From Bryobacterales bacterium (GTDB lineage: Bacteria; Acidobacteriota; Terriglobia; Bryobacterales; UBA6623): a stretch of DNA of 43,341 nt. Below are positions 1 through 43,341 of the stretch, in pieces. The stretch covers positions 1 to 43,341 of the forward strand of contig JAJDTX010000006.1 of assembly GCA_022826925.1 (NCBI GenBank), given 5' to 3'. How positions within the stretch are numbered: position 1 is the stretch's first letter; each line of letters opens with the position of its first letter. The position numbers and the translations under genes were made by a program. Below the pieces are notes generated by a model. The model made no database searches. It was not told the DNA's origin and saw only the letters and a program-made list of their open reading frames with translations.

Positions 1-1
1 C

Positions 2-472
2 CCATGCTTCCGCCACGGCAGCTTCCGCGCAAGTCGGCGCTGGGAAATCGGCGCTGGGAAATCGGCCCGTTCTGACGGACCTGTCGAAGGAGGAGAACGC
101 GCTACCGATCAGCCATCGATACCGCGCAGCGGTTTAGTTCAAGAGATCAATCGGCTCTTCAACATAAGCGGGATCCCGGCCGTGTGTACGCAGGTGTCGG
201 AGGAACAGAACGTAATCGATCACTTCCAAGTGGATTCCGAGAATGTGGCGGGAAGAGAACTGGCCGATTTCATCGACCGTTTCATCGAGCAGAGAAACTA
301 CATTGCCCACGCGGATACGTCGCTGTCTTCGGTGGGGGCGCAAGAAGTCTACAACCATATCGAAGCGTTTCGCGTATTCGCGGTCTCACTGTGCGTAGTC
401 TTGGAGCGGACATTCTCGCGAGTTGGGTGGACGGGTGAATCGGTCGAAGCGACGCATCGTGGCGCGGAATGA
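2..472 (+). CDS. HEPN-like domain protein (partial, 5' end outside window)
   Basis: Only the C-terminal part is visible. The last 96 residues, from a GTG at 182, are all-helical in character and contain the segment EQRNYIAHAD. The RNYIAH in it is the R-x4-H motif of HEPN RNase domains, and its setting resembles RiboL-PSP/MAE_28990-type HEPN proteins. The same frame stays open to the window edge, so the gene probably starts upstream. However, a 14-bp tandem repeat at 34-66 makes the frame before about position 130 uncertain: another frame also reads plausibly there until a stop near 135. It converges on the cysteine desulfurase with 11 bases between the two stops. HEPN proteins are often toxins or effectors in defence loci. 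Membership of the neighbouring sulfur cassette is inference only. Confidence 0.5.
   Translation, partial: PCFRHGSFRASRRWEIGAGKSARSDGPVEGGERATDQPSIPRSGLVQEINRLFNISGIPAVCTQVSEEQNVIDHFQVDSENVAGRELADFIDRFIEQRNYIAHADTSLSSVGAQEVYNHIEAFRVFAVSLCVVLERTFSRVGWTGESVEATHRGAE
34..66. repeat. 14-bp tandem repeat, about 2.4 copies
   Basis: The unit TCGGCGCTGGGAAA occurs at 34-47 and 48-61 and is followed by a partial third copy TCGGC. Fourteen is not a multiple of three, so gain or loss of a unit would change the reading frame of any gene crossing it. Confidence 0.8.
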
Positions 473-483
473 CTGCAGCCCGC

Positions 484-1665
484 TCAGCCGACACTCGCTC
501 TTGCCAATCGCCCGATTGGGGACGTGACTGAAAGCTGCCGTGCGGCCCTGCGGATGACATCGCCGGCGCTGCGAACTTCTTCCTCCGTTGTGAATCGACC
601 TACGCAGAACCGGAGCGAACTATCGGCCTCCGCCGGGGAGAGGCCATAGGCCAATAGCACAGGCGACGGCTCGGCGACCGTCGAAGCGCAGGCGGATCCG
701 GAAGAAGCTTGGATGCCTTCGAAGGCATCGAGCAGTTCGTCGCTGCCCGCGCCTGGGAAACGCACGTTGAAGGCTCCTGGCGCTCGGTGCCGCCGAGAAC
801 CGTTGAGCTGTGCTCGCGGAAACGCGGCAAAGATGGATTCGAGTAGTTCCTCGGCCAAACGCCCCATGCGCTCGGCATCGGCATGGACGTCCCTCGCCGC
901 CGCTCGACAAGCTTCACCGAAGCCGATGCATAGTGGAACCGGCAGCGTGCCGGGGCGGAGACCACCCTCTTGGCCGCCTCCCAATGTGAGTGGTCTTACG
1001 CGATTCCTAGCACGGTTGCCGACGTAAAGTGCACCAATCCCCTTGGGTCCATAGCACTTATGGGCCGACAGCGTCAGGAGGTCGGCACCGAGTTTGCGGA
1101 CGTCCAAGGGTAGTCGCCCCAAGGATTGCGCACAGTCGGAATGTAAAATCGCGCCTACGCGTTGGCAAATTTCGGCGATAGCGGGAATCTGCTGAATGAC
1201 CCCAGTCTCGTTGTTGACATGCATAACCGATACGAGGAGCGTTCGCTCGCCCACCGCTCGTTCGACCGAGTCGAGGTCGACAAGGCCATCTGATTGGACG
1301 GGCAGCGTCTGGACGTCAAAGTCCATTTCTCCCAGCGCCTGAGTCGGCTCTAAGACTGAACTGTGCTCGGTCCGCACTGTGACAATCCCGCGTCGGCCGG
1401 AGGAAGCCCGAGCGACTCCAAACATCGCCAAGTTGTTGGCCTCTGTCGCTCCCGATGTGAATACCAACCGGCGAGCGTCCCCGCCAATCGCCCGAGCTAC
1501 TTGACGTCGGGCCGTCTCTACCGCACGGGCAGCCCCGATGCCCGCTAGGTGGTTGGTAGAGTGGGGGTTGCCGTAGAGCCCCTCGTTGCGCGTCATTGCC
1601 GCCTTTACACGGGGGTCGATCGGGGTGGATGCTTGATGGTCGAGATAGATTGGGGCGTACGGCAT
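484..1665 (-). CDS. cysteine desulfurase (DndA/IscS-like, class V aminotransferase)
   Basis: This 393-residue PLP enzyme would strip sulfur from cysteine to form a persulfide for transfer. Visible features are the N-terminal YLDHQASTP, the GATEANN segment near 73, His101 in the EH pair, Asp177 and Gln180 around the cofactor, the PLP lysine Lys203 in SAHK, and the persulfide cysteine Cys326 in SSGSACAS. Length and motifs fit a full active IscS/DndA enzyme. It is the last gene of the minus-strand cassette: its ATG lies 4 bases after the TAA of the PAPS-reductase-like gene, so the two are almost certainly co-transcribed. The context argues for a dedicated DndA-like sulfur donor rather than housekeeping IscS, since no iscU, iscR, hscAB or sufBCD is near. 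Which nucleic acid or protein receives the sulfur cannot be read from the sequence. Confidence 0.94.
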   Translation of the reverse strand: MPYAPIYLDHQASTPIDPRVKAAMTRNEGLYGNPHSTNHLAGIGAARAVETARRQVARAIGGDARRLVFTSGATEANNLAMFGVARASSGRRGIVTVRTEHSSVLEPTQALGEMDFDVQTLPVQSDGLVDLDSVERAVGERTLLVSVMHVNNETGVIQQIPAIAEICQRVGAILHSDCAQSLGRLPLDVRKLGADLLTLSAHKCYGPKGIGALYVGNRARNRVRPLTLGGGQEGGLRPGTLPVPLCIGFGEACRAAARDVHADAERMGRLAEELLESIFAAFPRAQLNGSRRHRAPGAFNVRFPGAGSDELLDAFEGIQASSGSACASTVAEPSPVLLAYGLSPAEADSSLRFCVGRFTTEEEVRSAGDVIRRAARQLSVTSPIGRLARASVG

Positions 1666-1669
1666 GCGC

Positions 1670-3013
1670 TTAGTCCGTGCAGTCGCACGGCAACGCTGCC
1701 CGGCCGGAAAAGCCCGCTCGCGTGACTAATTCGTCCTCTTCCAACTCGCTCAAGTCACGGTAGTTCACGTCGGCGTCGACACCCCAGAAGCCAACGGTCA
1801 CCTTCTTGTGACTTCTCCGCCCCCGCCCCTTGTATCGCTTCAGCGGGCGACGCTCATAGCGAGTCTCAAGATCTGCCCACCAACGGATGTCTGATGGGGT
1901 GTCAGGTGTGCTCCTGAGCTTCTCGGGGAGGACGGCATCTACGGATGCTATATCGCGACGGACACTTGGAATCGCAGTAGTGCCCTTCATGAAGCAGTAG
2001 ACGCAGTTCGACAGATTGGTCTCGGGCGGCAGTCCTAGCTTCCAGTCGCGATCCGCCCAGAAGGCGAGAACCTCCTCGTTGCCGATGTCGGCGTCGGCAA
2101 GCGGTGTGCAGAGAATTTCGCCGTCAGTCATTTCTCGTTTCGCTCGCTCAGGATCATCCGGGCCAAGGCGGTTACGCGCCATGACGCGGGCGACCCGACG
2201 TGGCTCGTCGGCGCGCAGCCCAATCAGCGAAACGTACTCGGTCGAGTATTCGCCACTCATGGGGGCAAACTCGGGGTAGCCTCGCTCCGCGAAGACCCCA
2301 GAGGCCATGTGGCTCGCCCCGACCCGTGAGAAGTCAGCGAAGTTCTGCTTCGGCAGGGCTGGAGGTCGGGACCGCACGAAGGCCTTCTTGCGGAGCAGTT
2401 CGGTGTCGTCCATCTTGCCGCGCGAGCGTCGGTGCCTTGCGATCAAGGTACTATCCGTCAATTGCGGCTCTGGATAAAAATGTCCCCGCCTTTCGGTTGT
2501 CTCCTTGCCGGCAAACCACTCGGCTAGGAATTCATTAGTGGTTCGGAGCTTGAGGTGCGATGTGCAGATGCGTGTGTGGCGGCTTGGCAGGAAGCCTTGG
2601 TGGCTGACTAGTTCCTCAAAAACCTCGCCGCGCCATCGGTAGCCGGTAGGATTAGATTCAGAGAGTGGCTGATCGTTGACGAGTCGATAGCTGCCCCGCC
2701 TAGTCCACTCGCCGTTGTAGGCATCCTCATAGGTGGCATATTCAATCCAGAAGAACGGGATGCCGTGCTCGACTTCCGCGTACTGAGAGCATGCGCGCAC
2801 GAAATCGTATGTGGCGGGGTGTTCGGCTGAGGTGTTGTTGAAGACGATAACGTCGCCACGGTCCCGTAGCAGAAGGCCCTGCTCGAGCAGAAGCACCAGC
2901 ATCATGCCGCTTGACCGGCCACCCGAGAACCTGACGACATGCGGCAGCGACTCGTGCTCGGGAGCGTCGTACTCTAGGTCGAGGCTGAAGGCCTCGCTCG
3001 ATGCGACGTTCAT
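1670..3013 (-). CDS. PAPS-reductase/DndC-like ATP-pyrophosphatase
   Basis: The protein has 447 residues. The PP-loop SGGRSSG lies at 30-36, and the segment GLRADEPRRVAR near 265 is typical of PAPS-reductase-like proteins of phages and modification systems. Such enzymes adenylate a substrate before sulfur attack, as DndC does. Cysteines stand at 150 (ICTSHLK), 337 and 340 (NCVYC) and at the extreme C-terminus, 443 and 445 (PCDC); some could bind an Fe-S cluster as DndC does. The start is ATG 3013, whose ATGA overlaps the TGA of the upstream gene, with GGGAG about 6 bases before it. The open frame reaches 3169, but that extension lies inside the upstream gene and is not needed. No cysB/cysH-type assimilation genes are nearby, so sulfate assimilation is unlikely. 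Confidence 0.9.
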   Translation of the reverse strand: MNVASSEAFSLDLEYDAPEHESLPHVVRFSGGRSSGMMLVLLLEQGLLLRDRGDVIVFNNTSAEHPATYDFVRACSQYAEVEHGIPFFWIEYATYEDAYNGEWTRRGSYRLVNDQPLSESNPTGYRWRGEVFEELVSHQGFLPSRHTRICTSHLKLRTTNEFLAEWFAGKETTERRGHFYPEPQLTDSTLIARHRRSRGKMDDTELLRKKAFVRSRPPALPKQNFADFSRVGASHMASGVFAERGYPEFAPMSGEYSTEYVSLIGLRADEPRRVARVMARNRLGPDDPERAKREMTDGEILCTPLADADIGNEEVLAFWADRDWKLGLPPETNLSNCVYCFMKGTTAIPSVRRDIASVDAVLPEKLRSTPDTPSDIRWWADLETRYERRPLKRYKGRGRRSHKKVTVGFWGVDADVNYRDLSELEEDELVTRAGFSGRAALPCDCTD

Positions 3014-3882
3014 GACGGCTCCCTCGAACCCAAGAACTGCTCCGCGACTAGTCTTCTTACATAGTCGGGTCCGAGTGCGCCGAGCGCTTGGACCGTCGTT
3101 CTGCGACCTAACCAGCCTAGCACATCCTTGACTTCCCGGCTCGTGTTTCCAGCACCGTCGGCTAGGCACTGCACGACGGCTGGCCGTACGGCACTATCGC
3201 CGATCACAGTCAGCTTTGAAACCATCGCCTCGACCAGCGCCTCCCACCGGAACCGAGGCCTTAGTGCAGCGGAGAGGTCCTCAACTGAATGGCGGCCGAA
3301 GCAATTGTAGGCTTCGGTGGCGTAGCGGTTCCGCCACCAAGCCCTGCCTAGGGGACAGTCTAGGAAGGACGTCCGGTTGGCGCGCGCCTCGATGACGCCC
3401 CCGAGGCGGCGGAGGATGGTGCGCACGCACTCGTCCACAAGCTGTGCATCGTCGCCATTGAGCGCCTGGGCAATGCGCCCCCTGCCTGACTCGCCGTTAC
3501 CGCTCGCGGCGAGGTAAGAGCTCTTGATCAGACCCTGCTCGATCATCTCAATGTGGATGCGCGTCCAAGTCTCGGGACGGGCGGCGAGACTTACGGGGAT
3601 GCCCGCCCATGTCACTGCAATTTCACGTTCGGTGGACCATGGCGGATCCACAAGCTCTCGTTCACTGAGAGGATTGCCCGTGACCGGAGGCGGCTTGCCC
3701 TGCCGCAGACCCCATGCCTTCACGAAGTCGCAAAACTCTGTCTCGTCTTCTGCGGCGAGACGGAGGAATTCGCGCTGCTTTTGACCACCGCGTGCACCGC
3801 TGCTGATCTTGGGCAGGAGATCCTTCTGAGCCCGTTCAAGGCTGGGGCGGTCAATGGTCTCAACACGCATAGAATCAGTCAT
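3010..3882 (-). CDS. uncharacterised protein of the sulfur/GHKL cassette (gene 3)
   Basis: This 290-residue soluble protein is one I cannot assign with confidence. The start is ATG 3882, which overlaps the end of the upstream gene by 8 bases, and its TGA overlaps the next ATG, so it is translationally coupled on both sides. Features are a conserved-looking central stretch with WAGIPVSLA, HIEMIEQGLI, a segment rich in Arg and Leu around TILRRLGG, and FLDCPLGRAWWRNR. There is no signal peptide, transmembrane segment or nuclease motif that I can see. I have only a vague impression of similarity to small DUF-type proteins that sit in defence loci (possibly DUF6339-like), which is unverified. Its position between a GHKL ATPase and a DndC-like enzyme suggests a structural or specificity subunit, by inference only. 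Confidence 0.8.
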   Translation of the reverse strand: MTDSMRVETIDRPSLERAQKDLLPKISSGARGGQKQREFLRLAAEDETEFCDFVKAWGLRQGKPPPVTGNPLSERELVDPPWSTEREIAVTWAGIPVSLAARPETWTRIHIEMIEQGLIKSSYLAASGNGESGRGRIAQALNGDDAQLVDECVRTILRRLGGVIEARANRTSFLDCPLGRAWWRNRYATEAYNCFGRHSVEDLSAALRPRFRWEALVEAMVSKLTVIGDSAVRPAVVQCLADGAGNTSREVKDVLGWLGRRTTVQALGALGPDYVRRLVAEQFLGSREPS

Positions 3883-4690
3883 CCGGGTGGACAGCGAATT
3901 TGAGAGGCCTGAGGCGGCTCGCGACTTCGTCGGGACGGAAAGCTTCGTCTTCCCAAGTGCCGAGCCCATTCTTTAGGAGCTGGCCATGCAATGCACGCAG
4001 CACAGGGAACTCGCGCCAGCCATCTCCCCCGCCGAAATCGGCGCGAAGCAGCTCGAGTGCTCGCGCAAGGCAGCCGGTGAGAATCGAGTCGCGATGACGA
4101 TCAATATCGGGGTTGATCATCCACGCAAAGAGATCCGGATGCATCTGGACGATGAAGTGGAAACCTTCGCCTGTGTTCGTCTCTACCCGGTAAGCGCCCA
4201 CGGGGAGCATGTCATTAGCGACGAGACGGATCAGGCTCTCCATCGTGGAAGTAGTGCGCCAGAACTGGTCCTGAGCGAGGATGGTGCCGGGGGCCACGGA
4301 AATCTCGACGTCCTTCCAGAGGTCATGCACACCGTGCTGATCGTTCAACCTGATGGAAAGAGTCCCGTCCGGCACTGCGATTACCAAGGGGCGCACGTAA
4401 ACAGGTGGAACGACCTCCTCGGCCTCCCAAGAAACCTCTTGCATCAGAACGGTCTCGCGGCGCGGACCGGCCCTGCAGATTTGCCGGTATGTGGCGTAGG
4501 GCGATGAGACCTCAGTGGCGAACTCCGCCTTGCCACACTCGAGAAGGCTCGCGACCAGATTGCGTCCTTCGACCGCGTGGCGAATGGCCATGCCACTGCC
4601 ATTTTGGGCGCGTGAGATGACCGCGTCGTAGGTGCCACTCACATAGTCCATTCGATCTTGGGCTAGTAGCGGATAATTGCCGTTCTGCAC
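3875..4690 (-). CDS. uncharacterised protein of the sulfur/GHKL cassette (gene 4)
   Basis: This 271-residue soluble protein is not recognised. The start is GTG 4690, three bases after the TGA of the GHKL ATPase gene, with GGAG about 8 bases upstream inside that gene. The N-terminal half is probably mixed alpha/beta (EVVPPVYVRPLVIAVP, LSIRLND). The C-terminal half has helical and acidic stretches and a distinctive run FHFIVQMHPDLFAWMINPD, then GWREFPVLRALHGQLLKNG. I see no signal peptide, no transmembrane helix and no cysteine cluster. Coupled translation with the ATPase upstream and with gene 3 downstream indicates fixed stoichiometry with a complex. A partner of the GHKL ATPase is the simplest guess. 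Confidence 0.8.
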   Translation of the reverse strand: MQNGNYPLLAQDRMDYVSGTYDAVISRAQNGSGMAIRHAVEGRNLVASLLECGKAEFATEVSSPYATYRQICRAGPRRETVLMQEVSWEAEEVVPPVYVRPLVIAVPDGTLSIRLNDQHGVHDLWKDVEISVAPGTILAQDQFWRTTSTMESLIRLVANDMLPVGAYRVETNTGEGFHFIVQMHPDLFAWMINPDIDRHRDSILTGCLARALELLRADFGGGDGWREFPVLRALHGQLLKNGLGTWEDEAFRPDEVASRLRPLKFAVHPDD

Positions 4691-4693
4691 TGG

Positions 4694-6619
4694 TCAGTCT
4701 CCTCGACTGGCGGCGGCTCGGCGAACCAGTTCGACGCGGAGGTCGCCCGTGGAGTTCGCGAGCCCACAGGGCAACCAGATTTCGAGTTCCTCACCGGCCG
4801 AAGAAACGGGGCCGATGAGCACTCCGCACTTCCTGCCTTCTTGATCGGCTACATAGCCCTTAACCGGATTGCCGCCGATGGTTGCTCCCTCGGTGATCTC
4901 GAGGAATTGGTCCGGCTCGGGACTATCGCACGTCTCGTCTGACCCATTGCAGACCACAACGCGGAGTTCCGCATTGACGGCGTCGCTGAGCGGTTTGGCG
5001 CGCAGGCGAAGCCCACGAGTGCGGCGGACGGTGGTGACGCGCACATCGATGCGCCGACCTTGGCGGCGGAGCCGCGGTCGAGGATTCGGGGTGGGATTAC
5101 GATCCCGGGACGGATTTGTCGAGAGGGGCTCAGGCTTCGGTGCCCGTTCGGGCGTACCTTGGTCGGCCGTCCCGGCACGTGGGTTACTGCGTACTCCACC
5201 GCCTGTTACCTCGACTGAGAAGAATCCGGGATCGTGCTCCTTCGCGTGGATCCTCGGCACGAGCGCGAGGATCTTGTCGTGGAGCTCTTTGAGGAAAGCA
5301 TCTAAGGCCCGACGGTCAGCCGACCCGCGCTGCTGCCGGGTAAGGTCGATGTCGATGTGCCTAGGACCCTCGAATAAGCCTACCAAGCGGCAGGCTTCCT
5401 TCGCCTGTAAAGGTTCTAACATTACCACGCCGTTGAAGGGGATCACGTCCCGGTAGTCGGACGCTCGGTTATGCGGTATGTCATTGGTTATCCACATGCC
5501 GTTTCGGAAGAACTGTAGGTGAGTGCCACCGCCGTCAGGGGGCAACTCCCGGAAATGGAACCTCACAGTACCCGCATCGGTCTCGATCTTGTGGCCGTAC
5601 TTGGCCTTCAGTGTCTGGAGTGTGTGCCAGGCTTGGCGTCCACTTGGCCCGATGGAGTTTCGGTCGCGTCGTTCGCGTTGCTTACGGCGAGCGAGAACGC
5701 CGGCCAAAGTACCGGCGTCCATGGCTTTCTCTTCGCCAGCAGGAGTACGGAGCACGACCGCCATGCGACCATCGCGGATTGCGGGAGTGAAATGGGTTCC
5801 GATCACAGTCTCCACGATGTCGAGCACCTCGTCGTCGCTCTTGTAGCGGTTGAACCTGTTGAAGCCCAGCACGCCGACGACGGATCCCGTCTTGAACTCC
5901 TGCTCGATCCAGTCGAGCTTTTCCTTCAGTAAAGGAATGGCAGATCCGTCGTAAAAGTCGAATCGGTCGAAGAGCTTGTCTGGTCGAACCGTCCTAGCAA
6001 GGTAGCCATCCTCCCCCAACACCTTTTGCCCGTAGACATGGGTCGCGAGGATCGTGTGGCCAGATACGGTCCGCCCATTGTGGTGAACACCCCCGTAGAG
6101 GATATAGCGGGGATCTGAAGCCGGGAACGACGTCATGTGGCCGTTGCCGTACGAACCCGCGGTTGACTCGTCAGCCTTGCCACTCTGGCCATCGCCTAGC
6201 AGATCCTCCATTCCCTGCGCATCTAAACCTTTGCCGTTGTCCAGCACCCAGAGGACCGGTATGCGGTTCTCGTCGATGGCGGCTTTCATGGCGTCGACAA
6301 TAGCTCTGGACTGCGCTAAGTTACGCTTCTGGCGTTGTGTGTCAATGGCGCACCGGAGGTGGTCGCGGTACTGGTCGAGGGCGGGGACATCCGAAGTCTT
6401 GACCTCATCGACCTCGACGACTACACGGACCACATCTCGGCTTACCGCCATCGCCGCGTCGAGCGCGTTCTGAACCAGTTCCCGTATGACCGTGTGTGGG
6501 TCGACGTTGTTATACGTCGACAGGCCTGTCGAACGGAAACCGGAAATCTTTGCCGCGTGAAGGAACTTTAGTTCCGTGCGTTCGCGTCGCGACAACCTAG
6601 CCCTAGCCGAATTAAACAA
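4694..6619 (-). CDS. GHKL-type ATPase (Hsp90/MutL/MORC-like ATP-binding protein)
   Basis: This 641-residue protein is the first gene of the cassette. The Bergerat ATP-binding fold is clear: N-box RELVQNALDAA (Glu47, Asn51), G1 box DNGKG (127-131), and G2-like lid GSYGNGH (155-161). Residues from about 170 to 440 probably form the transducer region. A proline/arginine-rich linker follows (about 465-520), then a C-terminal domain with strand-like segments (LRVVVCNG, LEIWLPCG). Such ATPases dimerise on ATP and act as clamps or chaperones; MORC-like members occur in bacterial conflict systems. The start is TTG 6619, chosen because a strong GGGAGG sits 7 bases before it and conserved sequence begins soon after. 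The gene is separated by 106 bases from the aldehyde dehydrogenase upstream. Base composition looks less GC-rich than the genes after 6726. Confidence 0.9.
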   Translation of the reverse strand: MFNSARARLSRRERTELKFLHAAKISGFRSTGLSTYNNVDPHTVIRELVQNALDAAMAVSRDVVRVVVEVDEVKTSDVPALDQYRDHLRCAIDTQRQKRNLAQSRAIVDAMKAAIDENRIPVLWVLDNGKGLDAQGMEDLLGDGQSGKADESTAGSYGNGHMTSFPASDPRYILYGGVHHNGRTVSGHTILATHVYGQKVLGEDGYLARTVRPDKLFDRFDFYDGSAIPLLKEKLDWIEQEFKTGSVVGVLGFNRFNRYKSDDEVLDIVETVIGTHFTPAIRDGRMAVVLRTPAGEEKAMDAGTLAGVLARRKQRERRDRNSIGPSGRQAWHTLQTLKAKYGHKIETDAGTVRFHFRELPPDGGGTHLQFFRNGMWITNDIPHNRASDYRDVIPFNGVVMLEPLQAKEACRLVGLFEGPRHIDIDLTRQQRGSADRRALDAFLKELHDKILALVPRIHAKEHDPGFFSVEVTGGGVRSNPRAGTADQGTPERAPKPEPLSTNPSRDRNPTPNPRPRLRRQGRRIDVRVTTVRRTRGLRLRAKPLSDAVNAELRVVVCNGSDETCDSPEPDQFLEITEGATIGGNPVKGYVADQEGRKCGVLIGPVSSAGEELEIWLPCGLANSTGDLRVELVRRAAASRGD

Positions 6620-6691
6620 CTTGTGACCTCCCAGTAGACAAGTAAATCGCTATGGCCATGGATTGCATCTCTCGCCGATCGTTTGGGCGAC

Positions 6692-6709
6692 GAGTGCGCA
6701 GCAGCACTC
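6692..6709 (-). terminator. possible stem-loop after the aldehyde dehydrogenase gene
   Basis: A perfect 6-bp inverted repeat GAGTGC/GCACTC encloses a 6-base loop, in the 106-base gap between the dehydrogenase stop and the cassette start. There is no T-tract, so it is a weak terminator candidate and may be chance. Confidence 0.22.
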
Positions 6710-6725
6710 TCGGAAGCGGCGGTTA

Positions 6726-8141
6726 TCAGGGTAGGTGCATCACGACCATCTTGGTCTCGGTCATCTCTTCGACCGCGTAGCGCGGGCCTTCCTTGCCGAA
6801 GCCGCTCTCCTTGAGGCCGCCGTAGGGCATCAGGTCGGCGCGCCACTGGGTGCCCCAGTTGATATGGATATTGCCCGAATCAACTTCCTTGGCAAAGCGC
6901 ATCGCATTGTCGAGGCTCTCGGTGAAAATCGCCGCGGACAGCCCGTAGTTGGTGTCGTTGGCGCTGGCGATGGCCGCGTCCACCGACTCGAACGGCGTCA
7001 GGCCGACGGCCGGCCCGAACAGCTCGTCGCAGGAAATGCGCATGTCGGGGCTGACATCGGCCACGATGGCAGGCTCGACGATGGCCCTGTCGCGATCACC
7101 GCCGGCGAGCAGGCGGCCGCCCGTTGCGGCCGCGTCGCGGATCCACTCTTGCACGCGGATCGCGTCGTTCTCGCGCACCATCGGGCCGACGCGGACGTCG
7201 TCGTCGAGCGGATTGCCCGTCTGCAGGCCCTGCACGCGGGGGCCGAGGTTGTCCAACAATTCGGAGTAGACCTTCTCGTGGGCGAGGATGCGCTGCGCGC
7301 TGATGCAGACTTGGCCGGCGTTGGCGAAGCCGGTCGCCACGATGGCGTTCGCGGCCTTGTCCAGATCGGCATCCGGCAGCACGATGACGGGCGAATTGCT
7401 ACCGAGCTCCATCGTGACTTTCTTCAGCCCCGCCATGCCGCAGATGGCCTCGCCGACGTCACGGCTCCCGGTGAAGCTGATCTTGCGGATGCGCGGATCC
7501 GAGCAGAGCTGGCGGCCGACTTCGCTGCCGGAGCCGGTCACGACTTGGATCGCCTCCGGGGGCAGGCCCGCGTCCAGCAGCACCTTGGCGAACTTCAGCG
7601 CAACGATCGGGGTGTCCGTGGCGGGCTTGAGAATGGCGCTGTTGCCGGCCGCAAATGCGGGGCCGATCTTGTGGCACACAAGGTTGAGCGGGAAATTGAA
7701 CGGCGTCACCGCCAGCACCACGCCGCACGGCACGCGCAGCGTGAAGCCGAAGCGGTTGCCTGTGGCCGGCGCCCCGTCCAGCGGCACGACTTCCGAGCCG
7801 AGCCGCTTGGCCTCTTCGGCCGAGCCGATGATGGTTTCCCGGGCGCGGTCCACTTCGAGGCGGGCCTCGGCGATGATCTTGCCCTCTTCTAAAGTGATGG
7901 TGCGGGCCAGATCCTCGAGACGCTCTTCCATCAGAGCGGCGGCCTTCATCAGCAGGTGATAGCGTTCGTAGCCCGACAGCGCCTTGACCTTCTTGGCGCC
8001 GTCCACCGCGAATGCGATGGCGCGGTCGATGTCGGCGCTGGAGGCGCGCGGCACGGTGTCGACCTCGCTGCCGTCGTATGGATTCAGGACAGGTATCGAG
8101 CCCGAGCCACCGGTCCAGTCCCCCGCAATGAGCATCTCCAT
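6726..8141 (-). CDS. NAD(P)-dependent aldehyde dehydrogenase
   Basis: The 471-residue protein belongs to the ALDH superfamily, which oxidises aldehydes to acids through a thiohemiacetal. Landmarks are the oxyanion Asn149 in TPFNFP, Lys172 in LKPA, the cofactor segment FTGSRDVG near 223, the general base Glu245 in MELGSNSP, and the nucleophile Cys279 in GQVCIS. It resembles lactaldehyde, succinate-semialdehyde and GapN-like members; substrate cannot be decided. The start is ATG 8141 with GAGGAG about 8 bases upstream. It is divergent from the ThyX-like gene and stands alone upstream of the sulfur/GHKL cassette. It is normal in length and composition, and I place the right edge of the accessory region between 6620 and 6725. 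Confidence 0.92.
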   Translation of the reverse strand: MEMLIAGDWTGGSGSIPVLNPYDGSEVDTVPRASSADIDRAIAFAVDGAKKVKALSGYERYHLLMKAAALMEERLEDLARTITLEEGKIIAEARLEVDRARETIIGSAEEAKRLGSEVVPLDGAPATGNRFGFTLRVPCGVVLAVTPFNFPLNLVCHKIGPAFAAGNSAILKPATDTPIVALKFAKVLLDAGLPPEAIQVVTGSGSEVGRQLCSDPRIRKISFTGSRDVGEAICGMAGLKKVTMELGSNSPVIVLPDADLDKAANAIVATGFANAGQVCISAQRILAHEKVYSELLDNLGPRVQGLQTGNPLDDDVRVGPMVRENDAIRVQEWIRDAAATGGRLLAGGDRDRAIVEPAIVADVSPDMRISCDELFGPAVGLTPFESVDAAIASANDTNYGLSAAIFTESLDNAMRFAKEVDSGNIHINWGTQWRADLMPYGGLKESGFGKEGPRYAVEEMTETKMVVMHLP

Positions 8142-8290
8142 GGTGTAGTTCTCCTCGCTCGCCGCGCGCCGAAAGTGATCGCTGGCGCGAACCGAAAAGA
8201 GAATCTTCCACCGTTTCGCGCCCGCGTGTCAAGCCAGCCCAGGCTTGCCCGCCGGGCCAGCGGGCTGTCAGGCTTGTACAATCGCAGATT

Positions 8291-8325
8291 CCCGCAACTC
8301 TCCGCGCACGGAGAGGTCCTGCGGG
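8291..8325 (+). promoter_or_regulatory. nested RNA hairpin in the leader of the ThyX-like gene
   Basis: The outer stem CCCGCA (8291-8296) pairs with TGCGGG (8320-8325). The inner stem CTCTCCG (8298-8304) pairs perfectly with CGGAGAG (8309-8315) around the loop CGCA. It ends 13 bases before the ATG at 8339. A further hairpin (GCCCGC/GCGGGC, 8247-8265) and a TACAAT box at 8276-8281 lie just upstream. It could be a translational control element. No T-tract follows, so it is not a typical terminator. Confidence 0.4.
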
Positions 8326-8338
8326 CCGCCGCACACCC

Positions 8339-9799
8339 ATGCCGCCCGACGCCAAGTCCGACCACCGCCGGGTCGTGGTCGTCGCGCCCATGCCCCCGGA
8401 GAAGAGCGCCTATGCGCTCGCCCGCTATAGCCGCTCCCCGGACTCGATCACCGACAGCTTGGCCTGGGTCAAGGACCACAGCGCCGCGAAGTTTCTGGAC
8501 AGCTTCTACTTCCAGTACGGCCACGCCTCGATCGCGGACCTGGGCCACTGCATCTTTTGCTTCGAGGGGATTTCCGAGCTGGCCGCGATCGAAATCGAGG
8601 ACGAGCAGCTCTGGGACGGACAGGCCAAGTCCAGCCGCTACCAAGACTTCTCCAAGGGCAGCGTCATCGTCCCGGACGAACTCCGCGGCTCGCCCCTCGA
8701 GAGCGTCTATGCCGCCGCCGCCGCGGACCAGCTTCGCGCCTATCTGGATCTGCACGCCGCGCTGATCGAGCCGCTTCGCGAAGCCAACCCCAAGCCAGAG
8801 GCGATGAAGGCCGGCGCGTACCGGCGCACGATCGATGCGCGCGCGTTCGACGTGGCCAGGTACCTGCTGTTCGCCGGCATCTCCACGAACATCGGGCAAG
8901 TGACCAGCATTCGCACGCTTGAGAAGCAGATGCGCAAGCTCGGCGTGTCCGACTACGCGGAGGTCCGTTCGCTGGCCGAGGAGATGCACGAAGCCTGCGC
9001 CGCTCCTCCGGCGTGCGGACTGGACGCCGACGGGGAGGCCGAGCCCCTGGCTCCCACGCTCGCCAAGTATGCCGACCCGGACACTTCGCAACTGCGCGCC
9101 AGGGAGCGCGTGGCAGCTTGGGCGAGCCAGAATTTCAACCCCGGCAGCTACGCAGCTCCGCGCGATGTGGACCTCGTCCAGCCCTGTGACGCGCTCGACG
9201 AATCCGCCGCAAGCTGGCTCTACATCGTGACCGATCACCCCTTCCGCGTCATATTGGACGCGGTCAGCGGCTGGAGCGCGGCGCGCAAGATGGAGGTGCT
9301 CGACACGGCCTTGGAAGGCCGCCACTTGCGCGACGAGTTCATGCAGCCGTTCCGCAGCGGGTACCGCTACGTGTTCGACATCGTGTGCGACATCGGAGCG
9401 TACCGCGACATGCACCGCCACCGCCGCTGCCAGCAGATCCGCCAGACATTCTCTGACCGCCTGGGCTGCGAGCGGCCGGAGCTGCTAGATCAGGCCGGTG
9501 TAGGCGAGATCTTCGACCGCGCGCTGGCGGCGGCCGCGGAGGCGCGCGCCGCGATTCGCGCCGCGTCAGAGCCGGCCAGCCACTACTTGCTGCCGTTCGC
9601 TGCGCGCTGCCGCTCGTTGTTCAAGATGGACTTTGCCGAAGCCGAGTACATCATCCGTGTCCGTTCGGGCGTCAAGGGTCATATCTCCTACCGCAGGATC
9701 GCTTGGGAGATGCGCGAGCGCATCGTCGAAGCCGAGCCTGACCTGGGCCGCCTGCTGCATGCCACGCCTCCGTGGGTGGAGGACGCCCTCACGCGCTGA
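8339..9799 (+). CDS. double-domain ThyX-like (FAD-dependent thymidylate synthase family) protein
   Basis: At 486 residues the protein is about twice the length of classical ThyX (220-250). It reads as two ThyX-like halves. The N half contains KSSRYQDFS and ARYLLFAGISTNIGQVTSIRTLEKQMRK, but where RHR is expected it has an acidic stretch. The C half contains MHRHRRCQQIRQ, then HYLLPFAARCRSLF and GHISYRRIAWEM, matching the ThyX fold but lacking the serine and tyrosine part of the signature. The canonical RHRxxSxNxxSxRY motif thus seems divided between the halves. Real ThyX converts dUMP to dTMP with FAD and methylene-tetrahydrofolate; whether this one does is uncertain. The start is ATG 8339. 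The HAD gene follows after 5 bases, suggesting an operon. Confidence 0.85.
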   Translation: MPPDAKSDHRRVVVVAPMPPEKSAYALARYSRSPDSITDSLAWVKDHSAAKFLDSFYFQYGHASIADLGHCIFCFEGISELAAIEIEDEQLWDGQAKSSRYQDFSKGSVIVPDELRGSPLESVYAAAAADQLRAYLDLHAALIEPLREANPKPEAMKAGAYRRTIDARAFDVARYLLFAGISTNIGQVTSIRTLEKQMRKLGVSDYAEVRSLAEEMHEACAAPPACGLDADGEAEPLAPTLAKYADPDTSQLRARERVAAWASQNFNPGSYAAPRDVDLVQPCDALDESAASWLYIVTDHPFRVILDAVSGWSAARKMEVLDTALEGRHLRDEFMQPFRSGYRYVFDIVCDIGAYRDMHRHRRCQQIRQTFSDRLGCERPELLDQAGVGEIFDRALAAAAEARAAIRAASEPASHYLLPFAARCRSLFKMDFAEAEYIIRVRSGVKGHISYRRIAWEMRERIVEAEPDLGRLLHATPPWVEDALTR

Positions 9800-9804
9800 A
9801 CCCG

Positions 9805-10455
9805 ATGTTGCGCGGCGTTATCTTCGATCTCGACGGGACCCTGGGCGACACGCTCCCGGTCTGCTACCGGGCGTTCTCCCGCATCTTTGCCAAGCGGCTC
9901 GGCCGCGACTTCTCAGACGCCGAGATCCATGCCATGTTCGGACCCAGCGAGGAGGGAATTCTGGCCCGGCTCTGCCCGGACGCTGCCGAAACGGCGCTAG
10001 CCGAGTATCTGGCCGAGTACCGGCTTGCGCATGCGCTCTGTCCCGCGCCGTTCGAAGGCATCCCGGAATTGCTGGAGACATTGCGCAGCGACGGTGTCGA
10101 GCTGGCGATCGTGACTGGCAAGGGGCCGCACAGCGCGCGGATCTCGCTCGAAGCGTTCGGGCTGGCCGCACGGTTCCCGGTCGTGGAGGCCGGATCCGCC
10201 TCGGGCGGGGTCAAGCCTGCCGCGATGCGACGCGTGCTGGCCGGCTGGGGCCTCGCTCCCGGCGAGGTGGCGGGCGTGGGAGATTCGCCCTCGGACGTGC
10301 GCGCCGCCAAGGAGCTCGGCATGACGAGCGTGGCGGCCGCGTGGGCTCCGGGCGCGGCCCGGGACCGCTTGGCCGCCAGCCGCCCCGACTGCCTGCTCGA
10401 CTCTGTTCCGGCCCTGGGCGCGTGGCTGGCAGGGCGCACGGCGGGAGCTACGTGA
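9805..10455 (+). CDS. HAD-superfamily hydrolase, phosphoglycolate-phosphatase-like
   Basis: This 216-residue HAD phosphatase has motif I FDLDGTLGDT at the N-terminus, motif II IVTGKG, motif III lysine in GGVKP, and motif IV GDSPSDVRAA. The helical cap between motifs I and II is that of the Gph/PGP subfamily. It probably removes phosphate from a small metabolite such as phosphoglycolate or a nucleotide. The start is ATG 9805, five bases after the ThyX-like stop and immediately before the HAD core; an upstream extension to 9772 would overlap that gene needlessly. It converges on queA with an 8-base overlap of the 3' ends. A role in nucleotide housekeeping beside a ThyX-like protein is possible but inferred. 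Confidence 0.9.
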   Translation: MLRGVIFDLDGTLGDTLPVCYRAFSRIFAKRLGRDFSDAEIHAMFGPSEEGILARLCPDAAETALAEYLAEYRLAHALCPAPFEGIPELLETLRSDGVELAIVTGKGPHSARISLEAFGLAARFPVVEAGSASGGVKPAAMRRVLAGWGLAPGEVAGVGDSPSDVRAAKELGMTSVAAAWAPGAARDRLAASRPDCLLDSVPALGAWLAGRTAGAT

Positions 10456-11491
10456 TCAGCATGCAATCGCCGTACGAGTAGAAGCGGTACTCCTGCCCGA
10501 CCGCGTGGGCATAGGCGGCGCGCGTCAGTTCCGCGCCCGCGAATGCTGCCACGAGCATCAGCAGCGTCGACCGGGGCAAGTGAAAGTTGGTCAACAAGGC
10601 GCCAACCGCTTGAAAGCGGAATCCCGGCGTGATGAAGAGATCAGTCTCGTCGCGCAGAGGCCGGATCGCGCCCCCTCCCGCGCCCGCAGCCGCCTCCAGC
10701 GTGCGTACCGCAGTCGTGCCGACCGCCACGACGCGTCCCGCCGCCTGGATGCGATCAGCCGCTTGGCGCGAGATTTCGAAGCGCTCGGCATGCATGGTGT
10801 GGTCTTCGACCCGTTCTGAGGAGAGCGGGCGAAACGTGCCCAGGCCGACATGCAGCGTGATCTCGGCGATCGTCGCGCCCCGCGCCTGCACCTGCTCGAG
10901 CAACGGGCCGTCGAAGTGCAGGCCTGCCGTTGGCGCCGCCACCGACCCTGCCGCTCGGGCGAACACGGTCTGGTAGCGCTCGTGATCGGCCAGCTCGTCT
11001 GCCCGCTGTATGTATGGCGGCAGCGGCATGTGTCCGTGCTCGCGCATGAGACTCTCCACGGCCGCGCTGTCCATGCCCGGGAACTCGACCAAGCGGACGC
11101 CATCGGGCAAGCGGTCCCGGATGCGGACCGAGACTCCGCCTACCTCCACCGCGGTCCCCGGCACCAGCCTTTTCCCGGGCTGGACAAGCGCGCGCCACAA
11201 CCCCGCGCACGTCGGATCCGGCTCCAGCAACAGAATCTCGGCGGCTCCGCCTCCGGAACGCCCTGCGGAATCGCGGCGCGTGCCGAGCAGTCGCGCGGGC
11301 AGCACGCGGCTGTTGTTGACAACCAGGCAATCGCCCGGCCCGACGAAGCGCGGCAGGTCGGCGACCGTGCTGTCGGTCCAGGTGCCTGCCCGCCGGTCGA
11401 TCGCCAGCATGCGGCTGTCGCTGCGCCCGGGGAGCGGGCGCTGCGCGATCAGCCGCTTGGGCAGTTCGTAGTCGAAATCCGCGGCGAGCAA
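10448..11491 (-). CDS. queA: S-adenosylmethionine:tRNA ribosyltransferase-isomerase
   Basis: QueA (347 residues) transfers the ribosyl part of SAM to preQ1 in tRNA to make epoxyqueuosine, in the cytoplasm. Recognisable segments are LIAQRPLPGRSDSRML, LVVNNSRVLPARL, GHMPLPPYIQR, VAAPTAGLHF, VGLGTFRPL and FHLPRSTLLMLVAAFAG, all in family order and full length. The start is a TTG at 11491, placing the conserved FDYELP within the first dozen residues; the Shine-Dalgarno region is poor. It is divergent from the response-regulator gene. No other queuosine gene (tgt, queC-G) is in the window, so the pathway must be completed elsewhere or by salvage. Confidence 0.95.
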   Translation of the reverse strand: MLAADFDYELPKRLIAQRPLPGRSDSRMLAIDRRAGTWTDSTVADLPRFVGPGDCLVVNNSRVLPARLLGTRRDSAGRSGGGAAEILLLEPDPTCAGLWRALVQPGKRLVPGTAVEVGGVSVRIRDRLPDGVRLVEFPGMDSAAVESLMREHGHMPLPPYIQRADELADHERYQTVFARAAGSVAAPTAGLHFDGPLLEQVQARGATIAEITLHVGLGTFRPLSSERVEDHTMHAERFEISRQAADRIQAAGRVVAVGTTAVRTLEAAAGAGGGAIRPLRDETDLFITPGFRFQAVGALLTNFHLPRSTLLMLVAAFAGAELTRAAYAHAVGQEYRFYSYGDCMLIT

Positions 11492-11563
11492 GCCCTATTC
11501 TAGGGACGGCCGCGCCCGCGGGCCGCTACGCGGTGCGCATTCCTTCACTAACCTTTAATGCTC

Positions 11564-11581
11564 CTGACACCTAGCGTTAAC
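11564..11581 (+). promoter_or_regulatory. possible PHO-box-like repeat upstream of the response regulator
   Basis: Two heptamers are separated by 4 bases, CTGACAC-ctag-CGTTAAC, 35 bases before the ATG at 11616. Spacing fits OmpR/PhoB-family sites; the second heptamer matches poorly. It may indicate autoregulation. Confidence 0.25.
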
Positions 11582-11615
11582 GGCCCGCTGGCTATCGTGC
11601 GAATAGGACCACGAT

Positions 11616-12320
11616 ATGCCGCCCAAGGTCGCCGTCATCGAAGATGATCGAGATCTAACAGGCCTGTTGCAGTACGCCCTCGAGCAGGAGGGCTTCGAAT
11701 TCAGCTGCATCCACGATGGCCTGGCGGCGACTGACTTTTGCCAGCGCGTCCAGCCGGACGCGATCGTGCTGGACGTGATGCTGCCGGGCATGGACGGATT
11801 TTCGATCTGCAAGGAATTGCGGCAGGATCCCGCGCTGCGGGATGTTCCCGTGGTCTTCCTTACCGCGCGCACTGAAGAGGCGGACCGGCTGCGCGGCTTG
11901 GAGATCGGCGGCGACGACTATGTCGTCAAGCCGTTCTCGGTGAGGGAGCTAGTGGCGCGCCTGAAGCTTCGGCTGCGCACGAGCAAGGCGTTGGAGTCGT
12001 CGTCCAGCGTGGGCGATCTCGAATTGGACAAGGACCGGCGGGAGGTGCGCGTAAAAGGGCGCCCGATCCCGGTGACGGCCACCGAATTCCAGATCTTGGA
12101 GAGGATGTTGCGCCAGCCTGGGCGCGTGTGGAGCCGCGCGGCCCTGCTGCAGGCGGTTTGGGGATTGGCATGCCATGTCACCGACCGCACCGTGGACGTG
12201 CATATCCGGCGCCTGCGGAGCAAGCTCGAGGACGATCCCTCCAATCCGCAGTACATCCGCTCGGTCCGCGGGTTTGGGTACACCGTGCGCGATCCCAGCG
12301 AGGGGTTCATCAAACCTTAA
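11616..12320 (+). CDS. PhoB/OmpR-family response regulator
   Basis: The 234-residue protein has a receiver domain (1-120) with acidic pocket Asp10/Asp11, phospho-acceptor Asp53 in VLDVMLPG, Thr83 and Lys105. A C-terminal winged-helix Trans_reg_C domain (about 130-228) follows, with LTATEFQIL-like VTATEFQILE and the recognition region DRTVDVHIRRLRSKLE. It resembles PhoB most, but no histidine kinase or phosphate-transport gene lies in the window, so it is an orphan here. The start is ATG 11616, where the receiver begins immediately. The next gene is a TonB-dependent receptor 133 bases downstream, preceded by a repeat resembling the one before this gene; control of that receptor is plausible. 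Ligand or signal is unknown. Confidence 0.93.
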   Translation: MPPKVAVIEDDRDLTGLLQYALEQEGFEFSCIHDGLAATDFCQRVQPDAIVLDVMLPGMDGFSICKELRQDPALRDVPVVFLTARTEEADRLRGLEIGGDDYVVKPFSVRELVARLKLRLRTSKALESSSSVGDLELDKDRREVRVKGRPIPVTATEFQILERMLRQPGRVWSRAALLQAVWGLACHVTDRTVDVHIRRLRSKLEDDPSNPQYIRSVRGFGYTVRDPSEGFIKP

Positions 12321-12337
12321 CAGCAGTGCCGCAGGAA

Positions 12338-12355
12338 CGTAACGAAACGGTAATA
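12338..12355 (+). promoter_or_regulatory. possible response-regulator site upstream of the TonB-dependent receptor
   Basis: The direct repeat CGTAACG-aaac-GGTAATA (heptamers, 4-base spacer, 11-base period) is about 100 bases before the receptor ATG. Geometry suits an OmpR/PhoB-family dimer. Sequence match to known boxes is weak. Confidence 0.25.
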
Positions 12356-12453
12356 CGGTCAGAGCAGGCGCGGCTGTGCGGGAAGTCGTATTCGGGGCGC
12401 ATTCGGGTTTGCCCTGCGCCCAGTCCTAGGGGAAGGAATCGAGGTACCGATCT

Positions 12454-15258
12454 ATGCAGGTTCGATTAGGCAGGATCCTTCATTCGGCCATGGCGGTCGT
12501 GCTGGCCGCAGGTGGTGCCGCGCTGCAGGCGCAGGACGGCGACGGCAGCGTGCTGGGCTTTGTCTATGACGCCAGCACGGGGAATCCGATCCCGCAGGTC
12601 GAAGTCGAGGTGACGGGCGAGCTGACCGTCACGGCGACCACGACGATCGAAGGCAGCTTCACGATCGACAACGTCCCGCCCGGCACGTACACGGTCAGCT
12701 ACAAGTCCGCCAATCACCAAGCGGTCAACGTCGAGGGCTTGGAAGTGCTCGCTGGCGAGATCGCCGACGCCAGCACCGTCATGTCCGCCAAGGGCGAGAG
12801 GACGGTGGTCGATGTCGTCGCCACGGTGGCGTCCTCGGTGGCCACACAGGAGGCCATGCTGGTCGAGCGCAAGCTGGCGTCCACTGTCTCGGACACCATC
12901 AGCGCCGAGGAGATTCGCGGCGGCACCTCGTCGGACGCTTCCGAGGCCATCGAGAAGGTCACGGGCGTGACGACCATGAACGATTTCGTGTTCGTGCGCG
13001 GCCTCGATCCCCGCTACAGCGGGACGACGCTCAACAACGCGCTGCTGGCCAGCACGGAGCCCGAGCGCCGGGTCGTGCCCCTCGACCTGTTCCCGGCCAG
13101 CCTGATCGACAACATCAAGGTCCAGAAGACCTACTCGCCGCATCTGCCGGGCGAGTTCTCGGCAGGACTGGTGCAGGTGGAGACAACCGAGTTTCCGACG
13201 CGTCCGACGCTCAACGTGAGCTATTCGATCGGCTACAACGACCAGACGCAAGGCCGCACGTTCCTCGACTACCCGGGCGGCGGCCGCGATTTCTTCGGCT
13301 TTGATGACGGCACGCGCGGCCTGCCCGGCGTCATACCGGCGGACCAGCGGATTGACCGCTTCACCTTCAGCCGGAACGAGCTGCAGGAGTTCGGTCACGC
13401 CTTTTCCAACAACTGGGAACGGGCTCCGCGCGACTTGAGCCGGCCTTCTATGAGCTGGAACATCGTGGCGGGCAATTCCTTCGGCAAGCTCGGCATCGTC
13501 GGCGCGCTGACGTTCTCGAACTCGCTGCAGTCGATCTTCGACCAAGAGCGCAACTACTACTTCCCCAACCCGATGGCTGTGACCGACCCGACCAACGCCG
13601 GCCCTCCGGTGCTGCAGAGCGAATTCGACTATGACGAGTCGACCGAGGCCGTGCGCTTGGGCGGCGTGCTGAACGTGTCCTACCAGTTCAATCCGGCCAA
13701 CAAGTTGTCGCTGAAGAACTTCTTCTCGCGCGACACTGACGACAACGCCCGCTACTACGAGGGCTACTACCAGGACTTCAACACCGACATCCGCAACCAG
13801 CGCCTGCGCTTTATCGAGCGCACCATCCAGAACACCCAAGTCGATGGCGAGCACCTGTTCGCGGGGCTGAACAACAGCGTCCTGACGTGGAGCATGTCCT
13901 ATTCCAAGGCCACGCGCGACGAGCCGGACCTGCGCGAGAGCCTGCAGATCTTCCAGCCGCGCACCGAGTCGTTCATCTTCTTCGACGACAGCCAGAGCGC
14001 GTTTCGCATGTTCAACGACCTCAACGAGACGATCCTCAACCCGAGCGTCGACATGCTGGTGCCCTTCTACCGGGGCGGCTTCAGCGGAGCGGTGCGCTTC
14101 GGCGCGAACTACTCGTCGCGCGGGCGCAACTTCAACTCGCGGCGCTTCCGCTACAACCTGCGCAGCACGCGCGGGATCGACCTGACGCTGCCGCCCAACG
14201 AGCTGTTCTCAACCGACAACATCCGCCCGCGCGGGTTCGAGCTGAACGAGACGACCCGTGTCACCGACGCCTACCGCGGCACCCGCGACGTGTTCGGCTA
14301 CTACGGCATGGTCGAATTGAACTTCGCCGCCAAGTGGCGCATCATCGGCGGCCTGCGCGTGGAAGACATGCAGCAGGACGTGACGACCTTCAACCAGTTC
14401 AAGCCGGACACTGGCCGCGAGCCCGCACCGTTCGATGCGCTGAACTACCTGCCCGCGGTCAACGTGATCTACGCGCTGTCGCCGAAGCAGAACCTGCGCG
14501 TCGGCTACAGCCAGACCGTGTCACGCCCTGACTTCCGCGAACTGGCGCGCTTCGGCTTCCTGAACGTGGTGGGCGGCCTGCAGACCATCGGCAACCCGGA
14601 ACTGGTGCAGACCGACATCAGCAACTACGACTTCCGCTGGGAGTACTTCCCCGGCGGCAACCAGCTGCTGGCGGCGAGCTTCTTCTTCAAGAACTTCGAG
14701 AGCCCGATCGAGCAGACCATGATCGCGGCCGTGGCGCTCCTGCGCACGTTCTCGAACGCGACGGCGGCGCGCAACTACGGCGTGGAGTTCGAGTTCCGGC
14801 GTGGCTTGGACTTCGTCTCGCCGCGGCTGCGCGAATTCGCCGTGTCGTCGAATTTCACCATGGTGGACTCGAATATCGACCTCAGCAACGTCTCGGAGAC
14901 CGTGGTCCTCACCTCCTTGGTGCGCCCGATGCAGGGCCAGTCGCGCTACGTGTCGAACGTGATCGCGGAGTGGGCGCGGCCCAAGGCGCGCAGCACGGCG
15001 CGCTTTTACCTGAACTACTTCTCGAGCCGCATCACCGACGTGGGCGCGTTCGGGCTGCCCGACGTGGTCCAGAACGGGCTGGCGACGGCGGACTTGGTCT
15101 ACGAGTTCACGATCAAGGGAGACGACCGCTGGAAGATGCGCTTCGCAGCTGAGAACCTCAACAACGCGCGCTGGTTCTGGACGCAGGGCGGGGAGACCTT
15201 CCTCGGCTACAGGGAGGGTCGCACCTTCACGGTCGGGACAAGCTTCAGGGTGTTCTAG
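12454..15258 (+). CDS. TonB-dependent receptor with N-terminal carboxypeptidase-regulatory-like domain
   Basis: This outer-membrane receptor has 934 residues. A signal peptide ends near LQAQ (about residue 26). A beta-sandwich regulatory-like domain follows (30-110: GFVYDASTGNPIPQVEVEV, GSFTIDNVPPGTYTV). The plug domain spans about 125-260 (SDASEAIEKVTGV, FVFVRGLDPRYSGTTLNN). The rest is a large beta-barrel rich in aromatic strands ending in the terminal Phe of FRVF. Such receptors import large or scarce ligands using TonB energy; the FVRGL plug and overall shape are common in Acidobacteriota and Bacteroidota-type receptors. No TonB/ExbBD genes are near. The substrate is unknown; the adjoining PhoB-like regulator hints at phosphorus compounds, by inference. 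The start is ATG 12454. Confidence 0.93.
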   Translation: MQVRLGRILHSAMAVVLAAGGAALQAQDGDGSVLGFVYDASTGNPIPQVEVEVTGELTVTATTTIEGSFTIDNVPPGTYTVSYKSANHQAVNVEGLEVLAGEIADASTVMSAKGERTVVDVVATVASSVATQEAMLVERKLASTVSDTISAEEIRGGTSSDASEAIEKVTGVTTMNDFVFVRGLDPRYSGTTLNNALLASTEPERRVVPLDLFPASLIDNIKVQKTYSPHLPGEFSAGLVQVETTEFPTRPTLNVSYSIGYNDQTQGRTFLDYPGGGRDFFGFDDGTRGLPGVIPADQRIDRFTFSRNELQEFGHAFSNNWERAPRDLSRPSMSWNIVAGNSFGKLGIVGALTFSNSLQSIFDQERNYYFPNPMAVTDPTNAGPPVLQSEFDYDESTEAVRLGGVLNVSYQFNPANKLSLKNFFSRDTDDNARYYEGYYQDFNTDIRNQRLRFIERTIQNTQVDGEHLFAGLNNSVLTWSMSYSKATRDEPDLRESLQIFQPRTESFIFFDDSQSAFRMFNDLNETILNPSVDMLVPFYRGGFSGAVRFGANYSSRGRNFNSRRFRYNLRSTRGIDLTLPPNELFSTDNIRPRGFELNETTRVTDAYRGTRDVFGYYGMVELNFAAKWRIIGGLRVEDMQQDVTTFNQFKPDTGREPAPFDALNYLPAVNVIYALSPKQNLRVGYSQTVSRPDFRELARFGFLNVVGGLQTIGNPELVQTDISNYDFRWEYFPGGNQLLAASFFFKNFESPIEQTMIAAVALLRTFSNATAARNYGVEFEFRRGLDFVSPRLREFAVSSNFTMVDSNIDLSNVSETVVLTSLVRPMQGQSRYVSNVIAEWARPKARSTARFYLNYFSSRITDVGAFGLPDVVQNGLATADLVYEFTIKGDDRWKMRFAAENLNNARWFWTQGGETFLGYREGRTFTVGTSFRVF

Positions 15259-15375
15259 CGGCAGCGCTTGCTCGCGACGCGAGAGCGTGGCTGGGCGGCT
15301 CCAAGCGCGCTCGCTTCGGCAGTGTAAGATCTCCATGCTCCGGTGGCGTGCGGGCTAGCAGGCTGTCCGCGTGCT

Positions 15376-16320
15376 ATGGTCACGGCGACGATGCGGCCCG
15401 TCACCGAACCGAAGATCGGCACACTGCAGTTCAGTCCCAGCTCGAGCTTCGAAGAACGCGCTATTTCCCCGTACCGGGAAATGGGAGCCTACGAGATCCT
15501 CTGGTCCGATCCCCGCGCGACGTTCAAGTCGCTGTCAAAGCGCTTTGCCGAATATCCCGGCAGCGTCCCTTCGGATTTTGTCCCCCGCGAGGACGCGATT
15601 GCGTGCGCTGCGTTTGTCAGGCAACGGTTCGCTGCCGCCTCGATCGCCCGGTTTGGCGTCTGCGTGCACGGTGCCAGCGAGTACCCGGAGAGACTAAGGG
15701 ATGCGGCCCATCCGATCGAGCTTCTTTATTACCAAGGATGGTGGGATCTCGTCGCATCCCGCTCTGTCGCCGTGGTCGGAACCCGTAAGCCATCTCGGGA
15801 CGCCCTGCGCCGTTCGCGGCGTCTGGTCCGCGAACTCGTCAACGACGATTTCACCGTCGTATCCGGACTGGCCGCTGGCATCGATCATGCCGCCCACCAG
15901 ACCGCCATCGAGCGTAAAGGCCGCACGATCGCCGTCATCGGGACACCTTTGTCGCATGTCTATCCAAAGGAGAATGCTGCCCTGCAGTCTCAGATTGCAG
16001 AGCGATTCCTGCTCGTCAGCCCGGTACCAGTGAGGCGGTATGAGTCACAGGACTACCGCTTCAACCGGCTATTCTTTCCGGAGCGCAACGTCCTGATGTC
16101 GGCCCTGACGGAAGCGACCATCATCGTCGAAGCAGGAGAGACCTCCGGCACCTTGATCCAAGCGAGAGCTGCACTCCAGCAGGGCCGGAAGCTGTTCATA
16201 CTCGACAGTTGCTTCCGTGATCCGCGCCTGACTTGGCCGGCGCGCTTGGCGGCGAAGGGTGCCATCCGGGTGGCGGAGTACGATGACATCCGACGTGGCC
16301 TTTCCGGATCGCCTCACTGA
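15376..16320 (+). CDS. standalone DprA/Smf-type DNA-processing protein
   Basis: The 314-residue protein has a Rossmann-like SLOG/DprA core: ASEYPERL, VAVVGTRKPS, VVSGLAAGIDHAAH, YPKENAALQ, FPERNVLMSAL, EAGETSGTLIQARAA. Its N-terminus (SFEERAISPYREMGAYEILW, then a helical FKSLSKRFAEYPGSVPSDFVP) differs from housekeeping DprA and matches a DprA-like class I recall as accessory genes paired with a phosphoribosyltransferase-like protein, possibly in conflict systems. The usual C-terminal winged helix is missing. Two nearby starts are possible: ATG 15376 (used here) or ATG 15391; neither has a clear Shine-Dalgarno. It is not linked to topA, rnhB or com genes. A stump of the expected partner gene overlaps its 3' end. 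Confidence 0.88.
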   Translation: MVTATMRPVTEPKIGTLQFSPSSSFEERAISPYREMGAYEILWSDPRATFKSLSKRFAEYPGSVPSDFVPREDAIACAAFVRQRFAAASIARFGVCVHGASEYPERLRDAAHPIELLYYQGWWDLVASRSVAVVGTRKPSRDALRRSRRLVRELVNDDFTVVSGLAAGIDHAAHQTAIERKGRTIAVIGTPLSHVYPKENAALQSQIAERFLLVSPVPVRRYESQDYRFNRLFFPERNVLMSALTEATIIVEAGETSGTLIQARAALQQGRKLFILDSCFRDPRLTWPARLAAKGAIRVAEYDDIRRGLSGSPH

Positions 16321-16374
16321 GATTGACGAGCTCACCTGGCCGGATCACTACTGGCTGACCGCCGCCGACCGTTG
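16283..16374 (+). pseudogene. truncated 5' stump of a DprA partner gene
   Basis: From ATG 16283, overlapping the dprA 3' end and preceded by GCGGAG, the frame reads about 31 residues resembling a genuine N-terminus, including LTWPDHYWLT and ADRCY. I recall similar N-termini in phosphoribosyltransferase-like proteins encoded after this DprA class. At about 16375 the frame enters the 3' end of the opposite-strand NHL gene and turns into antisense sequence until a stop at 16525. This looks like a deletion or rearrangement junction that removed most of the partner gene. Family memory is unverified; the abrupt change at the neighbouring stop codon is seen directly. Confidence 0.5.
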
Positions 16375-17340
16375 CTACCCGACCCGCCTGAGGAACGTGA
16401 CGCGGCCGATTTCGACCCACTCCGCCACGAAGATGTTGCCGTCGTGGTCGAAGCAAGCGCCGTGCGGGCAAACGAACTGGCCCGCGGGGAAGTGGCTGCG
16501 GTCGAGCAGCCGCCGCTCCCTGTAATCGTCCGGCCCTGTGCCGAGGTGGCCGATGAGGTTGTTGGCGGAGTCGAGCAGGGTGACGCGCGCGGCCAGATCG
16601 GGCACCAACAGCGTGCCGTCGCGGAAGATGTCGAAGTGGCACGGCAGGTCGACGCCGCCGGCGAAGCGCAAGTGATTGCCGTCGAGATCGAAGTACTGCA
16701 GGCGATGGTTTGAGCGGTCCGCGACGAGGACTTCCTCGACTCCGCTACGGGCATCGATTTCGATTCCGTGCGGGCAGTGCAGGCTGCCGACAGCATCGCT
16801 CTGACCGCCGCCAAAGGTCTGGAGATAGCGGCCGTCGCGGTCGTAGCGAACCACGTAGCTCGAACCGTAGCCATCGGCAACGTAGATGTCGCCGTTGCGC
16901 GCCACGGCGAGATTCGTGGGTTTCCAAGACGGGGCGAGCCGGCCTTCGCGGACGGCGTAGGCCGGTGATTCTGACGGGTATCCCAGAGTGAGCAGGACCT
17001 TGCCGTCAAGGCTCGTCTTCTGCACGATGCCGCGTCGGATATCGCAGAAGTAGAGGAATTCATCGCCACCCTCGCGGGTGAGACGAAAACCGTGCGCCCC
17101 GCCGGCGAACGCCCCGCCCCACGACTTCACGAACGCGCCCTGCGGATCGAACACCACCACCGAGTGATCGCTGGGAGAGTCTGCGTGAACGGTGTGGTGG
17201 ACGTAGATGAATCCCTCGGAATCCACCTGGACTCCGTGGCAGTTTCCATAGCGGATGCTGGCCGGAAGCTCGCCCCAGTCGTGGTGTGCCTCGTAAGCCC
17301 TGTCGGCGGCCTCGACGATTGGCAAGGATAGCATGTCCAT
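16375..17340 (-). CDS. NHL-repeat / six-bladed beta-propeller protein
   Basis: The protein has about 321 residues. Repeating blades show the NHL pattern of a PTNLAVARNGDIYVADGYGSS type segment, CPHGIEIDARSGVEEVLVADRSNHRLQ and CPHGACFDHDGNIFVAEW. It resembles propeller domains near peptidylglycine-amidating lyases and other bacterial NHL proteins, often secreted or ligand-binding, but no signal peptide is visible from ATG 17340 (a second ATG is at 17334). No catalytic assignment is justified. An open frame up to 17433 adds low-complexity sequence without family similarity and was left out. Its stop lies exactly where the truncated dprA-partner frame loses sense. It is divergent from the glycosyltransferase gene. 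Confidence 0.85.
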   Translation of the reverse strand: MDMLSLPIVEAADRAYEAHHDWGELPASIRYGNCHGVQVDSEGFIYVHHTVHADSPSDHSVVVFDPQGAFVKSWGGAFAGGAHGFRLTREGGDEFLYFCDIRRGIVQKTSLDGKVLLTLGYPSESPAYAVREGRLAPSWKPTNLAVARNGDIYVADGYGSSYVVRYDRDGRYLQTFGGGQSDAVGSLHCPHGIEIDARSGVEEVLVADRSNHRLQYFDLDGNHLRFAGGVDLPCHFDIFRDGTLLVPDLAARVTLLDSANNLIGHLGTGPDDYRERRLLDRSHFPAGQFVCPHGACFDHDGNIFVAEWVEIGRVTFLRRVG

Positions 17341-17514
17341 TGATTGTACGGAGCGGCATATCCTGCCGACGGCCGGGCGCATAACCCAGCGGAGCGGTAC
17401 GACCGCAGCGACGGCCGGCGCTGCGGTCGGCATCTCGGCGCGTTCGCGGACCGCGCTGCGGGCCTACACTGGATCGTTGCCGACAACGGGCGCTGCCGAG
17501 CGCGTTGGCTTGGA

Positions 17515-18240
17515 ATGTACGCGGGGCTGAGCATTGGCGCGGTGATTCCCGCACACAACGAAGAGGACAACATCGGGGCCGTCGTGGGTGCCTTGCTGGC
17601 ACTGCGCGAGCTGCAGGGCCAGCCGTTGATTGACCAGGTCGTTGTCTGCGACAACGCTTCCTCGGATGCGACTGCCGAGCGGGCGGTCCTGGCGGGCGCG
17701 CGCGTTGTCGAGCAACCGCAGCCCGGCTATGGGATCGCCTGCCAGACAGCGATCGCTGCGCTGCCGCCGGTGGACGTGGTCCTGTTCGTCGACGGTGACC
17801 AAGCCTTTGACGTGCGCCAGTCCGTCGATCTGCTAGCGGCGATCGCGGACGGCGCCGACATTGTGATCGGATCGCGCGTGCAGGGAACCGTCGAGCCCGG
17901 CGCGATGTCGCTGCCGCAGGTGCTGGGCAACCGCGTCGCCGCGGTACTGATCCGGCTGTTGTGGGGCAAGCGCATCACCGATCTCGGACCGTTCCGGGCA
18001 GTCCGCGCGGATGCTCTGCGCCGCTTGGATATGCGCGATACCGCCTACGGCTGGACGGTGGAGATGCAGGTCAAGGCCATTCAGCACGGGATGAACATGG
18101 TCGAGCGCCCGGTCGACACGCGTCGTCGTCGCTTCGGCAAGTCCAAGGTGGGCGGCACGGTCCGGGGCGTCGTCGGCGCCAGCGTCGGCATACTGTCGAC
18201 CATCCTGCGGCTGCGCTGCCGCGGCAGGGGGCCCGGTTGA
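17515..18240 (+). CDS. family 2 glycosyltransferase (dolichol-phosphate-mannose-synthase-like)
   Basis: The 241-residue GT-A protein begins with the nucleotide-sugar binding strand IGAVIPAHNEEDNIGAVV. Next come VVCDNASSDAT, the metal-binding VLFVDGDQAFD (a DxD-like element), then DIVIGSRVQG, ITDLGPFRAVRADAL and YGWTVEMQVKA. The MVERPVDTRRRRFGKSK segment near the C-terminus is typical of polyprenyl-phosphate glycosyltransferases. It probably adds sugar to a lipid carrier at the inner membrane, though no transmembrane helix is obvious. The start ATG 17515 sits just before the conserved first strand. It is convergent with the exported pcm gene and apparently a single-gene unit. Confidence 0.9.
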   Translation: MYAGLSIGAVIPAHNEEDNIGAVVGALLALRELQGQPLIDQVVVCDNASSDATAERAVLAGARVVEQPQPGYGIACQTAIAALPPVDVVLFVDGDQAFDVRQSVDLLAAIADGADIVIGSRVQGTVEPGAMSLPQVLGNRVAAVLIRLLWGKRITDLGPFRAVRADALRRLDMRDTAYGWTVEMQVKAIQHGMNMVERPVDTRRRRFGKSKVGGTVRGVVGASVGILSTILRLRCRGRGPG

Positions 18241-18334
18241 AACCCGTCTGACAGCGAGGGGGCGGCGTCGCGAAGAGTCGAGCGCTGGCCGGTCTTGCGC
18301 AGAGCCCGGCTGGCTCGCACCGCGAGACGCGCCC

Positions 18335-19063
18335 TTACCGGCTGTCGGATCCTCGGACCATCGGCACGAACCGGACGGGCAGTTGGTCCTGCCGCCGGAC
18401 ATTCCCCCTAGCGTCCTTCGTGACCAAGACGATCCTCTGCGCGTCGGGATTCCTGCCTACCGGCGCCACGAGCCGGCCTTGCGTTGCGAGTTGGTCAACC
18501 AGGGCCTGGGGAAGCTGGGGCGGAGCGGCCGTGAGAATGATTCGGTCGAAAGGGGCGTGCTCGGGCCAGCCGAGGTAGCCATCTCCCAAGCGAACGCTGA
18601 CGTTGCGATAGTCCAGTTCCTGGAGGATCTTCGCTCCGCGCTCGGCAAGCTCGGGGACGATCTCGATGCTGTAGACGTGGTCGCACAGGGTCGCGAGAAC
18701 CGCTGTTTGGTAACCGGACCCGGTTCCGATCTCCAAGACTCGGTGGCCGCTTTCGAGCGCCAGCATCTCCGTCATGTAAGCCACGATGTAGGGCTGGGAG
18801 ATGGTTTGGTCGAAGCCGATCGGCAACGGGCGATCAGAGGCGGCGTAAGTGCGAATCGACTCCGGAACGAATTGCTCCCGCCGGACCGTGCGCATTGCCT
18901 CGAGCACCCGGGGATCCCGCACCCCGCGGGCCTCGATCTGCTGCCGGACCATGCGCACGCGCTGGCTATCCCACCCTTCCCGCTGCGACTGCGCGGGGCC
19001 GGTCAGGACCGCGAGAGCGATCACTACCACCACGGCGCAGCCGAGTAGGATTCGCCCTAGCAT
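18335..19063 (-). CDS. pcm: exported protein-L-isoaspartate O-methyltransferase
   Basis: The 242-residue protein has a PCMT fold with EQFVPE, YAASDRPLPIGFDQTISQPYIVA, the SAM-binding VLEIGTGSGYQTAVLA, YSIEIVPELA and LGDGYLGWPEHAPFDRIILTAA. The enzyme methylates isoaspartyl residues to start repair of aged proteins. Unusually, residues 1-26 form a signal peptide (LLGCAVVVVIALAVLTGPAQSQ), so the product should be periplasmic, where SAM is not expected to be available. Exported Pcm proteins do occur in some Gram-negative phyla. The start is ATG 19063. Convergent with the glycosyltransferase gene; upstream lies the permease gene in the same direction, about 180 bases away. Confidence 0.92.
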   Translation of the reverse strand: MLGRILLGCAVVVVIALAVLTGPAQSQREGWDSQRVRMVRQQIEARGVRDPRVLEAMRTVRREQFVPESIRTYAASDRPLPIGFDQTISQPYIVAYMTEMLALESGHRVLEIGTGSGYQTAVLATLCDHVYSIEIVPELAERGAKILQELDYRNVSVRLGDGYLGWPEHAPFDRIILTAAPPQLPQALVDQLATQGRLVAPVGRNPDAQRIVLVTKDARGNVRRQDQLPVRFVPMVRGSDSR

Positions 19064-19246
19064 CGACAGCGCTCATGGTACCAACCGACCATCGCACGCA
19101 GGCGGAGCATCGACGGGCTGGCCCTGGGGGACAACACTCGAACCAACCGCTCGCAACGGGGGCCGCGGATCTTCGAGGAAGAGCTAGATCCCCGTGGCAA
19201 GACGATCCAGGCAAACCGGCCGGCCGCCGAATCGGCCGCTTGACTG

Positions 19247-20668
19247 TCAACCCTGCGCCCGGGGGCGTCGGCTTCTGGCGCGCATCCAGAAATAGACGGG
19301 GACTCCCAGCGCGATGACGACGAGGCCGGCGCCCGAAGTAGCGGGATTCTCCCGCAGGGCGTTAGCAACGATCAATAGGCACGCCACCGGGAAGCAGAGC
19401 GGCGCGAAGGGGTAACCCCAAGCACGGAAAGGCCGAGTCTCCGACGGATGCCTTCTCCGAAGCACGAACACCGCGAACACCGCGATGCCCGCGAACAACA
19501 CGACGGCAAAGCCCGTATACTCCACGAGCTGGCCGAACGTGCCCGTCAGGACTAGGATCCCGCTCCAGACGGCCTGTGCCGCAATGGCTACGACCGGCGT
19601 GCGAAACCGCGGGTGCACCCGGGCTACAGCGCCGAAGAACAGCCCGTCACGAGCCATCGCATAGTAGACCCGCGGTCCGGCGATCACCATCGCGCTGATG
19701 CTGGCCGCGATCATCACGATCGACGCCGCGGCCCATGCTCCTCCCGCGCCACTGCCGAACAGCCGCTCCACGGCGATGTCGCCGATGCGGATCGACTGAT
19801 TCAGAAAATCCTCGACCGGCATCGCGTACAGGTACACCATGTTCAGGGACAGGTAGATCAGCACGACAACCGCGGTGCCCATCAGCAGAGCCCGCGGAAC
19901 GTTGCGTTCAGGGTTTCGGATCTCCTCGCTGACGTATGCCGCGGCATTCCATCCCGAGTAACTGAACAGCACGGGTATCAGCGCGAACACCCAGCTCGAG
20001 AGCTCTATCGGCCCCCCGCCCGCATAGTTCGTCGCGTTGCCCCGCCCTATTGAGAACCCGAGTGCCACGACGACGACCAACGCCGTGACTTTCGCACCCG
20101 CCAGTAGGTTATGGACGATGCGACCTGGACCCAGGCCCGCACTGTGAATGAGCGACAATCCTGCGATGGCGGCAAGCGCCACCAGCGCTTGTGGTGAGAA
20201 CGTCAATGAAAAGAATGGCAGCGGAATGGAAAGGATCGGCGTCGTGTCCCCCGCCGCAGGAATGAAGCGGCCCAGAATCGCTGCCATGCCGACCGCGCTG
20301 GCCGCGATGGCGCCCGAAAATCCCGCGACGAACGACGTCCAGCCAGTCAGAAACCCGAATATCGGGCCGTAGGCCTCCCTGAGGTAGACGTACTCGCCTC
20401 CGGCCCGCGGGCGTAACGCGGCCAGTTCTGCGTACCCGAGAGCCCCGGCAAAGGCCAGTGCCCCGCCGACCAGCCAAACGCCAAGCATCGCCCATGGGCT
20501 GGGTGCCAGTTGGGCCACGACGGCTGGAACAATGAATATTCCTCCGCCGATCACGTTGGAGACGACGATTGCGGCACCGTCCAGGGAACCCAGCTTTCGG
20601 TCCAGGGTCGCTGCGGAGCCGCCCCCGCGGTCGGCAGCGATCGGTGGGCGCGAGTCAGCTTTCGGCAC
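19247..20668 (-). CDS. APC-family amino acid permease
   Basis: The protein has about 473 residues and roughly 12 hydrophobic segments, an inner-membrane APC (amino acid-polyamine-organocation) transporter. The family signature is visible in SNVIGGGIFIVPAVVAQ (helix 1), GYAELAALRPRAGGEYVYLREAYG (helices 2-3), YSGWNAAAYVSEEIRNPERNVPRA (helix 6-7 loop) and GPRVYYAMARDGLFF. It most resembles serine/threonine exchanger or amino-acid exchanger types; the substrate is undetermined. The start is uncertain: I use GTG 20668, which keeps a short hydrophilic N-terminus before helix 1. The open frame continues to 21040 but would run antisense through the divergent methyltransferase gene and has no family similarity. 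Confidence 0.9.
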   Translation of the reverse strand: MPKADSRPPIAADRGGGSAATLDRKLGSLDGAAIVVSNVIGGGIFIVPAVVAQLAPSPWAMLGVWLVGGALAFAGALGYAELAALRPRAGGEYVYLREAYGPIFGFLTGWTSFVAGFSGAIAASAVGMAAILGRFIPAAGDTTPILSIPLPFFSLTFSPQALVALAAIAGLSLIHSAGLGPGRIVHNLLAGAKVTALVVVVALGFSIGRGNATNYAGGGPIELSSWVFALIPVLFSYSGWNAAAYVSEEIRNPERNVPRALLMGTAVVVLIYLSLNMVYLYAMPVEDFLNQSIRIGDIAVERLFGSGAGGAWAAASIVMIAASISAMVIAGPRVYYAMARDGLFFGAVARVHPRFRTPVVAIAAQAVWSGILVLTGTFGQLVEYTGFAVVLFAGIAVFAVFVLRRRHPSETRPFRAWGYPFAPLCFPVACLLIVANALRENPATSGAGLVVIALGVPVYFWMRARSRRPRAQG

Positions 20669-20774
20669 GTGGCATACTGAGGCGGCGCCGCTGCCCCGCC
20701 AGCTGGACCGGGGCAAGCGGCAAGGACACGTTCCCCGCGGCGCTGCCAAAGGGAACCTGAAAGGGGGAATCGGT

Positions 20775-21425
20775 ATGCAGCTTAGAAGAGTCCGAGTAGC
20801 AGCCATGGCGGCTTTCCTCGGCACCATCGGCGCATCGGGAGCTATTGCTTGGCAGCTGGGATCGCGACCTGCCGAACAATGGATCGAAACCCTCGGCCGG
20901 CCCGAACGAGTCAAGGGACTCCAGATCGACGAGGTGATCGCCAGGCTCCGGATCAAGCCCGGAGACATCCTGACGGACATCGGTGCCGGCACGGGAGTGT
21001 TCAGCCTGCCATTCGCACGCGCCGTCGCTCCTGGCGGCAAAGTCTATGCCGTGGAGGTGGACCAAGGCCTTGTCGACCACATCGCGGAGAGGGTACGGGT
21101 CGACGGCGTCTCGAACGTCGAAACTGTGCTCGGCGAGTTCACGGACCCCAATCTTCCGACACGGGACATCGACCTGGCGTTCTTTCACAACGTCTTGCAC
21201 CATGTCGAGGATCGCGCCGGATACCTCAAGAACCTCGCCCGTTACATCAAACCGGAAGGCAGAGTTGCGATTATAGAGCGCGGACACACGCGGCCGGACG
21301 AGCACGAGTTGCATATGAGCCAAGAACAGGTGACCGCATGGATGGCAGACGTGGGTTTCCAGCCCTCCGAGGAGCATTACCTGTTCGAGGGCGGGAAATG
21401 GTTCGTGGTGTATTCGAGGCGCTGA
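20775..21425 (+). CDS. class I SAM-dependent methyltransferase with N-terminal signal/anchor
   Basis: The 216-residue protein has a Rossmann methyltransferase fold: motif I DILTDIGAGTGVFSLPFA, VYAVEVDQGLV, a post-I segment, motif IV DLAFFHNVLHHVED, and GRVAIIERGHTRPDEH. Residues 1-26 (RRVRVAAMAAFLGTIGASGAIAW) look like a signal peptide or membrane anchor. The sequence PAEQWIETLGRPERVKGLQIDEVI before the fold is common in exported UbiE-like methyltransferases. Substrate unknown. The start ATG 20775 has AGGGGG about 7 bases upstream. It is divergent from the permease. A second exported SAM enzyme two genes away (pcm) makes this notable. Confidence 0.9.
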   Translation: MQLRRVRVAAMAAFLGTIGASGAIAWQLGSRPAEQWIETLGRPERVKGLQIDEVIARLRIKPGDILTDIGAGTGVFSLPFARAVAPGGKVYAVEVDQGLVDHIAERVRVDGVSNVETVLGEFTDPNLPTRDIDLAFFHNVLHHVEDRAGYLKNLARYIKPEGRVAIIERGHTRPDEHELHMSQEQVTAWMADVGFQPSEEHYLFEGGKWFVVYSRR

Positions 21426-21611
21426 AGGCATCTTCCTCCGCGCGTTTGGCTCTGGGCGAAGGGCCAGCCGCTTGAACTTACGGGCTGCGGCTCCGCCCGG
21501 ACAAGACGCGGCGACCCAGCGGCGGGCGCTTCCCGCGCGTGTCTCGGGGGCGCTGGAACGATTACGGTCTCAGGGGCCGACAGCATGCGGCTGTCGAGTT
21601 CTTGATACCAA

Positions 21612-21646
21612 GGCACACACATATGGCGGAAGTGGATATGTGTGCC
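21612..21646 (+). promoter_or_regulatory. long inverted repeat upstream of the lipoamide dehydrogenase gene
   Basis: The left arm GGCACACACATAT (21612-21624) and right arm ATATGTGTGCC (21636-21646) pair over 11 bp with a 2-base bulge, around the loop GGCGGAAGTGG. It lies 65 bases before the lpd ATG in a 285-base gap that holds no gene I can support. No T-tract follows. A regulator operator or mRNA leader element is possible. Confidence 0.45.
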
Positions 21647-21710
21647 GAAGTCCCTACGGTTTCTGGGCGTTCTTGTATATAACTCCCCTTTGTTAGACTG
21701 CGATTTGGCC

Positions 21711-23105
21711 ATGGATCACGATGTCTTGGTCATCGGCAGCGGACCCGGTGGCTACGTAGCGGCTATTCGCGCCGCACAGTATGGCCTCAAAGTTGGAGTG
21801 GTCGAAAAGGACCCTCACTTGGGAGGCACTTGCCTGCACGTCGGCTGTATCCCGACCAAGGCCTTGCTGCACTTTGCGGAGGTGTACGAGTCCGCGCTCC
21901 ACGGCAAGCAGATCGGCGTGCTGGCCGATAACGTCTCGATTGATTTCAAGACGATGGGCAAGCGCAAGGCCGAAATCGTCGGCAAGCATGCGACCGGCAT
22001 CAGGCAGCTGTTCAAGCGGCACAAGATCAGCACCATAGCCGGATACGCAACGTTGCAAGGGGCCGGCAAGGTCACGGTGGCAGGCCCGGACGGGGAGCGC
22101 AGGCTGAAAGCCGCGCACATCGTCCTGGCGACCGGCTCGGAAGCCCGCATGCTGCCTGGCTTGGACGTGAAGTCGGGGCGCGTCCTGACGAACGTCGAAG
22201 TCCTGGACCTCGAACAAGTGCCTGGATCGCTGGCTGTCATCGGCGCTGGCGCGGTGGGAGTCGAGTTCGCCTCGATGTACCGCAGCTTCGGAGCGGATGT
22301 CGCCCTCTTCGAAATGCTGCCCCGCGTGGTTCCCCTCGAAGACGAGGAAGTCTCGGCCGGGCTGCTGCGAGCGTTCAAGGCCAAAGGCATCGAGGTGTTT
22401 GCGGATACGGCCGTGGACAAGATCGAGGAAACTTCGAGCGGCGTCAAGCTGGCCTTCAAAGACCCGGCCGGAAAGAAGCAGGCCCGGGAGTTCGAAAAGT
22501 TGCTCGTCGCGGTCGGCCGCAAGCCCAACACGGACAATGTCGGCCTCGAAAACACGGCAATCTCGACCGATCGCGGGTTCATCCCCGTGAACGGATACAT
22601 GGAAACTGCCGAGATGGGCGTCTACGCGATCGGCGACATCGTGGCGGGCACGCCCCAGCTGGCGCACGTGGCATCGGCGGAGGGACTGGTCGCCGCCGCC
22701 CGCATCGCTGGACAGCCGGTCGAGACGATCGACTACAACCTGAACCCGAACTGCACCTACTGCGAGCCGCAGATCGCCAGTGTCGGGCTCAGCGAGGCCA
22801 AGGCCCGCGCCGCCGGCTGGAACGTCAAGGTCTCGAAGTTCCCGTTCGCCGCCAACAGCAAGGCGTCGATCCTCGACAGCGATGCGGGATTCGTCAAGGT
22901 CGTGGCTGACGAGAAGTTCGACGAGATCCTCGGCGTGCACATCCTGGGGCCGCAAGCGACGGAGCTGATTCACGAGGCGATCGTGGCCATGAAGAGCGAG
23001 GCCACGGCCGAGTCCATGCGTACGACCATTCACGCGCACCCGACGCTGTCAGAGGCAGTGCTCGACGCGTTCAACGGGATCTACGGGCAGGCCATCAATG
23101 CCTGA
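21711..23105 (+). CDS. lpdA: dihydrolipoyl dehydrogenase (E3)
   Basis: The 464-residue flavoprotein reoxidises dihydrolipoyl groups of 2-oxoacid dehydrogenase or glycine cleavage complexes with NAD. It shows an FAD-binding VIGSGPGGYVAAIRAAQ, the redox disulfide Cys41/Cys46 in GGTCLHVGCIPTK, the NAD-binding VIGAGAVGVEFAS, the FAD motif GVYAIGDI, and the C-terminal dimerisation domain with the catalytic His-Glu of HAHPTLSEAV. It starts at ATG 21711 just before the FAD motif; a longer frame from 21642 adds unrelated sequence. The TGA overlaps the lipB start by 8 bases, and the E2 gene follows, so the three form one operon. Confidence 0.96.
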   Translation: MDHDVLVIGSGPGGYVAAIRAAQYGLKVGVVEKDPHLGGTCLHVGCIPTKALLHFAEVYESALHGKQIGVLADNVSIDFKTMGKRKAEIVGKHATGIRQLFKRHKISTIAGYATLQGAGKVTVAGPDGERRLKAAHIVLATGSEARMLPGLDVKSGRVLTNVEVLDLEQVPGSLAVIGAGAVGVEFASMYRSFGADVALFEMLPRVVPLEDEEVSAGLLRAFKAKGIEVFADTAVDKIEETSSGVKLAFKDPAGKKQAREFEKLLVAVGRKPNTDNVGLENTAISTDRGFIPVNGYMETAEMGVYAIGDIVAGTPQLAHVASAEGLVAAARIAGQPVETIDYNLNPNCTYCEPQIASVGLSEAKARAAGWNVKVSKFPFAANSKASILDSDAGFVKVVADEKFDEILGVHILGPQATELIHEAIVAMKSEATAESMRTTIHAHPTLSEAVLDAFNGIYGQAINA

Positions 23106-23829
23106 AGCGGTTCTCGGCACGGTAGCGCCCTCCTCGGGAGTCATGCCGTCCGCCCCAACTTGCGAGGTTCGCGACCTGGGTCGGTGCGGATACCGCGAGG
23201 CCTGGGATATCCAGTTGGACTTGGTGCGGCGCCGCAAGCTGGGGACGGCCTGCGATCAACTGCTGTTCGTGGAGCACCCGCCGACCATCACCATGGGTCG
23301 GAACGCCGATGCGGCAAACATCTTGGCCGCGCCAGGCCGGCTCCGCCAGCTCGGTTTTTCCGTGGAAGAGACGGATCGCGGCGGGGACGTGACATATCAC
23401 GGTCCCGGCCAAGTCGTGGCGTACCCGATCCTGGACCTAAAGCAGTGGCGCCGCGATGTCGGCGCCTACCTGCGGGCACTCGAAGAGGTCATCATGGCGG
23501 TGCTGCTGGATTTCGGCATCCAGTCGCGACGCGTCGAAGGCCTGACCGGCGTCTGGGTCGCGGATGCCAAGATCGCGGCCCTGGGCGTCCACCTGAGCCG
23601 CTGGATCACTTCGCACGGGCTGGCGCTGAACGTGAGCACGGACTTGGACCATTTCAAGTGGATCGTTCCGTGCGGGCTGACCAAGCCGGTGACTTCCATG
23701 GAGCAGGTTTTGGGCAAGGCACCGAGCCGCCAGGCCGTGATCGAGTCGATGAGCGCGAGGTTTGGCGAGGTCTTCGGTCGCACGATCGTCGGTATTCCGG
23801 GCGGCGACTGGAGCCGCGAGAAGGACTGA
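23098..23829 (+). CDS. lipB: octanoyl-[acyl-carrier-protein]:protein N-octanoyltransferase
   Basis: LipB (243 residues) moves octanoate from acyl carrier protein to lipoyl domains, the first step of lipoate assembly. Signature segments are LLFVEHPPTITMGRNA, RGGDVTYHGPGQVVAYPIL, the catalytic lysine region ADAKIAALGVHL, and the catalytic cysteine in IVPCGLTKPVTSM. The frame opens at ATG 23098, overlapping the lpd stop by 8 bases; ATG 23143 is an alternative that would still include the whole domain. The gene sits between E3 and E2, so its product would modify the lipoyl domain encoded next door. lipA is not in the window. Confidence 0.95.
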   Translation: MPEAVLGTVAPSSGVMPSAPTCEVRDLGRCGYREAWDIQLDLVRRRKLGTACDQLLFVEHPPTITMGRNADAANILAAPGRLRQLGFSVEETDRGGDVTYHGPGQVVAYPILDLKQWRRDVGAYLRALEEVIMAVLLDFGIQSRRVEGLTGVWVADAKIAALGVHLSRWITSHGLALNVSTDLDHFKWIVPCGLTKPVTSMEQVLGKAPSRQAVIESMSARFGEVFGRTIVGIPGGDWSREKD

Positions 23830-23848
23830 GAAGCGAGGAAGGGCGGAA

Positions 23849-25111
23849 ATGGCTGACGTTGTCATGCCCCAGATGGGGGAGAGCATTGTCGAAGGCACCA
23901 TCACGAAGTGGCTGAAAGGCCCCGGCGACAAGGTGGAGCGCGACGAGGTGCTGTTCGAGATCTCGACAGACAAGGTCGATTCGGAGGTTCCCTCGCCGGA
24001 TTCGGGCGTGTTGGAAGCGATCTTCTTCCCCGAGGGCGAGACAGTCGAGATCAACACGGTGGTAGCCGTCATAGGCGACGGCTCCAAGCTCGGCAAGCAC
24101 GCGTCGCCGACGGCTGCCCCGGCTGCACCCGCACCGGCCGCGCCGGAGCCGGCCCCGCCGCCCAAGGAGGCAGCGCCTTCTCCCGCAGCTGCTCCCGAGC
24201 CTTCCCCGACCGATAACGGCAAGCGTATCCACAGCTCGCCGCTGGTACGCAGTATCGCCAAGGAAAAAGGAATCGACCTGGCCAAGCTGGGCAAGGGCAC
24301 GGGCGCGGGCGGCCGGATCACTAAGAAGGACATCTTGGGGTACATCGAGAGCCAAGAGCGGGCCGCTGCAGGAGGCCTGCCCGCAACGGCCTTCCCGCCC
24401 GCTCCCGAAGCGCGCTTCGGCGATTTCGATGTCGAGCCGCTCAGCGCGATGCGCCTGAGCATCGCCGAGCACATGGTGCGGACCAAGCGGACCTCCCCGC
24501 ACGTCTCGACCGTGCATGCGGTCGATTGCACCAACATCGCCAAGCTGCGCGATGCCGCCAAGGAAAAGTTCTTGGAGCAGAACGGCACCAAGCTGACGTT
24601 CCTGCCGTTCTTCCTGCAGGCCGCAGCCTCCGCCCTGAAGGCCTACCCCACGGTCAACGCGTCGCTGGACGGCAAGCAGTTGATCAAGCACAACGACGTC
24701 AACATCGGCATCGCCGTGGCCTTGGACTGGGGTCTGATCGTTCCCGTTATCCGCAAGGCCGACGAGCTGAGCCTGCTTGGCCTGCAGCGCGCCGTGAACG
24801 ACCTCGCCGCGCGGGCCCGCTCCAAAGCGCTCAAGCCGGACGAGATTTCACAGGGCACCTTCTCGGTTTCCAATTACGGCGGCTACAATTCGCTGCTGGC
24901 CACGCCCGCCATCAACCAGCCCCAGGTGGCGATCCTAGGAATCGGCTCTGTCACCAAGACGCCGGTTGTCATCAACGACGCGATCGCGATCCGGTCGATG
25001 GCCTATCTAACGCTGAGCTTCGACCACCGCGTGCTCGATGGCGCGACCGCGGACCTGTTCTTGGAGCACATCCGCGAGGTCGTGGAAGACTGGAGCACTC
25101 CCGTCCTATAG
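23849..25111 (+). CDS. dihydrolipoamide acyltransferase (E2) of a 2-oxoacid dehydrogenase complex
   Basis: The 420-residue E2 has a single lipoyl domain (1-78, lipoyl-lysine Lys42 in STDKVDSEV). An Ala/Pro-rich linker (about 85-122), a peripheral-subunit-binding domain (about 127-165, SSPLVRSIAKEKGIDL, GRITKKDIL) and a catalytic acyltransferase domain with SFDHRVLDGA near the C-terminus follow. Whether it serves pyruvate, 2-oxoglutarate or branched-chain substrates cannot be fixed; the single-lipoyl layout suits 2-oxoglutarate or branched-chain types. The start ATG 23849 has GAGGAAGGG about 8 bases upstream. It is the third gene of lpd-lipB-E2; no E1 gene is in the window. Confidence 0.93.
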   Translation: MADVVMPQMGESIVEGTITKWLKGPGDKVERDEVLFEISTDKVDSEVPSPDSGVLEAIFFPEGETVEINTVVAVIGDGSKLGKHASPTAAPAAPAPAAPEPAPPPKEAAPSPAAAPEPSPTDNGKRIHSSPLVRSIAKEKGIDLAKLGKGTGAGGRITKKDILGYIESQERAAAGGLPATAFPPAPEARFGDFDVEPLSAMRLSIAEHMVRTKRTSPHVSTVHAVDCTNIAKLRDAAKEKFLEQNGTKLTFLPFFLQAAASALKAYPTVNASLDGKQLIKHNDVNIGIAVALDWGLIVPVIRKADELSLLGLQRAVNDLAARARSKALKPDEISQGTFSVSNYGGYNSLLATPAINQPQVAILGIGSVTKTPVVINDAIAIRSMAYLTLSFDHRVLDGATADLFLEHIREVVEDWSTPVL

Positions 25112-25146
25112 GGCGGAGGCCTCGAGGCGGCGCGGGTCTGGCAACG

Positions 25147-26265
25147 ATGCGGGTCTTGGTTCCCAACCTAGGTTCTACCTCGCTCAAGTACAAGCTGCTG
25201 GACTTCCCCGCCGAGCGAGAGCTTGCCGCGGGCCGGCTGGAGCGCATCGGCCGCCCCGGCGGAGACGCGCCCAGCTATCGCGCGGCCATAGGCCGAGTGC
25301 TGCGCGAGGCGGGGCAAATCGACGCGGTCGGCTTCAAGGCAGTGCATGCCGGCCCGGACTTCTGCGGCACCTTCCGGATCGATCGGAGCCTTCTCGCTGC
25401 GCTGCGCGAGTACGAGCCCGTCGCGCCCCTGCACAACGGCATCTACATCGAGGGAATCGAAGAGTTCCGCAGCCAGCGCCCCGACTTGCCCCTGGTCGCC
25501 GTGATGGAGACGGGCTTTCACAGCACGATGCCCGCCCGGGCCAGCACATACGGCCTGCCCGAGGAATGGCGCGAGGGCTTCGGGATCCGGCGCTACGGAT
25601 TTCACGGCGCTTCGCACCGATCCGTGGCGGAGCGGCTGCCCGGATTGCTCGGCGTCGATGGCGCGAGCCTGCGGGCGGTGTCATGCCACTTGGGAGGAAG
25701 TTCTTCGATGTGCGCCATTCGGGGCGGGCGCTCGGTCGACACGACGATGGGTTTCTCGCCGCAGTCAGGCTTGGAGAACGCCACGCGCCACGGGGAACTG
25801 GATTCGTTCGCAGCGCTGTACCTGATGGATCGCGTGCAGCTCTCGGCCGCCGAGATGCGCGAGCGGTTGGTCCAGTCCGGCGGACTTGCCGGGCTCTCGG
25901 GGATTCCAGGCGGTGACGTCCGGGACATCGAGGACGCCGCCTCCAAGGGCGATACCCGCGCGGAACTGGCGCTCGAGGTGTTTGTCTACCAGGTTCGCAA
26001 GACCATCGGAGCCTATGCGGCCGCCATGGGCGGACTGGACGCGCTGGTCTTTACCGGCGGGATCGGCGAGAACGCCGCCGGACTGCGCCAGCGGATCTGC
26101 GCCGGGCTGGAGTTCTTGTCGATCGCGCTCGATCCCGACAAGAACAGCAATCCCGTCCCGGACTGCCGGATCGAGCGGCCCGGCGCGGCGGTGGCGTGCC
26201 TGGTCTTGGCGGCGCAGGAGGAACTTGTGGTGGGCCGCGAAGTCTACCGCCTCCTAGGCCGATAG
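25147..26265 (+). CDS. divergent acetate/propionate-kinase family protein
   Basis: This 372-residue ASKHA-fold kinase is slightly shorter than typical AckA (about 400). The family order is clear: VLVPNLGSTSLKYKLL, FKAVHAGPDF, VAPLHNG, FHSTMPA, RRYGFHGASHR, SCHLGGSSS, SVDTTMGFSP, TRHGELDS, FTGGIGEN, EELVVGRE. Several residues that are catalytic or binding in Methanosarcina AckA differ: the Arg of GHRVVHGG is Lys64, the Asp of FDTAFH is Glu121, and the Asn of CHLGNGS is Gly184, while His153, Arg214 and the C-terminal Glu remain. It may therefore use another carboxylate or be altered in rate. It follows E2 by 35 bases and probably shares its transcript. It converges on the symporter gene. Confidence 0.88.
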   Translation: MRVLVPNLGSTSLKYKLLDFPAERELAAGRLERIGRPGGDAPSYRAAIGRVLREAGQIDAVGFKAVHAGPDFCGTFRIDRSLLAALREYEPVAPLHNGIYIEGIEEFRSQRPDLPLVAVMETGFHSTMPARASTYGLPEEWREGFGIRRYGFHGASHRSVAERLPGLLGVDGASLRAVSCHLGGSSSMCAIRGGRSVDTTMGFSPQSGLENATRHGELDSFAALYLMDRVQLSAAEMRERLVQSGGLAGLSGIPGGDVRDIEDAASKGDTRAELALEVFVYQVRKTIGAYAAAMGGLDALVFTGGIGENAAGLRQRICAGLEFLSIALDPDKNSNPVPDCRIERPGAAVACLVLAAQEELVVGREVYRLLGR

Positions 26266-26284
26266 GCAGATGCCAGCGCTGCCG

Positions 26285-27952
26285 TCAAGGCAGGAACAGG
26301 ATGCCCTTGGCGAGCGCGATCAGGGCGACCACCACTAGCGCGGCTACCAGCAGGCCGTTGATATCCACGCGGAAGCGCTCGTAGAAGCTCCGCAGGCCGC
26401 GGCTGAGGCCGAGGTCAAAGAGGTGCACGAAAAGCAGGTCGTGACCCGGCTGGCTGACTTCCACTTCTTTTCCGCTGCCGGCGTCCCAGCGCGATCTGCG
26501 GTTGAGCCGGTCGTAGAACGGATCAAGCCGCTGTTTCGACTCCGGCGGGGTCAGCAGGCTGATGGCCGCCAGCGCCAGGAAGCCGACGACCAGCGAGATT
26601 CCGAAGTTGAGCGCTTCCCACTGCAGCAGCACGCCGTACTGCCGATATGTCAGCCAAAAGAACACGCCCGCCGAGGTCAGCAGGCTGGCAAGGGCGCCCC
26701 AGCGGTTCGAACGGCGCCAGGAGATCGCGCCGAACATGCTGATGCCCATGAACGCGGCCAGCGTCTCGGTGAACAGGAAGGCTTGCAGCACGCTGCCGAC
26801 GAACAGCCCGAAGCAAACGCCAAGCAATGTAATCGCCACGCCCGCGAAGCGCCCGGACCACAGGTAGTGCCGATCCGTCTCGTCCTTGCGCAGGTAGCGG
26901 CGGTAGAGGTTCTGCGTGAAGAGCGCGGCGCTGTCGACCATGAATGCCGAGCCGGTCGACATGTTCGCGGCGAGCACGCAGGCGATCATCAGCCCCAGCC
27001 CGCCCGGGAACAGCAGCTCACGCGTGGCATAGCCGAACGCGTCCTCGGGGTCGGCGAACGCGACTTCGCCGCGCTGGATCAGCAGCGTGGCCACTACGAT
27101 CCCGACCAAGGCCCATCCGATGGTGCAGAAGCGCTTGATGAAGTTGCCGTAAGCCATGCCGATGCGGCACGAGCGCTCGTCCTTGCCCGTGCCCACGCTG
27201 GCTAGGATGTGCGGCTGGGCGACGATGCCGATCAGCCCGTTCAAGGTCAGCATCACGATCGTGAAGACCCCGACGTCGCCGGGCGTGACCATCGAGAGCA
27301 TGCCCGGATCGAGAGTCTCGCGGATGCCGGTGAAGCCGCCGGTCTCTCGCAGGCCCATCGGGATCAGCAGGAAGCTGAGGGCGATGATGAACAGGCTCTG
27401 GACGAAGTCGGTGTAGGCCGCCGAGACCAGGCCCCCGACAAAGCTGTAGAGCAGGAAGGTGGCGGTCATGGCGAGCACGACCGCGTTGGCGGAAACGGCT
27501 TCTCCGGAGGCCACGCTGACGAGCTTGCCCGCGCCCTTGAGCATGGCGCCCATGTTGAACGTGAAATAGGCCAGCGCGAACGCCGTGTACACCGCGCCCA
27601 TCCAGTCGCCGTAGCGATCCTCGTAGACTTCGCCCGTGGTCGTGCGGCGGAAGCGGCGGAAGAGCGGCGCCAGGATCCAGTAGAACGGCGTGATGAAGAG
27701 GTTCTTCCACTGGTACCAGATGCCGGCGTAGCCGGATTGGTAGACCTTGCCGGCCAGCGAGACCGGCATTTCGGCGTGCGTGCCGACGCCGAGAGCTTGG
27801 CCGATGACCAGCCAGACGTTGAAGCTGCGGTTGCCGAGGAAGTAGTCGGAGGTTTGCTGGACTCGCCGGGCGGCGTATAGCCCGACCGCGACCATCATGG
27901 CGAAGTAGACGGCGATCACCGCCCAATCAATGGCCTTCAGGGAAGTCTCCAT
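26285..27952 (-). CDS. sodium:solute symporter family transporter (first of tandem pair by position)
   Basis: The protein has about 555 residues with roughly 13 hydrophobic helices, an inner-membrane SSS-family carrier using the sodium gradient. Family features are WAVIAVYFAMMVAVGLYAARR in helix 1, SDYFLGNRSFNVW, and GTHAEMPVSLAGKVYQSG. Further ones are STGSAFMVDSAALFTQNLYRRY (the SSS core helix with Ser residues) and a hydrophilic stretch before the last helix. The substrate is not identifiable. The start is taken as ATG 27952; a TTG at 27967 directly abuts the upstream stop and is an alternative. It follows the other symporter gene with no gap to speak of, so they are co-transcribed and may act on related substrates. 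The 3' end converges on the kinase gene. Confidence 0.88.
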   Translation of the reverse strand: METSLKAIDWAVIAVYFAMMVAVGLYAARRVQQTSDYFLGNRSFNVWLVIGQALGVGTHAEMPVSLAGKVYQSGYAGIWYQWKNLFITPFYWILAPLFRRFRRTTTGEVYEDRYGDWMGAVYTAFALAYFTFNMGAMLKGAGKLVSVASGEAVSANAVVLAMTATFLLYSFVGGLVSAAYTDFVQSLFIIALSFLLIPMGLRETGGFTGIRETLDPGMLSMVTPGDVGVFTIVMLTLNGLIGIVAQPHILASVGTGKDERSCRIGMAYGNFIKRFCTIGWALVGIVVATLLIQRGEVAFADPEDAFGYATRELLFPGGLGLMIACVLAANMSTGSAFMVDSAALFTQNLYRRYLRKDETDRHYLWSGRFAGVAITLLGVCFGLFVGSVLQAFLFTETLAAFMGISMFGAISWRRSNRWGALASLLTSAGVFFWLTYRQYGVLLQWEALNFGISLVVGFLALAAISLLTPPESKQRLDPFYDRLNRRSRWDAGSGKEVEVSQPGHDLLFVHLFDLGLSRGLRSFYERFRVDINGLLVAALVVVALIALAKGILFLP

Positions 27953-27967
27953 GAGGCGAGCCGTCAA

Positions 27968-29353
27968 TTATAAGCTGCCGGCCCGCTGGCCGATTCTTGC
28001 GTGTGCGGCGTACACGATCGCTCCCGCCAAGATGCCCACCGGAACTGGTGGAAGCCAGCCCTCGGCGCCGCCGCCTGCGAGCAGCGCAATGCCGGCGGCC
28101 CCGAGCGAGCAAGCGATGGCGGCAAGCGCGACGGATTGACCGGGCCGCCTCCAGAACAAGCCTGCGACCAGCGGCACGAACAGTGTCAGCGTGAGCAGGC
28201 TGTAGAAGAAGCTCAGCGCCGAGAGGATCGATTGGAACCAGTTGGCGAGCAGGATGCTCAGCGCTCCCGCGCCCAATGCGGACCGTCTCGCCAGTGCCAG
28301 CCGCTCCCGGTCGCTGAGCTTGCCGCGGAAGAGCGGCTCCAACACGTCGCGAGACAGCGACGTGGCGATCATGAACAAGACCGCATCGGCCGAGCTGACC
28401 TCGGCGGACAGGATCGCTGCCAGCATCAGGGCTCCCAGCCACAGGGGCGCGACCTCGGTGAAGAGCCTGACTAGGGCGCTTCCCGGATCGGCCAGCTCCG
28501 GGAAATGCACGCGGGCTGCCATGCCGAGCAGGACGGGCAGGACGGCATAGGCGAGCAGGGCCGCCGCCTGCAGCCCCACGCCGACCCGGACTGCATGTTC
28601 GTCCCGTGCCCCGAAGAGCTTTTGCACCAGTCCCGGCGAGACCACGAAGGCCGGGGCCAGCAGAAGCACGAGCTGCGCCGTGTCCCCGAAGCCCGCTCCG
28701 CCGAGCGATAGCGCGCTGTCGTCAGCGGCGGCGGCCGCCACCTCCGTCCAGCCGCCGCTGGCGCGGATCATCCACGGCACCGCGACCAAGAATCCGACGG
28801 CCTTGACCGCGACCTGCAGGGAGTTCACCCACGACGCCGAACGCAGACCGCCCATGGCAAAGTACACGGTCGCGAGGGTGCCGGCAATCGCCGTGCCGAG
28901 ACTCTTGGGCAAGCCGACCGCCGCTTGCAGAACCAAGCCCGCCGCGATGATCTGCCCGGCCAGGATTGCGGGCGCGCCCACCAGCAGGATCGCGGCGACC
29001 GCGAGGCGGGTCGCCCGGCCGTAGCGAAGCTCTAGGTAGTCGCCGACGGTGTACAGGCCGCGCGCCTTGGCGACGCGATGCAAGCGCGGTCCTACCAGGA
29101 AGGCCAGCGCCACGGAGCCGATCCCGGCCGAACCCACCCACCACCACGCCGGCAGGCCGGATGTGTAGCCGAACTCGGCGGCGCCGACCGTGCTTCCGGC
29201 CCCGAGGTTGGCCGCGAGGAACGTGGAGAAAATCAGCGTCGACGGCAGACTTCGCCCGGCTACGAAGAAGTCTTCCGCCCGGCGGACAGAACGGGATGCG
29301 AACGCTCCCACCAGCAGGAGCGCGAGGCAATAGGCAACTAGGATGGACAGCAT
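27968..29353 (-). CDS. sodium:solute symporter family transporter
   Basis: The 461-residue SSS-family carrier has about 12-13 helices: helix 1 LSILVAYCLALLLVGAFASRS, AEDFFVAGRSLPSTLIFSTFLAANLGAG at the sodium-site region, GLYTVGDYLELRYGR, MGGLRSASWVNSLQ, and SAEVSSADAVLFMIATSLSRD corresponding to the conserved SSS signature. It is only distantly similar to the downstream symporter, so this is not a recent duplication. The start is ATG 29353. It is the first gene of a two-gene minus-strand unit. Substrate unknown (sugars, amino acids, carboxylates and others are transported by this family). Confidence 0.9.
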   Translation of the reverse strand: MLSILVAYCLALLLVGAFASRSVRRAEDFFVAGRSLPSTLIFSTFLAANLGAGSTVGAAEFGYTSGLPAWWWVGSAGIGSVALAFLVGPRLHRVAKARGLYTVGDYLELRYGRATRLAVAAILLVGAPAILAGQIIAAGLVLQAAVGLPKSLGTAIAGTLATVYFAMGGLRSASWVNSLQVAVKAVGFLVAVPWMIRASGGWTEVAAAAADDSALSLGGAGFGDTAQLVLLLAPAFVVSPGLVQKLFGARDEHAVRVGVGLQAAALLAYAVLPVLLGMAARVHFPELADPGSALVRLFTEVAPLWLGALMLAAILSAEVSSADAVLFMIATSLSRDVLEPLFRGKLSDRERLALARRSALGAGALSILLANWFQSILSALSFFYSLLTLTLFVPLVAGLFWRRPGQSVALAAIACSLGAAGIALLAGGGAEGWLPPVPVGILAGAIVYAAHARIGQRAGSL

Positions 29354-29463
29354 GGCCGGGTACTGGCTAGGGAAAGCCTAGCGGAGCGTCAGCAATTCGG
29401 GCAAACCTGCGGCTGCGACGGAGACTGGAGCGTCGCGGCCGACGCCAACACGCAGCGAGATCG

Positions 29464-29757
29464 TTATCGGCTCGCTGCGACAAATCGAAGCCGCACTCCG
29501 CAGGCAGACGCGATCTTGGCAACCGTGCTGAGTCTAGGGTCCCTCTTTCCCGACAAACCTCGGGAAAGGCCCACCCGGTCGACGTCGGCACGGCGTGCGA
29601 TTTCCGATACACCGCCCTGCGCTTCCGCCACGTTTCGAAATGCTTTCATCAAGAGTCGGGGGTCGCCCTCGAATTCTTCGATCGCGGCGTTCAGGTACGC
29701 GGCGATGTCTTGCTGCGTCCTGAGATAGTCGCTTGCTCGGTGTTCCTTCACTGGCAT
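29464..29757 (-). CDS. antitoxin of a toxin-first type II module (HigA/XRE-like addiction-module antidote)
   Basis: This 97-residue protein has a helix-turn-helix (about 45-75: GVSEIARRADVDRVGLSRGLS) followed by DPRLSTVAKIASACGVRLRF, the layout of addiction-module antidote proteins of the TIGR02684 type. It would bind the toxin and repress the promoter. The start ATG 29757 overlaps the upstream toxin frame by 10 bases, the usual arrangement. The antitoxin frame is intact, whereas the toxin before it is frameshifted. The palindrome at 30088-30105 is its likely operator. Confidence 0.88.
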   Translation of the reverse strand: MPVKEHRASDYLRTQQDIAAYLNAAIEEFEGDPRLLMKAFRNVAEAQGGVSEIARRADVDRVGLSRGLSGKRDPRLSTVAKIASACGVRLRFVAASR

Positions 29758-30057
29758 ATTCGCTTCTCCTGCTGACATACCCTCCAACAGGCTTGGGCCG
29801 CTCCTATGTAGCGGGACTGCCGCTTCTTGGTTCCGCCGGCCAGTAGTATCACGAGTTCCTCGCCGTCGGCAACGCAGTAGACACGGCACCCGGGGCCGAA
29901 GTCGATACGAAGCTCCGACACGCCCTTGCCAACCCTTTTCGCAGCCGCCGGAGTTTCCAAGCTCAACCCGGTCGATCCGCGTCTGGATCCGCGCCCGAGT
30001 CTCGCTGCTCTGGCGCTGCAACCACTCGCCAAAGTAGTCCGTGCCGCCCTTTCCCAC
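29748..30057 (-). pseudogene. frameshifted RelE/HigB-type toxin (Gp49-like, TIGR02683 type)
   Basis: Two frames together encode one toxin of about 100 residues. The N-terminal part, from about GTG 30057, reads DYFGEWLQRQ and ARIQTRIDRVELGN. The C-terminal part, in another frame, reads KRVGKGVSELRIDFGPGCRV and ELVILLAGGTKKRQ, matching the family pattern LGNxGxxKxVGxGVSELRI. The frames join cleanly if one G is dropped in the GGCGG run near 29953-29957. This indicates a +1 insertion, a sequencing error, or less likely programmed frameshifting. Upstream, the frame of the N-terminal part stays open to 30219 but without family similarity. The cognate antitoxin is intact. Confidence 0.75.
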
Positions 30058-30087
30058 GTAATGGACTACTTTTGACCAAGGGTTTAT

Positions 30088-30105
30088 TGTAGCCAATTGG
30101 CTACA
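30088..30105. promoter_or_regulatory. perfect 18-bp palindromic operator of the toxin-antitoxin module
   Basis: TGTAGCCAATTGGCTACA is a perfect palindrome about 30 bases before the toxin start, overlapping a minus-strand TACAAT (-10-like) hexamer. Autorepression of type II modules through such a site is usual; similar TAGCCAATTGGCTA sites are, to my memory, common before this toxin-first class. Confidence 0.75.
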
Positions 30106-30451
30106 GGAATCTATGACAATCGCAAAGCGGCAGGCCGTACTTTGCAGACGGTTTCCCGTCTCGCTGTCCGTGCCGGACCGCGTCGAATCCGAGGCGCAAG
30201 TCTTCCCGTGCTCTCGCAATTGACTCCGATGCCACTCGGTGTCGCTCGCGGTCCGGAGGCAGTTCTTATGAAGGTCGGCGGTCGTCCGCTGAGCGTCGCT
30301 TAGGGCCGGCTGCTTCGCGCCGAAACGGGGCGCTGGAATCAGCTCGTAGGGGAGCTCGCAGCCGAGCGCGATTGTGGGACACCATAGGGGGTGGATTACC
30401 CACCTATTGAACTAATTGATTGAAAATTCGCCACTTAGCTAGAAGAGATGG
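30106..30451. other. intergenic stretch without recognised gene
   Basis: The 346 bases lie between the toxin-antitoxin promoter and the tRNA. A 68-residue plus-strand frame is present but its translation is Arg-rich and looks non-coding. The last 60 bases before the tRNA are AT-rich relative to the surroundings. I see no clear terminator or remnant. Confidence 0.5.
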
Positions 30452-30526
30452 CGTCCCCAGCGGGATTCGAACCCGCGTTGCCGCCGTGAAAGGGCGGTGT
30501 CCTAGGCCGGGCTAGACGATGGGGAC
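30452..30526 (-). tRNA. tRNA-Glu (anticodon UUC)
   Basis: Read on the minus strand, the 75 bases fold as a cloverleaf. The acceptor stem GTCCCCA pairs with TGGGGAC, with discriminator G. The anticodon stem CCGCC/GGCGG encloses loop CTTTCAC with anticodon TTC (complement at 30488-30490), and the T arm GCGGG/CCCGC encloses TTCGAAT. CCA is not encoded. No integrase or att-like repeat is visible beside it. Confidence 0.96.
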
Positions 30527-30650
30527 GCGGTAGCGGGAGCGCCGGGGCCGCTCCTGATTTGATCCTAGCACGCAAAGCGGCGCTTCAATGGCACCCGCAC
30601 CGGCGGTCCGGACCTCGGCCTAGAGGCCCGCTGCGCCATCCGCGGTGGAG

Positions 30651-32105
30651 CTATCGCTGCGCCAGCTGCGTCGGTGCCTCGATGGGCTGGGCGGCGATGA
30701 CTTCGCCCTCGCTCAGCCCGGAAACCACCACCGCTTGCGTGTCGCTGATCGAGCCGAGCTGGACTTGGCGCATCTCGAATGCGCCATCATTCTCCACCCA
30801 TACCACCGGCGCGCCCCCGACTTCGGCGACGGCGGCCCGCGGAACGACCAAGGCGTCTTCCTGCGTCTCCACGATGACATCGACACTTGCGGACAGATCG
30901 GGCTGGATGCGCTCGTCGGAATCTACGATCTCGACCAACACCGGCACCTTCTTGATCCAGTCACCCCGCGTCCCGCTTGATCCGGGAGGGCCGCGGCGGC
31001 CGCCGCTCCCGCCGCTCGAAGTGGCCATTGCGCCGACGTTCTTGATGCGGCCGTCGAACTCGACGTCGGGGTAAGCGTCCAGCCGGACGATGACGGGGGC
31101 ACCCAATTCAATGATCTGGCTGTCGGCTTGGTTCAACTCCGCGTAAACCGCCATGCTGGACAGGTCGACGATGCGCATGAAGTACGCCCCTCCGTAGACC
31201 TGATCGCCAGGCGAGGCCTGCTGGAAGCTGCCGCGCGAGAACATGGTCTCGATCACGACCAAGCCCCCGACCGGAGTCCGCAGCCGCATCTTTTCGAAGT
31301 CAAACTCGGTCCGATCCAAACGCTTCTGATCCTGCTCGACAGTGATGTCGAGGCTGCGCCGCTCGGCCTCGTCTGCGAGCTCCTGCAGGCGCACTTCCTG
31401 TTCCAGCTGCGCTGTCGATGCCGTGCCCTCCTCGGCAAGCAGCTGGAAGATCTCCGCTTGAATCGCTGACCGCACCTCGGCAGTCTGGAGGTCAAAGGCT
31501 GCCTTCTCAGCCTCGGCCTTGGTGGTGCGGTAGTTCTGCCGCAGGGTCTCGGTGGCGATCAGCATCTCGGCCTTGCGCGTGGCTGTCTGGGATCTGGTCT
31601 GGGCCAGCATCGAGGCGTACGTGTCCATCTGGTCTTGGGTGCTCTTGGACTCGAACTCGGCCACCACGTCGCCGGCCTGGACCACGGTACCGGCTTCGGC
31701 GAGCGTTTGAATCGTTAGCGAGGAGCCGCCTCCGCGGTCTCTGCCGCCGCGCATCCGAGGCGCGCGGATCATGGCGAAATTCGTGGCGCCGACCGTTCCG
31801 CCGATCCGAATCGACTTTTCGAAGGTGGTCTTTTCGGCGGCCACCGTGCTGGTCAGGGTCGGCTGCGCTGCGGTTGGCTGCGCTGCCTGTCCGCTTAAGG
31901 CTTGGTAGGCGACCAAGCCGGCCAGAATGCCGCCGATGACCAACAACGCGATGCCCCATGTGGGCACCTTAGGCGGCTGGCCCTGCGGGTCTGGCACGGG
32001 CTCCGGACCAGGCTGTTGTTGCGTGGGTGGCAACTCATCTGGCGCTGATCCCGCTGCGAAGATTGGCCTCAAAATCCAAGAAGGGGTGAAAGCTGATGTC
32101 GCCAT
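30651..32105 (-). CDS. RND/HlyD-family periplasmic adaptor (membrane fusion protein)
   Basis: The 484-residue protein has a Pro/Gln-rich cytoplasmic N-terminus and one transmembrane helix (about 51-71, WGIALLVIGGILAGLVAYQAL). A first biotinyl-lipoyl-like half (GTVVQAGDVVAEFES) follows, then a long helical hairpin rich in Glu/Ala/Arg, the second half (LRTPVGGLVVIE) and beta-barrel segments ending VVSGLSEGEVIAA. It would link an inner-membrane pump to an outer-membrane channel. A Gly/Arg/Ser-rich loop (SSGGSGGRRGPPGSSG) in the barrel region is unusual. The start is ATG 32105 with GAGG 8 bases upstream; the frame to 32216 is unneeded. No pump or TolC gene is adjacent, and the M28 peptidase is divergent. 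Confidence 0.88.
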   Translation of the reverse strand: MATSAFTPSWILRPIFAAGSAPDELPPTQQQPGPEPVPDPQGQPPKVPTWGIALLVIGGILAGLVAYQALSGQAAQPTAAQPTLTSTVAAEKTTFEKSIRIGGTVGATNFAMIRAPRMRGGRDRGGGSSLTIQTLAEAGTVVQAGDVVAEFESKSTQDQMDTYASMLAQTRSQTATRKAEMLIATETLRQNYRTTKAEAEKAAFDLQTAEVRSAIQAEIFQLLAEEGTASTAQLEQEVRLQELADEAERRSLDITVEQDQKRLDRTEFDFEKMRLRTPVGGLVVIETMFSRGSFQQASPGDQVYGGAYFMRIVDLSSMAVYAELNQADSQIIELGAPVIVRLDAYPDVEFDGRIKNVGAMATSSGGSGGRRGPPGSSGTRGDWIKKVPVLVEIVDSDERIQPDLSASVDVIVETQEDALVVPRAAVAEVGGAPVVWVENDGAFEMRQVQLGSISDTQAVVVSGLSEGEVIAAQPIEAPTQLAQR

Positions 32106-32361
32106 GTTTCCGGCCTCGCGATTCGAAAACCGTACTAAGTGTAAGGCGAATTTCCGCGCTGCGCGGTTATCGACTGGCCGAAAGAAGTTGACGAGGAGCG
32201 ACGAGCGCGCCCCCAACCGGCATGGATCTGGGGGCCGTGCCTATACAATGGAAAACCGGAACCCGCCTGCTTCTGGGCAGCGCAGCCCCGCCCCAGCCGC
32301 GATCGGCTCGCGGATGAATCTGCTCCAACTAGCCCAGCAGGCACAGGTGCCCGAAGCCGCC

Positions 32362-34248
32362 ATGCAACCCCCCCACATTCCCCGGTCTCGCAGCGTGCCC
32401 TGCTTGCGCTCGCCAATAGGCTGGCTGGCCGTCGCCTCTCTCCTGTTGGTCGGCTGGCCGGCTCAAGGTGCCGCGGACGAGCAGGCCGTCGAGCGATACA
32501 TGGGCCATGTCGAATTCTTGGCATCCCCTGAGATGCGGGGCCGCGGAGCGGGCATGCCCGAGTTGGACGAGGCTGCGGACTACATCGCTCAAGCTCTCAA
32601 GGCGCAAGGGGTGGTGCCGGCTGGCGAGGACGGCACATACCTGCAGCCGTTCGAAGTCACCACCGGTGCCAGCTTGGGCGAAGACAACAGCCTGCGAGTG
32701 GAGCGCAAGCGGGGTGCCAGCGAACTCGAACTGAAGCAGGACTTCATCCCGATCAACTTCTCGGGCAGTGGCAGCGTCGAGGGCGAGGTCGTGTTCGTAG
32801 GATATGGCGCCACGGCCGAGGAGTTTGACTACGACGACTACTTCCATCTCGACGTCAAGGACAAGATCGTCTTGGTGATGCGCTACGAGCCTCGCTTCTT
32901 CAGCGAAGAGGACTCGTCCGAGCAGGCCGACCGCGAGTCCGGGAGCAGTCGCCGAATGACGCGGCACTCTCACTTGATCGCCAAGGCGATTCAAGCTCGC
33001 AAGCGCGGAGCCAAGGCGGTGCTGCTGGTCAACTCCCGCACCCGGGGTAGCCGCCGCGATCGCTTGATCCGCTTCGGCAGCGTGTCCGGGCCCACCGACG
33101 CGGGCATTCCCATGGTGCAGATCCGCACCACAGTCGCGGAGCAGTGGCTGCGTGGTTCCGGCCGCTCGTTGCGCCTGTTGGAGAGGGACATCGAAGAGTC
33201 TGAGAAGCCCCAATCATTCCCACTTGCCTCCTCCCTGCGCGTGAGCCTGTCGGTCGATGTCGAGCACCAGCGCGCGACGGTCAGCAACGTGGCCGGCTAC
33301 CTGCCCGGCAAGTCGGAGGAGTACCTGGTCGTCGGGGCGCACTATGACCACCTGGGGATGGGCGGCGAGGGCTCCTTGGCCCCGAATCGCCGCGCGGCCC
33401 ATCTCGGTGCCGATGACAACGCTTCGGGCGTGGCCGCGATCCTGGAGCTGGCTCGCAGCTACGCCCAGGGCGACGAGCTGGAGCGCGGGATCTTGTTCCT
33501 CGCCTTTGCGGGCGAGGAGATCGGCCTGCTGGGCTCCAGGCATTGGGTTGAGAACCCCACCCTGCCCTTGGAGAACGCGGTGGCGATGTTCAACTTCGAC
33601 ATGGTCGGCCGGATCGAGAAGCGCAAGCTCTACGTGGGCGGCGTCGGCACTGCCGAGCCGCTCGAGGCCCTGGTGCAGGCAGCTGCGAGCGAGCACGAAC
33701 TGAAGGTGGACAAGTCTAGGAGCGGGTCCAGCTCCAGCGACCACACCTCGTTCGCGACCAAGCAGATCCCGGTCCTGTTCTTTTTCTCAGGGCTGCACGC
33801 TGACTACCACAAGCCGAGCGACACCGCCGACAAGATCGACGGCGCCACGACCGTCGAGATGCTCGCCATGGCGCGCCAGATCATTGACGGCATCGCGGAG
33901 CGCCCCGAGCGGCTCGCCTTCGTGAAGGCCGCGCCTGACTCCAGTCACGGCCCGGGCGCGGGGGACGGGGAGCAGCGCGGCTACGGACCGTGGTTCGGCT
34001 CGATCCCGGACTTCGGCGAGGTTCCCAATGGCGTGAAGTTCGCGGACGTTCGAGCAGGTTCCCCGGCTGGCAAGGCCGGCCTGCAGGGTGGCGACATCCT
34101 CACGCATTGGAACGATGCCGCGATCACGAATCTGTATGACTTCACATACGCCTTGCGCGACTCCAAGGTCGGCGACGTCGTCACGGTGCGCGTTTTGCGC
34201 GGCGAGCAGGAGGTCACGGCCAAGGTGACCTTGGCTCCCCGACCGTAA
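32362..34248 (+). CDS. exported M28-family metallopeptidase with PA and PDZ domains
   Basis: The protein has about 628 residues from ATG 32362, with a signal peptide (IGWLAVASLLLVGWPAQGA). A PA-like insert (VFVGYGATAEEFDYDDY to IPMVQI) precedes the M28 catalytic domain. Zinc ligands and base are visible in GAHYDHLG, GADDNASG, FAGEEIGLLGS, FNFDMVGR and DYHKPSD. A C-terminal PDZ domain (FADVRAGSPAGKAGLQGGDILTHWND) follows. It would be a periplasmic or surface aminopeptidase. Other in-frame starts exist at ATG 32314 and ATG 32248; a TATACAAT box overlaps the latter, so it may be promoter rather than start. This fusion layout is common in Acidobacteriota and gammaproteobacteria. Divergent from the adaptor gene; it precedes wzm by 32 bases. 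Confidence 0.9.
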   Translation: MQPPHIPRSRSVPCLRSPIGWLAVASLLLVGWPAQGAADEQAVERYMGHVEFLASPEMRGRGAGMPELDEAADYIAQALKAQGVVPAGEDGTYLQPFEVTTGASLGEDNSLRVERKRGASELELKQDFIPINFSGSGSVEGEVVFVGYGATAEEFDYDDYFHLDVKDKIVLVMRYEPRFFSEEDSSEQADRESGSSRRMTRHSHLIAKAIQARKRGAKAVLLVNSRTRGSRRDRLIRFGSVSGPTDAGIPMVQIRTTVAEQWLRGSGRSLRLLERDIEESEKPQSFPLASSLRVSLSVDVEHQRATVSNVAGYLPGKSEEYLVVGAHYDHLGMGGEGSLAPNRRAAHLGADDNASGVAAILELARSYAQGDELERGILFLAFAGEEIGLLGSRHWVENPTLPLENAVAMFNFDMVGRIEKRKLYVGGVGTAEPLEALVQAAASEHELKVDKSRSGSSSSDHTSFATKQIPVLFFFSGLHADYHKPSDTADKIDGATTVEMLAMARQIIDGIAERPERLAFVKAAPDSSHGPGAGDGEQRGYGPWFGSIPDFGEVPNGVKFADVRAGSPAGKAGLQGGDILTHWNDAAITNLYDFTYALRDSKVGDVVTVRVLRGEQEVTAKVTLAPRP

Positions 34249-34280
34249 CCCGGCTGCGAGCGGTCCGAACCGGCGGCGCG

Positions 34281-35063
34281 ATGCGATCCTTCGGCGTTAC
34301 CGCCAGCCTGCTGTACCAGCTGACGCGACGCGATTTCCGGCAGCGCTATGTCGGATCAGTGCTCGGCTGGCTGTGGGGCGTGATCCACCCTCTGGTCCTG
34401 CTGGCCATCTACTGGTTCTTGTTTCGGCACGCCTTCGGCGCGCGCCTGCCCGCGGAAGAGGCGACCGACAACTATCCGCTGTTCTTGATGGCAGGGATGC
34501 TGCCGTGGTTGTTCTTCTCGGAGACTCTGGCGCGCTCGGCTCCGGCTGTCGTCGAACACTCGGCCTTGGTGAAGAGGAGCGTTTTCCCTTCCGAAGCCGT
34601 GCCGGTGAGCATCCTCGCCTCGACCCTCGCAACGCATTTGCTGTCCGTGTTGGCGCTGCTGGTCGCGGCCGCGGTTTGGGGGCACCCCCCGGGCGCATCG
34701 GTAGCGCTGCTGGCGCTATGGCTGTTCCCGATGGCGCTGTTCAGCCTGGGCCTGGCTTGGTGCGCAGCCGCTCTGCAGGTTTATGTCAAGGACACCTCGC
34801 AGGTACTCTCGGTGGTGCTGATGGCTTGGTTCTGGACCACTCCCGTGTTCTTGCCCGAGGCCTTCTACCGGGGGCGCGTGGACTTCGTACTCGAGTGGAA
34901 TCCAATGCGCTACGTCGTGCTGGGATACCGCAGCGCGATCCTAGGTGGAAGCGGCCCCAGCCCCAGCGAGACTGCCTTTCTCATCGGCGCGGCCTGTGCG
35001 GTCTTCGTTCTCGGAGCGCTGTTCTTCCGGCGTGCCAAGAGAGGGTTTCCGGACGTCATTTAG
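34281..35063 (+). CDS. wzm: ABC-2 polysaccharide/teichoic-type exporter permease (Wzm-like)
   Basis: The 260-residue inner-membrane protein has about six transmembrane helices and ABC-2 permease features: LTRRDFRQRYVGSVLGWLWGVIHPL near the N-terminus, FLFRHAFG, LFLMAGMLPWLFFSETL, VKRSVFPSEAVP, and VYVKDTSQVLSVVLMAWFWTTPVFLPE. With the Wzt-like ATPase downstream it would export lipid-linked polysaccharide (O-antigen or capsule). The start is ATG 34281. A 188-base gap before wzt holds a hairpin and possible internal promoter sequence. No Wzx/Wzy alternatives are present. Confidence 0.92.
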   Translation: MRSFGVTASLLYQLTRRDFRQRYVGSVLGWLWGVIHPLVLLAIYWFLFRHAFGARLPAEEATDNYPLFLMAGMLPWLFFSETLARSAPAVVEHSALVKRSVFPSEAVPVSILASTLATHLLSVLALLVAAAVWGHPPGASVALLALWLFPMALFSLGLAWCAAALQVYVKDTSQVLSVVLMAWFWTTPVFLPEAFYRGRVDFVLEWNPMRYVVLGYRSAILGGSGPSPSETAFLIGAACAVFVLGALFFRRAKRGFPDVI

Positions 35064-35227
35064 CCCTGGTGCCGTGCAGCCGGCGCTGATGCAAGACCGC
35101 CGTCCTCGCGGCCGATTCCGGCCGCGCAGATGACGAGTATGGCTCTCGGGAGCACTTCCGGGAGTCGAGTAACTGACGGCTGCGGGCGACCATCGGAAAG
35201 GGCCGGCGCGGGGTCTAAGATAGGATT

Positions 35228-35243
35228 CGCCCCGCGTGGGGCG
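35228..35243 (+). promoter_or_regulatory. hairpin just before the wzt start codon
   Basis: CGCCCC (35228-35233) pairs with GGGGCG (35238-35243) around GCGT, ending 8 bases before the TTG start at 35252. The only G-rich Shine-Dalgarno candidate lies inside the right arm, so the stem may hide it. Chance pairing in GC-rich DNA remains possible. Confidence 0.35.
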
Positions 35244-35251
35244 GTCCATCC

Positions 35252-36550
35252 TTGGCAACGGTCGTATTCAGTTCCGTCTCGAAGAGCTATGCAGCCTATA
35301 CCCGCCCGGCGGATCGCCTGCGGGAGCTGGTTCTGCCGGGCCGCTCCAGGTTTCGCGGCGAATTCTGGGCGCTGCGGGATGTCTCGTTCGAGGCCTCGAC
35401 CGGCGAAACGCTGTGCCTGATCGGCGCGAATGGCTCCGGCAAGAGCACCTCCCTCCAGCTGGCCGCGGGCATCTTGCGGCCCACGACCGGGTCTGTCCAG
35501 GTCGAAGGGCGGGTCGCTGCCTTGCTGGAACTCGGCGCCGGATTCCACCCGGAGTTCACCGGACGGGAGAACGCCAGGCTGAGCGCGGCCTTGTTTGGCC
35601 TGTCGGGGCGGGAATTCCGCCAGAAGTCCCCGCAGATTGAGGAGTTCGCTGAAATCGGCGACTTCATCGACAAGCCGGTCAAGACCTATTCCAGCGGGAT
35701 GCTGGTACGGCTCGCGTTCGCGGTAGCGATCCATGTCGAGCCCGAAGTGCTGCTGGTGGACGAGGCGCTGGCGGTCGGTGACTACTACTTCCGCCAGCGC
35801 TGCATGCGCAAGGTCCACGAGCTGCGGAGCAAGCAGGTGACGATCCTGTTCGTCTCTCACGCCATGGCGGACGTGCAATCGTTGGGCACGCGGGTGCTCT
35901 GGCTCGACCGGGGCCGGATAGCCGAGCAAGGCGAGCCTAGCGCAGTGGTCCGCAAATACCTGGCCGACATGACCGCGCGAGATCGGCAGGCCGGCGGCAG
36001 GCCGGTGGTCCGGCAGGACGATCCGGAGCCGGTCGAACCGAGCGCCCCCGGACTGCGGGCCGCGGATGCCATTCCGAATGTCGACGGCCGCTTCGGAACC
36101 GGCCGCGCGGAAGTGACGTCGATCGCCGTCCTTGACAGCCAAGGCCAACGCCTGCGGGAGTTGATTCCCCGCGAGCGGACCACCGTGCGCGTCACCGTGC
36201 GCGCCCGTGAGCGGATCGCCGCCCCCAACGTGGGCTTCATGATGCGCAACCACTTGGGAATTGACTTCGCGGGCACGAACACCGCCCGCGAGGGCGTCGT
36301 GCTGGATCCGCTGGAGCCGGGCCGCACGTTCGCGGTCGACTTTCACATCGACCTGCCCGAGCTCTACCCCGGCTCGTTCGCGTTCGCTCCGGCGATCGCG
36401 GACGGGGATCTCGCCGACTACGAGATCTGCGACTGGATCGACAATGCCCTGACAGTGCCGATGGCCCGCGGCGTGGGCGAGATCTACGGCTACATCCACC
36501 TGCCCTGCCGGGTCGAGGTGCGCGGCGGCGCCCAGGGGAACGGCGGATGA
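35252..36550 (+). CDS. wzt: ABC polysaccharide exporter ATPase with C-terminal cargo-binding domain (Wzt-like)
   Basis: The 432-residue protein combines an ATPase domain (1-245) with a C-terminal domain (about 275-425). The ATPase has Walker A GANGSGKST, Q-loop area LLELGAGFHPEFTGREN, signature YSSGM, Walker B VLLVDEALAVGD and switch His in FVSHAM. The C-terminal domain, with strands such as TTVRVTVRAR and FMMRNHLGIDFAGTNT, is typical of Wzt proteins that recognise the terminal modification of the O-chain. It pairs with the wzm permease. The start is TTG 35252, since the family N-terminus VVFSSVSKSY follows at once. ATGA overlap with the next glycosyltransferase gene indicates coupling. Confidence 0.92.
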   Translation: MATVVFSSVSKSYAAYTRPADRLRELVLPGRSRFRGEFWALRDVSFEASTGETLCLIGANGSGKSTSLQLAAGILRPTTGSVQVEGRVAALLELGAGFHPEFTGRENARLSAALFGLSGREFRQKSPQIEEFAEIGDFIDKPVKTYSSGMLVRLAFAVAIHVEPEVLLVDEALAVGDYYFRQRCMRKVHELRSKQVTILFVSHAMADVQSLGTRVLWLDRGRIAEQGEPSAVVRKYLADMTARDRQAGGRPVVRQDDPEPVEPSAPGLRAADAIPNVDGRFGTGRAEVTSIAVLDSQGQRLRELIPRERTTVRVTVRARERIAAPNVGFMMRNHLGIDFAGTNTAREGVVLDPLEPGRTFAVDFHIDLPELYPGSFAFAPAIADGDLADYEICDWIDNALTVPMARGVGEIYGYIHLPCRVEVRGGAQGNGG

Positions 36551-38916
36551 CTCGAGCCTGGGCCGGCCTTGCAACCGTTGTGACCGCGGTGTTCCTCGTG
36601 GCGCTCGCCCCGCCGCTGCTGGCCCTGCTGGCCTTGGTGCTGCTTGGCGCCGATGTCGTGGCGATCATGTCGGGCAGGCGAAGCGCGGATCATGACACCG
36701 GAGTCTCCAGGCGCGCTGTCAGCGTCGTCATCCCGACCTGGAACGGTCGCGATCACCTAGCGCGCAACCTGCCGCACTTGCTCACTGCCTTGGCGGACGT
36801 CGCTGAACACGAAGTCCTGATCATGGAGAACGCCTCCGAGGATGGGACCACGGAGTATCTCGCGAAGCACTTCCCCGGCGTGCGCGTGGTCGAGATGGGC
36901 TCGAATCTTGGCTTCGGGCGGGCTTGCAACATCGGCTGCAGCCTCGCCCGCTTCGACATCGTGCTCATGCTCAACAACGACATGCGCGTGGAGCCCGGGT
37001 TCTTGCAGCCATTGCTGGACGGCTTTCGCGATCCGCGCGTGTTTTCGGTCACGGGCCAGATTTACTTCGAATCGGCCGCCAAGCCCCGCGAGGAGACCGG
37101 CTTGACGATGGGGCGCTGGCATCGGGGCCGCATCCACCTGCAGCACATGGCAGACCCCGAGGTGGACGAACTGTTCCCGACCTTCTACACGGGGGGCGGC
37201 TCGACTGCGTACGACCGGCAGAAGCTTCTAGATCTCGGCGGATTCGACGAGTTGCTGGCCCCGTTCTACATGGAAGACGTGGACTTGGCCTACATGGCGT
37301 GGAAACGGGGCTGGATCAACTTCTACGCGCCGGCCAGCGTGCTGCACCACGAGCACCGGGGCACAATCGGGAGGCACTTCTCGGCAGAGCACATCCAGCA
37401 TGCGCTGCAAAAGAACCGCCTGTTGTTCGTGTGGAAGAACATGCACGAGTGGGGCCGCCTCGCGGGCCATTTCGGCTGGCTGTACGGAGACATGTGGCTG
37501 TCGCTGCTGGCCGGCAAGAGCGCGGACCGGGCCAGCGCGGCGGCGTTCTTGGGGGCATTGCGCCAGGGACTGCGCGCGGCGGGTCACCGGGCGAATGCGC
37601 GCAGGCTGGCTGAGATCTCCGACTCTGAAGCGCTGCTGCGGCCCTTGGGCGGGTTCTTCCGAGACCGCTTCCAGCGGCTGGAAAGCAAGCCGACCGAAGA
37701 CCTCGACGTGCTGTTCGTGTCCCCGTATCCGATCGATCCGCCGCTGCACGGCGGCGCTGTCTTCATGAAGCAGACGGTTGAAGGACTGGCCGCGGGTTGC
37801 CGCTTGCACCTGCTCTGCCTGCTGGAACGCGAAGCCGACTTCGCGGCCCACCGTGAGCTGGCGAGCAAGTGCGCGAGCGCGGAGTTCGTGCTGCACGACC
37901 CGCGCCGCCGCCGGGGTGCCCCGCTGCTGTGGCCGCACTCGGCCCAGTCCTTCTGGGATCCCGACCTGCTTTGGAAGATCCAGCGCACGATCTTGCTCCG
38001 CCGCATTGATATCGTCCAGCTCGAATACGCCCAGCTCGCATCCTACGGCGCGCGGTTCCGGCAACTGGTTTCGTGCCTGTTCGAGCATGACCTGCACTTT
38101 CAGGCCATCCAGCGGGGGATGCTGGCCGCCGGCCTGCCGGGCCTGCCCCGCAGGACGTACGAATACCTGCGAGCCCTCCGCTTCGAGCTGACTCGGCTGC
38201 GCCACTTTGACGTGGTCCAGGTCTGCAGCGCCGCGCAGCGCCACGCCTTGCGCGCGTTGCTCGGGGACGAGCCGCCCGTCAAGGACAAGCTGCGCACGGC
38301 GATAGACGTCTCCGCGTACCCGCTTCGCGTCGAGGGGCGGGAGGAGGGCACCGTGCTGTTCGTGGGCAACTTCCGGCACCCGCCAAACTTGGAAGCGCTC
38401 ACGCACTTCCGCAAGCACATCGCTCCCTTGGTGCGAGACAGGGTGCAGGGCTCCCGCTTCGTGGTTGCGGGTTCCGATGCGCCGGACTGGCTCGCTTCGG
38501 TGCTGGAGGCCGACGGCATGGAGTTCCTCGGCCCGGTGGGCGACATTCGCGACGTGCTGGGACGCTACGCGGTTTTTGCTGCGCCGATACTGAGCGGCTC
38601 CGGCGTGCGCGTCAAGCTGCTGGAGGCATTCGCGAGCGGCATTCCCGTCGTTGCCACGAGCCTGGCCGCCGAGGGGCTGTGCAAGCCCGGTGCCGCCGAA
38701 GCCTGGATCGAAGACGAGGACGAGGCGTTTGCCGAGGCCATCGTCGCACTGTTGTCGAGCCCCGCGCAGGGTCATGCCTTGGCCACTACCGCTCGCGCTT
38801 CGGTGGAGCGGAATTGGGACCGCGCGGCAGCGGTCTCACGCCTGCTGGCTCAGTACAGGGCCGTCCACACGACCAAGCTCCTGACACGGCCGGCCTATCC
38901 GCTGCCGCTGGCCTGA
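36547..38916 (+). CDS. bifunctional glycosyltransferase (GT2 fused to GT4-like domain)
   Basis: The 789-residue protein begins with a hydrophobic N-terminus (about 5-40). Next is a GT2 domain (55-300) with VSVVIPTWNGRDHLARNLP, ENASEDGTTEYL, LNNDMRVEPG (DxD-like), GGGSTAYDR and FYMEDVDLAYMAWKRGW. A second domain (about 385-775) is GT-B/GT4-like with LFVSPYPIDPPLHGGAVF at its start and VLFVGNFRHPPNLEAL, FAAPILSGSGVRVKLLEAFASGIPVVATSLAAEGL in its C-terminal half. It would add two or more sugars to an exported polysaccharide, consistent with the overlapping wzt gene. It starts at ATG 36547 by ATGA overlap. The GT2 part resembles rhamnosyltransferase-type enzymes; sugar specificity is unknown. Confidence 0.92.
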   Translation: MTRAWAGLATVVTAVFLVALAPPLLALLALVLLGADVVAIMSGRRSADHDTGVSRRAVSVVIPTWNGRDHLARNLPHLLTALADVAEHEVLIMENASEDGTTEYLAKHFPGVRVVEMGSNLGFGRACNIGCSLARFDIVLMLNNDMRVEPGFLQPLLDGFRDPRVFSVTGQIYFESAAKPREETGLTMGRWHRGRIHLQHMADPEVDELFPTFYTGGGSTAYDRQKLLDLGGFDELLAPFYMEDVDLAYMAWKRGWINFYAPASVLHHEHRGTIGRHFSAEHIQHALQKNRLLFVWKNMHEWGRLAGHFGWLYGDMWLSLLAGKSADRASAAAFLGALRQGLRAAGHRANARRLAEISDSEALLRPLGGFFRDRFQRLESKPTEDLDVLFVSPYPIDPPLHGGAVFMKQTVEGLAAGCRLHLLCLLEREADFAAHRELASKCASAEFVLHDPRRRRGAPLLWPHSAQSFWDPDLLWKIQRTILLRRIDIVQLEYAQLASYGARFRQLVSCLFEHDLHFQAIQRGMLAAGLPGLPRRTYEYLRALRFELTRLRHFDVVQVCSAAQRHALRALLGDEPPVKDKLRTAIDVSAYPLRVEGREEGTVLFVGNFRHPPNLEALTHFRKHIAPLVRDRVQGSRFVVAGSDAPDWLASVLEADGMEFLGPVGDIRDVLGRYAVFAAPILSGSGVRVKLLEAFASGIPVVATSLAAEGLCKPGAAEAWIEDEDEAFAEAIVALLSSPAQGHALATTARASVERNWDRAAAVSRLLAQYRAVHTTKLLTRPAYPLPLA

Positions 38917-38985
38917 TTCGGTCTGGGGGTTGCGCCCCGCGCTGCAGAGTTGCCAGCATAGATTCCGCGCCGCCGGCGCGCTACG

Positions 38986-39330
38986 ATGCCTCCAGCCCCC
39001 GATCACAGCTATTGCGTCGCGCTTTGCACGTGCCCGCCCGAAAAGGCCGAGGAGATTGCCGGCGAGCTCGTCCGTCGTCGGGTCTGCGCCTGCGTGAACG
39101 TCGTTCCCGGCTTGACCTCGGTCTACGAGTGGAAGGGCGAGATCGAGCGGGATCCCGAGTCGCTGCTGGTCATCAAGACGCGGTCCGACCGCTTCGGCGA
39201 GCTGGAAGCAGCGGTGGCGGCCGTGCATCCCTACGAGGTGTTCGAACTGATTGCCCTGCCAGTCGGGCAAGGCAATGGGGCCTATCTCCGCTGGATCGAC
39301 AGCGTGCTGGACACCAGCTCGGCGGGCTGA
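38986..39330 (+). CDS. cutA: divalent-cation tolerance protein CutA
   Basis: This small 114-residue trimer-forming protein, of the PII-like ferredoxin fold, is linked to metal tolerance. Conserved elements are VALCTCPP, AEEIAGELVRRRVCACVNVVPGLTSVYEWKGEIERD, LLVIKTRSDRF, VAAVHPYEVFELIALPV and GNGAYLRWID; full family length. The start is ATG 38986. A GC-rich hairpin (CGCGCC/GGCGCG, 38966-38980) lies 5 bases before it and no Shine-Dalgarno is visible. It stands alone between the polysaccharide cluster and the toxin-antitoxin duplication. Confidence 0.95.
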   Translation: MPPAPDHSYCVALCTCPPEKAEEIAGELVRRRVCACVNVVPGLTSVYEWKGEIERDPESLLVIKTRSDRFGELEAAVAAVHPYEVFELIALPVGQGNGAYLRWIDSVLDTSSAG

Positions 39331-39427
39331 TCGATTGGCACTCTCAGCCGAATCTCTCCCGATCTGAGTGGCGCGCCGCCTCGGGCACTGCAACGAGCCG
39401 GGTGCAACCACGTCGCACGGCCCGTAG

Positions 39428-39766
39428 TCAGATACTGGATCTCTCCTGCATCTCCCAGTCCTCGTTTTCGTCGAAGCCTTCCGTGTCGGGGATGCCTTGA
39501 CGAGCCGAGCCTGACTTTCTGTACGCCTCACGACGGTGGAGCACTCGTACGATTTGGATTTTGTCGTCTTCGATACGGTACCTCACACGCCAATCGCCCA
39601 CCCTGAGTCTGTAATGAGGCACCGCGAACCCCTTCAATTGCACGATATTTCCCTGCCCTGCGATGGCAATTCGCTGTACCGCACGCCGGACGCGATCAGC
39701 CTCTTGTTTCGGGAGTTTCTTGATGTCGGATCGCGCTTGTCTAGTCCAGTCGATGCTCCTAGCCAT
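39428..39766 (-). CDS. RelE/ParE-type toxin, copy 1
   Basis: The 112-residue toxin has the RelE-fold pattern SIDWTRQARSDIKKLPKQ, RRAVQRIA, the core VPHYRLRVGDWRVRYRIED and IVRVLHRREAYRK with the basic residues expected in an mRNA-interfering RelE. It is encoded 7 bases after its antitoxin. It is paralogous to the toxin at 40361-40714, with the same start context (ARSIDWTR) and C-terminal GFDE-DWEM ending; it lacks a short insertion present in the other. The extended acidic C-terminal tail is not typical of short RelE proteins. The start is ATG 39766. Antitoxin first, toxin second. Confidence 0.9.
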   Translation of the reverse strand: MARSIDWTRQARSDIKKLPKQEADRVRRAVQRIAIAGQGNIVQLKGFAVPHYRLRVGDWRVRYRIEDDKIQIVRVLHRREAYRKSGSARQGIPDTEGFDENEDWEMQERSSI

Positions 39767-39773
39767 GGAGGGG

Positions 39774-40025
39774 TCACTCTAGGCCGAGTTCTCGCACAAC
39801 CTCCTCATGAGGGATTCCCTTGCCACCGTTTTGTCTGAGCCATTCTTCGGCCTCGGCGACCAATCGCTCTTCCTCCTCGGACACTGGCTCCTCGGATACC
39901 GGCGCATTGCGGTGCGCAGCATCAAATGGCGTGGGGTAAGAAGCCAAGAACTCCTTCACACCCGCAACGTGCTTGTCGGGCAAGCGATCAATCTCGTCGT
40001 GAACTTCCTTGCGAATATCAGTCAT
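39774..40025 (-). CDS. RelB-like antitoxin, copy 1
   Basis: The 83-residue acidic protein has an N-terminal segment KEVHDEIDRLPDKHVAGVKEFLASYPTPFD and a C-terminal toxin-wrapping stretch EERLVAEAEEWLRQNGGKG-IPHEEVVRELGLE. The last part resembles the C-termini of RelB/prevent-host-death-type partners. It has no obvious helix-turn-helix; DNA binding may be by the N-terminus. It starts at ATG 40025, and the paralogue at 40722-40973 has the same length and start. It shares a transcript with the toxin 7 bases downstream. Confidence 0.85.
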   Translation of the reverse strand: MTDIRKEVHDEIDRLPDKHVAGVKEFLASYPTPFDAAHRNAPVSEEPVSEEEERLVAEAEEWLRQNGGKGIPHEEVVRELGLE

Positions 40026-40360
40026 CTCTCTTTCTCAACATGTCCTTTGGCTGTAACTCCTTGTTCGATGTTCGCCCCAGCACGGGTCCAAACTTGGCCG
40101 GTTGTCGCATCGAGCCGCTCTGCAGCCCAGACAGTTGCAGCATAGCAGCGAACCGTTCAGAACCGCTTTTCGCATAATCCCTCTGGTTCAGGCTAATCAG
40201 TAGCGCTCGACGACTGGCATGCACCCCCCTGAGTTCCAGCGATAGTCGATAGCTGCCGAGGCCGTCCCGGCCGAACGACGCGACCAACCGATCATGGCGG
40301 GTCTGCCTCGGTGAAGCATGTGCGAACAAGTCGGACCCAACGCCATCGCGGGGCCTGTGC

Positions 40361-40714
40361 TCAGTTGCTGGACCCTTCCGACATCTCCCAGTCCGCGGTC
40401 TCGTCGAAGCCATCGTCCCCCGGGATGTCTTGACGAATCAAGGCGGACTTTCTGTATGCCTCGCGACGGTGGAGCACCCGGACAACCGAGATACCTAACT
40501 CGACCGTTCCTACGTCTTCGTAGCAAAACCGCACTCGCCAATCGCCGACTCTTAGCCTGTACTCTGGAGGATCGAATCCTCTCAGGCGCTCGACGTTTCC
40601 CTGCCCCGAGACGGCCAGTCGTTCTACCGCCCGTTCGATCCTATCCGAATCTTGCGTTGAGAGTCTTCTTAGGTCTGCTCGGGCTGATCTGGTCCAGTCA
40701 ATGCTCCGAGCCAC
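40361..40714 (-). CDS. RelE/ParE-type toxin, copy 2
   Basis: The 117-residue paralogue of the toxin at 39428-39766 contains ARSIDWTRSARADLRRL, EYRLRVGDWRVRF and VVRVLHRREAYRKS. A 5-residue longer loop (YEDVGTVELGIS region) replaces the shorter YRIEDDKIQ of copy 1. The start GTG 40714 is chosen by alignment to the ATG of copy 1 and gives the same 7-base gap to the antitoxin; a TTG at 40720 is an alternative. Residues important to the fold are present, so it may be functional. The two copies differ at many positions, so the duplication is not recent. Confidence 0.9.
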   Translation of the reverse strand: MARSIDWTRSARADLRRLSTQDSDRIERAVERLAVSGQGNVERLRGFDPPEYRLRVGDWRVRFCYEDVGTVELGISVVRVLHRREAYRKSALIRQDIPGDDGFDETADWEMSEGSSN

Positions 40715-40721
40715 GGCCAAC

Positions 40722-40973
40722 TCACTCTATGCGGAATTCTCGCTTGATCTCCTCGTGAGGGATCCCTCTGCCACCGTTCTGCCTGAGCCATTCCTTCGCT
40801 TCCGCCACCAACCGCGCTTCCTCCTCGGTTTCTGGCTCGTCAGATTCCGGGGCATTGCGAAGAGTGGCATCAAGGCGACTCGGGTAAGAAGCCAGAAACT
40901 CCTTGACCCCTGCGACTTGCTCATCGGGCAACCGATCAATCTCTTCATGAACATCCTTGCGCATATCCGTCAT
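40722..40973 (-). CDS. RelB-like antitoxin, copy 2
   Basis: The 83-residue paralogue of the antitoxin at 39774-40025 contains KDVHEEIDRLPDEQVAGVKEFLASYPSRLD and EAKEWLRQNGGRGIPHEEIKREFRIE. The start ATG 40973 is chosen to match copy 1; the open frame continues to 41051 with no similarity. Divergence between copies is concentrated in the middle and at the C-terminal end, where toxin specificity would be decided, so cross-neutralisation is doubtful. Upstream sequence is also related to that before copy 1. Confidence 0.85.
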   Translation of the reverse strand: MTDMRKDVHEEIDRLPDEQVAGVKEFLASYPSRLDATLRNAPESDEPETEEEARLVAEAKEWLRQNGGRGIPHEEIKREFRIE

Positions 40974-41051
40974 CTCTCCCTCCTCTTCTGCTTCGGTTGC
41001 AACGCAATGTTGGGTGTTGCCCCGGACAGCGGCCTGAGCCGATCGTAGCAT

Positions 41052-41467
41052 CGAGCCGGCCGGCCGCCCATTCTGTCACATCATCCCAGCACGCCTTACC
41101 GAACCGCCCCTTGCCCAATCTGTCTGTTTACTGGCAATCGGAAGCGTCCGATGACCGGTTTGCCCCGCCTGGATCCCAGAGAAGGTCGATAGCCGCCGAG
41201 GCAACCGCAACCGTGCGACGCGACCAACCGACAAGAGCGGTTCTGTCACAAGCTTGGTGGCTCGTGGATCGCCAAACTCTTGAGGTATCGCGCTAGCGGT
41301 CCGTCCGGGCTGCTGCTGGTGCGCACCGGCTGCCGTTCAAGAAACTGCGCAAACCAGACAACCCCGTGAGGCGTAGAGGGCAATCGATCAAGCGACACTT
41401 CTTCGCAGATTCAGCGGCCCTCGCGCGGTCATCTTCCTCGAAGGTCTGTCTGGGGTTGCTTTGGGGC
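41052..41467. other. intergenic stretch with the tail of the duplicated segment
   Basis: Up to about 41240 the sequence is related to the region before the first toxin-antitoxin copy. The remainder holds no gene I can support; minus-strand frames here have shuffled, Arg/Pro-rich translations. Confidence 0.5.
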
Positions 41468-41659
41468 CTACGAGGTTTCGGCCACAGCAAGTTGTGCCGG
41501 GGACAACTCCCGGTGATCGTCCCGGAGTCGCGCCTGTGCTTCGTCGTAGGCGGCTTGCAGGCGCAACCAAGGCTTATCCGGGACCGGCATGCGACTACCA
41601 GCCGAGACGCCAGTCCACGCCTCTCGGACATGGATGCCGAAGTACGGCGGGTTGTGCAT
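41468..41659 (-). pseudogene. HigA antitoxin remnant with internal deletion
   Basis: From ATG 41659 the 63-residue frame begins MHNPPYFGIHVREAW, close to the HigA start MHNPPHPGEVLRE. It then jumps to PWLRLQAAYDEAQARLRD, which matches the HigA C-terminal pattern WLxLQAAYDLxQAR. The helix-turn-helix that should lie between them (about 45 residues) is absent. The preceding higB toxin is missing: the helicase gene ends 24 bases upstream. The frame itself is open further upstream only inside the helicase gene. Confidence 0.6.
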
Positions 41660-41682
41660 TGCCGTGGTCCGGCTAGTTCTCG

Positions 41683-42912
41683 CTAGGCTGCGCGCCTCCG
41701 GCGCTCGTCCTTTCTGGCTCGATTTCTGGCTCGAATCGTGGTGATGCGCTTGGTCAGGGGCACCTCCGTGGGCGCCTCTCCGCCGCCTGTCGTATATGAG
41801 AAGCCATCCAGGCGCACCCTTGGAATCTTGGATCCGACAGCGCGCTCGATCTGGCGGACGTCGGACTCCTCCTCTGGTGCCACGAGTGTGATAGCGTCTC
41901 CGGTCAACTCCGCACGGCCGGTGCGCCCCACCCTGTGGATGTAGTCCTCCGGTACGGCGGGGACATCGAAGTTCACCACATGTCCTAAAGCTTCGACATC
42001 GATCCCCCGCGCAGCGATGTCCGTGGCTACTAGTACCCGGTACTTCCCGGCCTTGAATCCCGCGAGCGCCTTCGTGCGCTGCGCCTGCGACCGGTTTCCA
42101 TGGATGCGCTCGGCGGCGATGCCGTTTCGGACCAGTAACTTGCACAAGCGATCCGCCCGGTGCTTGGTCCGCGTGAAGACCAGCGCGTCGTGGATGTGGC
42201 CGCCCTTCAGGAACTCCACCAGAAGCGCCCCTTTGAGCGTGCGGGGCACCGGATAGAGGGCCTGAGAGATGCCAGCGGCCGGTGCAGCTTTGCGCTGAAG
42301 GGAGATTCTCACCGGATTTCGGAGGATCTCGCGGGTGAGAACCTCGATCGGCGGCGGCATGGTGGCGCTGAAGAAGAGGGTCTGCTTGGGTCTCGGCACG
42401 TGCCGGAGCACGCGCCGGATGTCCGGCAAGAAGCCCATGTCCAGCATGCGATCCGCCTCGTCCAGAACTAGGTACTTCAGTCCCGACAGGGGTGAGTGCC
42501 CGTGCTGGAAGTGATCGAGCAGGCGCCCGGGCGTGGCAACGATCACGTCTACGCCTCGCCGAAACGCCTTCACCTGCGGACCCATTCCCACGCCGCCGTG
42601 GACAGCCGCGGCCTTGATCCCCGTATGGCGCGCCAGCGCCCGCAGATCTTCCAGGAGCTGCAGAGCCAGTTCCCGGGTGGGTGCCAAGACCAGGGCCCGC
42701 GTGGTGCCCCGAGGCAGATCCACGAGCCGGTGCAGAATGGGGAGCAAGAAGGCGGCGGTCTTGCCGCTTCCCGTGGCGGCGCAGGCGAGAAGATCTCGCC
42801 CCTTGAGGGCCGGAGGGATCGCGTCCGATTGAATGGGGGTCGGGGCAGTGAACCCCAGATCGTCGACGCCCTTCAAGAGAGTCGGGTGCAATTCGATGGT
42901 AGAGAAAGACAA
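41683..42912 (-). CDS. DEAD-box RNA helicase, RhlE-type
   Basis: This 409-residue ATP-dependent RNA helicase contains every motif: Q motif GFTAPTPIQ, motif I AATGSGKT, PTRELA, TPGRLLDH, II VLDEADRMLDMGF, III SATM, IV VFTRTKHRA, V ATDIAARGID and VI HRVGRTGR. A short basic tail (RARNRARKDERRRRAA) probably helps RNA binding, as in RhlE/RhlB-type enzymes. A role in ribosome assembly or RNA turnover is usual for the family. The start is ATG 42912, placing FSTIELHPTLLKGV at the N-terminus. It is the last supported gene in the window; its 3' end abuts the HigA remnant. Confidence 0.95.
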   Translation of the reverse strand: MSFSTIELHPTLLKGVDDLGFTAPTPIQSDAIPPALKGRDLLACAATGSGKTAAFLLPILHRLVDLPRGTTRALVLAPTRELALQLLEDLRALARHTGIKAAAVHGGVGMGPQVKAFRRGVDVIVATPGRLLDHFQHGHSPLSGLKYLVLDEADRMLDMGFLPDIRRVLRHVPRPKQTLFFSATMPPPIEVLTREILRNPVRISLQRKAAPAAGISQALYPVPRTLKGALLVEFLKGGHIHDALVFTRTKHRADRLCKLLVRNGIAAERIHGNRSQAQRTKALAGFKAGKYRVLVATDIAARGIDVEALGHVVNFDVPAVPEDYIHRVGRTGRAELTGDAITLVAPEEESDVRQIERAVGSKIPRVRLDGFSYTTGGGEAPTEVPLTKRITTIRARNRARKDERRRRAA

Positions 42913-43341
42913 GGGTAATCCTATTGCGGGGCCTCAGCAGACCGGCCGCAGAGGCCGACCCGAGAGGCCGGAGCAGAGTTTTGGGGCGAATGCTGCCCCC
43001 GAGCCGAGGAGCCTCGGTAGGATCCTAGAGGGCGGAAGTTAGCCTGACAGTGGGGACAGTGATGGGATGGGTCGCATCCTTCGCCAGCTTGGCGGCCATG
43101 CGGCTCGCCGGTTGCCAAGTGCGTGGCGACGTAAAGCGGAAGCGCCTACCTGTCATTCTCGCACACATTCTCCATAAACTGTTGTACCGGTCTTGTCCGA
43201 CCACCGCTGATTCCTTTTCAGGATTGGGGGCTTTGACGCACACTGGGGGCCAAAAGGTGGTTTCCAGAGCGAGATGCTGAGCAAGATAGGGCGTCAGGCC
43301 CAGCATGGATGGAGGTTTGACGCCGCCGAACACAGTGCTGG
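42913..43341. other. terminal stretch without a supported gene
   Basis: Several short frames exist on both strands. One minus-strand frame (42921-43118) has a CPHC-like zinc-ribbon resemblance (HHCPHCQANF) but no family support and poor boundaries. The first 110 bases are the helicase leader. I make no gene call here. Confidence 0.4.

Follow-up and report, generated by a model that had tools for sequence, protein, structure and literature searches.

A conserved bacterial gene cluster joins a sulfur-transfer pair to a GHKL ATPase module: a candidate DNA phosphorothioation system

The window, the whole stretch of 43,341 nt that was analysed, is the entire contig C153 of a Bryobacterales genome, the sequence to the left of its first base lying outside view. 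ORF calls placed five adjoining genes on its minus strand between positions 484 and 6619, encoding a GHKL ATPase, two proteins called A and B here, a PAPS-reductase-type PP-loop enzyme and a cysteine desulfurase (Table 1). Measurement of the junctions agreed with the initial annotation, which had described genes that overlap or lie no more than 4 bases apart: a 3-base gap separates the GHKL gene from A, A and B overlap by 8 bases, B and the PP-loop gene by 4, and a 4-base gap precedes the desulfurase gene. The start of the PP-loop gene was set at 3013, the ATG where aligned close relatives begin (the longest ORF starts at 3169), and that of B was taken as 3882, not 3969. The strong ribosome-binding site claimed for each gene was only partly borne out, as inspection upstream of all five revealed a Shine–Dalgarno-like site before three (GHKL, A and the PP-loop gene) and none before B or the desulfurase.

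Table 1. The five genes of the cluster, with positions in the window.
Gene product	Position	Strand	Description
GHKL ATPase	4694..6619	-	641 aa, TTG start codon; predicted DNA clamp driven by ATP
Protein A	3875..4690	-	271 aa, GTG start; predicted N-terminal beta-sandwich, helices C-terminal
Protein B	3010..3882	-	290 aa; all-helical model; DUF6339 is a distant relative
PP-loop (PAPS-reductase-type) enzyme	1670..3013	-	447 aa; predicted sulfur activation and transfer
Cysteine desulfurase	484..1665	-	393 aa; IscS/SspA/DndA type

The GHKL protein gave sub-threshold matches to HATPase_c_3 in Pfam (0.015) and to a sacsin-type model in NCBIfam (7.5e-7) and matched PDC-M33A in PADLOC (9e-17), and its profile gave weak matches in the PDB to a heat shock protein (3ied) and to MORC3. 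Across 43 aligned sequences, E47, N51, D54, D127/G129/G131 and G155/G158/G160 were invariant, residues that we take to be the E/N/D, DxGxG and G-rich third motifs of the ATP site; judged by its sequence, the protein has the ATP-site motifs of GHKL ATPases. Protein A matched PDC-M33B in PADLOC (1.9e-7). The all-helical AlphaFold2 model of protein B had a pLDDT of 94.9, and comparison with PDB folds gave no convincing match. In PADLOC, protein B did not match M33C, its kinship to DUF6339-type proteins emerging by profile–profile comparison only (hhalign 93.8%, E = 2e-7). Profile searches of Pfam, PADLOC and NCBIfam returned no nuclease family for GHKL, A or B.

The desulfurase matched PF00266 in Pfam (3e-73) as well as SspA and DndA in PADLOC (2e-129 and 1e-127), and its C326 never varied across an alignment of 24 sequences that contained the window's own. 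It fell below the cut-offs of the best 25 of the 46 NCBIfam models that it matched, and scored 346 bits against TIGR03235, the DndA equivalog, for which the cut-off is 480. In known Dnd systems, DndA can be replaced by IscS. The PP-loop protein matched PF01507 below threshold (0.032), and its PADLOC matches were short or weak (SspD, 1.3e-8 across 34 residues only; BrxP, 0.0023; DndC, 0.036). Invariant in 31 aligned sequences, again including the window's, were SGGR, RxCT (C150), NCxxC (C337, C340) and a C-terminal CxC (C443, C445). The protein was nearest to phage-type PAPS proteins (99.5%), compared with an hhalign probability of 8% (E = 0.004) for DndC. The same genome carries a separate canonical dndABCDE on contig C86, where its sole match to the DndC model TIGR03183 lies; the window's PP-loop protein did not match this NCBIfam model at E up to 1 and showed no BLASTP similarity to the DndC of its own genome. 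We therefore rejected it as a DndC orthologue, and its earlier description as DndC-like fails in the strict sense.

A scan for related loci returned at least 80, of which nine were excluded as having only phage-like PAPS genes, leaving 71 for analysis. The PP-loop gene was accompanied by at least one of GHKL, A and B at 65 of them, and all four occurred together at 55, on a single strand and in the order GHKL-A-B; B was present at 58 and the desulfurase at 35. This synteny upholds the proposal of a conserved cluster in which a sulfur-transfer pair is joined to a GHKL ATPase and the uncharacterised A and B. Because the four-gene set is adjacent in dozens of distantly related bacteria, the arrangement exceeds chance. 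Its distribution is patchy (3 of 297 genomes in a sample of one phylum, the source genome counted). At two loci (L064 and L065), a single PP-loop gene is flanked by two GHKL-A-B sets, which at L064 are 28–33% identical, as if one PP-loop enzyme served two specificities. DUF4007 was undetected in 36 of the 52 cluster-bearing genomes, and neither canonical DndC nor DUF4007/SspB was found in 27 of the 52 (mostly incomplete genomes), which suggests that the cluster needs neither.

Genes associated with DNA phosphorothioation (PT) or with the sensing of PT, namely DndB, the TIGR04096-type methyltransferase, PbeA, DUF262-HNH and sulfur-binding-domain HNH, adjoin 26 of the 65 loci and were absent from 15 control loci; no such partner was seen in the window or at 39 of the 65 loci, many of them cut by contig ends. 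The initial annotation had listed DndB and other known components as missing, which holds within the window, but some relatives are flanked by DndB-family, PbeA and DUF262-HNH genes and the genome itself has dndABCDE. DndB lies beside the cluster at four loci above the Pfam cut-off and at a fifth below it. Seven loci adjoin the family of TIGR04096, named 'DNA phosphorothioation-associated putative methyltransferase', an identity assigned through the copy behind dndE in the source genome, which is 53% identical to the cluster-side member at L044. PbeA was found at six loci (a representative at 526 bits, the others by HMM).

DUF262-HNH enzymes adjoin 14 of the 65 relatives, and in the 10 that were aligned DGQQR (D85-R89) and H450/H451/N470/N479 are invariant, in agreement with the motifs of SspE/DndI. 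All 10 have F before QR, where Y is reported for PT-sensing SspE/DndI, the position being equated with the PT-sensing residue by spacing only. In a PDB profile search, the top match was 7p9k, which we take to be BrxU, and SspE/DndI was not returned. Counting DUF262-HNH and PbeA-type helicase modules together, 20 of the 65 relatives have one or the other beside them. HNH nucleases with a sulfur-binding-domain-like part lie near five loci. Studied members of this group cut PT-DNA, and PMC7461809 (available part) argues that such nucleases should keep out of PT hosts whose specificity matches theirs.

Relatives of the GHKL-A-B trio were also found apart from sulfur genes. hhalign connected GHKL, A and B to the PDC-M33 and plasmid trios at 99.9%, 99.1% and 93.8%, and the gene order is alike. 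The PDC-M33 example that we found (L108) adjoins a cytosine (C5) methylase, and five of seven plasmid regions with GHKL-A-DUF6339 trios have N6, adenine or C5 methyltransferases and restriction genes nearby. With distant kin in the neighbourhood of DNA methyltransferases, GHKL-A-B has the look of a module that acts on DNA and can be exchanged, joined here to sulfur chemistry. These neighbourhoods, along with the PT-linked genes, agree with the suggested tie to DNA modification or restriction. The description of the system as new needs qualifying, as kin of GHKL and A are already the PADLOC candidate PDC-M33, although the example of it lies next to a methylase and not to sulfur genes. A limited literature search found no paper naming PDC-M33 or DUF6339.

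On balance, the cluster probably marks the DNA of its own cell with sulfur, the predicted mark being a phosphorothioate in the backbone, and GHKL-A-B would take the role of DndD/DndE or SspC/SspB. The desulfurase would take sulfur off cysteine and hand it on as a persulfide, and the PP-loop enzyme would adenylate the target phosphate and put sulfur in the place of an oxygen. GHKL-A-B is predicted to scan and load DNA: ATP binding would close the GHKL protein on DNA and ATP hydrolysis would reset the clamp, while A and B may help in site choice. Separate and exchangeable readers of the DUF262-HNH or PbeA type would attack DNA without the mark, and unmarked phage DNA is predicted to be treated as foreign. 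That the PP-loop gene is found near-constantly with GHKL-A-B and the readers vary is expected if GHKL-A-B aids writing. Against the PT reading, which we favour by a little, stand the distance of the PP-loop protein from DndC, the 39 loci with no PT-linked partner, the F of the DUF262 enzymes at the position equated by spacing with the reported Y, their 7p9k match, and the sulfur-binding-domain HNH nucleases near five loci.

A different division of labour, which strikes us as possible but doubtful, would leave marking to the PP-loop enzyme and desulfurase alone and make GHKL-A-B the restriction or response arm, a MORC/paraMORC-like module that would recognise DNA lacking the mark and act on it. 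Restriction may be the role of GHKL-A-B because the methyltransferases near its relatives, at L108 and in the plasmid regions with their restriction genes, need no such helper to write. GHKL, A and B also diverge faster than the PP-loop enzyme (median identity 0.28, 0.24 and 0.26 versus 0.43), and GHKL ATPases of R-M loci have been proposed to loop DNA (available text of PMC2292703). However, the three proteins match no nuclease family, and Dnd/Ssp-type writers are generally known to use an ATPase and a DNA-binding partner, as the available text of PMC10853773 also indicates. Known PT restriction arms are, moreover, loosely coupled to their writers, the accessible literature giving 33% of Dnd cases for DndFGH and 42.1% for PbeAC with dndCD, whereas the coupling here is near-complete (65 of 71).

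We consider it improbable that sulfur enters a DNA base or nucleotide instead of the backbone, which would leave the self/non-self logic unchanged. PP-loop enzymes also thiolate bases, and this one is closer to phage-type PAPS proteins than to DndC, but the families of the linked partners (TIGR04096, DndB and PbeA) take their names from backbone PT. Desulfurases of the IscS type and PP-loop enzymes also work in tRNA thiolation; that the cluster is a plain operon for tRNA thiolation or cofactor sulfur next to an unrelated GHKL protein is nevertheless very improbable, given the near-complete linkage to GHKL-A-B, the patchy distribution and the DNA-acting neighbours, and the cluster proteins matched no tRNA-modification family in Pfam, PADLOC or NCBIfam. 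The dndABCDE on contig C86 might mark the DNA of this genome while the cluster is a remnant or is silent, a reading that we consider very improbable as well: its five frames are open and retain the residues invariant among relatives, and the cluster is present in the 27 genomes where neither DndC nor DUF4007 was found.

Returning to the PT reading, we propose tentatively, as plausible but short of probable, that GHKL-A-B is a portable DNA-mark engine for 5-methylcytosine, N6-methyladenine and sulfur, and that its sulfur form is what lies in the window, a new PT class of many phyla, frequent in animal-symbiont genomes, with a GHKL clamp replacing the ABC or ORC/Cdc6-type ATPase. If true, GHKL would join the two known PT engines, in which DndE works with an ABC ATPase and SspB with an ATPase of the ORC/Cdc6 type (PMC10853773, available text), linking PT chemistry to MORC/MutL/Hsp90 ATPases, and the DNA-acting core would be separable from the mark it handles. 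The compact four-gene cluster would permit a direct test of site choice. In sponge metagenomes, PT genes are enriched yet 'not functionally complete' (accessible part of PMC5099237), and one cause may be a PT class that has escaped recognition.

With Dnd (DndABCDE, with DndFGH, DndI or PbeABCD), the cluster shares a cysteine desulfurase, a PP-loop enzyme, an ATPase and further partners, and DndB, TIGR04096-type and PbeA genes adjoin some of its relatives; its PP-loop protein, however, is not DndC, and neither DndD (an ABC ATPase) nor DndE was among the Pfam, PADLOC and NCBIfam matches listed for the five proteins. Likeness to Ssp (SspABCD with SspE or SspFGH) and BREX type 4 lies in the SspA-like desulfurase, the short SspD and weak BrxP similarity, and the SspE-like layout of the DUF262-HNH enzymes beside 14 of the 65 relatives. 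None of the five proteins matched SspB (DUF4007), SspC/BrxC or PglZ in Pfam or PADLOC, and PF13182 (DUF4007/SspB) had no match across the source genome (93% complete). Membership tests on DndC, DndD/DndE, SspB/DUF4007, SspC/BrxC and PglZ thus exclude the cluster from Dnd, Ssp and BREX-4, and its predicted ATP-driven machine appears to be absent from the known sulfur-marking systems checked. The MORC/paraMORC GHKL ATPases likewise occur in R-M neighbourhoods, often with cytosine methylases, in the available text of PMC2292703, which contains neither 'Dnd' nor 'PAPS'; the five-gene cluster differs in having no helicase or RE-fold nuclease. PDC-M33 and the plasmid trios are homologous to it across the three genes of GHKL-A-B, which keep the same order, but the modification enzymes seen in their vicinity are methyltransferases and not enzymes of sulfur chemistry.

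The window, which is the entire contig C153 of a 5.97-Mb genome (196 contigs, estimated 93% complete), carries all five of the joined minus-strand genes reported in the initial annotation, with junctions of a 3-base gap, an 8-base overlap, a 4-base overlap and a 4-base gap. The source is probably a Bryobacterales relative: the window encodes a QueA with 93% identity to one labelled Bryobacterales, and only one hit, at 96%, is closer. Of the strong ribosome sites ascribed to these genes, Shine–Dalgarno-like sites were present at three and absent at the other two. Convergent with the desulfurase gene, an open frame encodes the C-terminal end of a RiboL-PSP-type HEPN protein; a close relative has a full 252-aa homologue at this position (PF18735, 2.3e-10).

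Coordinates of the cluster and of features in related loci
Feature	Record	Position	Strand
Five-gene cluster	Window	484-6619	-
B, refined start	Window	3882	-
PP-loop gene, refined start	Window	3013	-
HEPN open frame off contig start	Window	2-472	+
Full HEPN homologue	L002	12555-13310	-
~700-aa protein	L061	16229-18340	
One PP-loop gene between two GHKL-A-B sets	L064	6102-15059	
One PP-loop gene between two GHKL-A-B sets	L065	433-9179	
ISL3-family transposase gene	L019	12548-13801	
dndE, dndD, dndC, dndB, divergent dndA, TIGR04096 methyltransferase	L111 (contig C86, same genome as window)	60024-67956	

The desulfurase is of the IscS/SspA/DndA type, below cut-offs among the NCBIfam models listed. 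The PP-loop protein matches PF01507 below threshold, SspD over a short stretch, and BrxP and DndC weakly. SGGR, RxCT, NCxxC and a C-terminal CxC are invariant in 31 aligned sequences including the window's, a set that could accommodate a metal or an Fe-S site. Its earlier description as DndC-like was not upheld, and we rejected DndC as its identity: no BLASTP similarity to the same genome's DndC was found, and hhalign gave only 8% (E 0.004). Phage-type PAPS proteins scored 99.5% (E 4e-22), a match covering eight of nine such proteins (L073-L081; Acinetobacter, Xenorhabdus, Mixta) from phage-like settings, which have the NCxxC core in common with the window's enzyme. The ATP-site motifs of the GHKL protein are kept, being invariant in 43 aligned sequences. 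Neither A nor B has a Pfam family above cut-off; their confident AlphaFold2 models (A, beta-sandwich plus helices, pLDDT 91.7; B, all helical, pLDDT 94.9) have no convincing match in the PDB.

A search for a joint conserved neighbourhood bore out the grouping. Scanning with a 31-sequence profile yielded at least 80 loci, and all counts are among the loci listed. We set aside L073-L081: these have a PAPS-type gene of 278-311 aa (lying, in L073, within a 1099-aa frame) but none of the other four cluster genes, and their surroundings of small genes look phage-like. Among the remaining 71, GHKL was present in 62, A in 57, B in 58 and desulfurase in 35; the PP-loop gene accompanied at least one of GHKL, A and B in 65 and all three in 55. 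It stood without them in six (L010, L011, L042, L060, L070, L072), some of these lying at the end of a contig. In all 55 four-core loci the genes lie on a single strand. The commonest order is PAPS-desulfurase-GHKL-A-B (21 loci), followed by GHKL-A-B-PAPS and PAPS-GHKL-A-B (12 each) and by the window's own order, GHKL-A-B-PAPS-desulfurase (7); two loci have a GHKL-A-B set on each side of a single PAPS gene, and one reads PAPS-GHKL-A-B-desulfurase. The double sets are in Acidimicrobiaceae/Acidimicrobiia records, and those of L064 are 28-33% identical to each other. Distance matrices of the core proteins agree (r 0.88-0.95, a level reached by 0 of 999 permutations; computed on 47 loci whose copies are full-length, without L064 and L065), with shared ancestry contributing. 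Median identity is higher for the PP-loop enzyme (0.43) than for GHKL (0.28), B (0.26) and A (0.24). By record titles the loci span many phyla and include animal symbionts (Bathymodiolus symbionts, Spongiihabitans, Entotheonella); many other bins with the cluster are presumably from sponges. The cluster is rare, found in 3 of 297 genomes of a phylum sample, own genome included, by a rule (PDC-M33A match, high GHKL-profile score, adjoining PP-loop gene) whose weak PDC-M33A model may miss some. A transposase gene between desulfurase and GHKL in one locus (L019) indicates that the cluster can be interrupted.

At least one neighbour class linked to DNA phosphorothioation (PT) occurs in 26 of the 65 listed loci, or 25 when HNH nucleases with a sulfur-binding-domain-like part are not counted; both tallies exclude short pieces found in L031 and L069 as well as the divergent DUF262 protein of L027. 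None of these classes was found in 15 control loci (nine phage-type PAPS, six GHKL-relative; 262 kb, not taxon-matched). DndB (PF14072) flanks L046, L033, L023 and L058 above cut-off and L069 below it; for background, 23 of 149 phylum genomes carry a PF14072 match that passes the cut-off. PbeA flanks six loci (representative 526 bits, family by HMM). Directly before this helicase gene, all six (L061, L025, L031, L034, L044, L058) encode a ~700-aa protein, with sigma-70 region 4 and RNA-polymerase alpha-CTD-like parts in L061. A ~500-aa family beside seven loci is assigned by homology to TIGR04096 ('DNA phosphorothioation-associated putative methyltransferase') through the copy behind dndE in the window's genome (612 bits, cut-off 150; 53% identity to the L044 member). 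DUF262-HNH proteins, with 7p9k, which we take to be BrxU, as best PDB match, lie beside 14 loci, several between desulfurase and GHKL. DGQQR and HNH residues are invariant in the ten aligned, an arrangement described for both SspE and DndI (PMC13251355, PMC11662687); at the position of the PT-sensing Y reported for SspE/DndI, matched by spacing only, they carry F. The window's genome has seven DUF262 (GmrSD_N) matches (C165, C41, C140, C172, C106, C15, C59) and none on C153; three of these proteins are at most weakly like the relatives' neighbours (27 bits, 12 bits, no match). HNH nucleases lie near five loci, and the N-terminal part of the one examined resembles the sulfur-binding domain of ScoMcrA and relatives (5zmm, 3.7e-10; 7cc9, 3.8e-10). 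This class is double-edged as a PT link, since such enzymes cut PT-DNA; PMC7461809 found fewer than 3.6% of them near dnd genes.

We give slightly better than an even chance to the reading that the cluster would write a predicted PT mark in DNA, with GHKL-A-B as scanning engine. GHKL-A-B is assigned to the writer because the PP-loop gene is so rarely without it, while reader genes vary. The strongest rival, which we consider rather improbable, makes GHKL-A-B a restriction arm, because the methylases near its relatives need no such helper. In PADLOC, relatives of GHKL and of A are entered as components A and B of the candidate PDC-M33. A Nitrospina genome with a sulfur-type cluster (L029) has a second locus (L108) where GHKL (two frames), A and B lie directly behind a C5 cytosine methylase (9e-64), with PDC-M33B (5e-52) and PDC-M33C (4e-38) matches and no PP-loop gene within 18 kb. 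GHKL-A-DUF6339 trios occur on Ligilactobacillus, Lactococcus and Planococcus plasmids (16 records matched, seven regions examined), joined to the cluster by profile comparison (GHKL 1e-36, A 2e-18, B 2e-7; Pfam assigns the Planococcus B to DUF6339, 1e-49). A DNA methyltransferase lies close by in five regions: of N6 type in three from Ligilactobacillus, of adenine type in one from Lactococcus and of C5 type in that from Planococcus. For two further Lactococcus regions (L122, and L117, which the end of its record truncates) an incomplete gene table lists none. GHKL ATPases are also known from R-M loci (PMC2292703).

INDEPENDENCE from known systems, the cluster of the preferred PT-writing reading shares its genome with canonical dndBCDE and dndA, all above NCBIfam cut-offs. 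Across 52 cluster genomes, mostly MAGs (they account for 50 of the 65 core loci, one genome holding two of these, and also comprise G000, the window's own, G126 and G024), DndC is above cut-off in 13, DUF4007 (the SspB family) is in 16 and either is in 25; the other 27 include one (G331) with a split sub-threshold DndC. With DndC in 8 of 149 phylum genomes, own genome included, canonical Dnd is commoner in cluster genomes than in that sample, which is not habitat-matched. A search of open-access papers found none that links GHKL to phosphorothioation, to DndC or to cysteine desulfurase, and none on PDC-M33 or DUF6339; neither PMC10853773 nor PMC12839542 has 'GHKL' in its main text. PMC10853773 describes a CxC-type ABC ATPase-DndE core that pairs also with cytosine methylases, a close parallel to GHKL-A-B, both being seen with methylases.
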